This document shows, piece after piece, positions 1-64,000 of a stretch of DNA of 64,000 nt. Position 1 is the stretch's first letter. Every line of letters begins with the position of its first letter. The DNA is from Drouetiella hepatica Uher 2000/2452 (lineage in GTDB: Bacteria > Cyanobacteriota > Cyanobacteriia > Elainellales > Elainellaceae), in NCBI GenBank assembly GCA_019359505.1, contig JAHHHD010000005.1, positions 124,001 through 188,000 of the forward strand, given 5' to 3'. Position numbers and translations under genes: made by a program. Under the pieces are notes generated by a model. The model saw only the letters and a program-made list of their open reading frames with translations, had not been told where the DNA came from and did not search any database.

Positions 1-211
1 TTTAGAAACGAGATTTCAAGAACGAGATTTTGAGAACCATACCTTGCAAGCTTCACCTCACAAAGTCAGAATTGCAGATTTCAGAAAACGATATCAAGAA
101 ATTGCTGAAAAATGCCAAAAATGCTCAGAAATGATGATCCTAGATGCCCCACTATCAAATCCTGCTATCAGACCTTGTTACCCAGCCCTACGACCCGTAG
201 AGGTCATGCCG

Positions 212-1762
212 CTAGTGCAGAAAATGCCTCACTCCCGTGAACACCATGACTAGACCCAGCTCATCCGCTGCCTGAATCGAGTCCTGATCGCGCAAACTGC
301 CTCCAGGCTGAACGATCGATTCAATGCCTGCCGCTGCCGCCGTGCGCACCGAATCATCGAAGGGGAAAAATCCGTCGCTGGCCAAAGTCGCGCCTTTCGC
401 CCGCTCGCCCGCCTGCTCTAGCGCAATTTTTGCTGAACCCACTCGGTTCATTTGTCCGGCACCCACGCCCAAGGTCGCCCGATCGCGCGTCACCACGATC
501 GCATTTGATTTCACGTGTCTACAGACTTTCCAGGCAAACAGAAGTTCCGCCAGCTGTGCCTCGGTCGGCTGTTTTGCGGTCACTACGCGCCATGTAGCTG
601 CATCAGCACTCTGCTCGTCCGCCGTCTGCATCAGAAACCCTCCGGCGATCGGCTTAATGTCCGTCTGTGCCGAGGCGCTCACCAGATCAGGCATTACCAG
701 CACCCGGACTTTTGACTTAGCGCTAAGAATTTTTGCGGCTTCGGGGTCGCAGCCTGGAGCCACAACGCATTCCAAGAAAGTTTGAGTCAACGCCGTTGCC
801 GTGGGCGAATCGATCGCCTGGTTCAGCGCTACAATGCCGCCAAAGGCAGACATGGCATCCGCATTCAGGGCTTTTTCGTAGGCTTGCAGCAGCGTATCTC
901 CCAAGGCAGTGCCACAAGGATTCGTGTGCTTAATAATCGTTGCCGCCGCTTGAGTTGTGGGGAACTCGGCAATAATCCGTCGGGCAGCTTCCAAGTCCAC
1001 GAGATTGTTATAGCTGAGTTCTTTGCCTTGCAGCTTCTCTGCTGCTGCCCACCCGGAAGGCGTGCCCCCTGTCTGGTACCATGCCGCAGACTGGTGAGGG
1101 TTTTCGCCATAGCGCAATGCCTGGATTTGGGTTCCCGTCAGCGTCCAGGTCTGATCTGGCGATTTCAAAGCGTCCTGTGATTCTAAATAAGCCGCAATCG
1201 CCCGATCGTAAGCAGCCGTGTGCTGAAAAGCCTGTAGCGCAGAGGCTTGCCGAAACGCTAGAGAAGGCTTGAGGGAAGATTCGCTTCGCAGTTCATTCAA
1301 GTAGCCCTCATACTGAGTGGGGCTACATAACACAGTTAAGTGAGCAAAATTCTTTGCCGCAGCGCGCAGCATGGCTGGCCCACCCACATCAATTTGCTCG
1401 ATCGCTTCTGCCAACGTCACATTAGGCTGGGCAATGGTCTGCTCAAACGGGTACAGATTGACAACGACTAAATCCATGGGACGAATATTGTTAGCTGCCA
1501 AATCAGCTAAATCTTCGAGCAGGTCTTGCCGCGCCAAAATTCCTCCATGAATGCGAGGATGCAGAGTTTTAACCCGTCCTCCCAAGATTTCAGGCGAACC
1601 TGTATAGTCTGAAACTTTGATGACCGGAATTCCAGCAGCCTGTAGCGTCTTGGCTGTCCCTCCACTGCTAATCAGCTCAAACCCAAATTCTGTCACCAGG
1701 CTATGGGCCAGCTCCACAATTCCAGTTTTGTTGGATGCACTCAATAAGGCTAACCGCGTCAT
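212..1762 (-). CDS. purH: Bifunctional AICAR formyltransferase / IMP cyclohydrolase
   Basis: This cytoplasmic enzyme does the last two steps of purine synthesis: formylation of AICAR with 10-formyl-THF, then ring closure to IMP. The 516-residue length is normal for the family. The N-terminal third has the MGS-like cyclohydrolase fold (start MTRLALLSASNKTGI, then SSGGTAKTL and GGRVKTLHPRIHGG). The rest is the transformylase, with the IKHTNPCGTA lysine-histidine motif and a GQMNRVGS segment. The ATG at 1762 places the cyclohydrolase motif at the very N-terminus as in homologues. It is transcribed away from petF, with a 592-bp divergent spacer between them. Nothing is unusual about it. Confidence 0.97.
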   Translation of the reverse strand: MTRLALLSASNKTGIVELAHSLVTEFGFELISSGGTAKTLQAAGIPVIKVSDYTGSPEILGGRVKTLHPRIHGGILARQDLLEDLADLAANNIRPMDLVVVNLYPFEQTIAQPNVTLAEAIEQIDVGGPAMLRAAAKNFAHLTVLCSPTQYEGYLNELRSESSLKPSLAFRQASALQAFQHTAAYDRAIAAYLESQDALKSPDQTWTLTGTQIQALRYGENPHQSAAWYQTGGTPSGWAAAEKLQGKELSYNNLVDLEAARRIIAEFPTTQAAATIIKHTNPCGTALGDTLLQAYEKALNADAMSAFGGIVALNQAIDSPTATALTQTFLECVVAPGCDPEAAKILSAKSKVRVLVMPDLVSASAQTDIKPIAGGFLMQTADEQSADAATWRVVTAKQPTEAQLAELLFAWKVCRHVKSNAIVVTRDRATLGVGAGQMNRVGSAKIALEQAGERAKGATLASDGFFPFDDSVRTAAAAGIESIVQPGGSLRDQDSIQAADELGLVMVFTGVRHFLH

Positions 1763-2354
1763 GACTTTACGACCTAAGTGTTGGTATGCAGACTTAGCCT
1801 CCCATTAGAGTTGATTTCATGGCAAAAAAATCAGCTCGTGAGGCGATGAAGGAGAAAAGTGAAGTAAGCTAGCTGACACTCATCTTCAAATTATTTCAGT
1901 TTATCTACGGTTGCAAATTTAATTTTTACTGGAAGAAAAATCTTATCTTTGGCTAAAGACTACATCTCACCATTTAAAACGTGGTTTAGCAAGCGATAAA
2001 TGGCTGAGCGATCGCCCTTCATCCCATTACATAATTCTCGCTAATTTGTTTTGTTTTTCAGGTTAGGAAACCTTATGAAAAAGGCTCTAAAGCTTTTCAT
2101 AGCGCGATCGTCGTGAGCCATGCCTCAGCAATCTCCAGAAAATACTCCAAGGTATAAGCAATTCAGGTTTAATTTCCCTATTCTCATTACGAATCCCATT
2201 CAACCTGGCTATAGATCTAAGGTTAAAGGTCTGTACTTTTCCCGTAGTATCAGAGAAGAGTTAGCCTATTCTGCAAAATTTCTCGATTTGGGAATTGCTG
2301 AGGGTGCTATGGGCGAACTCATACTGCCGTATCTAACATCGAGAGGATTATTAC
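1763..2354. other. Divergent spacer purH / petF
   Basis: This 592-bp AT-rich spacer separates the divergently transcribed purH and petF. I see no RNA gene or convincing ORF in it. A 90-codon ORF starting at 2120 runs into petF in another frame and has no recognisable content. The spacer must hold both promoters. A GAGAGGA ribosome-binding site lies just upstream of the petF ATG at 2355. No clear -35/-10 pair could be assigned by eye. Confidence 0.5.
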
Positions 2355-2654
2355 ATGCCAACTTTCAAGGTCACGTTGATCAACGAAGCTGAAGGACTCA
2401 ACACCACGATCGACGTTCCAGATGATGAATACATTCTGGATGCCGCAGAAGAGCAAGGTCTTGACCTGCCGTACTCCTGCCGCGCGGGTGCTTGTTCGAC
2501 TTGTGCTGGCAAAATCACGTCTGGCACGGTTGATCAAGGCGATCAGTCCTTCTTAGACGACGACCAGATCGAAGCTGGCTTCGTCCTCACCTGCGTTGCT
2601 TATCCCACTTCTGATGTCACCATCAGTACGCACCAGGAAGAAGAGCTGTACTAA
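2355..2654 (+). CDS. petF: Plant-type [2Fe-2S] ferredoxin
   Basis: Ferredoxin I is the soluble acceptor of photosystem I and passes electrons to FNR, nitrite reductase, thioredoxin reductase and others. The protein has 99 residues, the usual size. Cluster ligands Cys42, Cys47, Cys50 and Cys80 sit in the classic [13 protein letters not shown] and FVLTCVAYP contexts, and the acidic C-terminus HQEEELY is typical. The ATG at 2355 is supported by GAGAGGA seven bases upstream and by the [10 protein letters not shown] start seen across the family. It appears monocistronic, with a terminator hairpin about 90 bp downstream. Confidence 0.97.
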
Positions 2655-2741
2655 GGCTCTTCTCAGTATCGAGTTGCCCGTTTAGCAAAGCAACCAGTAA
2701 CAGAGCAACCAGGCTATTGATTTTCAGGGAGGTAGAGCGTG

Positions 2742-2778
2742 AAAGGCGAAAAGCCTCATGCTTTACCTCGCCTTTTTA
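2742..2778 (+). terminator. Rho-independent terminator after petF
   Basis: The 8-bp stem AAAGGCGA/TCGCCTTT (2742-2749 with 2768-2775) is followed by a T-rich stretch. It lies about 90 bp after the petF stop and just before the convergent small membrane-peptide gene. Confidence 0.6.
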
Positions 2779-2798
2779 TCAACCCGCTTTTCCAGAAC

Positions 2799-2903
2799 CT
2801 ATTTTCTCCAGAACGACCGAGTGCCCATCTCGGTTTTGGCAGACCACGCCAAATACAGAATGAGCAGACCCGCCGACGCTACAAATAGAGGTAAATCTTC
2901 CAT
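2799..2903 (-). CDS. 34-residue single-span membrane peptide
   Basis: This very short ORF encodes 34 residues. It starts MEDLPLFVASAG, continues with a hydrophobic helix to about residue 20 (LLILYLAW), and ends in a basic tail, RSFWRK. The layout (acidic N-terminus, one transmembrane helix, positive C-terminus) is that of small photosystem or cytochrome b6f subunits. It does not match PsbX, PsbY, PsbM, PetM, PsaM or PsaX as I remember them, so no function is assigned. An AGGAG lies 11 bases upstream of the ATG. It follows accB by 75 bp on the same strand and may be the last gene of an efp-accB transcript. The family is unknown to me, but coding seems likely. Confidence 0.6.
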   Translation of the reverse strand: MEDLPLFVASAGLLILYLAWSAKTEMGTRSFWRK

Positions 2904-2978
2904 CCGTCTGGGTTCTCCTCTCACCGACTTCTCTTTTCTCTCAAGATATAACTCTCTCAAGACGAACGCAGAGGGAGC

Positions 2979-3458
2979 CTAGCCCGGATTCACCCGCATC
3001 AAGACCTGTCCGTACTCGACAGGATCGCCGTTTTTCGCCAAAATTTCTACAATCTCGCCTGCCACTTCAGATTCCAGCTCATTCATCAGCTTCATGGCTT
3101 CAATGATGCAGACCGTTTGCCCTGGACGAATGCGATCGCCCATATCCACAAAAGGCGGCTCGTCAGGGGCAGGCGATCGATAAAACGTGCCGACCATCGG
3201 TGCCGTCACCGTCAAGAGCTTCTCGTTGGCGCGAGGAGAGGCAGAGGGAGGCGGACTCGCCACGATGTTAGGTAGAGAAGCAGGGGAAGGCGGCGGAACG
3301 GCTCCAGATGACCCATTGGCAGGAGGCACATAGGTCTCCAAAGGGGCGCCTTTGCGCACCATGAGTTCAAATTCGCCACTCTTGAGGGTGAATTCCGCAA
3401 TATCTGTCTGATTAATGACGGTCAGCAGTTCACGGAGTTCGTTAAAGTCTAATTCCAC
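2979..3458 (-). CDS. accB: Biotin carboxyl carrier protein of acetyl-CoA carboxylase
   Basis: This is the carrier subunit of the multi-subunit acetyl-CoA carboxylase (with AccA, AccC and AccD), which makes malonyl-CoA for fatty acid synthesis. Its 159 residues comprise an N-terminal helical region (1-37), a Pro/Ala/Ser-rich hinge (about 44-78) and a C-terminal biotinyl domain. The biotinylation motif EAMKLMNE places the acceptor at Lys123. It follows efp by 93 bp on the same strand; efp-accB adjacency is common in cyanobacteria and other bacteria, so co-transcription is likely. Confidence 0.96.
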   Translation of the reverse strand: MELDFNELRELLTVINQTDIAEFTLKSGEFELMVRKGAPLETYVPPANGSSGAVPPPSPASLPNIVASPPPSASPRANEKLLTVTAPMVGTFYRSPAPDEPPFVDMGDRIRPGQTVCIIEAMKLMNELESEVAGEIVEILAKNGDPVEYGQVLMRVNPG

Positions 3459-3551
3459 AGTCTTTTAATTCCACCTTACTTCTAGTTCCACCTGCCAGTT
3501 CTACAGCAATGACGAGCCACGAGACACGCTATCCTGCCGATTTCCTGCCGA

Positions 3552-4112
3552 TTATGTCTCTCGACCTTGGTAAGTATCGGTGCGCGTATCAATTTTGATT
3601 CGTTCGCCCGTCGTAATAAAGAGAGGCACCATCACCTGAGCACCCGTTTCAACGATCGCTGGCTTCGTGCCACCTGTTGCCGTGTCGCCCTTCACGCCGG
3701 GGTCAGTTTGGGTAATTTCTAGAACGACCGAGTTTGGCAGCTCCACCTCCATCACCGTCGCACCCCATCGCACCACGTTGACTTCCATCCCCTCTTTCAG
3801 GTATTTGACGCGATCGCCAATCTGCGCAGCGCTCAGACGACCTTCTTCATAGGTTTCCATGTCCATGAAGACATAGTCGTCCCCTTCTTTATAGGTATGC
3901 TGCATCGTGCTTTTCTCTAACACCGCCTGCGGCAAACTTTCCCCGGCACGAAACGTCCGCTCAACGACGCTGCCAGTCTGGGCATTTTTTAACTTAGTGC
4001 GAACAAAGGCTGAGCCTTTCCCTGGCTTAACGTGTAGGAATTCCACTACTCGCCACACCGACCCATCCAACTCAATGCTGACACCGGGGCGAAAGTCGTT
4101 ACTGGAAATCAT
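3552..4112 (-). CDS. efp: Translation elongation factor P
   Basis: EF-P binds between the P and E sites of the ribosome and relieves stalling at polyproline stretches. The 186 residues are standard and contain all three beta-barrel domains: an N-terminal KOW-like domain beginning [17 protein letters not shown], the central OB domain, and a C-terminal domain ending in [16 protein letters not shown]. The tip loop reads [12 protein letters not shown], so the modified position is the lysine of the PGKGSA loop. It is the upstream gene of the efp-accB pair. Confidence 0.97.
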
Positions 4113-4151
4113 GAGTCCTGCTGTATTTGAAAAACAATCTGTGTTTGAGAA

Positions 4152-4222
4152 GTAATGCGCCTAGAGAACAATGCACCTAGAGAACAATGCGCCCAGAGAG
4201 CAATGTGCCTAGAGAACAATCG
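4152..4222. repeat. Imperfect 18-bp tandem repeat, about 4 units
   Basis: Roughly four head-to-tail copies of AATGCGCCTAGAGAAC and close variants (AATGCACCTAGAGAAC, AATGCGCCCAGAGAGC, AATGTGCCTAGAGAAC) lie just upstream of the efp start. The units touch without spacers, so this is not a CRISPR array. Confidence 0.8.
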
Positions 4223-4311
4223 GCAACTCATTTTACCGCTCAGCGGGATTGATGTCACAGGGGGGGCAGTAATTCTTAGAGAACAAGTTTAGAGGATTGA
4301 GGTTAAAGATT

Positions 4312-4406
4312 TATAGCTGTCGCCAGTTTGCTTAGGACATTTTGGGTGGGGCGCGAAGCGCCCCACCCAAAATGTTCCTGTCCTGACCGCCTTGGCGGTT
4401 GCTATA
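4312..4406 (+). repeat. Family A 95-bp palindromic element, copy 1
   Basis: The element runs from TATAGCTGTCGCC to GGCGGTTGCTATA, with short inverted ends TATAGC/GCTATA. Its centre is a long perfect hairpin, ACATTTTGGGTGGGGCGC with its complement, around the loop GAA. The flanks GGTTTG-like CTTAGGACA and GTCCTGACCGCC match the other family A copies. There is no ORF, so it is non-autonomous. Confidence 0.85.
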
Positions 4407-4437
4407 CCCACAGCAATTTTCAATTGCATAAACCACA

Positions 4438-4484
4438 GTTATTTTTGTAGAAGCCCCGCTCCGCGGGGCTTCTACAAAAATAAC
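4438..4484. repeat. Perfect hairpin, family B-like core
   Basis: A perfect 22-bp inverted repeat (GTTATTTTTGTAGAAGCCCC... with its complement) surrounds the 3-nt loop TCC. The outer GTTATTTTT/AAAAATAAC arms resemble family B cores, but the TATAGC ends are not recognisable. Confidence 0.75.
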
Positions 4485-4591
4485 CCATACTTCACCAAGC
4501 ACAAAACGCAGTAGGACGGGTGAAGAGCCGATCGAATACCTATCTGTGGGAAAATACCAAGGGAAGATGATGAGAGACAGGAATCCTATTC

Positions 4592-5746
4592 ATGCAGCGA
4601 GTGAGCTTTCAAGAGACTTGTCAGACTATTCTTCGGTCTGTGGCAAGGGTGAGTGTTGTGACAGTTGTGGCGATCGCTCTAGCTATCGGATTTAACTTGA
4701 CAACTGGGTTTATGGCGACCGGATTGAATAGGGGCACGGCGATCGCTCTGCCCCCCGGCAACGCTGTTACAGATGGCAAAGCTCTCCTTCGCAATGCTCT
4801 GCCTATTGAAAACAAGCCTGTCCGTGAGTTGCAGCGCACGTTTGAAACAATGTCAGATGCCCTGAGAGCTAGGCGTATCAGCGGCTTAACGCGCAACCTG
4901 GCAACGGCAAACAGAGTGCTGACCGTCAAAAAAGCGGCGCTGCTAGCTGGGGTTCCTGCCGATCGCCAGCCCCAGGCAGAAGCGCTGATTGCCGAAATGA
5001 AGGCTGATGTCGAGAATATGCGGGCTGATGTGGAGGCGCAGGACAAAGCAGCAATCCAGGTGAAGCGATCGCACATTTTAGACAAGGTGGGGCTACTAGA
5101 AGACTTGATGGTCGATCGCTTTCCCTACGAAGTTCCCGCAGAATACAGCAATCTGCCCCAGCTCAAAGGACGCGCCACGATTGAGATGGAGACGACTCAG
5201 GGCAAGGTGACGCTAGTGGTAGACGGCTATAACGCACCCGTCACCGCAGGTAACTTTGTCGATTTGGTGCAGCGGGGCTTCTATGACGGTCTTTCGTTTA
5301 CTCGCGCCGAAGACTTTTATGTGCTGCAAATCGGCGATCCGCCGGGTAAAGAAGATGGCTTCATTGACCCGGATACAGGCAAATATCGTGCTGTGCCTCT
5401 GGAAGTCATGGTGAAAGGTGACTCTCAGCCCACCTACGGCATCACGCTAGAAGATGCTGGACGCTACCTCGATCAGCCGGTGCTGCCCTTCTCTGCCTAT
5501 GGCACTCTCAGCATGGCACGCCCAGAAACAGAGCCAAATGGTGGCTCTTCTCAGTTCTTTTTCTTCCTATTTGAGCCAGAATTGACCCCGGCAGGTCTGA
5601 ATTTACTGGACGGTCGATATTCTGTATTTGGGTATGTGACCGAGAATAAAGAGGTATTGAGAGAAATTAAGCAAGGAGATAAGGTGATCTCTGCCAAGGT
5701 CATCAAAGGGCTAGAAAATCTGGTGGAGCCTCAGCAGTCCATTTAA
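4592..5746 (+). CDS. Lumenal cyclophilin-type peptidyl-prolyl isomerase (CYP38/TLP40-like)
   Basis: This 384-residue protein has an N-terminal membrane or signal segment (hydrophobic about 18-42), a long helical region (about 60-180) rich in Glu, Ala and Arg, and a C-terminal cyclophilin barrel (about 185-375; GNFVDLVQRGFYDGLSFTR, NGGSSQFFFFLFE). This architecture is that of the thylakoid-lumen cyclophilin CYP38/TLP40, which helps photosystem II assembly and has cyanobacterial orthologues. The barrel departs from the usual catalytic FxMxQGG motif (here YVLQIGDPP), so isomerase activity may be weak, as in CYP38. It stands alone, with a terminator downstream. Confidence 0.88.
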   Translation: MQRVSFQETCQTILRSVARVSVVTVVAIALAIGFNLTTGFMATGLNRGTAIALPPGNAVTDGKALLRNALPIENKPVRELQRTFETMSDALRARRISGLTRNLATANRVLTVKKAALLAGVPADRQPQAEALIAEMKADVENMRADVEAQDKAAIQVKRSHILDKVGLLEDLMVDRFPYEVPAEYSNLPQLKGRATIEMETTQGKVTLVVDGYNAPVTAGNFVDLVQRGFYDGLSFTRAEDFYVLQIGDPPGKEDGFIDPDTGKYRAVPLEVMVKGDSQPTYGITLEDAGRYLDQPVLPFSAYGTLSMARPETEPNGGSSQFFFFLFEPELTPAGLNLLDGRYSVFGYVTENKEVLREIKQGDKVISAKVIKGLENLVEPQQSI

Positions 5747-5827
5747 TCTGAAAGCTTCCTCACTCTCAAGATTCACCACAAAAATCATTCCCCCTTGGGA
5801 ACTACCCTATTGTCTAAATTCTTAAGC

Positions 5828-5855
5828 AAGCGGCGCGCTACGCCGCTTTTTGTTT
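5828..5855 (+). terminator. Rho-independent terminator after cyclophilin gene
   Basis: The stem AAGCGGCG/CGCCGCTT with a 5-nt loop is followed by TTTTTGTTTTT, 80 bp after the cyclophilin stop. It is a textbook intrinsic terminator. The rest of the 360-bp spacer up to the phosphatase gene shows nothing else that I can identify. Confidence 0.85.
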
Positions 5856-6108
5856 TTAAAGGTGCTTTTAATTTCCGGCGGTCTTTACGGTAATTTCGGT
5901 TAGGTAAAAAGGGCAAGTGAGGTTAGAATCTCACGTAAACTTCAAGATTTAAAGTTGCCGTCGCTACCTATTCTTGGGCACACTAAAAAGACAGCATCAA
6001 AAGACACAATGCCTTTCTCCTCATATAAGCTTGTTAGATGCACTAGATTTGATACAACGATTTTTTAAATTGTAATTTTTTGAATTGTATAAGAGGAACT
6101 GGAAAAAC

Positions 6109-6864
6109 GTGGTTAGCGATCGGCGCATTTTTATCGGAGATGTCCATGGTCATTACGATGGCTTGCTGCAACTGCTGGAGACGATCGCACCCGGTAAAGC
6201 CGACCAAGTTTACTTCGTGGGAGACTTGATCGATCGGGGGCCCAAAAGCGCCGATGTGATTCAGTTTGTCCGGGAGCAGGGCTATTTTTGCGTCCTGGGC
6301 AACCATGAGCAGCTTTTACTGGAGGCGTTTCCAGAGAGCGATCGCGTCTCTCAGTACGCGCTGCAAGCCTGGCTGCAAAGTGGCGGACAAAACACGGTAG
6401 CCAGCTACACCGATCCTGAGCTGCTTTTAGAAAACATTACCTGGCTACGCACTCTGCCAACTCACCTTGACTTAGGCGATGTTTGGCTGGTTCATGCAGG
6501 GCTGCATCCGCGCTTGCCAATTCACGCCCAAACTGCGCAGGAGTATTGCTGGATTCGAGAAGAATTCCATGGCAGCCTCAAGCCTTATTTTGCAGACAAG
6601 GTGATTATCACCGGGCATACCATCACCTTTACCCTTCCAGGCGTGGCTCCCGGCGAACTAGCTCGTGGGCGGGGCTGGTTAGATATTGATACGGGCGCAT
6701 ATCACCCTAAGAGCGGCTGGCTAACGGCGTTAGACTATACCCATCAACAGGTCTATCAGTTCAACGTGTTTAACAAGCGATCGCGCACTCTGCCCTTTGC
6801 GGAAGCCGTGGTTAATGTAGAACCCGCGCAGATTACGCGTCGTCGCCAGTTGCTTCATCTGTAA
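6109..6864 (+). CDS. PP2A/ApaH-like metallophosphatase
   Basis: This 251-residue calcineurin-like phosphoesterase has the metal-binding series GDVHGHYDGL, GDLIDRGP and GNHE near the N-terminus, followed by HAGLHP and GHT. It resembles bacterial serine/threonine protein phosphatases of the PP2A/lambda type; diadenosine-tetraphosphate hydrolysis is an alternative. I chose the GTG at 6109, which puts the DVHG motif about 13 residues in and has GAGGAACTGGA upstream. A TTG at 6085 would add eight residues. It is convergent with tsaD, with a degenerate hairpin element between them. Confidence 0.85.
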   Translation: MVSDRRIFIGDVHGHYDGLLQLLETIAPGKADQVYFVGDLIDRGPKSADVIQFVREQGYFCVLGNHEQLLLEAFPESDRVSQYALQAWLQSGGQNTVASYTDPELLLENITWLRTLPTHLDLGDVWLVHAGLHPRLPIHAQTAQEYCWIREEFHGSLKPYFADKVIITGHTITFTLPGVAPGELARGRGWLDIDTGAYHPKSGWLTALDYTHQQVYQFNVFNKRSRTLPFAEAVVNVEPAQITRRRQLLHL

Positions 6865-6871
6865 GGAGTTC

Positions 6872-6953
6872 TCAAAAGGAAGGATTTTTGTTACGGGTGC
6901 TTTGTCCTGATAACAAAAAATAACTCGTCCTAACTCAATTACGTAATGCTATA
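6872..6953 (-). repeat. Degenerate family B element between convergent genes
   Basis: The right half (AATAACTCGTCCTAACTC... GCTATA) matches family B ends. The hairpin arms (TTTTTGTTA/TAACAAAAAA) have decayed or been partly replaced. It lies between the phosphatase and tsaD stop codons and could now act as a bidirectional terminator. Confidence 0.55.
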
Positions 6954-8000
6954 AAGCTGCATCACGTCCGAAATTGCCATCCTGGACTGTGCTCCCAGGG
7001 TCATAGCCGATCGATGCCCTTGGTTGAGATGCTCGGCAGCAGCGCAGGCAATCATGGCGGCATTGTCGGTGCAAAACTGGAGGGGTGGAAACAGCACCCG
7101 CAAATTGTGGGAGATTGCCGCCGTTTGCAGATGCTGCCGCAAGGCGCTGTTAGCAGCCACTCCACCTCCTACCACGATCGTCGTGAGTCCGTAATCCAGG
7201 GCGCAAGCGATCGCCCGTTTGGTCAACGCCTTCGCCACCGTTTCCTGGAAGCTGGCAGCAATATCGACCGTTGGCAGTTGAGGATCAAGTTGCTGTAGCT
7301 TTTGCGTAAGCCTCAGCACAGCCGTCTTCAAGCCGCTAAAGCTGGAGTCATAGCGGTGATAGCCGCCCTCTGGCAAAGACACCTGCCCTTCAGGCAGCGG
7401 AAAGGCACGAGGATTGCCCATCTGAGCCAGGCGATCGATCACAGGCCCACCGGGATAGCCTAAATTCAGCAATCGGGCGACTTTATCAAAGGCTTCTCCG
7501 GCTGCATCATCGCGCGTTTGCCCCAAAATCTCATAGGTGCCGCAGTCTTTGACAAAAATTAGGCTTGTATGACCACCAGACACCAGCAAGCAGAGAAACG
7601 GCGGATGCAGATCGGGTTCGCTGAGGTAAGCAGCATAAATATGACCCTCCAAATGATGCACTCCCAAAAACGGCTTTTGGTGGAGCATCGCCAGGGTTTT
7701 TCCTGCCGTTAGCCCGACCAGTAATGCTCCTACTAGCCCCGGCGCACAGGTGGCGGCAATGCCGTCTATGTTTGTCCAGTCTAGGTCTGCCCCGTGAATA
7801 TGAGCCTGCTCAAAAGCTTGAGCGATCGCCCCATTCACCGTTTCCACATGCTGCCGCGAAGCCACCTCTGGCACCACGCCGCCGTACTGCTGATGGATGG
7901 CAATTTGGGACGAGACGATGTTAGCCAAGACCTGGCGATCGTGGACGATCGCCACTGATGTTTCGTCGCAGCTTGTTTCAATGGCAAGAACGGTAGACAT
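6939..8000 (-). CDS. tsaD: tRNA N6-adenosine threonylcarbamoyltransferase
   Basis: TsaD (Gcp/YgjD/Kae1 family) transfers the threonylcarbamoyl group to A37 of ANN-decoding tRNAs. The 353 residues begin [15 protein letters not shown], the standard N-terminus. The iron-binding HxxxH motif is HHLEGH, nucleotide-binding glycine loops follow ([18 protein letters not shown]), and the C-terminal metal motif is CTDNAAMIA. It is divergent from psaF over a 385-bp spacer. Its extreme 3' end overlaps the family B remnant. Confidence 0.96.
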
Positions 8001-8321
8001 AGGGAGATGAAGCTCAAATTCGATAGAAGGAGAGAAGTCTAAATTTTCGTTACGAAATGATTGAATTGTAGTTTTTTGTGAAGTGCAAAGCTTGTCTGCA
8101 AATTAAGTAAATAGGCTGAATCTTTACTATAGACATTTAAGCTGTTGATAGTGGGGCGATCGGGCTTTGGGCGGCGATTGCAACCGCTAGTTTCTAATTC
8201 TTATCTCTCTATCAAATATTCACCGTTCAACTGATCCAAAAACTCAGTAAACTTCTTTTAAAGCTTAACTTTACTGCGTCAACCTTGAGGAGTATGATTG
8301 CTCTGATAGTTCAACACCCCT

Positions 8322-8351
8322 TGTACAAATAACTTAACCTTTTGTACAAAA
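8322..8351 (+). promoter_or_regulatory. Paired TTGTACAA palindromes upstream of psaF
   Basis: Two identical sites, TTGTACAAA at 8322-8330 and 8343-8351, lie 21 bp apart, two turns of the helix. They sit 35-65 bp before the psaF start in the 385-bp tsaD/psaF spacer. The geometry suggests a dimeric regulator binding one face of the DNA. It is not the RpaB HLR1 direct repeat, whose half-sites are closer together. The identity of any regulator is unknown. Confidence 0.4.
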
Positions 8352-8385
8352 ACTTTGTAATTTATAAATGAAGGGAAACAACTCC

Positions 8386-8871
8386 ATGCGAAGATTGTTT
8401 GCTCTAGCTCTTGTTCTTTTCCTGTGCTTTGGTTTTGCACCTTCTGCCTCGGCAGATGTAGCGGGTCTGACTCCTTGCGGTCAGTCTAAAGCGTTCTTGG
8501 CGCGTGCTGCCAATGCCACAACAGATCAAGCTAAGGCGCGGTTTGATGCCTATGCCAACTCTAATGTTCTTTGCGGCACCGATGGTTTACCCCATCTGAT
8601 TGTCGATGGTCGCCTCGATCACCTGGGTGAATTCATCATCCCCAGCATTTTGTTCCTCTATATCGCTGGCTGGATTGGTTGGGTCGGCCGCGCTTATGTC
8701 ATTGCCGTTCGCAAAGACAGTAACCCAGAACTCAAGGAAATCATTATTGACGTTCCTTTGGCCATTCGGTTTATGCTTACGGGTTTTGCTTGGCCCTTAG
8801 CAGCTGTCAAGGAACTGACAACAGGTGAATTGACTGCGAAGGATAACGAAATCACCGTTTCACCCCGCTAG
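8386..8871 (+). CDS. psaF: Photosystem I reaction centre subunit III (PsaF)
   Basis: PsaF is a transmembrane subunit of photosystem I with a lumenal N-terminal domain near the plastocyanin/cytochrome c6 docking site. The 161-residue precursor has a cleavable signal ([17 protein letters not shown] to ASA) and then mature [14 protein letters not shown], with a Cys pair (TPCG, NVLCGT), a GLPHLIVDG segment and a hydrophobic helix around [16 protein letters not shown] chose the ATG at 8386 because AAGGGAAA lies about 10 bases upstream; the ATG at 8368 would add six residues. psaJ follows after 51 bp, the usual psaFJ operon. Confidence 0.96.
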
Positions 8872-8922
8872 TTTTGACTTGTACGCTTCAGAAGCGGCAC
8901 TATTCATTCTTGGAGCATACCT

Positions 8923-9045
8923 ATGGGATATCTTCTGAAATACCTTTCTACTGCACCTGTTTTGGCAACGGCTTGGATGATTGTAACGGCTGGAATTTTG
9001 ATTGAATTCAATCGATTCTTTCCCGATCTATTGTTCCATCCCTAA
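8923..9045 (+). CDS. psaJ: Photosystem I subunit IX (PsaJ)
   Basis: This 40-residue single-helix photosystem I subunit neighbours PsaF in the complex. The sequence starts [18 protein letters not shown], continues with the membrane helix, and contains the conserved [12 protein letters not shown] segment near the C-terminus. It is too short for most gene callers. It lies 51 bp after psaF, with TTGGAG about 10 bases upstream, and is followed within 30 bp by a strong terminator. PsaF and PsaJ are almost always co-transcribed in cyanobacteria. Confidence 0.95.
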
Positions 9046-9072
9046 GCTCAGGATTCTTTGAATTCTTAATAG

Positions 9073-9112
9073 AAATAGGCTCCTATCTCAACAAGAGTAG
9101 GAGCCTATTTTG
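9073..9112 (+). terminator. Rho-independent terminator of psaFJ
   Basis: The perfect 13-bp stem AAATAGGCTCCTA/TAGGAGCCTATTT has a 12-nt loop and ends in a T run. It starts 28 bp after the psaJ stop. Confidence 0.9.
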
Positions 9113-9145
9113 TAACTCAATAGGTTTTATTTTCGTGCCAGATTT

Positions 9146-9240
9146 TATAGCCGCCCCCAGCTTGTTTAGAACAATTAGGGTGGAGCGCTTCGCGCTCCAC
9201 CCTAATTGTTCCCGTCATAACCGCCAAGGCGGTTGCTATG
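9146..9240 (+). repeat. Family A 95-bp palindromic element, copy 2
   Basis: The element runs from TATAGCCGCCCCCAG to GCGGTTGCTATG with the same length and layout as copy 1. The central arms are ACAATTAGGGTGGAGCGC and their complement around the loop TTC. The arm sequence differs from copy 1, but both arms have changed together. Confidence 0.85.
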
Positions 9241-9260
9241 TCAGAGAGCAATAGCTGATT

Positions 9261-9512
9261 TTAGGGATTGCCCCCTATTCTTTCAGCCAAGGATTGATAC
9301 TGATTCTCTGAAGAATCTTGAAAGACAGCTGCCGAAAAGCTCGATACCGGGCGATCGAGAGTCTGACTACACACCAAAATTGAAGTGGGTAGCGCACTCA
9401 TCGCTCTTTGGAGTACCGGGCTTGGCTTAGCAGGTACGATGACAGCTAATGTTGATACCGTCAGGATTGCGGTGAATAGTGCCCCAAAATCGCAATGAAC
9501 ATACTTTGACAA
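9261..9512 (-). CDS. Possible small exported protein (83 residues)
   Basis: Coding status is uncertain. A TTG start at 9512 has a strong AAGGAG six bases upstream and opens an 83-residue frame. A basic N-terminus is followed by a hydrophobic stretch (ALFTAILTVSTLAVIV) and a Pro-rich AKPSPV site that could be a signal peptide. The rest is polar without a recognisable domain. The same frame extends upstream to an ATG at 9560. It lies in the 905-bp repeat-rich spacer after psaJ. It may be a chance ORF. Confidence 0.3.
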   Translation of the reverse strand: MSKYVHCDFGALFTAILTVSTLAVIVPAKPSPVLQRAMSALPTSILVCSQTLDRPVSSFSAAVFQDSSENQYQSLAERIGGNP

Positions 9513-9608
9513 AGGAATCTCCTTACCGCTTAACTCAGATAAATAGGGAACTACTGGCAAAATAGCTGCACTGCCTGAGAGTTGTTGCCCCTGAATTAAC
9601 TGGAGTTG

Positions 9609-9711
9609 TATGGCGCTACGCGCTTAGATCTAAATGAGCTATTTTCTGAAAGCCGCGCTACGGGGGGCTTTTAGAAAATAACTTGTCCTAAGCTAATTAT
9701 GTAGTGCCATA
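9609..9711 (-). repeat. Family B 103-bp palindromic element, inverted copy
   Basis: Reading on the minus strand, the ends are TATGGCACTAC and GCGCGTAGCGCCATA. The core is GTTATTTTCT...AGAAAATAGCTC with partly decayed GC arms (CCCCCCGTAGCGCGG). The layout is that of family B copies at 19822, 31957 and 47130. Confidence 0.75.
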
Positions 9712-9797
9712 CTGCTCTGAAGTTGCGTCTTGAATTAGACCCGATACGATCGCACGATTTGAAGCAGCGTTCTTTTCTTTGAAGAAGCGATCGCTGC

Positions 9798-9933
9798 CTA
9801 ATCCTCATAATCGATATGCTGCCACACTCCATTCGGGTGGGTACAGTGTTTCTACGGGATCTTCATCGACACAATACTTTCTCTGACTCTTTCTGAAGAA
9901 AACATCAATTGCCGTCTGTTCTGACCTAAACAG
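9798..9933 (-). pseudogene. Possible broken gene fragment
   Basis: On the minus strand a 43-codon frame without a start (RSEQTAIDVFFRKSQRKYC, then VDEDPVET) looks coding. A one-base shift near 9839 joins it to HCTHPNGVWQHIDYED and a stop at 9798. Both halves have plausible residue composition for a single C-terminal domain, suggesting a decayed gene with one frameshift. I do not recognise the family. It lies just downstream of the GNAT-fold gene, and nothing else was identified between 9712 and 9950. Confidence 0.3.
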
Positions 9934-9950
9934 TCAATCTGCTTAAATAC

Positions 9951-11120
9951 CTACTTTTGTTTGAACGGCAAATCTGCATTCATTGCCTCTATTTCGTTCT
10001 GCTCCATTTCATTAACTTCCTCAATGTAGTTGCCCAAAATCTGCGTTAGGCGAGGATTATAGAAACGGTGTAGTGAATAGTTGGGCGCAGCCGGAAAACC
10101 CCGCCGCTTTTTGTGTTTACCTCCCGCACCCGGATCAAAGTTTTGAATATTGTGAGCGATCGCCCATTCGATCGGCGTGTAGTAGCAGGTATCAAAGTGC
10201 AGATTTTCAAAATCTTGAAATGAACCCCAATAGCGCCCATAAAGCTGGTCGCCCTTCGTCAAGCAGAAGGACATCCCTACTGGCGTTGGCGCATCGTGAT
10301 ACACCCCAAAGAGAACAATGCGATCGATGTAATGGGGATAAAGCTGCGCGAAAAATTCGCGGGTGAGGTACTTGCTGCCCCACCAGCCAAACTTGTCGCA
10401 GGTATCGCTGTAGAAGTCATACACGGTGGACAGCAGCTCAGGCGTAATTTGTTCGCCCGTCAACGGCTCTACGCGCAGTCCGGCTTCGGCGACTGCCTTG
10501 CGCTCTCGCTTGATATTGCGGCGTTGATTAGCGTTGAAGGCTCCTAGATAATCATCAAAAGTCTGGAAGTCCTGATTGTTCCAGACATAGCTGTGATGCA
10601 GCCAGCGTAAAAAGCCGTGGCGCTCCATTGTCAGCCGCCACTGGGGATCGGCATAGAGAAAGTTGCAGCCCGAAATCTTGTTACGAACGCAGAATTGATC
10701 AATTTCAGCCACCATCAGCGCCGTGATTTGCTCTTCATCTTCACCGGGCGCAATCAAAAACCGATAGCCTTCTGCCGGAGTAAAAGGCGACATGCCTAGC
10801 AGCTTGGGATAGTAACGAATGCCCAAACGCTGCGATAGCTCTGCCCACTGATGATCAAACACAAACTCGCCGTAGCTATGTCCCTTCAGGTAAAGCGGCG
10901 CGGCAGCAATTAGGGTGTTACTGCGCCACAGGGTCAGATGGTAGGGCATCCATCCGGTTTTAGCTCCGACGCTGCCTGAAGCTTCCATCGTATGAAGCCA
11001 AGTCCATTCTAGAAAAGGGGTTTTCAGGGGCAGTGCCAGAGCATCCCACTCTGCTTGGGGCACGTCAGCAATTTTGTCAATCCAGGCGACGGTGTAGCTG
11101 GGTTTGAGTTGTTCGACCAT
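9951..11120 (-). CDS. GNAT-fold protein of the COG3146/DUF482 family
   Basis: This 389-residue protein belongs to the family annotated as peptidogalycan biosynthesis or putative N-acyltransferase. Family hallmarks visible are PFLEWTWLHTMEASG near the N-terminus, NQRRNIKRERK in the middle, DKFGWWGSKYLTREFF, and the C-terminal DPGAGGKHKKRRGF with HRFYNPR. These proteins have two FemAB/GNAT-like domains and probably transfer an acyl or aminoacyl group, but the substrate is unknown. The protein looks cytoplasmic, with no signal or membrane segments. It stands alone between a repeat-rich spacer and the RibD-like gene. Confidence 0.85.
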   Translation of the reverse strand: MVEQLKPSYTVAWIDKIADVPQAEWDALALPLKTPFLEWTWLHTMEASGSVGAKTGWMPYHLTLWRSNTLIAAAPLYLKGHSYGEFVFDHQWAELSQRLGIRYYPKLLGMSPFTPAEGYRFLIAPGEDEEQITALMVAEIDQFCVRNKISGCNFLYADPQWRLTMERHGFLRWLHHSYVWNNQDFQTFDDYLGAFNANQRRNIKRERKAVAEAGLRVEPLTGEQITPELLSTVYDFYSDTCDKFGWWGSKYLTREFFAQLYPHYIDRIVLFGVYHDAPTPVGMSFCLTKGDQLYGRYWGSFQDFENLHFDTCYYTPIEWAIAHNIQNFDPGAGGKHKKRRGFPAAPNYSLHRFYNPRLTQILGNYIEEVNEMEQNEIEAMNADLPFKQK

Positions 11121-11202
11121 TGGAAGAATTGCGAGAGTGTTGAGGGTAAATCGCGGGTAAGCTGCCGGGGGTAAGCTGCTGGAGCGATCGCCCTTCTTTA
11201 AG

Positions 11203-11922
11203 TTAGTTTAATTTTTCTTCGTTTGTAGGGGGCGGGGCAGATTGCAGATAGTAGTGCAAAAAGACCTCTGAACCCATCACTTGAGTAGACAGCAATTCTA
11301 GCCGTGGAGCAAGGTGCGCCGGAAAGCCGTAGCCATCAACAGGTGTAGGAGATTGTGCACCGCCCAAAATTAGCGGACAGACCGTTAGCCAAATCTCGTC
11401 AATTACACCTGCCTCTAGGAGCGAAGCAACGAGCTGTCCGCCCCCTGTTACGACAATTTTTTCAAGCCCCAAAGCCGCAAGCTGCTGAAATATTTGATGC
11501 CAATTCGTGGGAGGAGCGGGGGAGCACGCCACTAGCACCCGCTCAAATTCGGGGCGATCGCTCCAACCCATTGCGCCTTCTGGGGTAGTCATCAACCATC
11601 GAGGCACCGCCTGCTGAAAAAATCGACACTCCGGATCGAGCCTGCCAGAGCTAGAACAGACAATATGAATAGGCTGAGGGAATTTGTCCTGCTGCTGGCG
11701 CTGCTGTAATAAGTCAGGTTGGGTTATTCTCAAGGTGGTGCCATAGGTACGCAGCGTTTCTGCGCCAAATAGCACGCCGTCCGCTTGAGCCATCTGCGTT
11801 TCTAGATGCAGTCTATCTGCCGTTGAGCCAAATCGAGCGGGCGATCGCTCCCTATCTGCAATCTTGCCATCCGCACTCATTGCCAGTACCACCGTTCCAT
11901 GCGCCCTAGCTTGCTCTGTCAT
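11203..11922 (-). CDS. RibD C-terminal-domain family reductase
   Basis: This 239-residue protein has the DHFR-like RibD C-terminal fold: VVLAMSADGKIA at the N-terminus, ADGVLFGAETLRTY, and the NADPH-site segment KIVVTGGGQLVASLLEAGVIDEIWLTV. It lacks the zinc deaminase domain of full RibD. Such stand-alone reductases may reduce the pyrimidine intermediate of riboflavin synthesis, or another substrate. I chose the ATG at 11922 (MTEQ) because GGAG precedes it; the frame stays open to 12054, which would add 44 unlikely residues. It is divergent from the histidine kinase at 12069. Confidence 0.82.
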   Translation of the reverse strand: MTEQARAHGTVVLAMSADGKIADRERSPARFGSTADRLHLETQMAQADGVLFGAETLRTYGTTLRITQPDLLQQRQQQDKFPQPIHIVCSSSGRLDPECRFFQQAVPRWLMTTPEGAMGWSDRPEFERVLVACSPAPPTNWHQIFQQLAALGLEKIVVTGGGQLVASLLEAGVIDEIWLTVCPLILGGAQSPTPVDGYGFPAHLAPRLELLSTQVMGSEVFLHYYLQSAPPPTNEEKLN

Positions 11923-12068
11923 CTGCTCCGTCTCAAGGTTTAGAGTCTCTTCACAGGAAGCCCGGAGTTTATAAAGACATGCCGGGTCTATCCAGAGTAA
12001 TCTGAATAGTATCTTTAGATGGGGTCTATTTTTGTGCAGGGTTTGCTGCCCCAAGTCGAGAAACCGTT

Positions 12069-14087
12069 ATGGCAACGCTAGGTCAATCTTCCTTTCGCCG
12101 CATTTTGCTTCTGCGAATTTTGTTGCTCAGCATTCCTATTCTGTTTTTAGGAATGGCTGTCACGTTTCGTCGGGCAAGAGCTAGTTTGCTGGATACGGCT
12201 CGGCAAAATTTGGAGCAGAGCGCCGTTCGCAAAGCAGACACGATTCATACCGCTCTACGAGATTTGCAAACGGGCTTGGCGATCGCCAGCGAAACCTCGG
12301 CTCTACAATATGGCTCTCCAGCCGCGTCAAAAGTATTTCTCAACCAGCTTCAAAAGCAGCTGCCTACGGATGTTCAGTGTCTTCAGCTCCGCAATCTGCA
12401 AGCCAACCGGATTGTTGCGACAACCTGCGGCGATCGGATTTTAGACTCTGTTTCCACTAGCGCCTGGGCAAAGCAAAGAAATCTAGGGGATGCCAACCGT
12501 TTACAGATTCATACGCTGACTCTAAATCGTTTGAATTCACCGCCCCAAATCAATTTTCAGAGCCAGCTCAATCTGCTGATGAGCACGCCTGTCTACAACA
12601 CAACAGGACAGCTTGTCTATAGCTTGACGGCTCAAACGGTTTTGAAGCAGCCCGAAAGTATTGCGCTGCTTCAGGGGTACACGGTCGTGATTGCGGCTGA
12701 CGGCACGTTGTTGGCTCACCCTTTGGTCAACCGGGTTGGACTCAACACCTCCAGGGAGCTTGATCAAGATCGGTTTCAGGATATTCTGACTAACGTGCAG
12801 CGGGGAGATACAGGCTCTCGTCATTTATTTGGTCTGACGCTGGATCAAACCGAATGGGTAGCAGGCTTTAGTCCGCTAACGATTCCCATTTCGGCAACTG
12901 AAAGTCAAACCTGGACAGTTTTGGCAGTCACAAGGCTAGACAGCGCCCTGCAAGGGCTGGAGAACATTACTCAAACTTTGTTAATTTTGACTGCCGGGTT
13001 GCTGGCGGCACATCTGCTGGCAATGCTTTACATGGCAAGAGATTTAGCATTGCCGATCGAACAATTGGGCAAATATGCGCAGCGGATTCATAAGCGTGAC
13101 GCTCTAGAGCGTGACTCCCTAGAGCGTGCCCCTCGAAATTTCCGCATTCGAGAGCTAAACCATCTGGCAGAGGTGCTAGACAACATGGTGGGGCGGCGAG
13201 AAGAACACACTAAAGAACTGGAGTCAGCATTGCAGGATGCAGAGGCAGCCAACCAGTTAAAGAGCGAGTTTTTGGCGAATACCTCCCATGAGCTGCGTAC
13301 ACCGCTGAACGCCATTATTGGCTGCATTCGCCTAGTTAAAGACGATTGCTGCGACAGCAAAGAAGAAGAAAATGAGTTTCTAGGTCAAGCCGATAAAGCG
13401 GCGATTCATCTGCTCAAGATCATTAATGACTTGCTGGATATTCAGCGAATTGAAGAAGAAAAGCTGCCGTTGACGATCGAAACGGTTGATCTGCGCAACA
13501 TCCTCAAAGAAACCATTGACATAGAATCTGCGCCGATTCAGCAGAAGGGCTTGCAGCTCTCTGTCACCCCTCTGCCAGAACCGCTAATGATCCGTGCCGA
13601 TGCCGCTCGGCTGAAGCAGGTGTTGCTCAACGTGGTCTATAACGCCATTAAATTCACCGATCAGGGCGGCATTACAATCGAAGTCCAGCTAGAACAGATT
13701 GCCGCTGAGGCAACCTATGCTAGCAGCAACGGTCATCATCTCAACGGAGCGAAAGATGACGATGACGAGGCTGTGGGCACAAAGTTTTGGGTGATCATAG
13801 CCATTAGCGATACTGGCATTGGTATTGATCCGGTTCAGCAGCACAAGCTATTCCGCCCGTTTGTCATGGTGGATGGGACGACGACGCGCAAATTTGAGGG
13901 CACCGGACTGGGGCTTGCTATCTCGCGCAACTTAGTAGAGATGATGGGTGGACATATTACGCTCCATAGTGAAGGTCTGGGGCATGGCACTACGGTCAAA
14001 ATTGCGATTCCGGTACTTGAAGACAGCTTCAATGACATTACCCAAAATCCGGTTAGGGAAGCAGCAATTAATGCCAAGTCCAGTTGA
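12069..14087 (+). CDS. Membrane CACHE-type sensor histidine kinase
   Basis: The 672 residues start with a transmembrane helix (about 12-30), then an extracytoplasmic sensor region of the double-CACHE kind (about 35-295). A second helix (about 297-320), a HAMP-like linker, HisKA with phospho-acceptor His407 (NTSHELRTPLNAIIG) and an HATPase domain (NVVYNAIKFTDQGG, SDTGIGI, GTGLGLAISRNLVEMMGG) follow. It phosphorylates a response regulator not encoded next door; the ligand is unknown. A short duplicated linker (RDALERDSLERAP, about 338-350) just after HAMP is odd and matches a DNA duplication at 13096-13125. It is monocistronic, with a family A element downstream. Confidence 0.92.
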   Translation: MATLGQSSFRRILLLRILLLSIPILFLGMAVTFRRARASLLDTARQNLEQSAVRKADTIHTALRDLQTGLAIASETSALQYGSPAASKVFLNQLQKQLPTDVQCLQLRNLQANRIVATTCGDRILDSVSTSAWAKQRNLGDANRLQIHTLTLNRLNSPPQINFQSQLNLLMSTPVYNTTGQLVYSLTAQTVLKQPESIALLQGYTVVIAADGTLLAHPLVNRVGLNTSRELDQDRFQDILTNVQRGDTGSRHLFGLTLDQTEWVAGFSPLTIPISATESQTWTVLAVTRLDSALQGLENITQTLLILTAGLLAAHLLAMLYMARDLALPIEQLGKYAQRIHKRDALERDSLERAPRNFRIRELNHLAEVLDNMVGRREEHTKELESALQDAEAANQLKSEFLANTSHELRTPLNAIIGCIRLVKDDCCDSKEEENEFLGQADKAAIHLLKIINDLLDIQRIEEEKLPLTIETVDLRNILKETIDIESAPIQQKGLQLSVTPLPEPLMIRADAARLKQVLLNVVYNAIKFTDQGGITIEVQLEQIAAEATYASSNGHHLNGAKDDDDEAVGTKFWVIIAISDTGIGIDPVQQHKLFRPFVMVDGTTTRKFEGTGLGLAISRNLVEMMGGHITLHSEGLGHGTTVKIAIPVLEDSFNDITQNPVREAAINAKSS

Positions 14088-14134
14088 TCTACCTTGCGTT
14101 ACTTACAGCGCTTTGAGCTTGGTTAAGGACAAGT

Positions 14135-14230
14135 TATGGCTGTCGCCAGTCTGTTTAGGACGTTTAGGGTGGGGCGCTTCGCGCCCCACCCTAAACGTCC
14201 CCGCCCTAACCGCCTTGGCGGTTGCCCTAT
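14135..14230 (+). repeat. Family A 95-bp palindromic element, copy 3
   Basis: The element runs from TATGGCTGTCGCCAG to GCCTTGGCGGTTGCC. The central arms are GTTTAGGGTGGGGCGC and their complement around the loop TTC. Outer flanks lie in the same orientation as copy 1, whose loop reads GAA. Confidence 0.85.
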
Positions 14231-14286
14231 TGAAAATTGAGGTAAGGTCAACTGAGACTGCCTAGTTGAAGGTCAAGGCTTAAAGC

Positions 14287-15441
14287 TTAAGGCTTAAGCT
14301 TTAAGGAGACAGGCTGACCATCTTGATTAAGAGATTGACTCAAAGCCGACAAAATTTGCACTAATTCTGCGCCCAGCCAGCCAGAGGAAATGTCAGAGGG
14401 CTGATTTTCTCGAACGCAGGTTAGAAAATGATCGCAGACCTGATGGAGCGGTTCGGTATCCTCCAAACTAAAGACATGCCGATGTTGATCGATCGCCTGA
14501 TGCCCTTGGGACAATCCCCCTTCCAACAGCGTGAGGGGCGTATCAGGTGCCAGCTCATCAAAGACCAGCGTGCCGTGGCTGCCCGCGAGACAGAGCCGCC
14601 GCTGTTTATCAGGATTTGACCAGCAGAGGTGAATCGAAGCCTGAAATCCACTAGGGTAGAGCAGCTTGACCCACACTAGATCAGATAATCCATTGGGGAA
14701 TCGTGAGTTGTTTGACACTGTTTGCAGCCAAGTTTTACCCTGTGCCTGAACTTGGATGGGCACTTCATCTAGCCAATAATTGAAAATAGCGATATCGTGA
14801 ATTGCCAGATCCCAGAGGGCATCGACATCGCTGCGGACAGGCCCTAGGTGCGTACGGGTGGCATAGCCGTAGCGAGGGCTGCCCAACCGAGGAAGCACCG
14901 CCTTGCCCTGCTGGACTGCCGGATGAAAGAGATAAGTATGGTCAACGACAAGCTGTCTCTGCTGCTGTGCGGCGAGATGACACAGCTCTAGCGCCTCGAC
15001 AACCTCTAGGGTGAGGGGTTTTTCGGCTAGCACATGTAGCCCCTGTTGCAGAGCGGCACGAATCAAGGGGTAATGAGTGGCGGCAGGAGTAGCGATCGCC
15101 ACCGCCTCCAGCCCCGGCAGGTTCATCGTCTCAGACCAGTCTTGGATCAACTTAACCCGATCAAGCTGAAATTCGGCTGCAACTGCCGTCAGCCGCTCAG
15201 CGCAAGGATCGACCACTGCGACTACGTTCGATCGAGGATGATGCGCAAAATTTCGCAGCAGATGTGTACCCCAACGCCCAGCGCCCAAAATAGCAATATT
15301 GACAGGATGAAACTTTGAATCTTGGATATTTTGGATTAGAGGAATTTGAGCGATCGCTCCGAAAGGCGATGCTAAATCCAGTGACAGAGGTGAAGGTGGA
15401 GTGAAAACCATGGGTTGCCCTTGGTGGCTGATTCTCTTCAT
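14287..15441 (-). CDS. Gfo/Idh/MocA family oxidoreductase
   Basis: This is a 384-residue NAD(P)-dependent sugar-type dehydrogenase. The Rossmann motif AILGAGRWGTHLLRNF starts at about residue 51, EKPLTLEVVEA carries the conserved EKP, and a C-terminal alpha/beta domain contains [14 protein letters not shown]. The substrate cannot be read from sequence; sugar or nucleotide-sugar oxidation is typical. The 50-residue extension ahead of the Rossmann fold is unusual, so the true start may be the internal ATG at residue 11 or later. rnc ends 23 bp downstream of this gene's start on the same strand, so rnc lies upstream and the two may be co-transcribed. Confidence 0.85.
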   Translation of the reverse strand: MKRISHQGQPMVFTPPSPLSLDLASPFGAIAQIPLIQNIQDSKFHPVNIAILGAGRWGTHLLRNFAHHPRSNVVAVVDPCAERLTAVAAEFQLDRVKLIQDWSETMNLPGLEAVAIATPAATHYPLIRAALQQGLHVLAEKPLTLEVVEALELCHLAAQQQRQLVVDHTYLFHPAVQQGKAVLPRLGSPRYGYATRTHLGPVRSDVDALWDLAIHDIAIFNYWLDEVPIQVQAQGKTWLQTVSNNSRFPNGLSDLVWVKLLYPSGFQASIHLCWSNPDKQRRLCLAGSHGTLVFDELAPDTPLTLLEGGLSQGHQAIDQHRHVFSLEDTEPLHQVCDHFLTCVRENQPSDISSGWLGAELVQILSALSQSLNQDGQPVSLKLKP

Positions 15442-15463
15442 AGAGTGCCCAGGAATTTCAGGT

Positions 15464-16228
15464 CTACGTTTCCGAAGAATTGCTGAAATTTGAAGGGCGA
15501 TTGCCTATTTCACCCAGCTCTTGAAGCGCTAGAAATGCCACCTGTGCGGCAGCTTGCTCGGCAGCTTTTTTAGATTGTCCTTTGCCCTGTCCCCAGAGCT
15601 TGTCTTGAAACCACACCTCGGCAACAAAACGCTCTTTGTCGCCGTAAGTTTGCCCTACTTCGGTGACGCGATATTCTGGCAGAGCATGACCGTAGTTTTG
15701 CGTCCAGATTTGCAGCGCGCCCTTGTAGTTTTGCAGAGTCGGGTCGCGACGGATGGCATCAGAAAACTGCTGAAAGTGCGGATCGAGCCAGGGACGAATC
15801 AGGCTGAGGCTGGCTGTGCTGAGGTAGAGAGCCGCTAGAATTGCCTCAAAGGCAGCGGCTAGGCGAGACTCTTGCCCCACCTTGTCGGCAAGGGTGCTGT
15901 TTGCCATCAGCAAATAGCGATCGCATCCATACTGGTCGGCAATTTGAGCCAGGAGGCGATCGCTGACCAAAATGCTGCGGATGGCGGCAAGTTCGCCCTC
16001 GGCGGCAGCAGGATAGGTTTCAAACAAAAAGGCGGCAGCAGCAAGCTTTACTACGGCATCGCCCACAAACTCTAGCCGCTCATAGTTCGCCTCAGCCGAA
16101 GCCGTAGGATGGGTCAGCGCCAAGTTCAGCAAGTCCCATTTGATTACAGACACAGCCTGCTCCGATAGCCCTAGCTTTTGCATGAGCTGGCGTAACTGCT
16201 TTTGACGACGCGGATCAGAAAAATTCAC
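15464..16228 (-). CDS. rnc: Ribonuclease III
   Basis: RNase III cleaves double-stranded RNA and processes rRNA and mRNA precursors. The 254 residues show the catalytic signature YERLEFVGDAVVKL with the following acidic residues, the second catalytic helix around AAFEAILAALYL, and a C-terminal dsRBD (NYKGALQIWTQNYG to KSKKAAEQAAAQVAFLAL). Cyanobacteria often carry more than one RNase III gene, so this could be one of two paralogues. The Gfo/Idh-type gene follows closely on the same strand, and rnpB lies upstream on the same strand. Confidence 0.93.
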   Translation of the reverse strand: MNFSDPRRQKQLRQLMQKLGLSEQAVSVIKWDLLNLALTHPTASAEANYERLEFVGDAVVKLAAAAFLFETYPAAAEGELAAIRSILVSDRLLAQIADQYGCDRYLLMANSTLADKVGQESRLAAAFEAILAALYLSTASLSLIRPWLDPHFQQFSDAIRRDPTLQNYKGALQIWTQNYGHALPEYRVTEVGQTYGDKERFVAEVWFQDKLWGQGKGQSKKAAEQAAAQVAFLALQELGEIGNRPSNFSNSSET

Positions 16229-16269
16229 TGAGCTAACAAAACTAAACGAAGGGGATTTACAGAAAGGTT

Positions 16270-16379
16270 AGGACTTACGCATCTGCACTCAAAATCTCCT
16301 AATTCTGGAGGACTTTGAACTCTAGCTCCCCCAGAATTGGGGGTTGGGGGAAGATTTCACCTCAATCTACGTAAGTCCT
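16270..16379. repeat. 110-bp MITE-like element with terminal inverted repeats
   Basis: Inverted ends AGGACTTACG and CGTAAGTCCT bound a 110-bp non-coding segment with an internal CCCCCAGAATTGGGGG-type palindrome. The layout fits a non-autonomous transposable element. No transposase is present in the window. Confidence 0.65.
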
Positions 16380-16388
16380 GAAAGGTTT

Positions 16389-16483
16389 TATGGCTGTCGC
16401 CAGTTTGCTTAGGACATTTATGGTGGGGCGCTTCGCGCCCCACCATAAATGTCCCCATCCTAACCGCCTTGGCGGTTGCCATA
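16389..16483 (+). repeat. Family A 95-bp palindromic element, copy 4
   Basis: The element runs from TATGGCTGTCGCCAG to GGCGGTTGCCATA, exactly 95 bp. The central arms ACATTTATGGTGGGGCGC and their complement surround the loop TTC. It lies ten bases after the MITE-like element and just beyond the 3' end of rnpB. Confidence 0.85.
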
Positions 16484-16504
16484 GAATCTAAAATCGCCAT
16501 AGGG

Positions 16505-16956
16505 GCGGGAAGAGGCGGACATAAGCCGGGTTCTGTTGTTTGGATGGCAGAACCACCCAAACGGCAGTTATCTATCTGGGATGTTTGTCACCAAACACCT
16601 CTAGCGGATTTCGCAGAAGCAGGATTTCTCCTCCCCTACTCGGAGCCGGAAAAAGACCAACCGATCGCTCCTTCGACCTTGCTTCCAACCGGGGTTTACC
16701 GAGCCAGCGCCTCTCGACGCTGCTGGTGCGCTCTTACCGCACCCTTGCACCCTTACCTGTTAGCCTCACTAGCCCATAGGCTAGTGAGACTCCATCGGCG
16801 GTATGTTTCTGTGGCACTATCCTCACGATCGCTCGCACTGGGCGTTACCCAGCAAGTTTAGTCTTTCGGAAGCCCGGACTTTCCTCAAACTGCTTTGAGT
16901 CTCCTTTCATCAGGATTCTTTGACAATTCGCAACCGCCTGCGCCTCCTCTTCCCTT
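16505..16956 (-). ncRNA. rnpB: RNase P RNA
   Basis: This is the catalytic RNA of ribonuclease P, which matures tRNA 5' ends. On the minus strand the conserved core GAGGAAAGTCCGGGC lies near the 5' end (about 16869-16887) and ACAGAACCCGGCTTAT lies near the 3' end (about 16519-16534). The P1 helix forms between GGGAAGAGGAGGCG at the 5' end and CGCCTCTTCCC at the 3' end, giving about 450 nt, normal for bacterial type A. Ends are set from the P1 pairing and are accurate to a few bases. An ORF across it on the plus strand is spurious. Confidence 0.95.
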
Positions 16957-17009
16957 TGTCCTAGTTTAGTAGGTTGCGGAATAAACGCGTGGGTGATGTT
17001 CTAGACATC

Positions 17010-17064
17010 TTGTTGATTTTTTAAAAGGGGCACTCCGCGCCTCTTTCAAAAAATCAATAACACA
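17010..17064. repeat. Family C hairpin (TTGATTTTTT arms)
   Basis: The imperfect palindrome GTTGATTTTTTAAAAGGGGC... closes with ...TTTCAAAAAATCAATAAC around a CTCCGCG centre. A related, better-preserved copy lies at 32957-33012. It sits between rnpB and the downstream membrane protein gene. Confidence 0.65.
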
Positions 17065-17103
17065 TTTGAAACACTATCAATGCGTGACAGAGTAAACCCT
17101 GCT

Positions 17104-17835
17104 CTATTTTTTGGGGTTCCAAGGAATATGATCCCACCAGGGCATATTGATCACCTTAAATTTGCACCAGAGCGGATACTGATGTTCCTTGCCGCCGCCC
17201 TCATCTAGCAGATTCATTTTCAGCATGAGACGCAAAGAAAAGTCGAGATGCGCTTTGCGATCCTTAAAGTTGCTGTTGAGGTCTTTGATTTCTTTAGAGG
17301 CTTTTTTATCTTTAGCTTTTTTCTCAAGTTCGTCTAAATCGACTAAAGGCGCGCTCGGCTCCAGCACATTTTTATCAGGATTTGGTTTCATGATGTCTTC
17401 GGCAGTGAGCTGAGCGCTAAGGCTAGTGCCGGGAGTGACAGGGCTAGAAAATTGAGAGCCGATCGGACGGTTAGTGCTGGTGATTTGCTTGTCGCCATTG
17501 AGACGGATGACGCGACGGGAGGGGGTGCCGAAGTCGGTCAGGGTGCTTTTGTCCCAGTCGGCGTAGATTTGGACATTCTTAGACTTATTCTTGATAGTTG
17601 CCCCTAGCATTTTGGGCTGATCGCCGTGCTTGTAGCGATCCTCAAATTTGAAGCTCACCTCAACAATGTCTTTGAGCTGGACTTCTCCAAGCGTCATTGC
17701 TTCTAGCTGGGTTTCTAAATCTTTTTTGTCAAAATCAATCCGAGTTTGAGCCTCTAGATCATCGATCGCCCGACTCACGACGTAAGCCACGCAGATGAGG
17801 AAAATTACCAGAATAATTAGGTCAGTGTCGCTCAT
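17104..17835 (-). CDS. Membrane-anchored protein of unknown function
   Basis: I do not recognise this 243-residue protein. It begins with a transmembrane helix (about 5-24, LIILVIFLICVAYVVS) and then has a soluble portion with a lysine-rich, probably helical segment (about 165-195). The C-terminus is Trp-rich (WCKFK, MPWWDHIPW). The topology suggests an N-anchored protein with a cytoplasmic or lumenal domain. It is flanked upstream by the nitrate-reductase-associated gene on the same strand, about 170 bp away. Codon use and HIP1 content look native. Confidence 0.75.
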   Translation of the reverse strand: MSDTDLIILVIFLICVAYVVSRAIDDLEAQTRIDFDKKDLETQLEAMTLGEVQLKDIVEVSFKFEDRYKHGDQPKMLGATIKNKSKNVQIYADWDKSTLTDFGTPSRRVIRLNGDKQITSTNRPIGSQFSSPVTPGTSLSAQLTAEDIMKPNPDKNVLEPSAPLVDLDELEKKAKDKKASKEIKDLNSNFKDRKAHLDFSLRLMLKMNLLDEGGGKEHQYPLWCKFKVINMPWWDHIPWNPKK

Positions 17836-18007
17836 GGCTCTTGTTTGCTTATTCCTCGTTCACTCACTCAAGAAGTGTGGCTTCTAGAATTCTAGAACTT
17901 GGTTTCAAAAGCGCGCTAACGAAACGGATATAAAGTAGAAATATAAAGTGAGTAGAAATACAAAGCGCGAAGACTTGTGAGTCTCTTTCCAGGATGAAGT
18001 CAGCAAT

Positions 18008-18460
18008 CTAGACCAAGTGGAACTCTCTTAGCGCAGGTAAAAAATTTGCATTTTCGTGGCTAGAGCGGCTGAGCTTAATTAGAACAAAGCGCTGAAGTGA
18101 GGTTAACCCCGCCCATTGTCCAGTCGTGAGAGCAACGCCCAAGCTATTCCCCTGCTCCTGAACGCTTTCGGGAATGGTGGATAGATCCGCCCAGTCTGGA
18201 TGACTCTCGATCGGTAGATCAGCCGGAGTCTCGTCTAAGTGAGCCTGAACAAATTGGTGGAGGAGCGATCGATAAGCCTGAGTTTCTGCTTCGGTCGCGC
18301 AATGAGTGTCTAGCAGAACTCGCCGCTCGTCTGCCGTGAGGTGATTCCAATGGTGCAGCTTCAGCTTGACTCCGCAGCGATCCAGCTTGTAGCGCACCGT
18401 CATGGGAATGCAGCGTAGCGTTGTGGCGAAATCTGTCTCGAATTGGAAAAATTGGCTCAT
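18008..18460 (-). CDS. Nitrate-reductase-associated protein
   Basis: This 150-residue protein matches the small cyanobacterial family annotated as nitrate reductase associated protein: a FQFETDF start, IPMTVRYKLDRCGVKL, HWNHL...ERRVLLD, and a C-terminal LTSLQRFVLIKLSRS..HENANFLPALREF. The family often occurs beside nitrate assimilation genes; a biochemical role is not established. Here no narB or nrt gene is adjacent. The next gene on the same strand is a cytosine-deaminase-like amidohydrolase, so a loose nitrogen theme is possible. Confidence 0.8.
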   Translation of the reverse strand: MSQFFQFETDFATTLRCIPMTVRYKLDRCGVKLKLHHWNHLTADERRVLLDTHCATEAETQAYRSLLHQFVQAHLDETPADLPIESHPDWADLSTIPESVQEQGNSLGVALTTGQWAGLTSLQRFVLIKLSRSSHENANFLPALREFHLV

Positions 18461-18560
18461 GGCTGCGTCAGATCGGGGGCTATATGTATTTTTGAGTCTT
18501 CTATCCTATACCCGACTTATGGCTCACGCCATCGCTAAAAGAATAGAAGATTGAACGATT

Positions 18561-19808
18561 TTATCGATGATGCTCCCTGTATAGCTGACTTTCCAGCCGA
18601 CTTGAGGCAACAACTTTTCCTTGCTTGATCACGGTTCGTCCCACAGGTGAAGCGATCGCCTCACTCACCGAACGAGCGTCCAAAATCACTAGATCAGCCG
18701 TTTTTCCCACCTCCACGCCATAGGTTTCAATGCCGATCGCCCTTGCCGCCTGAGTCGTCGCCATGCGGAGACAGAGCTGATGACTGGCAATCGTGCCCAT
18801 TTGCAAAACCTGAGCGAGCAGCATACAGATTTTTAGCACATCGCCATCGCCAAAGGGCGTAAATAGATTCATAACATTGTTGGTTGCCAGCCCCACATTG
18901 ACTCCCAGTTCGGCAAGCTGATGCACAGGGGCAACGCCGCGCCGCACGTTATGAGTGTCTTGGCGGGACATCATGTAGAGATCGGAGGCGGGTAGCGCTA
19001 AGACAGATATTCCAGCAGCCCGAAGGGCGGGGGCGATCGCCGCTAGTTCTCCCGGCTCTAGCGCCGCCAGCTTAGTCATATGCCCCAGACAGACGCGCCC
19101 TTGCCAGCCGCGTTTCACGGTTTCCTGAATCACAAACGGCACGAGCAGCGGCTCTGAATCGTCCAAAAAATCCAGATGAAAATCAACGTCACAGTCGAAG
19201 TCTTGGGCAATGTCAAAAATGATTTGCACATTGCGCTCTGGATCAGCATCCACGTAGGGGGCAGAACCAATCACATCTCCACCCATTGCCATTGCCTGTC
19301 GCAGCAGCTTTTCGGTGGCGGGGGTCATTCCTTCCTGCGCAAAGACCGCCAACTGGAGCGTCATGCCCCAGGCATACTCTGTGCGGAGCGGCAGCAGCGC
19401 CTCCATGCCCGTTAGCCCCACGATCGGATCGACCTCAACATGGCTACGCATGGCGGTTATGCCAAAGGCGATCGCTCTCTCAATCATCTGTCTAGCGCGA
19501 GATTGAATGTCCTCAACCGTAAAGGATTGCTTCAGCCGCAGGGTTTCCCGCATGGCTTCGGCAAAGTTGCCTTCCTGAGCGGGATAGCGATCGAGTAGCA
19601 GAGCTTTGTCGAGATGAAAGTGGGCATCGACCAGACCAGAAATTACCAGGCGACCACCAGCATCTATGATCTCAACAGCCGGAGCTTCAGGAGCAATCGC
19701 GGGTGAGATATCAATAATTTGGGCTTGGGCGATGCCAATGTTCCAAAGTCCAGAGCGATCGGGGATCTGAGCATTAACGATCGTGAGATCTGTAGTATTG
19801 AAAGTCAT
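18561..19808 (-). CDS. Cytosine-deaminase-like amidohydrolase
   Basis: This is a 415-residue metal-dependent hydrolase of the COG0402/CodA type. The metal HxH motif is VDAHFHLDKALL, followed by RSHVEVDP, DFHLDFLDD and GHMTKLA; a C-terminal ...LVILDARS..EAIASPVGRTVIKQGKVV segment completes the composite beta-sandwich. Cytosine or a related pyrimidine or triazine is a likely substrate. It is cytoplasmic. It is upstream of the nitrate-reductase-associated gene on the same strand (100 bp gap), consistent with nitrogen salvage. Confidence 0.85.
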   Translation of the reverse strand: MTFNTTDLTIVNAQIPDRSGLWNIGIAQAQIIDISPAIAPEAPAVEIIDAGGRLVISGLVDAHFHLDKALLLDRYPAQEGNFAEAMRETLRLKQSFTVEDIQSRARQMIERAIAFGITAMRSHVEVDPIVGLTGMEALLPLRTEYAWGMTLQLAVFAQEGMTPATEKLLRQAMAMGGDVIGSAPYVDADPERNVQIIFDIAQDFDCDVDFHLDFLDDSEPLLVPFVIQETVKRGWQGRVCLGHMTKLAALEPGELAAIAPALRAAGISVLALPASDLYMMSRQDTHNVRRGVAPVHQLAELGVNVGLATNNVMNLFTPFGDGDVLKICMLLAQVLQMGTIASHQLCLRMATTQAARAIGIETYGVEVGKTADLVILDARSVSEAIASPVGRTVIKQGKVVASSRLESQLYREHHR

Positions 19809-19821
19809 TTAGCAACTGGCA

Positions 19822-19922
19822 TATAGCATTACGGAATTGAGTTAGGATAATTTATTTTTTGAGAGCCGCGCTGAGCGCGGCTCTCAAAAATAACTCATTG
19901 GCTCTGAGCGCGCAGCGCTATA
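19822..19922 (+). repeat. Family B 101-bp palindromic element
   Basis: The element begins TATAGCATTACGGAATTGAG and ends GAGCGCGCAGCGCTATA. The core arms TTATTTTTTGAGAGCCGCGC and their complement surround the loop TGA. It lies just upstream of the amidohydrolase start, in a 300-bp spacer that otherwise holds no supported gene. Confidence 0.85.
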
Positions 19923-20107
19923 TCTAGGAGTACAGGAGAGAGCTGAAGTCACTATGACTTGAAATCACCGAGATTATTATGAGCAAATTCTCAGTCAGCA
20001 CTATCGAACTCTGCTTCTAGATTTTTACGAGCGCAATGAGTTCTACCGACACCTAAGCTATTGAGACTTTCTTGGATAAGGCTCAAGATATGAAAAGACA
20101 GTTAAAG

Positions 20108-20470
20108 CTAATCAATTTGCCTTAAAGCGATCGATAGGGCACGCTCTGATAAACGATCTAGCGAAAGCTCATTGTCGTCTGTGATGAGATTTTCCTTGTG
20201 CATCAACTCCAACACGGTTTGATACAGAATTTTCTCAACTTGCTGAGCGCGATCGCTTAACCAGTCGTGGGTTTCAGCGTCTTCGGGAAACTGCTCAATG
20301 CAACTCTTTGTATAGGATCGGAAATTGTGTACCTGCCGCAGAAGACTGGCTAAGTAACCAGGACATTCACACGCAATGATGTCAACAGATTCACAAATAG
20401 CTAGCAGCAGCTCCTCAGAGACATCTGAAGGAAGTTTGATGGTTCTCTCGGAGGGGTTGGAAGTATTCAA
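20108..20470 (-). CDS. Unknown small helical protein
   Basis: This 120-residue soluble protein has no recognisable family. Visible features are an acidic, mainly helical sequence, a LLLAICESVDIIACECPGYL segment with two cysteines, a middle region around FPEDAETHDWLSDRAQQVEK, and a C-terminal LSLDRLSERALSIAL. There is no signal or membrane segment. It is isolated between unknown small genes. Length, HIP1 site and start region argue that it is coding. Confidence 0.65.
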   Translation of the reverse strand: MNTSNPSERTIKLPSDVSEELLLAICESVDIIACECPGYLASLLRQVHNFRSYTKSCIEQFPEDAETHDWLSDRAQQVEKILYQTVLELMHKENLITDDNELSLDRLSERALSIALRQID

Positions 20471-20660
20471 GGGTTTAAGAAATATAGCTACGACTCAATT
20501 GTTGAGACTGCATTACGCATTGCTGAGCCTCTAAAATCCAAAATAATTGACAGAACAAAGTTTTGGAATCTCTCTCTCGGATTATTCATCCAATGAAAGA
20601 TTCACGTTATTGATGCCTTGATTGATTCATTATGGATGTGCGCTTACGAGATACGTGCTG

Positions 20661-20897
20661 CTAAACCGCGATCGCTTCGGGTGCTGCCAATGCCAAAATG
20701 TGATAGCAAGAAGGCGTTTCCTCGCCTAACACCTCTTGAATACGGCTGCGAATGCAAACATGCAGATCCTGAATGGAGTCAGTGAAGCTGTGACGAACAT
20801 GCAGCACTGCGGTTTGCTTCTGAAATTCGTGACCATAGTACGCCACAAAGTAGGTGTAGCGATCGGGGTCGGGGGCATCTAAAACAAAATCTCTCAT
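20661..20897 (-). CDS. Unknown 78-residue protein
   Basis: This short soluble protein begins MRDFVLDAPDPDRYTYFV, with a HVRHSFTDSIQDLH centre and an ETPSCYHILALA C-terminus. I cannot place it in a family. The even distribution of charged and aromatic residues is protein-like, and it has its own intergenic space on both sides. It is divergent from trpE. Confidence 0.6.
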   Translation of the reverse strand: MRDFVLDAPDPDRYTYFVAYYGHEFQKQTAVLHVRHSFTDSIQDLHVCIRSRIQEVLGEETPSCYHILALAAPEAIAV

Positions 20898-21335
20898 GGG
20901 TACCAGATTCTCCTGTCACTGGAAGTCGATGGATTAGTCAGAAAGGGGCAGAGAAAGTTGTTTGCCTAGGCAGCTAGGCGGGTTGTTGAGATCGCCTAAG
21001 TCTACCTTTAGACTATGTTCTTCTAGATTATGTTAATGCGCAGATTAGCTCTACAGTATTTATGCTTTACTCACCTCAGCGCTTCGGTGTAGGGACTGGA
21101 GAAATCACTGACTTAAACCATTTAATTCAGCCCGACTCGTCCAGCACCTTTCAACTTTTTGAGTCCTACTCCTCTAACAGTCTATAGCGAAACCAATAGG
21201 CTGTCGCTCTGTATCTTTCCCGAATTTTAGAGGGTCATGGCTCTCAACTTGTTCCGAACGGCGATCGCACTAGCCAGACGAAAGCGGAATGGTACACTGG
21301 GATGCACCAAATCAAAAATGCGGCGTGCGGTAGCA
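20898..21335. other. Spacer upstream of trpE
   Basis: This 438-bp region separates a small unknown gene and trpE. The trpE reading frame extends upstream to 21237, but family members begin at MIFPD (21336), so the extra 33 codons are probably leader. That leader frame contains no tryptophan codons, which argues against a classical trp attenuator peptide. I see no other feature. Confidence 0.4.
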
Positions 21336-22886
21336 ATGATCTTCCCTGATTTAGCGCAGTTTAAAGAATTAGCTCAGCAAGGCAATTTCGTTCCGGTTTT
21401 TCAAGAGTGGGTTGCCGATCTAGATACCCCCGTTTCTGCCTGGTATAAGGTTTGCGCCGGACAGCCCTATAGCTTTTTGCTGGAATCGATTGAGGGCGGC
21501 GAAATTATTGGACGCTATAGCTTCTTGGGCTGCGATCCGCTATGGATTTTGGAGGCAAGGGGCGATCGCACCACTCAGACGCATCGAGATGGCTCAACGC
21601 AGATCTTTGAGGGCGATCCGTTTGAGGCGTTGGCGACCTGCCTTGCCCCCTATCGTCCGGTCAAGCTGCCCCATCTGCCGCCTGGAATTGGTGGGCTATT
21701 TGGCTTTTGGGGCTATGAGCTAATTCACTGGATTGAGCCGCGTGTGCCGATCTATCCGCTGAGCGAGGGCGATTTGCCAGACGGGCTGTGGATGCAGATC
21801 GACCAGCTTTTGATTTTTGACCAAGTGCAGCGCAAGATCTGGGCGATCGCCTATGCAGATTTGCGCGATCCTGCTATCGATCTCCAACAAGCCTATGAAT
21901 CTGCTTGCGATCGCGTGACTCAACTTGTAGACAAGCTGCAACTGCCGCTTTCAGGTCGGGACACGCTGCTGCAATGGACGCCGCCGAATAAATCGAAGTC
22001 TAACCCTGACGAAGGTTTGGCGGCTCGGTATGTCAGCAACACCACAAAGGAGCAATATTGCGCCAACGTTGAAAAAGCCAAGGCGCATATTCGAGCAGGA
22101 GATATTTTCCAGGTGGTGATCTCCCAGCGCCTCTCGACCGAGCTGAAAGGCGATCCGTTTTCGCTGTATCGATCGCTGCGGCTGATCAATCCCTCGCCCT
22201 ACATGGCGTATTTTCACTTTCAAGACTGGCAGATCATAGGCTCTAGTCCAGAGGTAATGGTCAAAGCCGACCTGTCGCCCGAAGCAGAGGGGCTGAAGAT
22301 TGCGACCCTACGCCCGATCGCTGGAACCCGCCCTAGAGGCAAAACGCCTCAGCAAGATGCTGAATTTGCCACAGACTTGCTGCAAGATCCCAAAGAGGTT
22401 GCCGAGCATGTGATGCTGGTGGACTTAGGACGCAATGATCTGGGGCGAGTTTGCGCCAACGGGACGGTCGTGGTCGATCAGCTGATGGTGATTGAGCGCT
22501 ATTCTCACGTCATGCACATTGTCAGTAATGTAGTGGGGCAGCTAAGTGCTGACAAAACGGCATGGGAGCTGCTCAAAGCCTGTTTTCCAGCAGGAACGGT
22601 CAGTGGTGCCCCAAAAATTCGCGCTATGGAAATCATCCATAATTTGGAATCTTGTCGGCGCGGTGTATACTCCGGCTCATACGGCTACTATGACTTTGAG
22701 GGACAATTGAACACAGCGATCGCCATTCGCACCCTAGTGGTTCAGAGCCATCCAGACGGTAAGCGCTTTGTTAGCGTTCAGGCTGGGGCAGGGCTAGTAG
22801 CAGATTCCGACCCCGAACGAGAATATGAAGAAACGCTGAACAAGGCGCGAGGGATGTTGGAAGCCATTCGCTGTTTGGAAGAGTAG
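21336..22886 (+). CDS. trpE: Anthranilate synthase component I
   Basis: TrpE makes anthranilate from chorismate and ammonia, the first committed step of tryptophan synthesis. The 516 residues show the chorismate-binding domain motifs GSSPEVMVKAD, PIAGTRPRGK, LVDLGRNDLGRV, CFPAGTVSGAPKIRAMEII and the C-terminal IQAGAGLV-like VSVQAGAGLVADSDPE. An N-terminal feedback domain contains LLESIEGGE(I)IGRYSF. I chose the ATG at 21336 from family N-termini; no strong ribosome-binding site is visible there, and upstream starts at 21318 or 21237 (preceded by GAGGGTC) are possible. No trpG is adjacent. Confidence 0.95.
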   Translation: MIFPDLAQFKELAQQGNFVPVFQEWVADLDTPVSAWYKVCAGQPYSFLLESIEGGEIIGRYSFLGCDPLWILEARGDRTTQTHRDGSTQIFEGDPFEALATCLAPYRPVKLPHLPPGIGGLFGFWGYELIHWIEPRVPIYPLSEGDLPDGLWMQIDQLLIFDQVQRKIWAIAYADLRDPAIDLQQAYESACDRVTQLVDKLQLPLSGRDTLLQWTPPNKSKSNPDEGLAARYVSNTTKEQYCANVEKAKAHIRAGDIFQVVISQRLSTELKGDPFSLYRSLRLINPSPYMAYFHFQDWQIIGSSPEVMVKADLSPEAEGLKIATLRPIAGTRPRGKTPQQDAEFATDLLQDPKEVAEHVMLVDLGRNDLGRVCANGTVVVDQLMVIERYSHVMHIVSNVVGQLSADKTAWELLKACFPAGTVSGAPKIRAMEIIHNLESCRRGVYSGSYGYYDFEGQLNTAIAIRTLVVQSHPDGKRFVSVQAGAGLVADSDPEREYEETLNKARGMLEAIRCLEE

Positions 22887-23021
22887 AGGAGCAATTTGTA
22901 ACATCTCCGAAAACCTTAACTCAGATGCTACTCTTTGCTAACCTCCCCACAACCTTTTAATTACCTCGCCTTTAGCTGAGAAATCTATGCTAGTCCTCAA
23001 TGTTAGCTAGGTTACATAGGT

Positions 23022-23675
23022 ATGCTGAACTCCCCAGTTTTAGAAGCAAAGCAACAGCCCGATCTGCGCCAACTGCTCGAAGAGCTATACCAGGGGAGGA
23101 GTTTGCAGCCTTACCGAAGTGGTCAAACCATTCGGATGCTCCCAGACGAAATTTTTGTGGTCTGTCGGGGCGTGGTTCAGCTCGGAACCCTCTACGATAC
23201 GGGTGATGAAGCGCTGCTAGGGCTTGCCTGTCCTTCCATGCCTTTTGGATTACCGCTAGCGCTGATTCGACCTTATCAAGCTATGGCGCTAACCGATGTA
23301 GATCTAATGCGGGTCAAAATGGCTGAGATTCAGCAATCGCAGATGCTAATGCAAGGGCTGTTTCGGCACTTGACTCGTCGCTTGCAGCAGACAGAGGCAA
23401 TATTGGCGATGGTGGGCTACCGTCGGGTTGAGGAGCGGCTGCGTCATCTACTGCTGCTGCTGGTGCAGGAAATTGGGCAACCCGTACCTCAAGGAATGCG
23501 CCTTAGCGTCCGGCTGACCCACCAACAGTTGGCCAACGCGATCGGTACAACCCGTGTAACCGTGACCCGTCTGCTGAGTCAGCTTCAGGGAGAAGAATGG
23601 CTGATTGTGAGCAGCGATCGCCACATTATTTTGCCCAGCAACTCACTGCTGCTAAACCGCACGGTGTTTGCTTAA
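23022..23675 (+). CDS. Crp/Fnr-family transcription regulator
   Basis: This 217-residue protein has an N-terminal cyclic-nucleotide-type beta-barrel (about 25-105; VVCRGVVQLGTLYDTGDEALLG). A dimer helix (about 110-140, MQGLFRHLTRRLQQTEAIL) and a winged helix follow, with the recognition segment LTHQQLANAIGTTRVTVTRLLSQL (about 165-190). The barrel lacks the cAMP-contact Arg motif of SyCRP1, so it is unlikely to be a classical cAMP receptor. The HTH sequence resembles NtcA-type regulators, but the barrel differs. The target is unknown. It lies 135 bp after trpE on the same strand. Confidence 0.85.
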   Translation: MLNSPVLEAKQQPDLRQLLEELYQGRSLQPYRSGQTIRMLPDEIFVVCRGVVQLGTLYDTGDEALLGLACPSMPFGLPLALIRPYQAMALTDVDLMRVKMAEIQQSQMLMQGLFRHLTRRLQQTEAILAMVGYRRVEERLRHLLLLLVQEIGQPVPQGMRLSVRLTHQQLANAIGTTRVTVTRLLSQLQGEEWLIVSSDRHIILPSNSLLLNRTVFA

Positions 23676-23776
23676 AATTATGGATCATGTAAAATCCAAT
23701 TTTCTTTAAAGGCACTCCACGCTTCTTTTAACAGACTTAGACTCAGCAAGACGCACAATCCTAAGCTGAGATTTGC

Positions 23777-25006
23777 TCAGTTTGTGCGAGGAACTTCGGC
23801 AGAGGAAGGTGCTATGGAAGGAGCTGTGGGCTGAGCCTCTTGAGTTTGCGGCGCTTGAGGATTTTCCATCACTACTGCCTCGTAGGGCACAACCCCAGAC
23901 GCTTCGCTATTGAGACAGCGAGCCGCTTCACCTGAAAGATCAAGCGATCGGTCTTCCAGGTAAGGGCCGCGATCGTTAATGCGTACTACAACCGAATCCT
24001 GTGTTTCTTGATTAGTAACTTTGAGATAGGTGTCGAAGGGTAAGGTTGGGTGAGCAGCCGTTAGCTTCACAGGATCAAACGTTTCGCCTGTCGCAGTCAG
24101 GCTTCCGGCAAAAGATGGGTCATACCAAGAGGCGTTGCCCTTGAGCTGCTTTTGGGTAAGGCTAAGCGTATGCATCTGACTTTGTGCCTCTGCAATTGGC
24201 ACGGGCAGAACCTCTAAAGCCGATCGCAAGTTGTTGACCCAGGAGATTGCCAAGAGTTCAGGGTTCCGATCGAATTGAGAAATTAGCTCTGGGTCAATTT
24301 GAAACAGAATGATTTCTCCTGCCTTGCCTATCGGGGTCAGGCGATCGATCGTAGCTTGCAGTGTTTCTGGGCTAAAGTCAGGATTGTTCAGGGCTTGCTC
24401 CAAACTCTGGGCGAGGGCATCTGCCTGAGCCTGAGTCGGCAAATTGGCAATGGTTTGCCCTTTTACCTGCACTTGAAACACTCGATTGAAAGCGGGTTTA
24501 GGAAGCATTTCGTCAGCGGCTAGACAGTCTCGCTGTTCATGCTCAGGCTGTTCTGTGGAAGTGCCTCCACCCTTGACGCTGCTCAACTCCTTCGTGTCAT
24601 TTGCTTCTGGAGGCGGAGTGAGCGATCGCGGGTTTGGATTCTCGACAACGGCTACAAGGGGCGCATCAAAATTGAGGGACTCGCTAATGCCAGAAGACCA
24701 GCTAGAGATGGCTTTGACAAATTGTAAGGACGGGCTAGGAACTGAAGTTAAAGGGCTTTGAGTTGTCTGAGCTTGAACTTCAAGTTCTGAGTTTGAAGAG
24801 GGTGGCGCAGTCAGATGGCTTGCCGAATTGCTAACCGAATCACTGACCCAGAAATCTGCCCGATCGCCTAAAACTGGCTGTAACACTTCTAAGTCCTGCG
24901 GCAATCCAGAGTTAAGTACGGTGCTAGAAGAGCTGGAAAATGCAACTAGGGCGTAAAGAGAGCTGCTGTAGTCAGACGGGATAGATACGAGGCTGATCAT
25001 AAGCAA
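23777..25006 (-). CDS. RlpA-like double-psi beta-barrel protein
   Basis: The 409-residue protein ends in an RlpA/DPBB domain (about 290-385): GNASWYDPSFAGSLTATGE, LTAAHPTLPFDTYLKVTN, VVVRINDRGPYLEDRSLDLS. This fold binds or cleaves denuded peptidoglycan at division sites. Ahead of it is a weakly conserved Ser/Pro-rich stretch (about 20-170) and a segment QGQTIANLPTQAQADALAQ-like with a QTIANL core typical of cyanobacterial RlpA proteins. The start probably encodes a poor signal; the mature protein should be exported. It is convergent with the Crp/Fnr gene. Confidence 0.85.
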   Translation of the reverse strand: MLMISLVSIPSDYSSSLYALVAFSSSSSTVLNSGLPQDLEVLQPVLGDRADFWVSDSVSNSASHLTAPPSSNSELEVQAQTTQSPLTSVPSPSLQFVKAISSWSSGISESLNFDAPLVAVVENPNPRSLTPPPEANDTKELSSVKGGGTSTEQPEHEQRDCLAADEMLPKPAFNRVFQVQVKGQTIANLPTQAQADALAQSLEQALNNPDFSPETLQATIDRLTPIGKAGEIILFQIDPELISQFDRNPELLAISWVNNLRSALEVLPVPIAEAQSQMHTLSLTQKQLKGNASWYDPSFAGSLTATGETFDPVKLTAAHPTLPFDTYLKVTNQETQDSVVVRINDRGPYLEDRSLDLSGEAARCLNSEASGVVPYEAVVMENPQAPQTQEAQPTAPSIAPSSAEVPRTN

Positions 25007-25294
25007 AACTTGTGTGAAATAACCCTGATAGAACAGTTAGGTGTCAAATCATACCCTTTAGCTAGACCATTCACATCCTTCTATAGTCGATAGTAAGAGA
25101 GGCCTTTAACAGTGCTGAGTTATGGCAGAAAACTTCATTAAGAGTTGACATAGATTGGATATGAGAATGCTTTGTTCAATGCTTCTTCCAAATCCACAGC
25201 TTTCAACCATATAAACATATACAGCGCGATCGTAGTTCATTCCGGTAATCAACCTAAAATTTATGACCCTCAAAGCTTTCACCATGCATCATCT

Positions 25295-26134
25295 ATGACT
25301 TACTCTGACCCAATTTCGCAGTGGGATAGCCTGCTGACTAATCTAGGCGTATGGCAAGGTTCTTTTAGCCGTTTTTCGCCTAAAGGTCTTTTGCAGGACG
25401 AGACTTCCAGCCAGGTGACGTTAGAAGGCTTGAGCAACAATCGAACCATTCGACAGACGATCCAACAGGTTTCTAGTCAGACAGGCGAAATTCTCTCGAA
25501 TAAAGTTTTGGAGTACAGTACGCTAGGTCGCAGTATTTTGCTGTTTGAAACGGGAGAATTTTCTCAAGGCTCCCTTCAGTTTTCGCCGTTCTCCGAGTTT
25601 GGAGCTGAGCTGGGCTTTATGCAGGGCGATCGCCGCTTACGCTTGGTGCAGCTGTTTGATAAAGGAAGTCAGCTCTCTAGTCTGACGCTGGTTCGAGAGC
25701 ATCGCCAAGACTCTCTCAGAGCAGAACGCCCGCCGCTGACACTAGACCAGCTTGTGGGCACCTGGTACGGAGAGGCGGTAACGATTTACCCAGATTGGCG
25801 ATCGCCCGATCGATATGCCACGACTCTATCCATTCAGAAAGAGGGCGATCGGTTAGTGCAGCAACTCACGGCTCCTGAAGTAAGTCTCACTTCTACTGCT
25901 GCTATTGAAGGCTGCATTCTTCGGTTTGAGCAGGGTCAGTACCCTATTCAGGTGGTGCTGTTGCCCGATGGCGCGTCCTCCAATACGCCAATCCAGATTC
26001 CCAAGGGTCAGCCGTTCTTTTTAGAAGCAGGATGGCTAATAGCGGCAGGTTTACGGCAACGGATGATTCGTCGATATGATGCTCAGGGCGCGTGGGTTAG
26101 CCTGACACTTGTGACTGAAAGAAGGAGCCAGTAA
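25295..26134 (+). CDS. DUF3598 family protein
   Basis: This 279-residue cyanobacterial protein has a calycin/lipocalin-like DUF3598 layout. An N-terminal segment (ISQWDSLLTNLGVWQGSFSRF) leads into beta-rich repeats, and a second half begins LDQLVGTWYGEAVTIYPDW and ends GAWVSLTLVTERR. Related calycins include phycobilin lyases of the CpcS type, but a lyase role is not shown for this family. I chose the ATG at 25295; the frame is open to a TTG at 25172. The two candidate small RNAs follow 55-190 bp downstream. Confidence 0.8.
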   Translation: MTYSDPISQWDSLLTNLGVWQGSFSRFSPKGLLQDETSSQVTLEGLSNNRTIRQTIQQVSSQTGEILSNKVLEYSTLGRSILLFETGEFSQGSLQFSPFSEFGAELGFMQGDRRLRLVQLFDKGSQLSSLTLVREHRQDSLRAERPPLTLDQLVGTWYGEAVTIYPDWRSPDRYATTLSIQKEGDRLVQQLTAPEVSLTSTAAIEGCILRFEQGQYPIQVVLLPDGASSNTPIQIPKGQPFFLEAGWLIAAGLRQRMIRRYDAQGAWVSLTLVTERRSQ

Positions 26135-26189
26135 TCAAAATTGAGCAAAACTCTCCTGATCCAGTAAAAACCCTTAGGTATAAGGGAGT

Positions 26190-26240
26190 GGTAGATGCAC
26201 CCTGATAAATCCCTGGCTTCTGGTCGGGGATTTTTATTTT
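26190..26240 (+). ncRNA. Candidate small RNA, copy 1 of 3
   Basis: A 17-nt stretch GGTAGATGCACCCTGAT is followed by a terminator hairpin (26208-26232, AATCCCTGGC pairing with GTCGGGGATT-type arm, loop TTCTG) and a T-rich tail, giving about 50 nt. A TATAAG -10-like box at 26179-26184 would start transcription at or near 26190. The sequence is repeated 131 bp downstream and again at 53858. There is no start codon in a useful context. I cannot assign it to a named family. Confidence 0.65.
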
Positions 26241-26320
26241 CTCTGTGCAGTCAAACAGAATTCTTGCTTTACAACTCTATTTTTTCCTGATTTCATCCCT
26301 GCCTATAGGTATAAAGGAAT

Positions 26321-26368
26321 GGTAGATGCACCCTGATAAATCCCTGGCTTCTGGTCGGGGATTTTTTG
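26321..26368 (+). ncRNA. Candidate small RNA, copy 2 of 3
   Basis: The block from the -10-like TATAAA (26310-26315) to the hairpin and T run is nearly identical to copy 1, displaced by 131 bp. The upstream half of the spacer is unrelated. Only the putative promoter and transcript are duplicated, which supports a functional transcription unit. Confidence 0.65.
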
Positions 26369-26414
26369 TTGTGTGGTAAATTTTATACCTATTTTCGTGC
26401 CAGCATTGCTCAGA

Positions 26415-26500
26415 TATGGCGCTACGCGCTGAGAGCCAATGAGTTATTTTTTTGAGTTGTTTTTTGAGAACCGCGCTCCGCGCGGTTCTCAAAAAACAAC
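26415..26500 (-). repeat. Family B palindromic element, inverted copy
   Basis: On the plus strand TATGGCGCTACGCGCTGAGAG gives the right end of family B in inverted orientation. The core arms GTTGTTTTTTGAGAACCGCGC and their complement surround the loop TCC. The outer left end has lost similarity. Confidence 0.75.
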
Positions 26501-26619
26501 TGCCGCCTCATCACTTTAGATTGGTATCAGACGAGAGCTTGAAGCTTTCAGCCTCAGCAGCATTCACAATTTACGAATAGAGGTAGTATTCTCTAGTCGT
26601 TGTCTTGCAGGGTTTGACG

Positions 26620-27036
26620 ATGAATCGTCCAGTCGGAGTTACTATTGTTGCCACACTTCAACTGGTTGGGGCTATTCTAATTCTGATAGGGAGTTTGGGA
26701 ATCCTGTCATTCAGAGACGCGATCGCTCAAGAAGTCTCTCCAACACCCTCTGTTGCTCAGGCAGGTTCTTTTGTCGTCGGGTTTGGAATTTTTCTGCTGC
26801 TTCTGGGGTTGATAGGTTTACTGCTTGCCTATGGGCTATTTATGCTGCAATCCTGGGCTTGGGTCGCAACGCTGGTTCTGGAAGGCTTCAAAACCTTGAG
26901 TAACTTATCAACAGTAGCAACAGGCATCGGCAGTCGAGGCATTGCTGTCTTCCAGCTGGTTATTAGCGCGATCGTGCTCTACTACCTGCTGCGATCGGAA
27001 GTCAAGCGAGCCTTTGGGCGCAGAGCCGCAAGCTAG
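26620..27036 (+). CDS. Small multi-span membrane protein
   Basis: The 138-residue protein has an N-terminal helix (about 8-28), a second and third around 48-85 and a C-terminal helix (about 108-128), ending in a basic SEVKRAFGRR tail. This layout is common to small cyanobacterial membrane proteins of unknown function. I chose the ATG at 26620 (MNRPVGVT); a TTG at 26605 is possible. It is convergent with, and its last four bases overlap, the SLH lipoprotein gene. Confidence 0.7.
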   Translation: MNRPVGVTIVATLQLVGAILILIGSLGILSFRDAIAQEVSPTPSVAQAGSFVVGFGIFLLLLGLIGLLLAYGLFMLQSWAWVATLVLEGFKTLSNLSTVATGIGSRGIAVFQLVISAIVLYYLLRSEVKRAFGRRAAS

Positions 27037-28454
27037 CCTCCAATCGGCTTTTCAGGTGGGCGGGGGGAAGCCTCTGGGACCGATAGAGCATCTTTTGCCG
27101 ATAAACCTTCGCCTTGAGAGCCAAAATACCACAGCGCGGCTGCCGCTTCGGCACGGGTAACGGTCTTTTTGGGCTGAAACAGGGTGGTGTAGCCAAAGGC
27201 GCGACGGATATTAGCTAAGTCGCCATTTTGGTAGTCGGCAATCACGGCACGCTGGGCTTTGGGGTCTATTTTGGCGGCATCCTGGAAGCCCCAGGTTTGC
27301 TGAAGGGTGTCTAGGTTGGCGTTAGGGAGCGATCGCCGGATGTCAACAGGCACTTTCCAGAGAACCATGTCTTCGCGAGTCAGCGGCGCATCAGGGCGGA
27401 AGCTGACGGGGGAGCCATCGCCTGATAGGGCGCTAGTGATTAACCCAGCGTTGGCCAAGCCCTGGATGGCGCCAAAGTCCGGATCGCTGACGGGCACGTC
27501 TGGAAAAGCAGGGCGATCGGTAGATGTCCCTAACCGCACCTGGCGACCCGACTGATTGGCGTAGATTTGGTTATTGGCAGCTACCAGCCAGCGGGCATAT
27601 TCGCGGCGGGTAATGGCTTGGTTGGGCTTAAAAGTTGGGCTATTGGAAGTCGTGTTGCTGGAGGCAGACGATCGCAGGGGTAGCGCTCCCAATTTGAGCA
27701 GATCAGTAATATATTTTTGGAGTTCTGGAGGCGTCTGATTGAGATCGGCGTAGCTTGAGGTGGCGGCAGATCGATCTGGGCTTTGAGCCACGTTAGTCTG
27801 GGCATCTGGCGTCTGTGCCTCTGAGGACAAACCGGATGGCGGCACAGGTCCCACAAAAGCGGGATCGCCTGGTTGAGGCAAGCTGGTTTGGGACGATGGA
27901 TTAGAGGATTGACCTACGCCCTCTGAGAACTGATAGCTGAGCGTGAATTCTGTCTTGCCTACAGCATTTGAAGCAGTAGCCTCAGAAGAGGCGCTAGAGC
28001 TTGCAGTGCCCACCGTAACTCGCAGGTTGTCTCGCGACGCAACGATCGCTCCAGAAACCCCAGGCTGATCTAACTGCCAGCCATTGGTCTTCAGACTGTC
28101 CTGATAGAATTGCCGCACTTGGTCGCTAGAGTCAGCCGTTGCCCAACGAGTCTGGGTGGGCTGAGCCACTTCAGAGGTGATAGGCTGCGTCACGGCAACC
28201 AAATCCGCGTTGGGATAGCGAGGAATTTCGCCCGGAAATCCGGCAGGAAGCTGCGCCGTGCCGCTCTCCAATGATCCGTTAGGGCTATCATTGGGCGATG
28301 CCTCAGCGATCGCTGGACTTTCCTGAAGCCTGGGATCGGCTGCCAGCGATCGCTCCAAATTTGCCGCCCATGGCGCGTTGGAACAGGCACCTAAAGGCAA
28401 TATGCCACAGGTCATTAACCCCATCCACAAGGCAAAAGATTTGAGTGAAGACAT
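27033..28454 (-). CDS. S-layer homology (SLH) domain lipoprotein
   Basis: This 473-residue exported protein starts with a lipoprotein signal (MSSLKSFALWMGLMTCGILP, then LGACSN; lipobox Cys at about 24). A Ser/Pro-rich region with a small beta-domain (about 90-175) follows. SLH repeats occupy the C-terminal half: QAITRREYARWLVAANN, FPDVP..DPDFGAIQGLANAGLI, FRPDAPLTREDMVLW and KTVTRAEAAAALWYF. SLH domains bind pyruvylated wall polymer. Attachment to the outer side of a membrane plus wall binding suggests an envelope-tethering role. MATE and small membrane genes flank it. Confidence 0.85.
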   Translation of the reverse strand: MSSLKSFALWMGLMTCGILPLGACSNAPWAANLERSLAADPRLQESPAIAEASPNDSPNGSLESGTAQLPAGFPGEIPRYPNADLVAVTQPITSEVAQPTQTRWATADSSDQVRQFYQDSLKTNGWQLDQPGVSGAIVASRDNLRVTVGTASSSASSEATASNAVGKTEFTLSYQFSEGVGQSSNPSSQTSLPQPGDPAFVGPVPPSGLSSEAQTPDAQTNVAQSPDRSAATSSYADLNQTPPELQKYITDLLKLGALPLRSSASSNTTSNSPTFKPNQAITRREYARWLVAANNQIYANQSGRQVRLGTSTDRPAFPDVPVSDPDFGAIQGLANAGLITSALSGDGSPVSFRPDAPLTREDMVLWKVPVDIRRSLPNANLDTLQQTWGFQDAAKIDPKAQRAVIADYQNGDLANIRRAFGYTTLFQPKKTVTRAEAAAALWYFGSQGEGLSAKDALSVPEASPRPPEKPIGG

Positions 28455-28495
28455 GGCTAAATCGCTACTCTAGATTTCGCGCCGACTCCACAACC

Positions 28496-29872
28496 TTACC
28501 GTGAATCCACGTTAGTCCGCAGGTGCGCTTTACTGAACCGCCAGGTGAGGATAGCCGCCGCAACTGCCAAGCCAATTGCCAGCCCCCACCATAGCCCCAC
28601 GCCTCCCCAGCCTAGCGGAAAGCCCAAGACATAGCCGCTGCTAAACCCTACGCACCAGTAGGCGAAAATGCCAATCAGCATCGGGACTTGGGTGTCTTGG
28701 ATGCCCCTTAAAGCGCCGACAGCCGTCACCTGAATGCCATCTACCAGCTGAAACACGGCGGCAATGCCTAGCAGAATCTTTGCTAAGTCTACGACGGCAA
28801 AGTTTTCAGGATCGTGAATGTCTAGATAGAGAGAGACGATCGCCTCCGGAATAGTCCAAAATACCAGCCCCATCAGCGCCATAAAGACTGCCCCCACACC
28901 CATACCGAGATAGCCAGCTCGCTTTGCTCCCGCTAGATTATTTTTTCCCATTTCCTGACCGACTCGGACAGTCGTGGCGTAAGAGATACCCAGCGGAATC
29001 ATAAACGTCAGCGCTGCCGTCTGAAGCGCAATTTGGTGAGCTGCCAGGGTCACAGTTCCCAGTTGCCCCATGAGAAAAGTGGTGAGGGTAAAGAGTCCGG
29101 TTTCCATGGCTGCCAAAACGCCGATCGGCACACCAATCTGGACTAAATCCCAAAACATCCGCTTTTCAAACCGCTGCAAGTGATGAAAGATCCGGTAAGT
29201 TCGCAGCTGAGGCTGCCAGAGCACATAAAGCGTCAGCGCCAGAAACATCCCCCATAGAGACAGAACGCTGGCGCAGCCAATGCCAACAATGCCCAACGCC
29301 GGAAATCCTAACTTGCCCAGCATTAGCACATAGTTAGCAGCCACATTGAACAACGTGCCAATCACCATAATCACAATAACGGGTCGGGGCTGCGAAAGTG
29401 CAGAGACAAAGTTTCGCAAGACGGCAAAGCCCAAAGCGGGAAAAATACCCCAGGCGATCGCTCTTAAGTAGGCGCTTGCCAGCCGAGTATTTTGCTCTTC
29501 TTGCCCCAAGATCTGCATCAGCACACCGCCCTGCCACAGCAGCACTGTACTAGGTAAGGCAATTACAGCAGCCAGCCACAGCCCTTGGCGTACCACATGA
29601 CTGACCTCCTCGGTTTTACCTGCCCCAAATGCGGCAGCAGCTAAAGGACTCACAGATGCCAAAATGCTTGTGCCAATCAGCAAAAGACAGGTAAACAAAC
29701 TCGCCCCCAAGGCTCCTGCAGCTAGGGTCTGCTGTCCTAAAATGCCCATCATTACGGTGTCTACAAATCCTGTAGCGGCTTGAGCTAACTGGGCACCTGC
29801 CAGGGGAATGGCTAAATGCAGCAGCAAGTGAGTCTCTTTGACCCATTGCGATCGGGTCAGGGTAAATGGCAT
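28496..29872 (-). CDS. MATE family multidrug/cation exporter
   Basis: This 458-residue inner-membrane antiporter has about 12 helices. Family features are LAIPLAGAQLAQAATGFVDTVMMG at the start, the duplicated six-helix halves, VPIGVLAAMETGLFTLTTFLMG in the second half, and VDGIQVTAVGALRGIQDTQVPM. MATE transporters export drugs or dyes in exchange for H+ or Na+; substrates are not predictable. It lies upstream of the SLH lipoprotein gene on the same strand with a 41-bp gap, so the two may be co-transcribed. Confidence 0.9.
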   Translation of the reverse strand: MPFTLTRSQWVKETHLLLHLAIPLAGAQLAQAATGFVDTVMMGILGQQTLAAGALGASLFTCLLLIGTSILASVSPLAAAAFGAGKTEEVSHVVRQGLWLAAVIALPSTVLLWQGGVLMQILGQEEQNTRLASAYLRAIAWGIFPALGFAVLRNFVSALSQPRPVIVIMVIGTLFNVAANYVLMLGKLGFPALGIVGIGCASVLSLWGMFLALTLYVLWQPQLRTYRIFHHLQRFEKRMFWDLVQIGVPIGVLAAMETGLFTLTTFLMGQLGTVTLAAHQIALQTAALTFMIPLGISYATTVRVGQEMGKNNLAGAKRAGYLGMGVGAVFMALMGLVFWTIPEAIVSLYLDIHDPENFAVVDLAKILLGIAAVFQLVDGIQVTAVGALRGIQDTQVPMLIGIFAYWCVGFSSGYVLGFPLGWGGVGLWWGLAIGLAVAAAILTWRFSKAHLRTNVDSR

Positions 29873-30081
29873 GAATCAGAATTAGAGTAGGCTGACCTGT
29901 TTGACATAAAAGAACCTTAGCAGACGCATCAGCTCTAGTCTTCGCCTATGTTGACGATTTTCCTAATCAAGAACTCCGCCGCGAGCGGACGGAGTATGAA
30001 CAGCCAACTCTTCTTGCCAATTACTTACGACGCAAGCGGCGGGGAATCTACCCGTAGAGATTGAAATGAATTCCTGCTATA

Positions 30082-30111
30082 TTGACAAATTTTCTCAATA
30101 GTGAGTATAGT
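30082..30111 (+). promoter_or_regulatory. Sigma-70-type promoter upstream of crtH
   Basis: A TTGACA box (30082-30087) is separated by 18 bp from TATAGT (30106-30111). This is the best consensus promoter seen in the window. Transcription would start near 30118, 185 bp before crtH, and first cross the hairpin at 30149-30179. Confidence 0.7.
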
Positions 30112-30116
30112 AATTG

Positions 30117-30180
30117 CAGTGTTCTCCTCTCAAAGGATCGGCAGGTGGGATTAGTCGTAAGGCTAGTCCCCCATTTTTTA
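30117..30180 (+). ncRNA. Candidate small RNA or attenuated leader before crtH
   Basis: Starting about 6 bp after the -10 box is a short unpaired segment containing TGTTCTCCTCTCAAAGG. A hairpin with arms GGGATTAG/CTAGTCCC (one T-G wobble, 8-nt loop) and a run of six T follow. Promoter plus intrinsic terminator within 100 bp defines a transcript of about 60 nt. It could be a free small RNA or a terminator in the crtH leader. Confidence 0.5.
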
Positions 30181-30302
30181 AGCATTAATCTTCAAATGGA
30201 TATTGACCTTCAAAACTGCCCCTTATCTTATGGCAACGTTTTAGGTTTGGGGTTCATAAATCGATAGACTGATAGGAAAGGTTTTATCCGTCTTTGAAAT
30301 CT

Positions 30303-31847
30303 ATGGATTCTGTTTCTGAGCCGCTGACTGATCGCGCCCTGCTGAGTTCTCCGCCTGAAGCTTTTGATGTAATCGTAATTGGGTCTGGCATCGGTGGGCT
30401 GGTGACGGCAACTCAGCTTGCAGCAAAAGGGGCGGCGGTGCTAGTGCTAGAAAGCTATGTGATTCCAGGGGGTAGCGCCGGATATTTTGAGAGAGAGGGC
30501 TATCGGTTTGATGTCGGGGCTTCGATGATTTTTGGGTTTGGCGATCGCGGCACCACCAATCTCCTAACCCGCGCCCTACAAGCCGTCAACGTCAGCTTAG
30601 AAACGCTGCCCGACCCGGTACAAATTCACTATCACCTGCCGAACGGCTTAGATCTAAAGGTTCATCGGGATTATGAGAAATTCTTGCAGGAGTTGATTGC
30701 CCATTTTCCCCACGAGGCGCAGGGAATTCGGCGGTTTTATGACGAGTGCTGGCAGGTGTTCAACTGCCTCAATGTGATGGATCTGCTGTCTCTAGAAGAG
30801 CCACGCTACCTGACACGCGTTTTCTTTCAGCATCCGTTTGCCTGTCTAGGGCTAGTGAAATATCTGCCACAAAATGTGGGAGACATTGCCCGTCGCCACA
30901 TCCAAGATCCGCAGCTGCTCAAATTTATTGACATGGAGTGCTACTGCTGGTCGGTAGTCCCTGCCGATCGCACGCCTATGATTAATGCGGGCATGGTGTT
31001 TAGCGATCGTCACTATGGCGGCATCAATTACCCGAAAGGCGGCGTCGGTCAAATTGCTCAGAAGCTGGTGGAAGGGCTAGAGAAGGCAGGGAGCCAGATT
31101 CGCTACAAAGCCAGGGTAACGGAAATTTTGCGGGAGGGCGATCGAGCCGTGGGGGTGAGGCTGTCGTCGGGTGAAGTCATTCGCGCTAAAAAAATCGTTT
31201 CTAACGCCACCCGCTGGGATACCTTCGAGAAGCTATTACCCAAAGATCAAATGCCCCTGGCTGAGCAGAAATGGCAGCAGCGCTATGAAAAGTCACCGAG
31301 CTTCCTGAGTCTGCACCTAGGGGTGAAGGCGGAGGTTTTGCCGTTGGGTACCGAGTGTCACCATATTTTGCTGGAGGATTGGCAGAAAATGGAGGAGGCG
31401 ATCGGCACAATTTTTGTCTCCATTCCTACCCTGCTCGACCCAGACCTAGCCCCGGTAGGACATCACATCATCCACGCTTTCACGCCAAGCTGGATGGAAT
31501 CCTGGCAGGATTTGCCGCCCCACGAATATGAGGCAAAAAAAGAGCAGGTTGCAGGTAGAGTTCTTGAGCGATTGGCAGTCATTTTTCCCGGTCTAGAAGC
31601 AGGATTAGACTACATGGAAGTCGGCACGCCTCGCAGCCATCGCCGCTTTCTGGGGCGACAAGACGGCACCTATGGGCCTATTCCGGGGCGCAAGCTAATG
31701 GGTCTGCTGGGAATGCCGTTTAACCGGACTGCCATACCCGGACTCTACTGCGTCGGCGACAGCACTTTTCCTGGACAAGGGCTAAACGCAGTTGCCTTTT
31801 CGGGGTTTGCCTGTGCCCACAGAATTGCCGTAGATTTAAGGCTTTAA
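30303..31847 (+). CDS. crtH: Carotenoid isomerase (prolycopene isomerase)
   Basis: CrtH/CRTISO converts tetra-cis-lycopene to all-trans-lycopene, completing the plant-type desaturation route used by cyanobacteria. The 514-residue protein has the FAD-binding motif [18 protein letters not shown] at the N-terminus, [19 protein letters not shown], a central [18 protein letters not shown] segment, and the C-terminal second dinucleotide motif [23 protein letters not shown] chose the ATG at 30303; a TTG three codons earlier is less likely. It has its own upstream promoter and no partner genes nearby. Confidence 0.93.
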
Positions 31848-31956
31848 TCGCCGATCGGTAGCAAGGCACACAAAAAGATTAGGACGCTTCAACTTTACAA
31901 TGAACGATTGATGCGATTCGCACTTGGCGAGTAATGCCGAATGACAAAACTCAGAC

Positions 31957-32069
31957 TATAGCCTTACGTAAGCCCTACGTAATTGAGTTAGGGCGAGTTA
32001 TTTTTTGAGAGCCGCGCTCCGTGCGGCTCTCAAAAAATAACCCATTGGATCTAAGCGCGTAGCGCTATA
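31957..32069 (+). repeat. Family B palindromic element (113 bp)
   Basis: The element runs from TATAGCCTTACGTAAGCC to GCGCGTAGCGCTATA. The core arms GTTATTTTTTGAGAGCCGC and their complement surround a TCC loop. The outer flanks lie in the same orientation as the copy at 47130, whose loop reads GGA. Confidence 0.85.
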
Positions 32070-32126
32070 TTCAGGTCATATTAGCTCTAAAAGTCAATCA
32101 ACACTAGCCAACTCAACCTATCTGCA

Positions 32127-32933
32127 ATGAAACGAATTCGACTTTTGCTGACTCTGTTCTTCACTGCCATTGCGGCAGCTTTTCTAATTACCGCCTGCAA
32201 TGGTGGAACGACGACTTCAGGTGCAAGTCCTGGCAAGTCTCTAACGATGGCAACCTCTGCCGACTATCCGCCCTTTGAATTTGTGTCTTCGGCAAGCGGG
32301 ACTCAGGAAATTGTTGGGTTTGATATCGATATCGCCAAGTATATTGCTGAGAAGACGGGCTATTCCCTGCAAATTCAAAATATTGACTTTAACGGACTGC
32401 TGCCCGCTCTACAGTCCAAACGAGCAGACTTTGTAATGGCAGGCATGACTCCGACTGAAGAGCGGAAGAAAAACGTTGATTTCTCTGATATCTATTACGA
32501 AGCAAAAAACACGATCGTTGCTAAGAAGGGCGCTAACTTAACCACAGGAGCCAGTTTGTCTGGCAAAAAAGTGGGGGTTCAGCTCAGCTCAATTCAAGAA
32601 GGGGTTGCTAAGAAAATTCCAGGCGTCACTCCAGTAGCGCTCAATCGTATTAGCGAACTTGTGCAAGAACTCAAAACGGGAAGAATTGACGCGGTGATTA
32701 TGGAAGACACCGTTGCCAAAGGATTTACTGCTACTAATACTGAGCTTGAATTTAACGTCATTCCCAACGAAGAGCAGGCAGGTTCGGCGATCGCTTTTCC
32801 TAAAGGATCAGCGCTCTCAGCTGAATTCAATCCAGTTCTTAAGGAAATGATTGCCAGCGGTAAAATCGAGGAATTGGTAACGAAATGGTTTGGTGACAAT
32901 TCCCCTGCGGCTGCTCAGACACCCGCTACATAG
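32127..32933 (+). CDS. Polar amino acid ABC transporter, substrate-binding lipoprotein
   Basis: This 268-residue type-3 periplasmic binding protein has a lipoprotein signal (KRIRLLLTLF ... LITACNGG; lipobox Cys about 24). Core motifs are SADYPPFEF, GFDIDIAKYIAEKTG, FVMAGMTPTEERKKNVDFSD and the second lobe GKKVGVQLSSIQEG. It delivers an amino acid (arginine, glutamine, histidine or similar; not resolvable from sequence) to the permease and ATPase encoded next. A 165-bp gap with a family C hairpin separates it from the permease gene, which may reduce downstream expression. Confidence 0.9.
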   Translation: MKRIRLLLTLFFTAIAAAFLITACNGGTTTSGASPGKSLTMATSADYPPFEFVSSASGTQEIVGFDIDIAKYIAEKTGYSLQIQNIDFNGLLPALQSKRADFVMAGMTPTEERKKNVDFSDIYYEAKNTIVAKKGANLTTGASLSGKKVGVQLSSIQEGVAKKIPGVTPVALNRISELVQELKTGRIDAVIMEDTVAKGFTATNTELEFNVIPNEEQAGSAIAFPKGSALSAEFNPVLKEMIASGKIEELVTKWFGDNSPAAAQTPAT

Positions 32934-32956
32934 ACCGATGGGTTGCGTTTTAGGTA

Positions 32957-33012
32957 AGCTGTTGATTTTTTGAAAGGTACGCTGTACGTCTTTCAAAAAA
33001 TCAACAGCTTGA
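32957..33012. repeat. Family C hairpin inside the ABC transporter cluster
   Basis: The near-perfect palindrome AGCTGTTGATTTTTTGAAAG... closes with ...CTTTCAAAAAATCAACAGCT around GTACGCTGTACG. It lies between the binding-protein and permease genes. It could stabilise or attenuate the transcript at this point. Confidence 0.7.
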
Positions 33013-33098
33013 TCGAAAATAATCCTGTCTATTTGCGTACTTTTTCCATCGATTTTTGATAGTAAACTACCTACAAAATCAAGGTACAAAAATTAAGG

Positions 33099-33833
33099 AT
33101 GGACGCTAATTTCTTTGAAGCAGCTTTGAATTCTTCACCGTTTCTGGCAAGAAGTCTAGCGCAAACTGGAGGACTCAACCTAGATTTTTCCAAGATTGCA
33201 CCTGACATTCCCTTTATCCTTACCGGAATTTGGGAAACGCTTAGGTTTACATTGACATCGGCTGTGTTTGGATTTGCTTTAGGAACCATTCTTGCAGTTT
33301 TTAAGATTTCAGAATTTAAGCCTTTGAAATGGTTTGCGGACTTTTACACCTCAATCTTTAGAGGAACTCCGCTACTTTTACAAATCATCATTATCTATTA
33401 CGCCACTCCTCAGCTAACAGGTTACGCCATTCCAGCCTTCATCGCAGGAGTCGTGACGTTTTCCCTCAATTCAGCCGCCTATACCTCAGAAACTATTCGG
33501 GGAGGCATTGCAGCGATCGATCGGGGGCAACGAGAAGCTGCCATGACGCTGGGAGTTAAATATCCTCTGATGATGTGGGATATTATTTTGCCTCAAGCCT
33601 TCAAAAACATTTTGCCTTCGCTGGTGAATGAAAGCATTGCGCTCTTGAAAGATTCTTCTCTCGCTTCCGTCATCGGAGTTGAGGAGTTGACGCGTCGAAG
33701 TCAAATTGTGGCTGGACAGAAGTTTATCTTCTTTGAACCCTATATTTTCGTGGGTATTGTCTACTACATCATGATTGTAGGACTGACCTGGTTTGCAGAA
33801 CGTTTTGAAAGGAGAATGCGCCTCAGTGATTAG
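33099..33833 (+). CDS. Polar amino acid ABC transporter, permease
   Basis: This is a 244-residue HisM/GlnP-type inner-membrane permease with about five helices. The family signature segment includes [32 protein letters not shown], and the EAA loop [28 protein letters not shown]. The C-terminus contains [16 protein letters not shown]. It probably forms a homodimer with the ATPase encoded next. Its last codons overlap the start of the ATPase gene by 8 bp, a translational coupling arrangement. Confidence 0.92.
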
Positions 33834-34548
33834 AACAGAGTTTCTCTCTAAATCTTTTGGAAAACTAAACGTTTTAAAGGATATTTCAACCGAGATTGGG
33901 CAAGGTGAAGTTGTTGCGATTATCGGTCCTTCGGGTTGCGGTAAATCAACTTTTTTACGCTGCCTAAACCTCTTGGAAATGCCAACTAGAGGCAGAGTTT
34001 ACATCAACAATGTCGATATTACTCATCCCAAAACGGACGTCCGGAAAGCTCGGCAGAACATGGGCATGGTGTTTCAGCACTTCAATTTGTTTCCCCACAA
34101 AACGGTGCTAGATAACGTAATCTATGGCCCAACCAAAGTGAAGCAAATTCCTAAGGGTGAAGCGGAAGATCTGGGTTTGAAGCTGCTGGCTCAGGTCGGA
34201 CTATCTGAGAAAGCGGGCGTTTATCCTTCCAGACTTTCAGGCGGACAGAAACAGCGGGTGGCGATCGCTCGCTCGATGGCGATGCAGCCTGAAGTAATGC
34301 TATTCGATGAACCAACTTCTGCTCTCGATCCGGAAATGGTAAAGGAAGTGCTAGACGTAATGAAAGGGTTAGCCAGCACCGGAATTACAATGGTGATCGT
34401 CACCCATGAAATGGGATTTGCCCGTGAGGTTGCAAACCGAATTCTGTTCTTGGATGGCGGCGGTGTTGCCGAGGATGCTCCCCCAGAAGTTTTCTTCTCA
34501 ACGCCCAAGAGTGAACGTGCCTGCCAGTTTCTAGAGAAAGTTTTATAG
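33826..34548 (+). CDS. Polar amino acid ABC transporter, ATP-binding protein
   Basis: This 240-residue ATPase energises the permease. Walker A is [12 protein letters not shown], the Q-loop follows, the signature is [17 protein letters not shown], Walker B is [12 protein letters not shown], and the switch histidine is in VTHEMGFA. I chose the GTG at 33826, eight bases before the permease stop ends, with GGAGAATG ahead (AAAGGAG at 33808-33814) as ribosome-binding site. Earlier in-frame starts lie inside the permease gene. Confidence 0.93.
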
Positions 34549-34579
34549 TCTCAGACATCTACAGCTGTATTCACCTGAT

Positions 34580-34661
34580 TGGGACGGGGACATTTTGGGT
34601 GGCGCGCGGAGCGCGCCACCCAAAATGTCCTAAAGAAATTAAAGAAATTGAAGACGGCTAA
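34580..34661 (-). repeat. Degenerate family A element, inverted
   Basis: On the minus strand TAGCCGTC...TTTAGGACATTTTGGG matches the left half of family A. The hairpin arms GGACATTTTGGGTGGCGCGC and their complement are intact around GGA/TCC, but the right flank (CCGCCTTGGCGG) is missing. It follows the transporter cluster. Confidence 0.65.
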
Positions 34662-34666
34662 TAACT

Positions 34667-34705
34667 AAAACCCCCTGGTTGATTAGGCTATTACCACCTA
34701 GGGGC
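34667..34705 (-). terminator. Terminator of the 55-residue protein gene
   Basis: On the minus strand GCCCCTAGGTGGT pairs imperfectly with ACCAGGGGG and is followed by TTTTAGTTA. It lies 15 bp beyond the stop of the small gene at 34720. Confidence 0.6.
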
Positions 34706-34719
34706 TTCCTCGAAAATAT

Positions 34720-34887
34720 TTACTTGGACTTGCGATCGCTAGAATCTGCTACCCACTCAGACAACGGCTCTCCCTTAAAAGGCTGTACCCCTGTTTTAGG
34801 ATACTCATCCTGATCGCGACTAAACAAACGAAATGCGCCTTCAGAAACGTACAAGATTGCGTTTTTAATCGATCGAAAAATACCCAT
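34720..34887 (-). CDS. 55-residue conserved-looking small protein
   Basis: This ORF lies in an apparent intergenic gap. It encodes MGIFRSIKNAILYVSEGAFR and continues with an LFSRDQDEYPKTGVQPFKG region and a polar C-terminus (SEWVADSSDRKSK). An amphipathic N-terminal helix is followed by a Pro/Gly-containing acidic segment, reminiscent of other small soluble cyanobacterial proteins. GAGG and AGGA lie just upstream of the ATG, two HIP1-type CGATCG sites fall within it, and a terminator follows the stop. I do not know its function. Confidence 0.75.
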   Translation of the reverse strand: MGIFRSIKNAILYVSEGAFRLFSRDQDEYPKTGVQPFKGEPLSEWVADSSDRKSK

Positions 34888-35104
34888 AATCCTGACCTCA
34901 AAGTGAGTGGATATGCGCCTGTTAGTTAATTGAAATTAATTAACTGAGGTTGATAGTCTGTAGCGTCTATAAGAGTTAGGCAAGCATTACTTTTGATGTG
35001 ATGTAATGTGCTGTATTAACCAAAGCCAAAGCTAACTCTTAACACTACCGATCATAGGCGAAGCCAAGGCAATGCTGCATCATTCCTGACTATTCTTTAC
35101 AGCG

Positions 35105-36241
35105 CTAGCGAGAGACGCTTGCCTTCACCAACTGCCGCACGATCGCCGCAAGCTGTTCAGCACTATCGGCAGTGGCTAGATTTCCGGCTGCGACAGCCAT
35201 TGAGTGAAGCTGATCAGGCGATCGCAACAGATGCAAGACCTTACTTTCTAGGAGGTCAGAAGTCAGCTCAGACTGTTGAAAGACGAGGGCTGCATTTGCC
35301 GCTTTGAAAATGGCAGCATTATAAGACTGGTGATCCTCAGCAGCATAGGGATAGGGAATCAAAATTGAGGGGGTTGCCGTTACAGCCAACTCCGTCAGGC
35401 TGCCTGCTCCAGCTCGGCTAATGGCTAAGTCGGCACGCTGTAAAAGCCCTGCCATGTTGTCATAAAACGGCAGACAGAAATATTGGGGATGGCTGAGCGT
35501 CTGTGCGTCCGGGTCGCTCTCTCCAGTTAAATGCACCACCCAAAAACCCGCATCAAACCAAGCTGAAGCCGCCTGACGCACCAGTTTATTCAGCCCCACA
35601 GCTCCTTGACTCCCGCCAAAAACCACAATCAGCGGAGCATCAGCTGGAATGGGAAGATCGAGCTGAGCGGATGGCAGGTTCATTGCCAGGTTAGCTAAGG
35701 GACGAAACTGCGATCGCACAGGCGTTCCTACACAAACTGTTTTTGCCCTAGGCAAACGATCAGCGGCGGCAGCAAACCCGATAGCCACCACATCACAAAA
35801 TGGGCTGAGCCAGCGGGTCACCTTGCCGGGGAGAGCATTCGATTCATGCAGCACCACAGGCAAGCCCAACGATCGAGCCGCCAAAATGCTGGGGGCAGCA
35901 ATGTAGCCACCTGTAGTTAGGAGCGCCTGAAAACTTCCCTGCTGCAAAAGTTGCCGGACTTTGAGGATAGAGAGCAACAATCGACTAAAAATCTTCAGAG
36001 TTCCTATCCCAAAGCGCTGCTGAAAGCCCTCGACGCGAATCGTGTGCATGGAATAGCGATCGGGCACAAGCTGCCGCTCTAGGCGATCGGGCACCCCCAG
36101 CCATTCAATCTGAAAATCCGTGAGCTGCTCAGCGGTGGCGATCGCCGGAAACAGATGCCCTCCTGTGCCGCTAGCGGCAATCAGGAGTTTGGGTAAAGAT
36201 TGAGGGATGGGGGGATTGGATGTGGGATTCAGTGCGCTCAC
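35105..36241 (-). CDS. murG: UDP-GlcNAc:lipid I N-acetylglucosamine transferase
   Basis: MurG adds GlcNAc to lipid I on the inner face of the plasma membrane, giving lipid II for peptidoglycan. The 378 residues (GT28) show the N-terminal glycine loop AASGTGGHLFPAIATAEQL, the HESNALPGKVTRWL region, the C-domain loop VFGGSQGAVGLNKLV and SRAGAGSLTELAV (with PYPYAAEDHQSYNA). About 15 extra N-terminal residues precede the conserved start, so a slightly later start is possible. No mur or fts gene is adjacent, as usual in cyanobacteria. Confidence 0.95.
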   Translation of the reverse strand: MSALNPTSNPPIPQSLPKLLIAASGTGGHLFPAIATAEQLTDFQIEWLGVPDRLERQLVPDRYSMHTIRVEGFQQRFGIGTLKIFSRLLLSILKVRQLLQQGSFQALLTTGGYIAAPSILAARSLGLPVVLHESNALPGKVTRWLSPFCDVVAIGFAAAADRLPRAKTVCVGTPVRSQFRPLANLAMNLPSAQLDLPIPADAPLIVVFGGSQGAVGLNKLVRQAASAWFDAGFWVVHLTGESDPDAQTLSHPQYFCLPFYDNMAGLLQRADLAISRAGAGSLTELAVTATPSILIPYPYAAEDHQSYNAAIFKAANAALVFQQSELTSDLLESKVLHLLRSPDQLHSMAVAAGNLATADSAEQLAAIVRQLVKASVSR

Positions 36242-36446
36242 GAGTAATCTGCTCTCCCCGACTGGTTAGGCACTATCTAAGCATGAAATCTTGGCGATCG
36301 AACATCTGAAAAATGAAATATTGCTACAAATCAACTGCTTTAGGTGAGATATTTGGGGCAGCAGAGACTGGACTTTAGATTAGGATAGAGGGCAGATTCA
36401 GAAGCAGTATGCCGCAATTCTGCTTCGCTTACTTCAAATTATTACT

Positions 36447-37361
36447 ATGCCTAATTTCCTGTCTATCCCACGCTCAATGCCAATTTCTTCCCGATCTCGT
36501 GGGGGTTGGCGACGGGCTGTTAGCCTTCTGCCGATGTTGTTGCTGGGCATGACGATCGGGGTTGGACGGGTGGAGGCGCAAGCAGCACAGCCTACGGCAC
36601 CCGCTGACGCTCCTCCTGAGCTACTGCAAGCCTTGGCACAAATCGACGCAGCCGCAAGTCAGGGCAAGCTGCAAGAGGTCATGATGTTCTACAGTCCAGA
36701 CTTCAGAAATGCCGATGGTTTGACCTATGCCACGCTCCAGGATGCGCTGAAGCGGCTTTGGCAACAGTATCCTAACCTGACCTATAAAACCCAGCTCAAC
36801 TCCTGGCAATCGGACGGCAATGCAATTGTAGTTGAAACCACGACAACGATCGCCACTGCGCCTGCTCAGGCACCTACCCAGCTTCCTACCCGCCTCCGGC
36901 AGGGTGCCATAGAAACCGAGCGCCTGACGGCAACCATCACCTCGCGTCAGCGCTTTGAGAATCAAAGAATTGTCCAGCAGGAAATCTTAGCCGAGCGTAG
37001 CCAGCTAACCTCAGGTGAGCAACCTCCCACAGTCACGGTCAGCCTTCCAGAACAGGTCAGGATTGGTCAATCCTATGAATTTGATGCCGTGGTTGCTGAA
37101 CCCTTGGGCGATCGGCTTCTCTTGGGCGCGGCGATGGAGGAGCCAATCCAAGCATCGGGCTATCTTCAATCCACGCCAGTTGAGCTAGAGCTGCTGTCTT
37201 CAGGCGGACTGTTTAAGGTTGGTCGTGCGCCCATCAAGCCCGAAAGTCTGTGGGTTTCGGGAGTCATCATTCGAGATGGCGGCATGACCAGCGTGTCGCA
37301 ACGCCTACAAATTGTACCATTGACGACTTCTCCCACTCGCCCTATAGCCCCGTCTAGATAG
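36447..37361 (+). CDS. Exported protein with an NTF2-like domain
   Basis: This 304-residue protein has a signal peptide (about 20-48; RRAVSLLPMLLLGMTIGVG, then VEAQAAQ). A SnoaL/NTF2-like region (about 55-165) follows: QALAQIDAAASQGKLQEVMMFYSPDF, YATLQDALKRLWQQYPNLTYKT. The second half (about 185-300) is beta-rich with LPEQVRIGQSYEFDAVVAEPLGDRLLLGA. The basic, Arg-rich N-terminus (SRSRGGWRR) hints at a Tat-like leader, though a twin-arginine motif is not convincing. Function is unknown; periplasmic or lumenal location is likely. Confidence 0.7.
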   Translation: MPNFLSIPRSMPISSRSRGGWRRAVSLLPMLLLGMTIGVGRVEAQAAQPTAPADAPPELLQALAQIDAAASQGKLQEVMMFYSPDFRNADGLTYATLQDALKRLWQQYPNLTYKTQLNSWQSDGNAIVVETTTTIATAPAQAPTQLPTRLRQGAIETERLTATITSRQRFENQRIVQQEILAERSQLTSGEQPPTVTVSLPEQVRIGQSYEFDAVVAEPLGDRLLLGAAMEEPIQASGYLQSTPVELELLSSGGLFKVGRAPIKPESLWVSGVIIRDGGMTSVSQRLQIVPLTTSPTRPIAPSR

Positions 37362-37521
37362 TGATGTAGACGTACTCACAGGCAGAATAGCAACATTTTA
37401 GTGGGGCACTCCACGCCCTTACTCAATGTCCTGAGCAAATGACATGTCTTAAGCAAATGACATTGATGGAACTTAGAAGATAGCCTCAGAGTCGATCAAA
37501 GCGATCGCTTGAGATATAGCT

Positions 37522-38382
37522 ATGCGAAGAATCCCGAATCGAACCGCAAAATTTCTGTTGAGGATGACGATCGGGTGTTTGCTCCTGCTGCTGCTTGTAT
37601 TGGGCAGCCTGATGGTTCGGGTTGCACCTGCCTGGGTAGAGACTCCAATTGCCAGCGTGTCCCTGTGGCAAAACAACCGCACTGGTCTGCGAATTATGGG
37701 CTATGACTTTACCTGCACCTCCCAAAAGGCAGCGGGTCAGACGATCGATCGCTGCACCACAACTATTCAAAATAGCTCGTTAGCGATGACGCTGACTCAC
37801 GCCAAGCCTTACAGAGCTTTCGAGACGCAGGGCATCATCTGTCAGGCTGCTTTTTCAGGGAAAGCCGTCCCTTGTGAAGTCTGGTTTGACTTTGCCACAG
37901 GCAATCGACCTAATGTGGTCGTCAAAGATTCTTTGGGCTTGAGCAATGTAGATTTACAGGCGTTGCGGCAGCAGCATTTTCTATCGCAGATTTCTGACTC
38001 CACTTGGAACGATATTGTCTTGGGAATTGCGATCGCCGCTAGCTTGTTAGCCGCTCTGTCCGCATGGCTCGATCCAAATACGCTGACGAAAATGTTTGCA
38101 GGGGTTAGCTTGGGCTGCTTAGCCTATGGTCTAGCTCAAACCGGATTGGGCGGCATGGTTTACCGCGCAGGTCGTGAAATCGACCTATCGCGATGGCTAG
38201 GGATAGTATCCAATCTGGCGATCGTCTTAGGAATTGTCGTTGGGGGAGCCGCTATTCGACTACTCAGATCCCACAGCCGCGTTGCCCGGATCTTCACAAT
38301 CCTGGGCAGCGCTTACGGGATTTTTAGCCTGGTCGGATATGTCCTACTGTTCAGCGTTTTGGCGCTAGGATTTGTGGATTGA
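37522..38382 (+). CDS. Multi-span membrane protein of unknown function
   Basis: The 286 residues begin with a membrane helix (about 10-31). An extracytoplasmic domain (about 35-155) has four cysteines (FTCTSQ, DRCTT, IICQA, VPCEVW) that could form disulfides. Three or four helices follow in the C-terminal half (about 165-285). I do not recognise the family. It is convergent with a small gene at 38365, and the two reading frames overlap by 18 bp at their 3' ends. Confidence 0.7.
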   Translation: MRRIPNRTAKFLLRMTIGCLLLLLLVLGSLMVRVAPAWVETPIASVSLWQNNRTGLRIMGYDFTCTSQKAAGQTIDRCTTTIQNSSLAMTLTHAKPYRAFETQGIICQAAFSGKAVPCEVWFDFATGNRPNVVVKDSLGLSNVDLQALRQQHFLSQISDSTWNDIVLGIAIAASLLAALSAWLDPNTLTKMFAGVSLGCLAYGLAQTGLGGMVYRAGREIDLSRWLGIVSNLAIVLGIVVGGAAIRLLRSHSRVARIFTILGSAYGIFSLVGYVLLFSVLALGFVD

Positions 38383-38670
38383 GGCTCTAGACTTTGACGT
38401 TGCCGGATTCACTGCAAAGGTAGCGAAAGCATTGCCGTTGACCGTTATCTTAATTTGCTGAGCCAAACGTAATTGGGCGATCGGCTGTCTCAGTAAATCT
38501 ATAGCCTCTGCCAGAGCCTCGGCAATTTCGCGGGTGGCGCAATGAATCTGAAACACTCGCCATCGTCTTGAGAGTTTGCAGGCACGCAGGATCTGGAGTT
38601 TCTGCAACTGAGAGGGTTCCTCTCGATAAAAGCTCAGAATTAGTTGTGTGAGTTGAGGAGGAAGATTCAT
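38365..38670 (-). CDS. Unknown 101-residue protein
   Basis: This small basic soluble protein starts MNLPPQLTQLILSFYREEPS and has a central RRWRVFQIHCATREIAEALAEAI region. Helical content is high and no membrane segment is present. The 3' end overlaps that of the convergent membrane protein gene by 18 bp. Coding is likely, given the compact intergenic spacing and protein-like composition, but no family is recognised. Confidence 0.6.
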   Translation of the reverse strand: MNLPPQLTQLILSFYREEPSQLQKLQILRACKLSRRWRVFQIHCATREIAEALAEAIDLLRQPIAQLRLAQQIKITVNGNAFATFAVNPATSKSRASIHKS

Positions 38671-38921
38671 AGTCTTTAAGCCTTGACATCAAACCTGAAG
38701 TGCGGAATTTTGGAAAAACCGATGTTGAGGAGGGTTTGAGCGGGTTCCAAGCAGGTTCTAAATAAGTACAGATTCACCTGCGCGATCGCGCCCATTTAGG
38801 TCTTCTTCTATTGAAGGGCAGCAGGTAATCTTCAGCATCAGGCTGCAAAAACACTTAACTTCCGAAGACAGGGGGCGATCTAGCAAAATTTGCCTAAGAT
38901 CCAGGGCTAGCAAGACTTCCA

Positions 38922-38947
38922 CAAAAAAGAGCCAGGTTTTCCGGCTC
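38922..38947 (-). terminator. Terminator after the DUF423 gene
   Basis: On the minus strand GAGCCGG-AAAA-CCTGGCTC (one bulged T) is followed by TTTTTT, 59 bp beyond the DUF423 stop. Apart from this, the 335-bp spacer 38671-39005 shows nothing supportable. Confidence 0.75.
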
Positions 38948-39005
38948 AACATTCTTTAAGAGCAGAGCAACAAAACTACTCATAACCAAATTACTTGTAA
39001 CCAAA

Positions 39006-39398
39006 CTACTTGTAACCCCACGCCGCGATCGCCAAGCTGCCCCAGCCCAGCAGAAACGCCAGTCCACCTAGGGGCGTGATTGCCCCTAACCACTTGATGC
39101 CTGAAAAGCTGAGGGCGTAGAGGCTCCCCGAAAAGATGGCAACTCCCGCCATAAAAGCGCATCCTGTGAAGGTCAACAGCGATCGCCCCGATTCTGACTG
39201 ACCTTCTGCTTGACTGAGCAGTAGCCCCACCAGCAGCAGCGCTAGGGCATGATACATCTGATAGCGGGCGCCCGTTTCAAAGATCTCGATCGCCCGTTCA
39301 CTGAGCCGATCTTTAAGGGCGTGAGTCGCAAAGGCTCCAGCCGCTACTGAAGTGCCGCCTAGAATGGCAGCGATCGTTAGAAATATGCGAATGATCAT
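39006..39398 (-). CDS. DUF423 (YgdD-type) membrane protein
   Basis: This 130-residue inner-membrane protein has four predicted helices. The family signature is clear: GGTSVAAGAFATHALKDRLSERAIEIFETGARYQMYHALALL (helices 1-2), then FMAGVAIFSGSLYALS and the C-terminal LGAITPLGGLAFLLGWGSLA. DUF423 proteins are widespread and functionally uncharacterised. It lies downstream of chlM on the same strand with a 42-bp gap, so co-transcription is possible. Confidence 0.92.
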   Translation of the reverse strand: MIIRIFLTIAAILGGTSVAAGAFATHALKDRLSERAIEIFETGARYQMYHALALLLVGLLLSQAEGQSESGRSLLTFTGCAFMAGVAIFSGSLYALSFSGIKWLGAITPLGGLAFLLGWGSLAIAAWGYK

Positions 39399-39440
39399 GG
39401 TGAAAGTGTTGGAATATAAATCTGGCTCAAGATAAGCAAC

Positions 39441-40139
39441 CTACGATCGCCTCACTTCCAGCAAGCGAGAGAAGTAGAATTGGGTCTTGTTCATAGCATT
39501 ACGCTCAAGCTTCCAGCCATTAGCTTCCAGAATTTTTACAATTTTGGCTTCTGGATGCAGATAGGCACGGGTAGCTTTGCTGGGACCTGGGAAAAAGTCG
39601 CCAATTTTCTTGAGCAGGGTATAGGCGAGCGTCTTAGGAGCAAAGCTAAGAATCAGTCGAGATTCCGCCAGAGAAGAGAGATGGCTAATCATTTCGGCTG
39701 CTTTGTCTTGTGGATAGTGAATCAGCACATCCAGACAGATTACCGTGTGATATTTGCCCTCCAGAGCTTCTAAATCCTGTACCGCAAAGGTAGGGTTGCT
39801 AGTTTGCCCCAGCGCCGCCTGAGCGCGCTCCTGAGCTTCGTTCACCATTTTCTCGGAGATATCGCTAGCAAAGACTCGTGCCCCTGCGGTAGCCAAAGGA
39901 ATGCTGAGACTCCCTACGCCACATCCTGCGTCACAGAGAGTTAGCTCAGGCAGATTGCCGTCCGCTTCGAGCCAGCCTAAAACAGTATCCACCGTTTTTT
40001 GATGCCCTAAGCGAATATCTAGCTGAACCTTGTTCACTTCGCCATCGCCGTAGATTCGTCGCCAGCGATCGAACCCTGTAGCGTTGAAATATTCTCGAAC
40101 GATCGTTTTGTCGTCAGTTTTAGGGTCTGTTGCGGTCAT
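39441..40139 (-). CDS. chlM: Magnesium-protoporphyrin IX O-methyltransferase
   Basis: ChlM methylates the ring-C propionate of Mg-protoporphyrin IX using SAM, an early step of the chlorophyll branch. The 232-residue SAM-methyltransferase has the family start DKTIVREYFNATGFDRWRRIYG, motif I LCDAGCGVGSLSIPLA, DISEKMVNEAQERA, CLDVLIHYPQ, and the C-terminal FFPGPSKATRAYLHPE. It is probably associated with the membrane-bound chelatase and cyclase. DUF423 follows on the same strand. Confidence 0.95.
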   Translation of the reverse strand: MTATDPKTDDKTIVREYFNATGFDRWRRIYGDGEVNKVQLDIRLGHQKTVDTVLGWLEADGNLPELTLCDAGCGVGSLSIPLATAGARVFASDISEKMVNEAQERAQAALGQTSNPTFAVQDLEALEGKYHTVICLDVLIHYPQDKAAEMISHLSSLAESRLILSFAPKTLAYTLLKKIGDFFPGPSKATRAYLHPEAKIVKILEANGWKLERNAMNKTQFYFSRLLEVRRS

Positions 40140-40299
40140 AGTAAGCGATTGATGGGTTTCCCAGGTTTAAATCCTACTATGCCAGCGACGATCCTGTTGG
40201 GAGACAATCATGTTGAAATAGCAATGCCTTTTGATATTGCTGGTCATCCCTGGATTAAATGTGCAAAATTGGGGAAGAAGATTTCACCATGCGCCTGTC

Positions 40300-41331
40300 A
40301 TGCAAGATTCATTTCAAGATGCTGCTGTTGAAGTAGCGGAATTGCTAAAACGCTTCAGCTTCGACCTAGGTGGACTTACCGCTGAGCAGTTGGTCTTCAA
40401 TTGGCTAGCGCAATATCCTGCAAATTGGGTTCGGTTGTCTTTGGTTGAGGCGCTTTATCAAGGTCGATACAAAGCGGTTTCTGTTGAACAAATCTTGCGT
40501 TTTTGGCAACGACGAGGACAGCCCTTTTATCACTTCAACTATGAGTTTGAGCGAATGATCAGAGGACACTTTTCTAGAAATCTCCTCTCATATTCGACAG
40601 CCGTTGCGTCGAATACTCACGCTCAAGTTAGCGTTCTTGCCAAGAATGATGCAGGTCAGACCGCAGGTTCTGAAACAATTTCTGAAGCAATTAAAGATAC
40701 AGAAATTAGAGACACACAAGAAAGCAGCGATACTGACCCTAAGATCAGCGAATTGAATCAAGGGTTGATGCCAGAGCTTTACGCACCAGAGGAATTCTCT
40801 GCGATCGTCGATGTGATCGCGGTATCTGCCGCAAATCCCTCCTCCGATGAAGCCGAAGCCGATCTGCTGACATTCACAGATCCAGCGACACCTGCAGCAG
40901 ATCTGGCGGCAAGCGCTATTCAGCCTTTTAGCGATCGCCTCAAGCTGCTTTCCTCAGAGGAATCGATCGCCTTTTTGAAGCTGCGCAGCTTTGAAAATGA
41001 CACCCCCTTCTATCCATTGCCGAAGGACGCACCCATTCAAGCCTTTAGCCTTGTGCCAGAGTTTGAGGCAGTTGATAAACCGAAATGGGCAAAACTGGCG
41101 ATCGATGGTGCTTCTGCCGAGCTATCTTCTGCCGAGCCACCTTCTACCAATCAAGCGCCACCTTCAGCCGAGCCATCTGCTATTGATGAATCCTCTCCAG
41201 AAAAAATTCATCAATTCATTCCTGCTGCCGTGTCACCCCTAGATTTTTACAGCAAGCTCAAAGCAGTTGCCTGTGAATCGGGTAAAGCCGATAGATCTAG
41301 CCCGTTACCTGAAGACGAAGGAAATTCCTGA
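40300..41331 (+). CDS. Protein of unknown function with conserved N-terminal helical domain
   Basis: The 343-residue protein has a compact N-terminal domain (about 1-100). It includes ELLKRFSFDLGGLTAEQLVF, NWLAQYPANWVRLSLVEALYQGRYKAVSVEQILRFWQRRG and HFNYEFERMI. This looks like a conserved cyanobacterial helical module. The remainder (about 105-320) is acidic, Ser/Ala/Pro-rich and low in complexity (EPPSTNQAPPSAEPS), so probably disordered, ending in a short ordered IHQFIPAAVSPLDFYSKL segment. I chose the ATG at 40300; an upstream start at 40231 is possible. The function is unknown. Confidence 0.65.
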   Translation: MQDSFQDAAVEVAELLKRFSFDLGGLTAEQLVFNWLAQYPANWVRLSLVEALYQGRYKAVSVEQILRFWQRRGQPFYHFNYEFERMIRGHFSRNLLSYSTAVASNTHAQVSVLAKNDAGQTAGSETISEAIKDTEIRDTQESSDTDPKISELNQGLMPELYAPEEFSAIVDVIAVSAANPSSDEAEADLLTFTDPATPAADLAASAIQPFSDRLKLLSSEESIAFLKLRSFENDTPFYPLPKDAPIQAFSLVPEFEAVDKPKWAKLAIDGASAELSSAEPPSTNQAPPSAEPSAIDESSPEKIHQFIPAAVSPLDFYSKLKAVACESGKADRSSPLPEDEGNS

Positions 41332-41380
41332 ATTGATTGAATCAATTCTGAGCCTCTAACCAATTTGAGCACTGGTATTT

Positions 41381-41435
41381 CTGTGATGATTTTTATGGGG
41401 GTGGGCTTCGCCCACCCCCATAAAAATCATCACAG
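41381..41435. repeat. Perfect 26-bp-arm hairpin
   Basis: CTGTGATGATTTTTATGGGG... and its exact complement surround a TTC loop. The arms have no sequence match to families A-D, but the design (AT-rich outer arm, GC-rich inner arm, 3-nt TTC loop) is the same. Confidence 0.85.
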
Positions 41436-41559
41436 GTTGAGAACTGCCTCAATTTTGAGTGTAGGTGTAAGCTGGAATGCTGAAGATTGGCAAGCTTTTA
41501 GCTCACAATATCGCATAGATGCTGAACCGTAAGAGGTTAGTATCTATACTGAGTATTGG

Positions 41560-43668
41560 ATGGGTACACTGAATCCTATAGCCAAATCGCTAGCCAAACC
41601 GCATAGTCAAATGGATGAGTTAGATACCAGAGAGTGGCTACTCACAAACGGGCTTGGGAGTTTTGCGAGTGGCACAGTCTGCGATGCCCACACTCGCACC
41701 TATCATGGTTGGCTAGTTGCCGCCTTGGAGCCGCCGGGTCAGAGGACGCTACTGCTCTCCCACATTGATGCCAGCCTAACAGTTGCCGGACGCGAATTTG
41801 AGTTGGGAACAAATTTCTGGGCAGGAGGCGCGATCGCCCCTGCTGGGTATCATTTTTTGCAGTCTTTTCAAGCTGCTCCTGTACCCACCTGGATCTGGGG
41901 ACAAAATCACTGGCGAGTCTGCCGCCGTCTGATCATGCCCCATGGGTTAGTTGCCAGCCCGCTACCGCCCTTCAATGCCCAGTTTGACAACCGAATTTTG
42001 ATTCACTATTGCTATGAGGGTGACAAAACGGCGACTTTGCGATTGCGACCTTTGATTGGCGATCGCATTTTTCACACGCAGCAACGTGCTGACTCCGGAG
42101 TGCATTTTGCACAGCTAATCGAATCTCATCGACTGCTGCTGCAAGCCAAGCGCCTGGACTGGAGGGGTACATCCTGGCAATTGAGCTGGACAAAGGGCGA
42201 CTATTACTCCGATGATGCCTGGTACTGGGGATACCGCTATCCTGAAGAAACGCGACGCGGACTGGCGGATCAAGAAGATCTTTATTGTCCTGGCAACTTA
42301 ATGGTTTCGTTGGAACCGGGCGAATCGATCACTCTGGAAGCCTATATTCGTCCGAACCACGAGACGTCCCACGAGACGCTGCAAGAGCATACTTTTGAGC
42401 AGGCCATTCAAACCGAGCAGCAGCGTCTAACCACCGCGTTTGCGGCAATTCAGAATACATCTTGCGGCAGTCAAAATGAGCGGAGCACTGAGCTGTGGCA
42501 AAGGCTGCTTCAGGCGGGCGATCGCTTCGTGGTCTATCGCGCTTCCACTCAGAATCCCACCGTCATTGCCGGATATCCTTGGTTTAATGACTGGGGCAGA
42601 GATACCTTGATTGCGCTGCCAGGACTGGCACTCACCCCACGACGGTTTGACTTGGCAAAAGGGCTACTGAGAACCTTTGGACAACATTGTCAGGAGGGGC
42701 TGATCCCCAACGCTTTCCCAGATGCTGGCGCGAAGCCTTTCTATAACAGTCTGGATGCGTCTCTTTGGTGGATTGAAACCCTAGGGCTATATCTAGATGC
42801 CACTGAAGACTGGGACTTTCTAGCAGAACAATATCCTGTGGTTTGGCGTATCTACAAACGCCTGATGGCGGGAACCCTGTACAGCATTCGGGTAGATGCC
42901 TTTGATGGACTGGTCACCTGGGATGCCGCCGATCTGGCGCTAACTTGGATGGATGCCGTGGTCGCAGACAAACCCGTTACTCCTCGACGCGGAAAAGCCG
43001 TCGAAATTAATGCGCTGTGGTATTCGGCGCTCCGTTGGGCAGAGCAATGGGCAACCCGATTGCTGCAATCAGATCTGGTGATTGACATAGAAGCTCCTAT
43101 GCTGAGCAACCAGGCGCGCCGCTTTAACGACCAGGCTCAGCAAGTGCAGATATCGCTAGAGAAATTCTGGAATCCGGCTGAGGACTATCTTTACGACGCG
43201 ATCGCCCCCGACGACATCCCCGATGTCAGCATTCGCCCCAATGCGGTGATTGCCCTGTCTTTAAAGCACTGCGGCTTCCCCGACTCCATGGGCAAGCGAG
43301 TGTTGCAAACGGCACGCGATCGCCTCCTCACGCCCTACGGTCTGCGCTCACTCGACCCGGCAGATCCGCATTACATTGGGCGCTACGCAGGCGGCATTTG
43401 GCAGCGCGATCGGGCTTACCATCAGGGCACAGTTTGGCCCTGGCTTTTGGGAGCGTTTATCCGCGCATGGCAGCGCTTTTATCCCACTGAGCCATTGCCA
43501 ATAGACTGGCAGCCGCTGCTCAATCACTTCCAGAATCAGGGCTGTCTGGACTCTATTTCTGAAATGTTTGATGGCGACCCGCCCCATCTGCCGCAGGGGG
43601 CGATCGCGCAGGCCTGGTCAGTTGCAGAGCTGCTCCGCCACTGTGATGCGCTCTGTGAATTGCTGTGA
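41560..43668 (+). CDS. Amylo-alpha-1,6-glucosidase-type glycogen debranching enzyme
   Basis: This 702-residue protein has an N-terminal beta-domain (DTREWLLTNGLGSFASGTVCD, RTYHGWLVAAL; GDE_N) and a C-terminal (alpha/alpha)6 barrel of the GDE_C/GH133-like family. The catalytic region includes AGYPWFNDWGRDTLIALPG, DASLWWIETLG, GRKAVEINALWYSAL-like RGKAVEINALWYSAL and YHQGTVWPWLLG. It should hydrolyse alpha-1,6 branches of glycogen, though family members with other glucan specificities exist. It is cytoplasmic and stands alone. Confidence 0.9.
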   Translation: MGTLNPIAKSLAKPHSQMDELDTREWLLTNGLGSFASGTVCDAHTRTYHGWLVAALEPPGQRTLLLSHIDASLTVAGREFELGTNFWAGGAIAPAGYHFLQSFQAAPVPTWIWGQNHWRVCRRLIMPHGLVASPLPPFNAQFDNRILIHYCYEGDKTATLRLRPLIGDRIFHTQQRADSGVHFAQLIESHRLLLQAKRLDWRGTSWQLSWTKGDYYSDDAWYWGYRYPEETRRGLADQEDLYCPGNLMVSLEPGESITLEAYIRPNHETSHETLQEHTFEQAIQTEQQRLTTAFAAIQNTSCGSQNERSTELWQRLLQAGDRFVVYRASTQNPTVIAGYPWFNDWGRDTLIALPGLALTPRRFDLAKGLLRTFGQHCQEGLIPNAFPDAGAKPFYNSLDASLWWIETLGLYLDATEDWDFLAEQYPVVWRIYKRLMAGTLYSIRVDAFDGLVTWDAADLALTWMDAVVADKPVTPRRGKAVEINALWYSALRWAEQWATRLLQSDLVIDIEAPMLSNQARRFNDQAQQVQISLEKFWNPAEDYLYDAIAPDDIPDVSIRPNAVIALSLKHCGFPDSMGKRVLQTARDRLLTPYGLRSLDPADPHYIGRYAGGIWQRDRAYHQGTVWPWLLGAFIRAWQRFYPTEPLPIDWQPLLNHFQNQGCLDSISEMFDGDPPHLPQGAIAQAWSVAELLRHCDALCELL

Positions 43669-43725
43669 CGCACTCTAAATTGTGACGCGCTAAGTTGTGA
43701 CGCGCCCTAAATTATGACGCATCCT
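43660..43725. repeat. Short imperfect tandem repeat after debranching enzyme
   Basis: Four variants of TTGTGACGCGC(T/C)CTAAA lie head to tail starting at the stop codon of the debranching-enzyme gene. The array is non-coding. The repeat unit includes the TGA stop and the GTGACGC word. Confidence 0.7.
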
Positions 43726-43910
43726 GCGAAAAGCCGAGCCTAAGCGCTTTTCCGTTGGTCATTTATCGCTTCAGCTAGAATTAAGTCGGTTCAGGTAAAC
43801 CGCCTGATCGAACAACCCAAATGTGCAGGGGTGCAACATTTGGGCGAAAGCTTTTCGATAAAATTTCATTCAATAGAATTCAAAATCCCCAACACCAGAG
43901 TGAGTCCCGA

Positions 43911-46508
43911 ATGTCGCATATCTACCAGATTGATTCCACAAACATGAACGGACGCAAATCCTTTGAGCTACCCGGAGCAAAGCCCCACTACAACCCCGAT
44001 CGCCCCGGACAGGTTGAGCATATTTTCTTAGACTTAGTGCTAGATATTCCTCAGCAAAGCTATCGTGGCACTTGCAGCATCCGCTTAAACCCGGTTCGTA
44101 GCGGCATCGATCGCCTCACGCTAGATGCCGTCAATCTGCACATTGAGTCTGTGCAAATAGCAGGGGTGTCGCAAGATTTTGAGTATGACGGGGAGCAGCT
44201 TCAGGTACGGCTCAAAGACGCAACCGCTGTCGGAAAAGCGCTGACTTTGGCGATCGCCTATCACGTAGAGCAGCCCCAGCGCGGCATTTACTTCATTGCG
44301 CCTGACGAAAGCTATCCTCAAAAGCCCGTGCAGGTCTGGACGCAGGGCGAAGATGAGGACTCGCGCTACTGGTTTCCCTGTTTCGACTATCCGGGACAGC
44401 TCAGCACTTCAGAAATTCAGGTGCAGGTGCCGAGAGAGCTAATGGCGATTTCCAACGGGGAGCTAGTGGAAGTCCGGGAAGCGGGCGATACCAAAATCTA
44501 TCGTTGGCTACAGCAGCAGATTCATCCGACTTACTTAATTACCTTGGCAGTGGGCGATTTTGCCGAACTCAAAGACGAGTGGCAGGGCAAACCCGTCACC
44601 TACTACGTCGAAAAAGGTCGAGAAGCAGATGCTCAGCGAACGATGGGCAAAACGCCGCAGATGATTGAGTTCTTTAGTCAGGCGTTTGGCTACGCCTACC
44701 CCTATCCCAAATATGCCCAGGTTTGCGTCGCCGACTTCATCTTTGGCGGCATGGAAAACACCTCCACGACGCTGTTAATGGATCGCTGTTTGCTAGACGC
44801 ACGGGCGGCGATCGACAATCGCAGCTCTGAAACGCTAGTTGCCCATGAGTTAGCCCATCAGTGGTTTGGCGATTTGGTCGTGATTAAGCACTGGTCGCAC
44901 GCCTGGATTAAAGAGGGCATGGCGACCTACTCCGAGGTGCTATGGATCGATCAAGAGTACGGGGCAGAAGAGGCGGCATACTATCGCCTCGGCATTGCCC
45001 GCAACTATCTGACCGAAGACAGCACCCGCTACCGTCGCCCGATCGTCACCCATGTCTACCGAGAGGCGATCGAGCTATACGATCGCCACCTCTATGAAAA
45101 AGGCGGCTGCGTCTATCACATGGTGAGAGCCGAGCTAGGGGACGAGCTGTTCTTCAAGGCGATTCATACCTTCGTGCAGGAAAACGCCCACAAAACGGTA
45201 GAAACGATCGATTTATTGCGGGCGATCGAGAAAGTCACCGGACGCAACCTGCAATTTCTGTTCGATCAATATGTCTTCCGGGGCGGACATCCCGACTACA
45301 AGATTGCCTATAGCTGGGATGGGGACAGCAACCTCGCCAAGCTAACCGTTACCCAAACTCAAGCCAAAGACGGCGATACTACGACTCAGAGCGGACGGTT
45401 TGACCTCAAAATTCCGATTGGCTTTGGCTATGCAGAGGTATCTGAAGAAAAGACTCATCCTCAACTCAAAACATTTACCGTTCGCATTCACGAGCGCGAG
45501 CAGAGCTTTTACTTTCCGCTAGAGCAAAAGCCAGACTTTGTCAGCTTTGATGTCGGCAACCACACGCTAAAAACCGTGACGCTAGAGTATCCAGTTGCCG
45601 AGCTGAAGGCGCAGCTACAGCAAGACCCCGACCCGGTTTCGCGGATTTATGCGGCTGAAGCACTTGCCAAGAAAGGAGGGCTTGAGGCAGTTAAAGCCCT
45701 TGCGGAGGCTCTAGTAAACGATCGCCTTTGGGGAGTCCGAGCTGAGGTTGCAGAGCAGCTTGCCTCCGTGAAGCTCGATCAGGCTTTGACGGGATTGCTG
45801 CAAGGCTTAAACGACCCAGAGGCGCGAGTCCGACGGGCAACGATCGATGCCCTAGCTTCCCTCAAAACAGAGGCAAGCTACGCGGCGCTAAGAGAAATTG
45901 CCGAAAAAGGAGATGCCAGCTACTACACGGAGTCTGCCGCGCTGTCGGGCTTGGGTGCCGTCACTGGGGCAAATGCTTCAAAAGAGCCAGAAGCCTTGGC
46001 GCTCTACCAGTCTGTGCTGCAAACGCGATCGGGCTGGAATGAGATGGTCAGAGGGGGGGCGATCGCCGGACTCAGCAAGCTCAAAACCTCTGAAGCAGCT
46101 CTGAACCTGATTTTGGAATATACTGCCGCAGGTACGCCTCAGCCCTTAAGGCTATCGGCAATTCGAGCGCTGGGAGCTATCTCTACCGGGCAAACCCATG
46201 TCAATCTAGAGCGGATTCTCAATCGCCTTAGCGAACTTTCACGGGAGACATTTTTCCTTACGCAGGTTTCTACCGTCGTGGCGCTAGGACAAATGGAAAC
46301 TGCGAAAGCGATCGGCATTCTGCAATCTCTGGCAGACCAAACGCCCGACGGACGGGTGCGGCGCTTGGCAGAGGAATCGGTGCAAAAAGTGATGAAAGCG
46401 GTGGAACAAGATCAAGCGATTTCTCAGCTTCAAGAGGATCTGGAGCAGGTCAAAAAAGACAATCAGGAGTTGCGCAGCCGTCTGGAATCACTCGAAGCGA
46501 AATCTTAA
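43911..46508 (+). CDS. M1 family aminopeptidase with C-terminal HEAT repeats
   Basis: This 865-residue zinc aminopeptidase has an N-terminal beta-saddle, the exopeptidase motif FGGMENTST, and the HExxH...E zinc site at His312, His316 and Glu335 (VAHELAHQWFGD...AWIKEG). The M1 core ends at about residue 560. From about 570 to 830 the sequence turns into PBS-lyase-type HEAT repeats (VSRIYAAEALAKKG, VRAEVAEQLASV, ARVRRATIDALASL), then a C-terminal coiled coil (DLEQVKKDNQELRSRLES). I chose the ATG at 43911 (MSHIYQIDSTN); the frame is open to 43821. Confidence 0.92.
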   Translation: MSHIYQIDSTNMNGRKSFELPGAKPHYNPDRPGQVEHIFLDLVLDIPQQSYRGTCSIRLNPVRSGIDRLTLDAVNLHIESVQIAGVSQDFEYDGEQLQVRLKDATAVGKALTLAIAYHVEQPQRGIYFIAPDESYPQKPVQVWTQGEDEDSRYWFPCFDYPGQLSTSEIQVQVPRELMAISNGELVEVREAGDTKIYRWLQQQIHPTYLITLAVGDFAELKDEWQGKPVTYYVEKGREADAQRTMGKTPQMIEFFSQAFGYAYPYPKYAQVCVADFIFGGMENTSTTLLMDRCLLDARAAIDNRSSETLVAHELAHQWFGDLVVIKHWSHAWIKEGMATYSEVLWIDQEYGAEEAAYYRLGIARNYLTEDSTRYRRPIVTHVYREAIELYDRHLYEKGGCVYHMVRAELGDELFFKAIHTFVQENAHKTVETIDLLRAIEKVTGRNLQFLFDQYVFRGGHPDYKIAYSWDGDSNLAKLTVTQTQAKDGDTTTQSGRFDLKIPIGFGYAEVSEEKTHPQLKTFTVRIHEREQSFYFPLEQKPDFVSFDVGNHTLKTVTLEYPVAELKAQLQQDPDPVSRIYAAEALAKKGGLEAVKALAEALVNDRLWGVRAEVAEQLASVKLDQALTGLLQGLNDPEARVRRATIDALASLKTEASYAALREIAEKGDASYYTESAALSGLGAVTGANASKEPEALALYQSVLQTRSGWNEMVRGGAIAGLSKLKTSEAALNLILEYTAAGTPQPLRLSAIRALGAISTGQTHVNLERILNRLSELSRETFFLTQVSTVVALGQMETAKAIGILQSLADQTPDGRVRRLAEESVQKVMKAVEQDQAISQLQEDLEQVKKDNQELRSRLESLEAKS

Positions 46509-46600
46509 CAAATGCCTAATTACCGCTTGGTGTCTACTTGGAGGTCAAACTTGGGCAGAAAACCGCAAAACAGCTGAGTTTTATATCCGAGCTTTTACCG

Positions 46601-46638
46601 TTGACAAATTGACATTGCTTATGCTTTCAAGGTTCAAT
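46601..46638 (+). promoter_or_regulatory. Possible sigma-70 promoter before the 97-residue gene
   Basis: Two overlapping TTGACA boxes occur at 46601 and 46609. The second is followed after 18 bp by TTCAAT (46633-46638). It lies 80 bp upstream of the small gene. Only the -35 box is strong. Confidence 0.35.
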
Positions 46639-46714
46639 GATAGGTAAAAGGCGCTAACGCATCCCCGCCAAGAGACTCGTTAACGCCCCACTCCTTAACG
46701 GAATAGAAAGTATC

Positions 46715-47008
46715 ATGCCACAAAACCTTGATTCTGATAATCCATTGCCTACTCTAGCGTTGGACGCCTTAGCATCGAAAACTTCGACATCCTACCGCGA
46801 TCGTCTTAATCACTGGGCGGTTGTGCGTCTGTCGCCTGCCACTCAAATCAATGCAGTTCAGAAAAACGCAGTTCAGAAAAACATAGTTGCTCGGTTTCGC
46901 AGTCGCTCGGATGCCGAAGGGCATTTGCGCTTTTTGCGCAGCAGTATGCCAGAGGGCAATTTTCTAGTCAGCTTTGACAACCAAAAAAATGTTGAAGGAG
47001 TGGGCTAG
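46715..47008 (+). CDS. Unknown 97-residue protein
   Basis: This soluble protein has a polar N-terminus, a middle RLNHWAVVRLSPATQINAV, and a C-terminal fold-like segment VARFRSRSDAEGHLRFLRS. The last looks like the short alpha/beta module of small cyanobacterial proteins. Residues 51-60 contain a tandem NAVQKNAVQKN duplication matched by a 15-bp DNA repeat. AACGGAATAG is the only weak ribosome-binding signal. The function is unknown. Confidence 0.6.
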   Translation: MPQNLDSDNPLPTLALDALASKTSTSYRDRLNHWAVVRLSPATQINAVQKNAVQKNIVARFRSRSDAEGHLRFLRSSMPEGNFLVSFDNQKNVEGVG

Positions 47009-47054
47009 CGATCGCGTCCATGTCAGCTATGTAGACATCTTACGTATTATGTGA

Positions 47055-47091
47055 CTATTGTGGGCGGGGGCAAAGTCCCTGCCCACAATAG
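47055..47091. repeat. Hairpin CTATTGTGGGC... (isolated)
   Basis: The arms CTATTGTGGGCGGGG and their near-complement surround a CAAAG centre. It lies 46 bp after the 97-residue gene and may serve as its terminator, although no T run follows. Confidence 0.6.
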
Positions 47092-47129
47092 TATGTAAGC
47101 CCAGACAGTATGCAAGCCCAGACAGTATG

Positions 47130-47231
47130 TATAGCCCTACATAATTGAGTTAGGACGAGTTATTTTTTGAGAGCCGCGCGGAGCGCGGCTCTCAAAAAAT
47201 AACTCATTGGATCTAAGCGCGTAGCGCTATA
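47130..47231 (+). repeat. Family B 102-bp palindromic element
   Basis: The element begins TATAGCCCTACATAATTGAG and ends AGCGCGTAGCGCTATA. The core arms GTTATTTTTTGAGAGCCGCGC and their complement surround the loop GGA. It lies 105 bp upstream of the ethylene-receptor-like kinase gene. Confidence 0.88.
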
Positions 47232-47335
47232 AGCCTGAACAAGGAGCTGAAGTCGTTCTGCTCTTTGCCTGTCTAAGTCAATCTTGTAGGACTTCCAAGC
47301 AACGACACATAAGCAACCCCATAGGAAAGCAAAAT

Positions 47336-50044
47336 ATGTTGGAACTTCACGGCAATTTTGGCACTTTGGCATTTATTCCTCATGGGCATTGCTATCTCTG
47401 GAAACCTGGATTGGTGTGGCTACATGTGTTGTCTGACGGACTGATTGCCTTAGCCTATTTCTCGATTCCCGTAGCGCTGCTCTACTTTGTGCGTCAACGT
47501 CGAGATTTACCCTATCCTTGGCTTTTTCAACTGTTTGGAGTTTTCATTGTTGCCTGTGGGTTAACTCACGTCATGGAGATTTGGACGCTCTGGCACCCAA
47601 TCTATTGGGCTTCAGGGGCGCTAAAATCTGTCACTGCGATCGCCTCCTTGACGACTGCATCAGCCTTGATTCCAGTGATTCCTCAAGCACTTGCCCTGCC
47701 TACCCTTAGCGAATTGGAAGCCGTTAAAGTGGCATTGGAAATTAGCGAACGCAAAGCTGCTGAAGCCGCATTAGCTATATCGCAACAGCGCTATCAAAAC
47801 CTGGTAGAGAATTCTCCTGACACCATTGAGCGATTTGATCTGCAGCTCCGTCATCTTTATGTCAGCCCAGCCCTCACTCAAATCACTGGAATTGCAGCAG
47901 AAGCTTTTTTGGGCAAAACCTGCCGTGACATGGGCATGAGTCAGCCTATGGTGGACGCTTGGGAGGCGGCGGCAGCGGCGCTGTTGGCGACCGGACAAAA
48001 GCAGGTGATTGAGTTTTCGTCTCCCACGCTAAATGGGATTCGCTTTTTTGAAATGGCGATCGCCCCAGAGTGGTCTGATCAGCGAACGATTGAGTCGATT
48101 CTCTGCATTTCTAGAGACATTACGGAACGCAAACAGGCAGAAGCCGCTCTGCAAAACAGTGAAGAACGCCTGCGCCTAGCGTTAACAGCTGCCAATCAAG
48201 GGCTTTACGACCTCAACTTAAAAACAGGTGAGGTTATTGTCAGCCCAGAGTACATACAAATGCTGAACTATGACCTAGAGGAATTTCAGGAATCTTACGC
48301 CAATTGGAGCGCTCGTCTACATCCCGATGAACTCGCCACTGTGCATCAAGTTTACGAAGATTACATCACGGGTAGGCGGGACGATTATCGCGTTGAATTC
48401 CGTCAGCGCGCTAAGACGGGTGAGTGGAAATGGGTGCTATCCATTGGCAAGATCGTGAGTTGGGATGAGCAAGGAAATCCTCTCCGGATGATTGGCACCC
48501 ATACAGATATTACCGATCTCAAACAAGCTGAAGCCGATCGCCTACAGGCAGGATTACAGGCCGAGAAACTGCGCTTTGAGCTAACCCTGCTAGAAACCCT
48601 GCTCGACACGCTTTTAGCAGGATATTGGGATTGGGATATACCGAACCAAGTGACACATCTGAGTCCAGGACTGAAGCAGATGTTTGGGTATGAAGATCAT
48701 GATCTGCCGAATACGACAGAAACCTGGCAAACCCTGCTCTTCGCGGACGATTTACCCAGAGTGCTGGAGTGTTTCGATCGCCATGTCCAGAGTCACGGCA
48801 AGCTCCCCTACTACAACGAAGTGCGCTATCGACACAAGGATGGCTCAACGGTTTGGGTGATCTGCGTGGGGCAAGTGATTGAATGGGATGCCTCTGGTCA
48901 ACCTTTACGAATGATTGGCTGTCATGTTGACATTACAAAACTGAAGCAAACCGAAGCGACTCTACGCCAAAGCGAAGCCACCAATCGCGCCTTAATGAGT
49001 GCCATCCCTGATTTAATCATCTGGATTGATCAAGATGGCACCTATCTCAATGCCTTGGGCAGCGGCAAAAGCCTGAAGTTAGCCAAGTCATTGCCGGAGC
49101 AAATAGGAGCCAATATCTATGATGTGCTTCCCTATGAGCTAGCTCAAGAGCGAATGCACTACATCCAGCAAGCCCTGCAAACCAACGAACCGCAGGTCTA
49201 TGAATACCAGTTTGAAATTCGAGGTGAAATTCGAGATGAAGAAGCCCGTATTGTCCTGTGTGGCGAGCATCAAGTACTGTGCATCGTGCGGGATATTACC
49301 GATCGCAAGCTCAATGAATCAACCCTTTTGCACACTCAAGCTCAGCTAGAAGCTTCTAACCAAGAATTAGAAGCCTTTGCTTACTCGGTGTCCCATGATT
49401 TGCGATCGCCATTGCGGGCGATCGATGGCTTCAGCAAAGCCCTGCTGGAAGACTATGGCGATCAGTTTGATGCAGAGGGCAAAGACTATTTCGATCGCAT
49501 TCGGCACAATGTTCAGCGCATGGGTATGTTGATTGAGGATCTGTTGAATCTCTCCCGCATCTCCCGATCGGAAATACGGTACGTGGAGGTTAACCTCAGT
49601 GCATTAGTGCAGGAGCAGATAGAGGAATTACGGGCTTCAGATCCCCAACGTCAGGTAGAGTTTGTCGTTGCTCCAGAGGCGATCGTCTCTGCCGACCTCA
49701 CCTTGATGCGCGTCGTCATCAGCAACCTATTGGAAAACGCCTGGAAGTTTACCAGCCACCGTTCTTCTGCCCGCATTGAATTTGGCATAATTAGGCAGGA
49801 TGGACAACTCGTCTGTTTTGTCAGCGACAACGGCGCAGGGTTTGATATGAACTACGCCTCCATGCTCTTTGGGGTCTTCCAACGCTTGCACAATACCAAT
49901 GAATTTCCCGGCACGGGCATTGGTCTAGCGACGGTTCAGCGGGTGATCCATCGGCATGGCGGTCAAATTTGGGCAAAAGCTGCCGTGGAGCAAGGTGCCA
50001 CAATTTACTTCACCATCAGTCCATTTACGAGGGCGAGAGCCTAG
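47336..50044 (+). CDS. Ethylene-receptor-like PAS histidine kinase
   Basis: The first 125 of 902 residues form three membrane helices of the ETR1 ethylene-binding type: HVLSDGLIALAYFSIPVALL, then FIVACGLTHVMEIWTLW. With a constant offset of nine, Asp34, Tyr41, Pro45, Cys74 and His78 align with ETR1 Asp25, Tyr32, Pro36 and the copper ligands Cys65 and His69. Four PAS segments follow (about 150-268, 275-400, 415-545, 555-670), then HisKA with His687 (SVSHDLRSPLRAIDGF) and HATPase (NLLENAWKFT, GTGIGLATVQRVI). No GAF domain is present, unlike Synechocystis SynEtr1. A response regulator starts 3 bp downstream. Ligand binding is inferred. Confidence 0.9.
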   Translation: MLELHGNFGTLAFIPHGHCYLWKPGLVWLHVLSDGLIALAYFSIPVALLYFVRQRRDLPYPWLFQLFGVFIVACGLTHVMEIWTLWHPIYWASGALKSVTAIASLTTASALIPVIPQALALPTLSELEAVKVALEISERKAAEAALAISQQRYQNLVENSPDTIERFDLQLRHLYVSPALTQITGIAAEAFLGKTCRDMGMSQPMVDAWEAAAAALLATGQKQVIEFSSPTLNGIRFFEMAIAPEWSDQRTIESILCISRDITERKQAEAALQNSEERLRLALTAANQGLYDLNLKTGEVIVSPEYIQMLNYDLEEFQESYANWSARLHPDELATVHQVYEDYITGRRDDYRVEFRQRAKTGEWKWVLSIGKIVSWDEQGNPLRMIGTHTDITDLKQAEADRLQAGLQAEKLRFELTLLETLLDTLLAGYWDWDIPNQVTHLSPGLKQMFGYEDHDLPNTTETWQTLLFADDLPRVLECFDRHVQSHGKLPYYNEVRYRHKDGSTVWVICVGQVIEWDASGQPLRMIGCHVDITKLKQTEATLRQSEATNRALMSAIPDLIIWIDQDGTYLNALGSGKSLKLAKSLPEQIGANIYDVLPYELAQERMHYIQQALQTNEPQVYEYQFEIRGEIRDEEARIVLCGEHQVLCIVRDITDRKLNESTLLHTQAQLEASNQELEAFAYSVSHDLRSPLRAIDGFSKALLEDYGDQFDAEGKDYFDRIRHNVQRMGMLIEDLLNLSRISRSEIRYVEVNLSALVQEQIEELRASDPQRQVEFVVAPEAIVSADLTLMRVVISNLLENAWKFTSHRSSARIEFGIIRQDGQLVCFVSDNGAGFDMNYASMLFGVFQRLHNTNEFPGTGIGLATVQRVIHRHGGQIWAKAAVEQGATIYFTISPFTRARA

Positions 50045-50047
50045 TCT

Positions 50048-50470
50048 ATGTGTGCTTTGCGTGTCATTTTACTGGTTGAAGATAATCCCGATGATGAACG
50101 TCTCACCATTCGGGCGCTTCAGCGCGGCAAGATTGTCAACGAAATTCTTGTGGCGCGCAATGGGGAAGAAGCTTTAGATCTCGTTTTTAGTCTAGAACCG
50201 TTGCCTAGCGTGGTGCTTTTGGATTTGAAACTCCCTAAAATTGATGGGTTGGAAGTCTTACGGCAAATTCGAGCTAATGAACGCACCCGACTGTTACCCG
50301 TAGTCATACTCACGTCTTCAAGCGAAGATCGCGATATCGTGGATAGCTATAGCTTGGGAGCTAACAGCTATGTGCGGAAGCCTGTTGAAATTGACCCCTT
50401 CACAGAGGCGGTGCGCCAACTAGGGCTGTATTGGATGCTCATTAACGAACCGTTACCCGAAGGGTTGTGA
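50048..50470 (+). CDS. Single-domain response regulator (Rcp1-like)
   Basis: This 140-residue CheY-like receiver has no output domain. The acidic pair is ED in [12 protein letters not shown], the phospho-acceptor is Asp59 ([16 protein letters not shown]), Thr/Ser follow in [11 protein letters not shown], and the conserved Lys is in [19 protein letters not shown] resembles the regulators paired with cyanobacterial phytochromes. It lies 3 bp after the ethylene-receptor-like kinase and 3 bp before the next kinase, so it probably shuttles phosphate from one or both. Confidence 0.94.
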
Positions 50471-50473
50471 TCC

Positions 50474-52792
50474 ATGAGTGAACCCTTGAATGTGCTGATG
50501 GTTGAAGATCTAGAGGATGATGCTCTGCTTGTGCTGCGAGAACTGCGGCGCGGCGGCTTCAACCCGATTTGGGAGCGAGTGCAAACGGCGATCGCGCTTC
50601 GAGCCGCCCTGGATACTCGCTCCTGGGACGTGATCATCTCAGACTATCGATTGCCCGGATTTAACGCGCCAGCAGCACTTGAGGTGGTTCAACACAGTCA
50701 GATCGACCTGCCATTTATCGTGGTGTCGGGCACAATCGGCGAAACATTAGCAGTCGCCATGATGAAGGCAGGTGCCCATGATTATCTGATGAAGGATAAT
50801 CTGGCTCGATTGCCAGAGGCGGTGCGACGAGAAGTGCGCGAGGCTCAAATCCGGGCAGAGCGAAGGCAGGGCATGATCGAACTCCGTCAAACTGCCGAGC
50901 GAGAGCAGTTGATTCGTATGGTGACAGAGCGAATTCGGCGATCGCTCAATCTCGATGAAATTCTGACCACGACCGTGACCGAAGTGCGCCAGGTTTTACA
51001 GACCGATCGCGTCATTCTGTTCAGGCTCAAAACAGACGATCAGGGCTATGTGGTGCAAGAGTCGGTCGATGCGCGATGGCAGTCCCTGCGAGGACAGGAT
51101 ATTCATGACCCCTGTTTTCTCACAAATTACACTCAACAGTATTTTCAGGGGCGAGTTCGGGCGATCGCCGACATCGACGATGGCAGCATCCAGTCCTGTC
51201 ATGCCGACTTTCTCAGACAGTTTCAGATTCGGGCAAATTTGATTGTGCCCATCATCCAAACCACAGAACTCTGGGGATTGCTGATTGCCCAGCAGTGTGA
51301 ACAGTCTCGGCAGTGGTCGCAGGACGAAATTCAGCTCTTGCAGCAGCTTGCAAATCAGGTGGCGATCGCCATCCATCAAGCCGATCTCTATCGACAGACC
51401 CAGCTAGAGCTAGCCGAACGCCAGCGAGCAGAAGCGGCGCTCCAACGCCTCAACCAGGAACTCGAACAGCGGGTGCAAGAACGCACTCAGGCGCTGCAAC
51501 AACAGGCAGAACAGGAGCGCCTGTTGCGGTTGATTATCCAAAATATTCACCAATCGCTTGATCTAGAAGACATTCTGGCAACGGTGCTAGACGAAACTCG
51601 CCAAACCCTACAAGCCGACCGGGTTGCCATCTACCAGTTCACCCCTGATTGGAGTGGGCGCTTTGTCGCCGAGTCGGTAGGGGAAGGGTGGTTACCGCTC
51701 GTGGGAGAGGGGATTTACACCCTGTGGGAGGATACCTACCTGCAAGAACATCAGGGCGGACGCTATCAAAACAACGAAACCTTCGCCGTTAATGACATTT
51801 ACACAATCGGGCATAGCCAGTGCCATCTCGATATATTGGAGCAGTTTCAGGTGAGAGCCTATGCGCTCGCCCCCATTTTCTTGAACGATCGGCTCTGGGG
51901 TTTACTTGCGGCATACCAAAATCATGCCCCGCGTGAATGGCAGTCTTGGGAAGTGAGTCTGCTGCACCAGATTGGCATCCGCACGGCGATCGCCCTGCGC
52001 CAATCTCAGCTCTATCAGGCCGCTCAGACGCAGGTACAGACCCTAGAGCAGATTAGTCAGCTGAAAGATGATTTTTTGAGCACTGTCTCTCACGAATTGC
52101 GATCGCCCTTAGCCAATATCAAAATGGCGATCCAGATGGTGAAGCTCAGCCTCAATCAACAGCAAATTCACGACGAGCGCTTAGATCGCTACATCCAGAT
52201 CCTGGACGAGGGTTGTACCCAGGAGCTAACCCTGATTAATGACCTGCTTGACTTGCAGCGGTTGGAAGCAGGTGTGCAATTACTGGAGCTAGAGAGCATT
52301 GATCTGAATTTTTGGCTGCCCTCGATCGTAGAACTCTTTGAAGACCGCGCTCAAAAGCAGCAACAGAGCCTGAATATTAACTTATCTCCAGATTTACCTG
52401 TCTTAACCACAGATTTAAGTGAGTTCAAACGTGTTCTCATGGAGTTGCTTCACAATGCTTGCAAATACACGCCGCCCCATGAGCAGATCACAATTACCGC
52501 CCAGGCTGATGAGACGACTCTACAAGTTCAGGTCTGCAACTCAGGCGTAGAATTACCCTCTGAAGAACTGCCCCACTTATTTGAGAAGTTTTACCGGGTT
52601 GCTAGTGTCGATCGCTGGAAACACGGCGGCACCGGATTAGGGCTGGCGCTGGTGAAACACCTGGTTGAGCACCTGAATGGTTCAATTGAGGTGAGAAGTG
52701 CTAATGCTCTCACTTGCTTTACCCTACAGCTACCGCTTAAACCCCAATGTTCCGAACGATTCTTGGATGAAATTGTGGGCGGTGCTGGATGA
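50474..52792 (+). CDS. Receiver-CBCR-CBCR histidine kinase
   Basis: The 772 residues comprise a receiver (1-120, Asp57), a coiled linker, two bilin-binding-type GAF domains and a kinase. GAF1 (about 155-305) has the second-cysteine DXCF motif DPCF (Cys214) and the canonical chromophore Cys242-His243 in QSCHADFLRQF. A coiled coil (about 308-350) leads to GAF2 (about 358-512) with canonical Cys450-His451 in GHSQCHLDILEQF and WEDTYLQEHQGGRY, but no DXCF; this fits the red/green lineage. HisKA His540 (STVSHELRSPLANIK) and HATPase (LLHNACKYTPP, GTGLGLALVKHL) follow. It should sense two colours and feed the preceding regulator. Confidence 0.92.
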   Translation: MSEPLNVLMVEDLEDDALLVLRELRRGGFNPIWERVQTAIALRAALDTRSWDVIISDYRLPGFNAPAALEVVQHSQIDLPFIVVSGTIGETLAVAMMKAGAHDYLMKDNLARLPEAVRREVREAQIRAERRQGMIELRQTAEREQLIRMVTERIRRSLNLDEILTTTVTEVRQVLQTDRVILFRLKTDDQGYVVQESVDARWQSLRGQDIHDPCFLTNYTQQYFQGRVRAIADIDDGSIQSCHADFLRQFQIRANLIVPIIQTTELWGLLIAQQCEQSRQWSQDEIQLLQQLANQVAIAIHQADLYRQTQLELAERQRAEAALQRLNQELEQRVQERTQALQQQAEQERLLRLIIQNIHQSLDLEDILATVLDETRQTLQADRVAIYQFTPDWSGRFVAESVGEGWLPLVGEGIYTLWEDTYLQEHQGGRYQNNETFAVNDIYTIGHSQCHLDILEQFQVRAYALAPIFLNDRLWGLLAAYQNHAPREWQSWEVSLLHQIGIRTAIALRQSQLYQAAQTQVQTLEQISQLKDDFLSTVSHELRSPLANIKMAIQMVKLSLNQQQIHDERLDRYIQILDEGCTQELTLINDLLDLQRLEAGVQLLELESIDLNFWLPSIVELFEDRAQKQQQSLNINLSPDLPVLTTDLSEFKRVLMELLHNACKYTPPHEQITITAQADETTLQVQVCNSGVELPSEELPHLFEKFYRVASVDRWKHGGTGLGLALVKHLVEHLNGSIEVRSANALTCFTLQLPLKPQCSERFLDEIVGGAG

Positions 52793-52798
52793 AGCTAT

Positions 52799-52894
52799 TC
52801 GCGCTGCTTCGCCAATTTGCTCAGGATATTTTTGGTGGGGCGAGAAGCGCCCCACCAAAAATATCTCCGTCCTAATCGCCTTGGCGGTTGCTAC
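52799..52894 (+). repeat. Family A palindromic element, copy 5
   Basis: The flanks GTCGCC-like TTCGCCAATTTGCTCAGGAT and CGCCTTGGCGGTTGCTA are recognisable. The arms ATATTTTTGGTGGGGCG and their complement surround AGAAG. It begins 6 bp after the CBCR kinase stop and is the only candidate terminator of the sensory operon. Confidence 0.8.
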
Positions 52895-52918
52895 ATGATT
52901 CCCGCTGCCAACTTGAGC

Positions 52919-53707
52919 TTAGGCAGGACGAAACAGGTGAGAGTGGGAAGGACTATAGAGATGCGATCGCCCTTCCCCCGCTGCCGAAGCCTGCATTGCC
53001 GGACTAATCACGTACAGCGTGGTGCGCATCAGATCTTCCTGATGCGTCACAGCCGCCATCTGGCTCAGAGGCACAATCCGGATTTTCTCATCTGACCAGC
53101 CCAGCCGAAAACAGATGGCGATCGGCAAATCTGCCGGGTAATGCAGCAGCAGTTTGGCTTGAGCCGACTGCACATGCTTGGCGCTCAGGTAAAGACACAG
53201 ACTTGCCTGATGAGCCGCCAACGCCGAAAGCTCTTCGGCTTCGGGCACCTGCGTCCGTCCGCTGATCCGCGTCAAAATTAGGGTCTGTACCAATCCCGGC
53301 ACAGTCAGCTCTAGCTTAAGCTTTGCTGCCGCCAGCTGAAAGGCGCTGATGCCCGGAACCACCTCAAAGGAGATACCTGCTGCCGCCAGCATCTGCATCT
53401 GCTCATGCACGGCGCTATAGAGGCTCGGATCGCCTGAGTGGAGGCGAACGACGAGTTTTTGCGATCGCACCCGCTCCACCATCAGCGGCAAAATTTCCTC
53501 TAGAGTCTTGTCTGCCGTGGGAATTAGTTCTGCGTCCGGACGCGCCATCTGCAAAATTTCACGGGGCACCAGAGAGTCGGCAAACAAAATTACATCTGCC
53601 CGTACCAGCAGCTTTTGCGCTTTTACGGTCAACAGATCCGGATCACCGGGGCCAGCTCCAACAATGTATAGAGGCGGCACAAAATTTACTGACTCTAGCA
53701 ATGGCAT
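52919..53707 (-). CDS. cobM: Precorrin-4 C(11)-methyltransferase
   Basis: CobM/CbiF uses SAM to methylate C-11 in corrin ring (cobalamin) synthesis. The 262 residues show the tetrapyrrole-methylase pattern VPPLYIVGAGPGDPDLLTVKAQ, the ADVILFADSLVP segment, and the cofactor loop RLHSGDPSLYSAVHEQM, followed by VVPGISAFQLAAA and CLYLSAKH. No other cob or cbi gene is adjacent and no cobalamin riboswitch is visible upstream. It is convergent with the CBCR kinase gene, with a family A element between them. Confidence 0.93.
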   Translation of the reverse strand: MPLLESVNFVPPLYIVGAGPGDPDLLTVKAQKLLVRADVILFADSLVPREILQMARPDAELIPTADKTLEEILPLMVERVRSQKLVVRLHSGDPSLYSAVHEQMQMLAAAGISFEVVPGISAFQLAAAKLKLELTVPGLVQTLILTRISGRTQVPEAEELSALAAHQASLCLYLSAKHVQSAQAKLLLHYPADLPIAICFRLGWSDEKIRIVPLSQMAAVTHQEDLMRTTLYVISPAMQASAAGEGRSHLYSPSHSHLFRPA

Positions 53708-53857
53708 TTACGTAATCTCAACGACATGCTGATGTGGGCAATGATCGTTCTTAAACTAAAATCCGTAGAAACTTCTAAAATCCGGTAAGAAATTTAAAGG
53801 ATTCATGAATTGCCTAAGTGAATCCGGACATCTCCTGAATCTTGAGTAAAAGTGGAT

Positions 53858-53907
53858 GGTAGATGCACCCTGATTCAAGCCCCAGAGGAAACTCTGGGGT
53901 TTTTTTT
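53858..53907 (+). ncRNA. Candidate small RNA, copy 3 of 3
   Basis: The same 17-nt GGTAGATGCACCCTGAT as at 26190 and 26321 is followed by an unrelated hairpin, CCCCAGAG-GAAA-CTCTGGGG, and eight T. A TAAAAG box (53847-53852) sits at the same distance as in the other copies. It lies 25 bp beyond the convergent lgt stop and 150 bp upstream of cobM on the opposite strand. Confidence 0.65.
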
Positions 53908-53931
53908 CAACAAGAACCAGATGCCTTTTCC

Positions 53932-54849
53932 CTAAGTTTTATCAGAATCGGCGATCGCTCCACTCCTTCTCTCTTCATCTCTCGTCAGATCTGGCAAAGG
54001 GCGACGCAATCCATAAAGCCAGATCAGCCCGATTGTTCCAAGCGATACACCGATCAGGCTGATGGCTTGCGCAGTACGGATAGGACCAAACATTAAGCTA
54101 TCCATCCGCAGTCCTTCAATCCAAAACCGCCCCAAGCTATAGACAATGAGGTAAACCAAGAACAAAGTGCCAACTTTTGGGTGCATGACCGAATCTCCTT
54201 TGGCGCGCCGCAGTCCTCGAAAAAACAGCGTCATCAGCAGCACAAATACCCCCACATCCCAAAGCGACTCATACAGAAACGTGGGATGAAAGTAATCAAA
54301 CTGGGCGTATCCTGGCGGACGCTGAGCCGGGGGAATGTAGAGTCTCCAGGGTAAATCTGTTGGACGACCAAACGCCTCAGAGTTGAAGAAATTTCCCCAC
54401 CGTCCGATCGCTTGTCCCAAAATTAGAGAGGGCGCTACCAGATCGGCAAGCTGCCAGAAAGAAACTTTGTTCAGCCGCGAAAAAATCAGGGTGGCGATCG
54501 TCCCACCCAAAATTGCGCCATGAATCGCAATGCCGCCGTGCCAGATGGCAAAAATTTCTTCTGGACGCTGAGCATAGCTTTTCCACTCAAACGCCACGTA
54601 ATACAGCCGTGCCGCAGGAATGGCGGCTACCACCAGCCAAATCACCAGATCGCCAATCAAATCGGGGTTCACGCCGCGTCGCTTTGCCAGATAGGTGGAC
54701 AAGCTCACCCCAATCAGCACAGCAGAAGCAATGAGTAACCCGTACCATCGCAGAGTTAGAAATCCCCAATCCACCAGAATCGGCCCTGGAGAGGAGAATT
54801 GAGCCAGGAAGAAGGTCGGCAAAGCGGCGGATAAATAAGCTAAAAGCAA
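53932..54849 (-). CDS. lgt: Prolipoprotein diacylglyceryl transferase
   Basis: Lgt transfers diacylglycerol from phosphatidylglycerol to the lipobox cysteine of lipoproteins, at the plasma membrane. The 305 residues have about seven helices; conserved parts are [33 protein letters not shown] with its essential HGG and His, [18 protein letters not shown], and a C-terminal [15 protein letters not shown] slightly long C-terminal tail (about 280-305) is charged. It serves the several lipoproteins in this window, among others. It is not co-transcribed with them. Confidence 0.96.
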
Positions 54850-54925
54850 TCTCTGAAACTCCCAAAAGCGCTAGCTGCGATCGCTTCTGATTGTATCTGT
54901 TTCTAACTGCATCGGTTTTTAACTG

Positions 54926-54995
54926 CGGTACGGCAACCGTCAAGGCAGTTAGGACAGGGATGTTTGTGATGGGGCGCGAAGCTCACACCACAAAA
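54926..54995 (-). repeat. Degenerate family A element
   Basis: TACGGCAACCGTCAAGGCAGTTAGGAC on the plus strand reflects an inverted family A right end with several substitutions. The hairpin (GTTTGTGATGGGGCGCGAAG...) has lost most of its pairing. The neighbouring 55041-55140 element is intact. Confidence 0.5.
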
Positions 54996-55040
54996 AAACA
55001 TTGCCTGAATGCTCAGCAGATCGCAAAGTCTTTCTATTTT

Positions 55041-55140
55041 CCCTAGAAGCTGGATTTCAAAGGCGCTCCGCGCCTTTGAAATCCAGCTTCTAGGGTTTTG
55101 TGGCGCACGGAGTGCGCCACAAAACCCTAATTTGAGATCT
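55041..55140. repeat. Family D double-hairpin element, copy 1
   Basis: Two perfect hairpins share a junction. The first (55041-55095, CCCTAGAAGCTGGATTTCAA..., loop TCC) is followed directly by the second (55093-55127, GGGTTTTGTGGCGCAC..., loop GGA) and then TAATTTGAGATCTATTGA. The same design recurs at 62358. It lies between the lgt start and the HEAT protein stop. Confidence 0.88.
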
Positions 55141-55180
55141 ATTGATGCTGCCTAACTGCTACAGCTTATGCCTGCCTCCT

Positions 55181-55864
55181 TTAGGCTTCACTCACGCCCT
55201 CTTCCTTCAATCGCTTCAGTGAAAGCCGAGCAGACTCCGACACGTGAGAATGGCTATCTTTTTCTAAATATCTCAGCGCCGAGAGACTCTTGGGAACGGG
55301 CAGGTTGCCTAGGGCTTCAGCAAGACGCTGGCGCACCAGCCAATCCTCAGACTGAACGAAGCGCAGAATTTGCTCAACGGCTGATGTATCTCTAATCTCG
55401 CCGATCGCCGCGATCGCCGCCTGCTGCAGAACCACCTCTTGGCTGTCTAAAGCCTGTACTAAGACATCATGGGCACGTGGATCTTTGAGGTTGCCCAAAG
55501 ACACCGCAGCACTGAAGCGCACCAGCCAATCTGTATCCTCGTAGAAAGCCCGCGACAGCGGCTCAAAGGCGCGCAAATCTTCTAAATAGCCTAGGGCACC
55601 CGCCGCATCGGCACGAATGCCATAATCTGGGTCAGCTTCCAGCAGGTTGACGAGAATCGGGTAACAGTCTGCCGTTGGCTTTAGCCCTAAAGCAAACACC
55701 GCCATTGAGCGAATTTGCAGATTTTCATCCTGTAAAACTTTTTTGATCAGGGGGACGGCATCCTCAGCAGACACATTTCTGAGGGAAGCTAGAGCCACCA
55801 TGCGATCGCGGGAGTTTTCGCTCTCTAGCTGGGCGGCAATTTGCTCTAGGCTCAATTGGCTCAT
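55181..55864 (-). CDS. HEAT-repeat protein, NblB-like
   Basis: The 227-residue protein is built of about six PBS-lyase HEAT repeats (DRMVALASLRNV, LQIRSMAVFALG, YGIRADAAGALG, WLVRFSAAVSLGNL, VVLQQAAIAAIGEI, WLVRQRLAEALGNL). Size and repeat spacing match the cyanobacterial NblB group, needed for phycobilisome breakdown under nutrient stress; phycobilin lyases of the CpcE/F kind share the repeats but differ in length. No phycobiliprotein genes are adjacent. The NblB assignment is probable, not certain. Confidence 0.75.
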   Translation of the reverse strand: MSQLSLEQIAAQLESENSRDRMVALASLRNVSAEDAVPLIKKVLQDENLQIRSMAVFALGLKPTADCYPILVNLLEADPDYGIRADAAGALGYLEDLRAFEPLSRAFYEDTDWLVRFSAAVSLGNLKDPRAHDVLVQALDSQEVVLQQAAIAAIGEIRDTSAVEQILRFVQSEDWLVRQRLAEALGNLPVPKSLSALRYLEKDSHSHVSESARLSLKRLKEEGVSEA

Positions 55865-55941
55865 GAGAAATCTTTACATAATTTTACATTCCTCTTAATT
55901 ATACTCTCCGAGTTTTGATTATCCCCAGGGCGATTCTTTGG

Positions 55942-56021
55942 GTTAGCGCTCTGGCTAGTTAACGCTCTGGCTAGTTAACGCTCTGGCTAGTTAACGCTCT
56001 GGCTAGTTAACGCTCTGCTAG
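55942..56021. repeat. 16-bp tandem repeat, five units
   Basis: Five head-to-tail copies of GTTAACGCTCTGGCTA occur (first unit GTTAGCGC..., last unit GTTAACGCTCTGCTAG). The last unit supplies the stop codon and final residues of the convergent-side GNAT gene. There are no spacers, so this is not CRISPR. Confidence 0.9.
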
Positions 56022-56504
56022 CGCCGCGATCGCCGCTCCGGTGACGCGACAAATCCGCCAGTCGGGCAAAACTGTGGCGCCCATGCGCTCATAGAAGCCG
56101 ATCGCAGGCTGATTCCAATCCAAGACGCTCCATTCCAGTCGTCCACAGTCTCGCGCGATTGCCAGCTTCGCCAAATAGGCTAACAGCGCTTTGCCAATGC
56201 CTTGACTGCGGTATTCCGGCAAGATGAATAGGTCTTCTAAATAAATCCCTGGCTTGGTCAAAAAAGTTGAGTAGTTGGTAAAAAATAGGGCAAAGCCGAT
56301 GGGCTGTTTAGCTGATGCTGAAAATGCCAGGATTGCCTCAATGCAGGGACGATCGCCAAACAAATGCTCGTGCAGCAACGCCTGACTGCCCGTCACTTGA
56401 TCGGTCAATTTCTCATAGTCTGCCAATGCCTTAATTAAGCTAAACAGCGTCGGCACATCGTCGGGTTGGGCAGGTCGCAGCGTGAAAGTAGGGGTATCCA
56501 GCAT
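56007..56504 (-). CDS. GNAT family N-acetyltransferase
   Basis: This 165-residue acetyltransferase resembles spermidine/diamine acetyltransferase-type GNATs. Features are TLRPAQPDDVPTLFSLIKAL, FTNYSTFLTKPGIYLEDLFI, the acetyl-CoA loop LPEYRSQGIGKALLAYLAKLA, and LEWSVLDWNQPAIGFYERMGA. Substrate is probably a small amine or amino compound. The C-terminal residues and stop are encoded by the last unit of the tandem repeat, so length variation of the repeat could change the protein end. Confidence 0.88.
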   Translation of the reverse strand: MLDTPTFTLRPAQPDDVPTLFSLIKALADYEKLTDQVTGSQALLHEHLFGDRPCIEAILAFSASAKQPIGFALFFTNYSTFLTKPGIYLEDLFILPEYRSQGIGKALLAYLAKLAIARDCGRLEWSVLDWNQPAIGFYERMGATVLPDWRICRVTGAAIAALAER

Positions 56505-56622
56505 GAAAAGCCTCTCAAAAGTTTTTTGAGATTATCACAGGAAACTCGTTTACAGAACTATCACCAATCGGGATCAATTTGAGATAATGCAATCAGCCCA
56601 TTTTTTCTTGCTGGGAGTTTTT

Positions 56623-57318
56623 ATGATCACCCTTCGCCAACAGTTAGATGCGATCGTTGCCCAAAAGCACTTGCTGACGCATCCGTTTTACCAAGCCTGG
56701 ACGGAAGGCAAGCTAACGCGTGACCATCTCAGACATTACGCTGAGCAGTATTTTCATCATGTGCTGGCGTTTCCGACTTACATCAGCGCCGTTCATTACA
56801 ACACGCCCCATCTGACCGTACGGCAAGAAATTCTAGAGAATCTTGTCGGTGAAGAGCAGGGCGAGAAAAACCATCCGGCGCTATGGCGGAATTTTGCGAT
56901 CGCGCTAGGCAGCACCCCTGAGCTAGAGGCTACGCCGCAGATTGAAACTACGGCTGAGCTGATTTCCACCTTCCGCCACCTTTGCTTGAACTCACCTTTT
57001 TATGCGGGTCTGGCAGCGCTTTATGTCTATGAATCGCAAATCCCTGAAGTTGCTGCTGTCAAAATTGATGGCCTGAAGCGCTTCTATGGCATGGAAAATC
57101 CTGCTGACTACGAGTTCTTTAGCGTCCATCAGGTGGCAGATGTTTACCACGCTGAATCAACTGCAACCCTGATCGAATCTTTTGCGCAGACAGAACAGCA
57201 GCAGACTGAAGTTCTGGAAGTCGCGGCAACAGCAGCCAATACGCTGTGGAAGTTTCTAGATGGTGTGTTTGAAACCTACTGTCAGGATGTTCAAGATCGA
57301 GAGATGGCTACCCTGTAG
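56623..57318 (+). CDS. CADD/PqqC-like heme-oxygenase-fold protein
   Basis: The 231-residue helical protein matches the PqqC/TenA-like group named for chlamydial CADD. Features are QKHLLTHPFYQAWTEGKLT, HYAEQYFHHVLAFPTYISAVH, GEEQGEKNHPALWRNFA, LYVYESQIPEVAAVKIDGL and VHQVADVYHAES. The metal-ligand set of His and Glu residues is present. CADD-type proteins make p-aminobenzoate for folate by an unusual self-sacrificing oxygenase route, and some cyanobacteria may use this. I chose the ATG at 56623 with GGGAG seven bases upstream. Confidence 0.85.
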   Translation: MITLRQQLDAIVAQKHLLTHPFYQAWTEGKLTRDHLRHYAEQYFHHVLAFPTYISAVHYNTPHLTVRQEILENLVGEEQGEKNHPALWRNFAIALGSTPELEATPQIETTAELISTFRHLCLNSPFYAGLAALYVYESQIPEVAAVKIDGLKRFYGMENPADYEFFSVHQVADVYHAESTATLIESFAQTEQQQTEVLEVAATAANTLWKFLDGVFETYCQDVQDREMATL

Positions 57319-57439
57319 GCGATCGTCTCATTGACTTTGCAATTTTACGTTGCGATCGATTAGCATTCGGGCAAGGAGTTCTAGTAGAACACTTTTGTCC
57401 GAGTGCTTTTCTTTAAGCAGTCTTCTACAAAAGCTTCCC

Positions 57440-58603
57440 CTAGCGCAGCCATGTTTTTAGGCGGGCAGCTACCTGCGGGCGGCGCAGTTTACGCATGGCT
57501 TTAGTCTGGATCTGCCGCACTCTTTCACGCGAAAGGTTAAAGATACCGCCCACTTCTTCCAAGGTGTGGGTTTCGCCTGTGGTCAGACCATAGCGGAGCG
57601 CCATAATATCTCTTTCACGCTCAGTCAGCACTTCACCCAAAACCGCGTAGATCTCTTGACGCATCATCGTTTCACTCATCTGAGCTTCAGGCGACTGCGT
57701 GCTGTGATCCTCTAGCAGCTCCATGAGTTCAGTGTCTTCGCCTTTGCCGACGCGGTGATTGAGGGAGAGCGATCGCCGTCGTACCTGTTGCAGGTTCCGG
57801 AGTTGCTCAGCTGTCATATCCAGCGACGCAGCTAATTCATCCTCAGTTGGGTTACGGTTGAGGTCTTTGCGTAGTTCCCGATGGGCTTTCTTCAGCTTAT
57901 TCAGCTTTTCGACAATGTGAATCGGCAGACGAATCGTGCGGGCATCGTTAGCGATCGTTCGGGTGATACCTTGACGAATCCACCAGTAGGCATAGGTGGA
58001 AAACTTATATCCCTTGTCTGGATCAAACTTTTCGGTAGCGCGGTTTAGCCCTAGTGCCCCTTCTTGGATCAAATCCAGGAACGGGACGCCGCGATTGAGA
58101 TAGCGTTTGGCGATCGACACCACCAGCCGCAGATTTGAGCGAATCATTTTCCGCTTGGCGACACGGCTAAGATAGAGCCGATGCTCTAGCTGCCGCTCGT
58201 TAAGTTCCAGAGCTTTAGCCAGATCGGCTTTAATGGGAGGGCGATCGAGTTCTTGCGCAAGACGTTCTCGAAGTCTTTCAATTTCAGCGAGAAACTTGAC
58301 GCGACGGGCAAGCTCAACCTCTTCGTCTGCTTTCAGGAGCGGATATCGCGCCATTTCTTTAAAGAACGCGCCTACTGCATCATCTGTAATTGTTTTTCGG
58401 TAGCCTGAATCTCGGCTTGCCATTAAGTCTGCAAGTTCGCTATCTAAGCCAAACTCTGCCATGACACCCATATCGCTATCAGTGCGATCGCCTGAGTTGC
58501 GATTGCCCTGAAAATCTGAATCAGATAGGTTAAACAAATTGTCTTCAGACAAAGACATCAAGTGAACCGGATCTGTTGAATCTATGAGGGAATTACTTTT
58601 CAT
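57440..58603 (-). CDS. Group 1/2 sigma-70 RNA polymerase sigma factor
   Basis: The 387 residues contain sigma region 1.2 (DDAVGAFFKEMARYPLLKADEEVELARRV), region 2 (SNLRLVVSIAKRYLNRGVPFLDLIQEGALGL, YKFSTYAYWWIRQGITRTI), region 3 and region 4 (LTERERDIMALRYGL, LEEVGGIFNLSRERVRQIQ). It recognises typical -35/-10 promoters. The N-terminal region 1.1 is short, and the C-terminus LRRPQVAARLKTWLR differs from the primary SigA ending I know (LRHPNR..), so a group 2 factor, perhaps SigC-like, is favoured. Internal Met at residue 16 could be the start. A 1.26-kb non-coding region precedes it. Confidence 0.9.
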   Translation of the reverse strand: MKSNSLIDSTDPVHLMSLSEDNLFNLSDSDFQGNRNSGDRTDSDMGVMAEFGLDSELADLMASRDSGYRKTITDDAVGAFFKEMARYPLLKADEEVELARRVKFLAEIERLRERLAQELDRPPIKADLAKALELNERQLEHRLYLSRVAKRKMIRSNLRLVVSIAKRYLNRGVPFLDLIQEGALGLNRATEKFDPDKGYKFSTYAYWWIRQGITRTIANDARTIRLPIHIVEKLNKLKKAHRELRKDLNRNPTEDELAASLDMTAEQLRNLQQVRRRSLSLNHRVGKGEDTELMELLEDHSTQSPEAQMSETMMRQEIYAVLGEVLTERERDIMALRYGLTTGETHTLEEVGGIFNLSRERVRQIQTKAMRKLRRPQVAARLKTWLR

Positions 58604-59867
58604 TTTCTACAGTTTTACGATTGTTAATAATGTTCGTTGAGCAGTTATAAAGACTAGGTTGCGCCCTGTAGCCGATCGATTGCTATCGAATTGCTAATAA
58701 GTAAACAGATAATCAATAAACTGTCAATGAGCTGTTAATCAAAATATCAGGAACACACCGCGGAATTTAGCACAGGGCTGTCTGGAATTACTTGCAAAAA
58801 CTTAAATCACTGAATTTCTTTAGAATTGTTTGCCTAAAAATCTGACGCACACCTGAAGTCCTAATCAATCCATTCAAATAAAACGTCCCATGCCTAAAGC
58901 AGCCTGATGTTCAGCCTTTGAACCCAAGCATTATCCAGTTGAGTATCTCAACTCTATCTTCAGACAATTCACTTGCTAGACTTAGCGTTCGTTGACGATT
59001 TTTCAAAGATCAACATACTTAAGCCAGCCTAAAAGTTGGCTTAAGTGAACCTCGTCTAGCCTCTGGTTGAACCCACAGATTTAACTGCTCTCAAACGAGA
59101 TGTGCAGCTGAAATAAGTCAATAAAACGCCATCCCCGACTGACCTAATGGGATCACGAGTTGATTAGTTCTGATATGCCCTAAGTAACCTTGTCATGCCC
59201 TAAATACTTCAGCCTTCGGTAATCCAGCTAAAGAGTAATGCATCATTCCATTAAATGCAATCTATCTGAGATAGAAATGCAAATTGGATTGACTTATCCC
59301 TTCAATTTGCCAGAAGCCATGGCTTGCACTGCTTGAGCAAATCCTAATTTCGGCTGTGTTAGCCAAAACAGCATTTATAATGTAGCAGCGCATAGCCAAA
59401 TGTCAGAGAGAAGAACTTCCATCTTGGAAGCAGCACTCCTTCAAAGAGCAAAGCTTTGCAACCTGTAACCGTGCAGGAACACCTGATCTCATTTCCATCG
59501 TTTCATCTTTGCTAACTCTGTCAAAAGCTGAAAGACAGAAAGCAGAGGTGAAAAACAGAATAGTGAGGTAATGAAGATTATCCACATCATCAGCCGATCG
59601 TCTAGAGAAATTAACTTAACTTAACCATGCCTTGGCAAAATCAACCTGGCAGTTGTGGCAAAGACAGGCTACACTCTTGGGACATTAACGATCGATCGAA
59701 TGTACTCATTCTCCTGACAGCTATTGCATTCGCCCAATTCGCCAGCTTTGACCTCCGATTTTGATCCACGGTCTTGATTCAAGATGTATTTTGATTCGCT
59801 AGTTCTGACTCACCGCTCTTCAACGCACATTTCGCCGATCGCTGCCGAACCCGATCGCGCTTATCCT
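58604..59867. other. 1.26-kb non-coding region between sigma factor and priA
   Basis: This is the longest gene-free stretch in the window. It is divergent: the sigma gene reads left, priA right. It contains the inverted repeat at 59017-59046 and a TATAAT (59377-59382) with no good -35. I found no RNA gene or convincing protein; a 60-codon frame at 59403-59585 lacks support. A long regulated leader for the sigma factor is one explanation. Confidence 0.5.
59017..59046. repeat. Perfect inverted repeat in sigma factor upstream region
   Basis: ACTTAAGCCA and TGGCTTAAGT are separated by 10 nt. There is no T run on either side, so this is not an obvious terminator. It may be a regulator site or an RNA hairpin in the sigma factor leader, 414 bp upstream of that start codon. 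Confidence 0.7.
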
Positions 59868-62339
59868 ATGGCAACGCTTCCAGCTCAGTCGCCTCCCGCT
59901 CAGTGGGTTGAGGTTTTGGTAGACTGCGGCGGTGTGCAAGATCTCTATACCTATGAGTCGCCCAAAGAACTTGCCCTTCAGCCCGGAGATATTCTGAGCG
60001 TGCCGTTTGGAACGCAGCAGGTGGGCGCGATCGCCATTCGCATCCTGACCCAGCTGCCCATATCCCTAGCATCCCAAAAAATTCGCTTAGTCGAAGAGGT
60101 CGTGAGTCGCGGGTTTTTCCCGCCTGATTACTGGACGGTGTTGCATCAGGTAGCCGACCATTACCACACCTCGCTAATGCAGGTGATTCGGGTAGCGCTG
60201 CCGCCAGGGCTTCTGGGACGATCGCAGCGTCGTATCCGGCTGAAGCCAGAGGCAATTCCGGCTGAGGCGCATCTGTTTCTCCAGCCCGCTGCCCAGAAAA
60301 TTTTAGAGCTGTTGCGATCGCAGAAGCAGGGCAATTATTCCTGGCAATATCTTCAGCGGCAGGTGATGGGAGCCAGTCGAGGTCTGCGAGATTTAATCCA
60401 GCGGCAGTGGGTCGAAAGCTATTTGGAGCCTCCAACTGCCGTCAAACCTAAGCAGAGACAGGCAGTTACGCTAGTAGCGCATCCCGGTGATGCCTCGGTT
60501 AGCCTCACCCCACGCCAGAGCGAAATTCTAGAGGTTTTGAAACGGCAGGGCGGCGAGCTGTGGCTTCAGGAGCTATTGCAACTCTGCCAGGTGAGTTCCT
60601 CAGTGCTGAAAGGGCTGGAGCAAAAGGGCTGTGTCACCCTACAGCCCCGCGAAGTTCTGCGGCTGGAATCAAGTTTAGCACCTCAATCCGATCGTCCCAA
60701 AGCCCTAACGCCTGACCAAGCTCACGCCCTGGAAACCATTCAGGCGCTGACGAGCTTTACGCAAGTGCTGCTGCATGGAGTGACGGGATCGGGCAAAACT
60801 GAAGTGTACCTACAGGCAATTGCTCCCCTGCTTCAGGCAGGCAAATCGGCGCTGGTGTTGGTGCCAGAAATTGGGCTAACACCACAGTTGACCGATCGCT
60901 TTCGAGCAAGATTTGGCAAGCATGTGTGTGTTTATCACAGCGCCCTTTCAGAGGGTGAACGCTACGACACCTGGCGACAAATGCTGAGTGCTACCCCGCA
61001 GGTGGTGATTGGCACTCGCTCTGCCATCTTTGCACCGCTGGCAAACCTAGGGCTAATTGTCCTAGATGAGGAGCATGACAGCAGCTTTAAGCAGGATCAG
61101 CCCATGCCCTGCTATCACGCCCGCACGGTTGCCCAATGGCGCGCCGCGCTTGCCAACTGTCCGCTAATTTTGGGTTCCGCCACGCCGTCTTTAGAAAGCT
61201 GGGTGGCGGCTGGAACAGCAGATCTAGAGAGAAGAGCAGCGCCTCATTTGCTTGTCTCTCTGCCGCACCGGGTGCAGGATCGCCCCATGCCGCCGATCGA
61301 GGTTGTGGACATGCGCCAAGAGCTACGCCAGGGCAACCGATCGATCTTTAGCCGATCGCTCCAGGAAGCCTTAACAGAACTACAAGAGAATCAGAAACAG
61401 GGAATTTTATTCATTCATCGGCGGGGACACAGCACTTTTGTCTCTTGCCGGAGCTGCGGTCACGTCATGGAATGCCCCCATTGCGATGTGTCGTTGACCT
61501 ACCATCAGCCGCGATCGGGGGGATATGAATCGCTGCGCTGCCATTACTGCGGCTACGGACAGACGCACCCCGAAACCTGCCCAGTCTGCGCTTCGCCCTA
61601 CCTGAAGCATTTTGGTAGCGGCACACAGCGCGTTATGGAAGAGCTAAGTCAACAGTTGCCAGAGTTGCGCTGCCTGCGGTTTGACAGCGATACAACCCGC
61701 GCCAAAGGCTCCCACCGAGCGCTGCTGACGCGATTTGCCGCTGGGGAAGCAAATCTGTTGGTGGGCACACAGATGCTGACCAAAGGCATTGATCTACCGC
61801 AGGTAACGCTAGTGGGCGCAGTGTCTGCTGACGGCTTGCTGCACCTTGCCGACTACCGCGCCAGCGAACGGGCGTTTCAAACCTTGCTTCAGGTGGCAGG
61901 ACGTGCCGGACGGGGCGAAGCACCCGGTCGGGTAATTCTGCAAACCTACTCGCCCCAGCATCCAGTGATTGAGGCAGTTGTGCGCCAGGACTACGCCAAA
62001 TTTGCAGAGTCAGAATTGCAGTATCGTGAGGCGCTCCACTATCCGCCCTATGGACGTTTGGTGCTGCTGCGGCTAAGCGGAATGGATTTGCAAACGGTTC
62101 GCCAAACCGCAGAGGCGATCGCGGCTCACCTGCGCCAACATTCAAACCCTGAAGCGGGCTACGAAGTGCTGGGACCTGCTGCGGCTGCCATCGGCAGAGT
62201 GGCTCGTCGCTATCGCTGGCAAATTCTCCTAAAAGGCTTGAGCGATCGCCCCTCATTCCCCCCTTTAACGGAGCTACGATCCTACTGTCCAATGGCGGTT
62301 AGCCTAACAATCGATGTCGATCCGCTGAACTTGTCCTAA
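59868..62339 (+). CDS. priA: Primosomal replication restart helicase
   Basis: PriA is the 3'-5' helicase that reloads the replicative helicase at stalled forks. The 823-residue protein has the N-terminal DNA-binding domain (QWVEVLVDCGGVQDLYTYESP, LSVPFGTQQVGAI), Walker A GVTGSGKTEVYLQ, DEEH box (VLDEEHDSSFKQ), paired zinc motifs CRSCGHVMECPHC and CHYCGYGQTHPETCPVC, and helicase motifs GTQMLTKGIDLPQ and QVAGRAGRG. I chose the ATG at 59868; the frame is open to 59784, which would add 28 residues. Confidence 0.95.
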   Translation: MATLPAQSPPAQWVEVLVDCGGVQDLYTYESPKELALQPGDILSVPFGTQQVGAIAIRILTQLPISLASQKIRLVEEVVSRGFFPPDYWTVLHQVADHYHTSLMQVIRVALPPGLLGRSQRRIRLKPEAIPAEAHLFLQPAAQKILELLRSQKQGNYSWQYLQRQVMGASRGLRDLIQRQWVESYLEPPTAVKPKQRQAVTLVAHPGDASVSLTPRQSEILEVLKRQGGELWLQELLQLCQVSSSVLKGLEQKGCVTLQPREVLRLESSLAPQSDRPKALTPDQAHALETIQALTSFTQVLLHGVTGSGKTEVYLQAIAPLLQAGKSALVLVPEIGLTPQLTDRFRARFGKHVCVYHSALSEGERYDTWRQMLSATPQVVIGTRSAIFAPLANLGLIVLDEEHDSSFKQDQPMPCYHARTVAQWRAALANCPLILGSATPSLESWVAAGTADLERRAAPHLLVSLPHRVQDRPMPPIEVVDMRQELRQGNRSIFSRSLQEALTELQENQKQGILFIHRRGHSTFVSCRSCGHVMECPHCDVSLTYHQPRSGGYESLRCHYCGYGQTHPETCPVCASPYLKHFGSGTQRVMEELSQQLPELRCLRFDSDTTRAKGSHRALLTRFAAGEANLLVGTQMLTKGIDLPQVTLVGAVSADGLLHLADYRASERAFQTLLQVAGRAGRGEAPGRVILQTYSPQHPVIEAVVRQDYAKFAESELQYREALHYPPYGRLVLLRLSGMDLQTVRQTAEAIAAHLRQHSNPEAGYEVLGPAAAAIGRVARRYRWQILLKGLSDRPSFPPLTELRSYCPMAVSLTIDVDPLNLS

Positions 62340-62357
62340 AGCAGTCTTCTTATTTTT

Positions 62358-62450
62358 CCTAAAAGCTATATTTCAAAGGCGCAGAGCGCCTTTGAAATAT
62401 AGCTTTTAGGGTTTAGTGGCGCGTGGAGCGCGCCACTAAACCCTAATTTG
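62358..62450. repeat. Family D double-hairpin element, copy 2
   Basis: The first hairpin (62358-62410; CCTAAAAGCTATATTTCAAA..., loop AGA) and second hairpin (62409-62443; GGGTTTAGTGGCGCG..., TGGA centre) end in CTAATTTGCGATCCA. The layout and junction match the copy at 55041. It lies between convergent priA and the ferredoxin gene and probably terminates both. Confidence 0.88.
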
Positions 62451-62463
62451 CGATCCACTGAAA

Positions 62464-62910
62464 CTACTTACTCTGCTGCGATCGCCTTTGTCGCCGTTGT
62501 TCTGCAGCAATCATCGCTTTGTCCACAGGGAAACCTGCGATCGGAATCACCTGATACTTGCGCTCTTCTTCCTGCCGCTTCAGGTCAGTGTAATCTAGCC
62601 AGTAAATGCAGTCTACCGGACAGGTATCGATCGCCTCCTGAATCGTATCTTCTACGTCTCCATCCTGACGAATCACCCGCGAACGACCGTAGTCTGGCTC
62701 AATGTAAAACGTGTTGCGTGCCACGTGTGCACAGTGTTTGCACCCAATACAGGTCGGCTCATCCACATAAACCCCTTTCTGACGAACGATGCCCCCTAGC
62801 TCTGGCTCAAAACCCGTCCGCTCTGGCGCGTCCCGAAAGCTACCCCCTAACTCTGGCTCAAAGCCCGTCGGCTCTGGGAATGCACTGGGAGAAGGTGAAA
62901 AACTGTTCAT
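62464..62910 (-). CDS. 4Fe-4S single-cluster ferredoxin with duplicated N-terminus
   Basis: This 148-residue protein has a ferredoxin core (about 47-112) with one 4Fe-4S motif, CIGCKHCAHVAR, and the partner CPVDCIYWLDY. A basic C-terminal tail (about 118-148) follows. The N-terminal 40 residues contain a tandem duplication of TGFEPELGG with a period of 17 residues, mirrored in the DNA (62792-62826 and 62843-62877). Such ferredoxins are conserved with Ycf35 and DUF2997 proteins, as here; the role is not established. It is the last gene of that three-gene set. Confidence 0.85.
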   Translation of the reverse strand: MNSFSPSPSAFPEPTGFEPELGGSFRDAPERTGFEPELGGIVRQKGVYVDEPTCIGCKHCAHVARNTFYIEPDYGRSRVIRQDGDVEDTIQEAIDTCPVDCIYWLDYTDLKRQEEERKYQVIPIAGFPVDKAMIAAEQRRQRRSQQSK

Positions 62911-63004
62911 GGGCTTAGATTCAGCAAATATTTTTGATTAGCTAAATAGAAGGTCGGAAGCTGAGCCGCATTTACTCAGTTCCCGACCCGGTAGTGGTAT
63001 TGGG

Positions 63005-63053
63005 GTAATAATTTATTGTTGTGGGGACGAAGCCCCACAACAATAAATTATTA
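63005..63053. repeat. Long hairpin within the Ycf35-ferredoxin cluster
   Basis: GTAATAATTTATTGTTGTGGGG and its exact complement surround the centre ACGAAG. It lies between the DUF1257 stop and the ferredoxin start, where it could set relative expression. Design matches the other element families but the arms are unique. Confidence 0.8.
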
Positions 63054-63105
63054 CTTTTTGAGGACTACCCTCAATCCCATCTCTCAGTAAAGTAGCAGAG
63101 GAAAT

Positions 63106-63492
63106 TTATGCCGCCCAGCGTTGCAGCACTAAACGAATTGAACCATCCTGCTGCTGCTGTTGCTCCGCCAATTGGAAGCCTTGACGACCCGTTTCCTGCA
63201 TCACGGTATGGTAGGCATAGCGCTGGGTAATGCTATTGAGAAAACCTTGAACCGACAAAGGCTGCTGCCAGTATTGCAAGTCTGCAACCAGCTCATAGGA
63301 CTGGTTGTTATGGCTAAATCCAATGTCGTAGCCGTTTTCCTGCTCAATCAAAATCTCTGCCATGTGAGTCTGCCCACGATAGCCCCGCACAGCCTGAGGC
63401 CCGGACTTCCACTGAATACCTAAATCGGTGAGAGCAGATTGAAGAGCGGTGAGATCCCGAATTTGAGTTTTAATCTGGCTAAAGTGAGACAT
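63106..63492 (-). CDS. ycf35: DUF1257 protein (Ycf35)
   Basis: This 128-residue soluble protein is the homologue of the plastid ycf35 product. It begins MSHFSQIKTQIRDLTALQSAL, contains WKSGPQAVRGYRGQTHMAEI and GYDIGFSHNNQSYELVADLQYW, and ends in a polyGln-containing LAEQQQQQDGSIRLVLQRW. The function is unknown, but it is conserved in cyanobacteria and red-lineage plastids. It is the middle gene of DUF2997-ycf35-ferredoxin (52-bp gap to the upstream gene). Confidence 0.92.
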   Translation of the reverse strand: MSHFSQIKTQIRDLTALQSALTDLGIQWKSGPQAVRGYRGQTHMAEILIEQENGYDIGFSHNNQSYELVADLQYWQQPLSVQGFLNSITQRYAYHTVMQETGRQGFQLAEQQQQQDGSIRLVLQRWAA

Positions 63493-63544
63493 GGTTGGGT
63501 CTTATAAAAGGACTAAAAATTAAAAGAACTAAAAATCAGGTGGG

Positions 63545-63778
63545 TTACTGAGATGACCAATCGCTGTAGCTAGTCTGAACCTGAGCGGCTATGGACTGAA
63601 CCGATGCAGCTTGTTGAAGCGGCTGAGTAAAGTATTCAGAAGTGGGTTCTTGACTGACGACCTGACCCAACTGGGCTTCGATCGCCGCCGTCACCTCGGC
63701 GCAGGAGGCACCTACAATGCCTGTGACTTTTTCCTGAACTCGACCATCGGGATAAATGATGAACTCTAGCGTTTCCAT
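63545..63778 (-). CDS. DUF2997 protein
   Basis: This 77-residue protein begins METLEFIIYPDGRVQEKVTGI and continues with ASCAEVTAAIEAQLGQVVSQE, the whole DUF2997 domain. The polar tail (TQPLQQAASVQSIAAQVQ) is longer than the domain. The function is unknown; genomic pairing with Ycf35 and a 4Fe-4S ferredoxin suggests a shared redox-linked process. It is the first gene of the set. Its promoter must lie in the 220 bp to the window end, where no clear boxes were found. Confidence 0.88.
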   Translation of the reverse strand: METLEFIIYPDGRVQEKVTGIVGASCAEVTAAIEAQLGQVVSQEPTSEYFTQPLQQAASVQSIAAQVQTSYSDWSSQ

Positions 63779-64000
63779 GCTTCTCGACTAGCTCTCAAAA
63801 GTTTTACCAGTCCACTAACTCATCATCTAACTGAGCATCGATCGCCCGGAACCAAAGCTCTATTTACTGTTCGATCGCGTAATCGAACTCAATCTAATGA
63901 GTCAATCCGTGTCAAAACGTAAACAAACTTAGTGTAATAGTGAGGCTAGACTCCAGTTATTCAGTTAGTTTCGCTTAACTTCACGAAGCAGTCAAGGCAA

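Follow-up and report, generated by a model that had tools for sequence, protein, structure and literature searches.

NsiR1 small-RNA genes and their constant 17-nucleotide 5′ segment accompany HetR in cyanobacterial genomes

The 64,000-nucleotide stretch of the Drouetiella hepatica Uher 2000/2452 genome that we analyzed (hereafter, the window) contains three copies of one 17-mer, GGTAGATGCACCCTGAT, and the hairpin that follows the third copy differs from those that follow the others. What kind of element repeats so short a segment exactly while changing what comes after it? This pattern, which an earlier note on this DNA had pointed out, was confirmed at positions 26190, 26321 and 53858. When as many as 3 mismatches are allowed, these 3 are the only matches in the window, compared with a mean of 0.12 in shuffled sequences, none of 100 of which reached 3. 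Genome-wide, the 17-mer occurs 5 times exactly and 8 times when 2 mismatches are tolerated, and a reversed control pattern gave 0.

A scan of the window against Rfam at curated scores returned RNase P RNA and three matches to NsiR1 (RF02399), four in all. Because all three copies exceed the RF02399 cut-off of 39 bits (55, 49 and 47.6 bits), the element is already named, as the earlier note had suspected it might be. Copy 3, the best scoring at 55 bits, is an sRNA gene of ~51 nt on the forward strand (53857–53908). The constant 5′ segment, its candidate seed, occupies 53858–53874 (+), and the terminator (53880–53907, +) consists of CCCCAGAG (53880–53887), a short loop, CTCTGGGG (53892–53899) and eight T residues. 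Upstream on the same strand, the DIF1 motif TCCGGA (53823–53828) begins 35 nt 5′ of the 17-mer, and the likely −10 region, GTAAAAGT (53846–53853), reads GTAAA[AG]GT in orthologous copies; the position of the transcription start site of copy 3 is one that we infer. Copies 1 (26189–26238, +, 47.6 bits, exact 17-mer at 26190–26206) and 2 (26320–26369, +, 49 bits, exact 17-mer at 26321–26337) are each preceded, 36 nt 5′ of the 17-mer, by the DIF1-like motif TCCTGA (26154–26159 and 26285–26290, both +), one mismatch away from the motif of copy 3. Their hairpins are of the CCCTGGCTTCTGGTCGGGGA type and differ from that of copy 3. A palindrome, GAGAACCGCGCTCCGCGCGGTTCTC, also lies between T and A runs at 26460–26497, 3′ of this pair. 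The genome as a whole (6.42 Mb, 87 contigs, 99.8% complete) contains six NsiR1 genes above the cut-off. At the window loci, the copies adjoin DUF3598 and cobM/lgt genes, not hetF: copy 3 is flanked by cobM (precorrin-4 C11-methyltransferase; 52919–53707, −; TIGR01465, 315 bits) and lgt (prolipoprotein diacylglyceryl transferase; 53932–54849, −; TIGR00544, 256 bits).

The element had been proposed to be the seed of a small RNA, that is, a constant unpaired 5′ segment followed by a freely varying terminator. The first half of that description stands. Among 29 family loci selected by Rfam score, independently of the 17-mer, the 17-mer is exact in 28, and in folding predictions the mean unpaired probability of AGAUGCACCCUGAU is 0.70–0.76, the NsiR1 copies folding with a weak 3-bp GGU/ACC stem. 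In a set of 212 distinct copies chosen by the exact 17-mer, where exactness of the seed is partly an effect of that selection, the upstream region is constant only at −36 to −31, −12 to −10, −8, −3 and −1. The second half of the description needs revision, since the hairpin type of copy 3 is kept along with its locus. Eight relatives (G003, G006, G007, G010, G011, G012, G032 and G033) share the arrangement of an NsiR1 gene between cobM and lgt, on the opposite strand to both, and in all of these GTAGATGCACCCTGATTCA, CCGGA near −35 and a CCCC(A/G)GAG-type hairpin persist. Two of these relatives, G032 and G033, have a second NsiR1 copy at this locus with a ATCCTGGAG-type hairpin. For G006, a candidate orthologue of copy 3 at C32:32630 was rejected, the true one being at C73:194782. 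The tandem pair at DUF3598 is kept in G006 and G007. Given that the hairpin type is kept within a locus and differs between paralogous loci, the terminators are locus-specific rather than free to vary.

NsiR1 is tied to heterocysts in the accounts of it accessible to us (PMC9045159, PMC8406250, PMC4734099, PMC9170634), and its distribution among genomes follows HetR. All 36 genomes searched in the host's family contain it. Among 291 genomes from across the class, NsiR1 was found above the cut-off in 152 (RF02399 matches under the cut-off, seen in eight genomes, being scored as absence), HetR in 150 and nifH in 85 (84 above the curated cut-off; the larger number was used in the table). NsiR1 and HetR occur together in 148 genomes, NsiR1 only in 4, HetR only in 2 and neither in 137 (phi 0.96), compared with a phi of 0.19 for NsiR1 and nifH; these and the co-occurrence figures below are species counts and not independent events. 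NsiR1 and HetR are found without nifH in 92 of the genomes. The genomes with only NsiR1 are G041, G056, G251 and G122, and those with only HetR are G184 and G247. In G041, G056 and G251, which are 99, 99 and 98% complete, NsiR1 copies with DIF1-like motifs are present without a HetR match, which implies either that HetR is not strictly needed for NsiR1 to be retained or that it is missing from the assemblies. The fourth, G122, is 62% complete; it has 17 RF02399 matches at E ≤ 0.001 that form several arrays, and in the 4 copies read the seed ends in CTGAC, not CTGAT. In an E. coli control, a match to RF02399 passed E ≤ 0.001 without reaching the cut-off. In the portions of the literature that we could consult we found no survey of NsiR1 in non-heterocystous cyanobacteria, and the founding 2010 paper might contain some of this information.

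TCCGGA at −35 is the motif known as DIF1, and exchanging it is reported to abolish the heterocyst-specificity of the nsiR1 promoter (PMC6133370); DIF1 is also reported to make hetR, patS and patX dependent on HetZ (PMC7377430). We tallied TCCnGA at −39 to −28, excluding copies near locus ends. It is present in 72 of 81 NsiR1 copies from loci classed as non-heterocystous by name, a class that rests on missing nifH and, for named loci, on the genus name. For heterocystous loci the count is 63 of 90 copies, or 83 of 90 when TCCGG or CCGGA is included, and for records of doubtful class, tallied apart, it is 25 of 27; in control stretches of the same length the count was 0 to 3. The host itself has one HetR gene and no nifH above the cut-off (best match 220.9 bits vs. 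394), and the same-genus genome G006 does have nifH. At the host's hetR locus (L133), a patX-like frame encoding RGSGR (about 670) precedes hetR (1288–2241), and TCCTGA lies upstream (501–506), an arrangement that resembles the patX–hetR pair with a predicted DIF1 promoter described for the non-heterocystous Leptolyngbya BL0902 (PMC11298460). With HetR and a patX-like frame and no detectable nifH, the host has the HetR circuit in a setting where one would not expect nitrogen fixation in heterocysts.

The window's repeated 17-mer is most likely explained by antisense sRNAs that act in trans and belong to an ancestral HetR/DIF1 circuit. We are fairly confident that copy 3 is one of six NsiR1 genes from which, in a HetR-containing host without detectable nifH, a DIF1-driven RNA of ~51 nt would be made whose seed pairs with mRNAs. 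By analogy with Nostoc, the DIF1-type promoter, which is switched on there via HetR and then HetZ, would drive transcription of this RNA up to its strong terminator. The constant, largely unpaired 5′ segment would then pair with target mRNAs, blocking translation in the manner of Nostoc NsiR1, which is reported to repress hetF and alr3234, the latter at its start codon (PMC9045159). Several copies with a common seed would raise the dose.

We weighed three other readings against this one. Copy 3 might act mainly in cis, as an antisense RNA or a transcription block for the lgt/cobM pair, much as NsiR1.1 acts on the hetF leader in Nostoc, and its position between these two genes and opposite to both, in the host and 8 relatives, is what such a role would call for. 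The other copies, however, carry the same seed at other loci, and the most constant part of copy 3 is that seed, with nothing specific to cobM or lgt, so we regard a mainly cis role as unlikely. That the copies are many and scattered could also mean that they are a dispersed, terminator-bearing repeat without regulatory function; since the promoter motif and seed are kept although paralogous hairpins diverge, the loci are conserved and the link to HetR is close, we consider this very improbable, and an artefact of a lone repeat or terminator was rejected on the conservation of promoter motif and locus. Least probable of all, to our minds, is that the 17-mer is not a pairing seed but the start of a micropeptide, as the ATG within the constant segment (ATG CAC CCT GAT) might suggest. 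Over the 212 copies the lengths of such frames scatter, most often at 5, 8, 4 or 9 residues with 49 frames open to the end of the sequence read, the residues after MHPD vary, and the bases 5′ of the ATG are just as constant (28 of 29 exact in the loci chosen without the 17-mer); the scattered frame lengths led us to reject it.

The complement of the seed, CATCAGGGTGCATCTAC, was searched for in the genus (4 genomes), with at most 3 mismatches allowed. Of the 66 sites obtained, 24 are by our count the RNA genes themselves, leaving 42 vs. 14 for the reversed pattern, an excess that may reflect word composition. All 42 were read, and no convincing target was found among them in these four genomes: 33 fall inside an open frame or on the strand opposite one. 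The sole site that recurs at a start codon, in 2 of the 4 genomes (G000, the host, and G007; L410 793–809 and L444 714–730), spans the start codon of orthologous short frames and has two mismatches in the central GGG; the frame after these is one that we take to be HicB-like. Other recurrent sites fall in conserved coding sequence. The remaining seven (L412, L418, L419, L420, L422, L431 and L432) were each found in one genome, those at L418 and L420 lying nearest to a possible start.

In the two genomes with HetR only, and in G271, the weak RF02399 matches turned out to be a different RNA, which we call the sibling. It begins (A/T/C)GTAGATGCACCCTGATG and continues into a hairpin that opens with GGGAGAG or similar and closes with CTCTCC. 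The host's own copy lies outside the window on the reverse strand (G000:C5:183235–183285; L012 1467–1517); microRNA models match, below their cut-offs, a long, near-perfect inverted repeat that adjoins it (L012 1267–1353) and that may be a small mobile element. A strict sibling pattern was found in 59 of the 291 genomes (none for the reversed pattern), and a covariance model of the sibling matched 144 of 291 at E ≤ 1e-6, usually as a single copy; 12 of these genomes were counted by model match alone. At 12 sibling loci scored with the NsiR1 model, 11 gave 27.6–35.5 bits and one (L319, E 0.5) had no match listed; these scores fall below the RF02399 gathering score of 39, which explains why the sibling is not filed as NsiR1. 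With the sibling model, conversely, NsiR1 copies reach at most 26.7 bits and four siblings score 51.6–69.4, so the two are unlikely to have been confused in the 12 genomes counted by model alone. A site of intermediate score (34.4 bits with the sibling model) lies beside the sibling in L287.

Like NsiR1, the sibling accompanies HetR: 139 genomes have both, 5 the sibling only, 11 HetR only and 136 neither (phi 0.89). In 83 of the 128 genomes in which its neighbours were checked, it follows gatB directly and in the same orientation, and short flanks may hide more; argJ is next after it in 31 genomes, including G071. The host's own copy is not beside gatB. This conserved position argues for one old gene. 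In one genome (G177:C39:445–1483; L245), four sibling copies, each with its own HetR-type box, lie within about 1 kb. In the literature text accessible to us we found no described HetR-controlled sRNA that fits the sibling; PMC4734099 describes the HetR-dependent NsiR8 and NsiR9 (171 and 122 nt) and a ~51-nt sRNA, 4547237r, without giving their sequences in the text.

The two RNAs differ upstream of the shared seed. We compiled 140 distinct sibling copies, 58 by pattern search and 82 with a model built on 44 of those; their first 18 bases are conserved partly by this selection, and the upstream box was part of neither search. GGG-N5-CCC is found at −40 to −38 in 127 of the 140, compared with 0–3 of 139–140 in nine displaced stretches and 0.5% in shuffles. 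Such a box is present in just 1 of 212 NsiR1 copies and so belongs to the sibling, and TCCnGA, found in 170 of 212 NsiR1 copies, is present in 0 of 140 sibling copies. HetR–DNA complexes are reported to require GGGnnnnnCCC, the hetP site being GAGGGGTCTAACCCCTC (PMC4192349), and the sibling's GGGG-N5-CCCC box, matching the HetR-recognition form of the hetP and hetZ sites, is a candidate HetR site. The box is no proof of HetR control, because replacing GGGN5CCC upstream of hetR is reported to have left hetR expression unchanged (PMC7377430) and gel shifts are reported to have failed for newly predicted HetR sites (PMC4192349). Three of the 13 boxless copies (G071, G271 and G275) are from genomes without a HetR match, 7 are from one family, f32, which is rich in NsiR1 arrays, and the rest are L216, L296 and L308. 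In f32, the box is degraded in 7 of 11 sibling loci read (L279, L281, L282 and L284–L287), gatB is beside the sibling in 10 of 11, and the genomes have 2–13 NsiR1 copies each. In G041 and G122, which have no HetR match, the box is kept, which points to a hetR that was lost recently or is missing.

The window element, then, belongs to a known family and is found here in a setting that one would not guess from the name, and what is of interest is the pattern around the seed, beyond this one element. We tentatively propose, giving it somewhat less than an even chance, that an ancient pair of sRNAs under HetR control, older than heterocysts, has the 17-mer as its common targeting end, with the sibling controlled directly and NsiR1 later. 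A "mother" sRNA, as a rule present once per genome and in most cases next to gatB, would be driven directly by a HetR site, and the DIF1-driven NsiR1 copies would amplify the common seed later in the cascade, at the HetZ step. With a common seed behind both promoters, the seed would report HetR activity twice. The boxless mother sRNAs of the three genomes with no HetR match (G071, G271 and G275) look as though an RNA that already existed had come under HetR control. If this proposal is correct, filamentous cyanobacteria generally would have a two-step feed-forward output. What hetR and patX do in species that lack heterocysts is described as a question said to "remain a mystery" (PMC11298460); if NsiR1 and the sibling are standard HetR outputs outside heterocystous species, that question becomes testable, and "heterocyst-specific sRNA" would describe how Nostoc uses NsiR1, not where it came from. 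We did not find a two-promoter, shared-seed arrangement described in the parts of the literature available to us.

Among known systems, the host's genes are most readily compared with NsiR1 of Nostoc (Anabaena) sp. PCC 7120, with which they share the sequence and structure model, the 5′ segment, the terminator, a length of ~60 nt, DIF1 at −35 and the presence of multiple copies. In PCC 7120, NsiR1 is described as heterocyst-specific; its 12 copies stand in tandem upstream of hetF, and the one closest to that gene is antisense to it, whereas the host has six copies, one tandem pair plus singles, with copy 3 at cobM/lgt and no detectable nifH. The nearest precedent for this setting is RNA162 of Limnospira indica PCC 8005, described, for that one genome, as a 57-nt NsiR1-like RNA in an organism that forms no heterocysts (PMC8400943).
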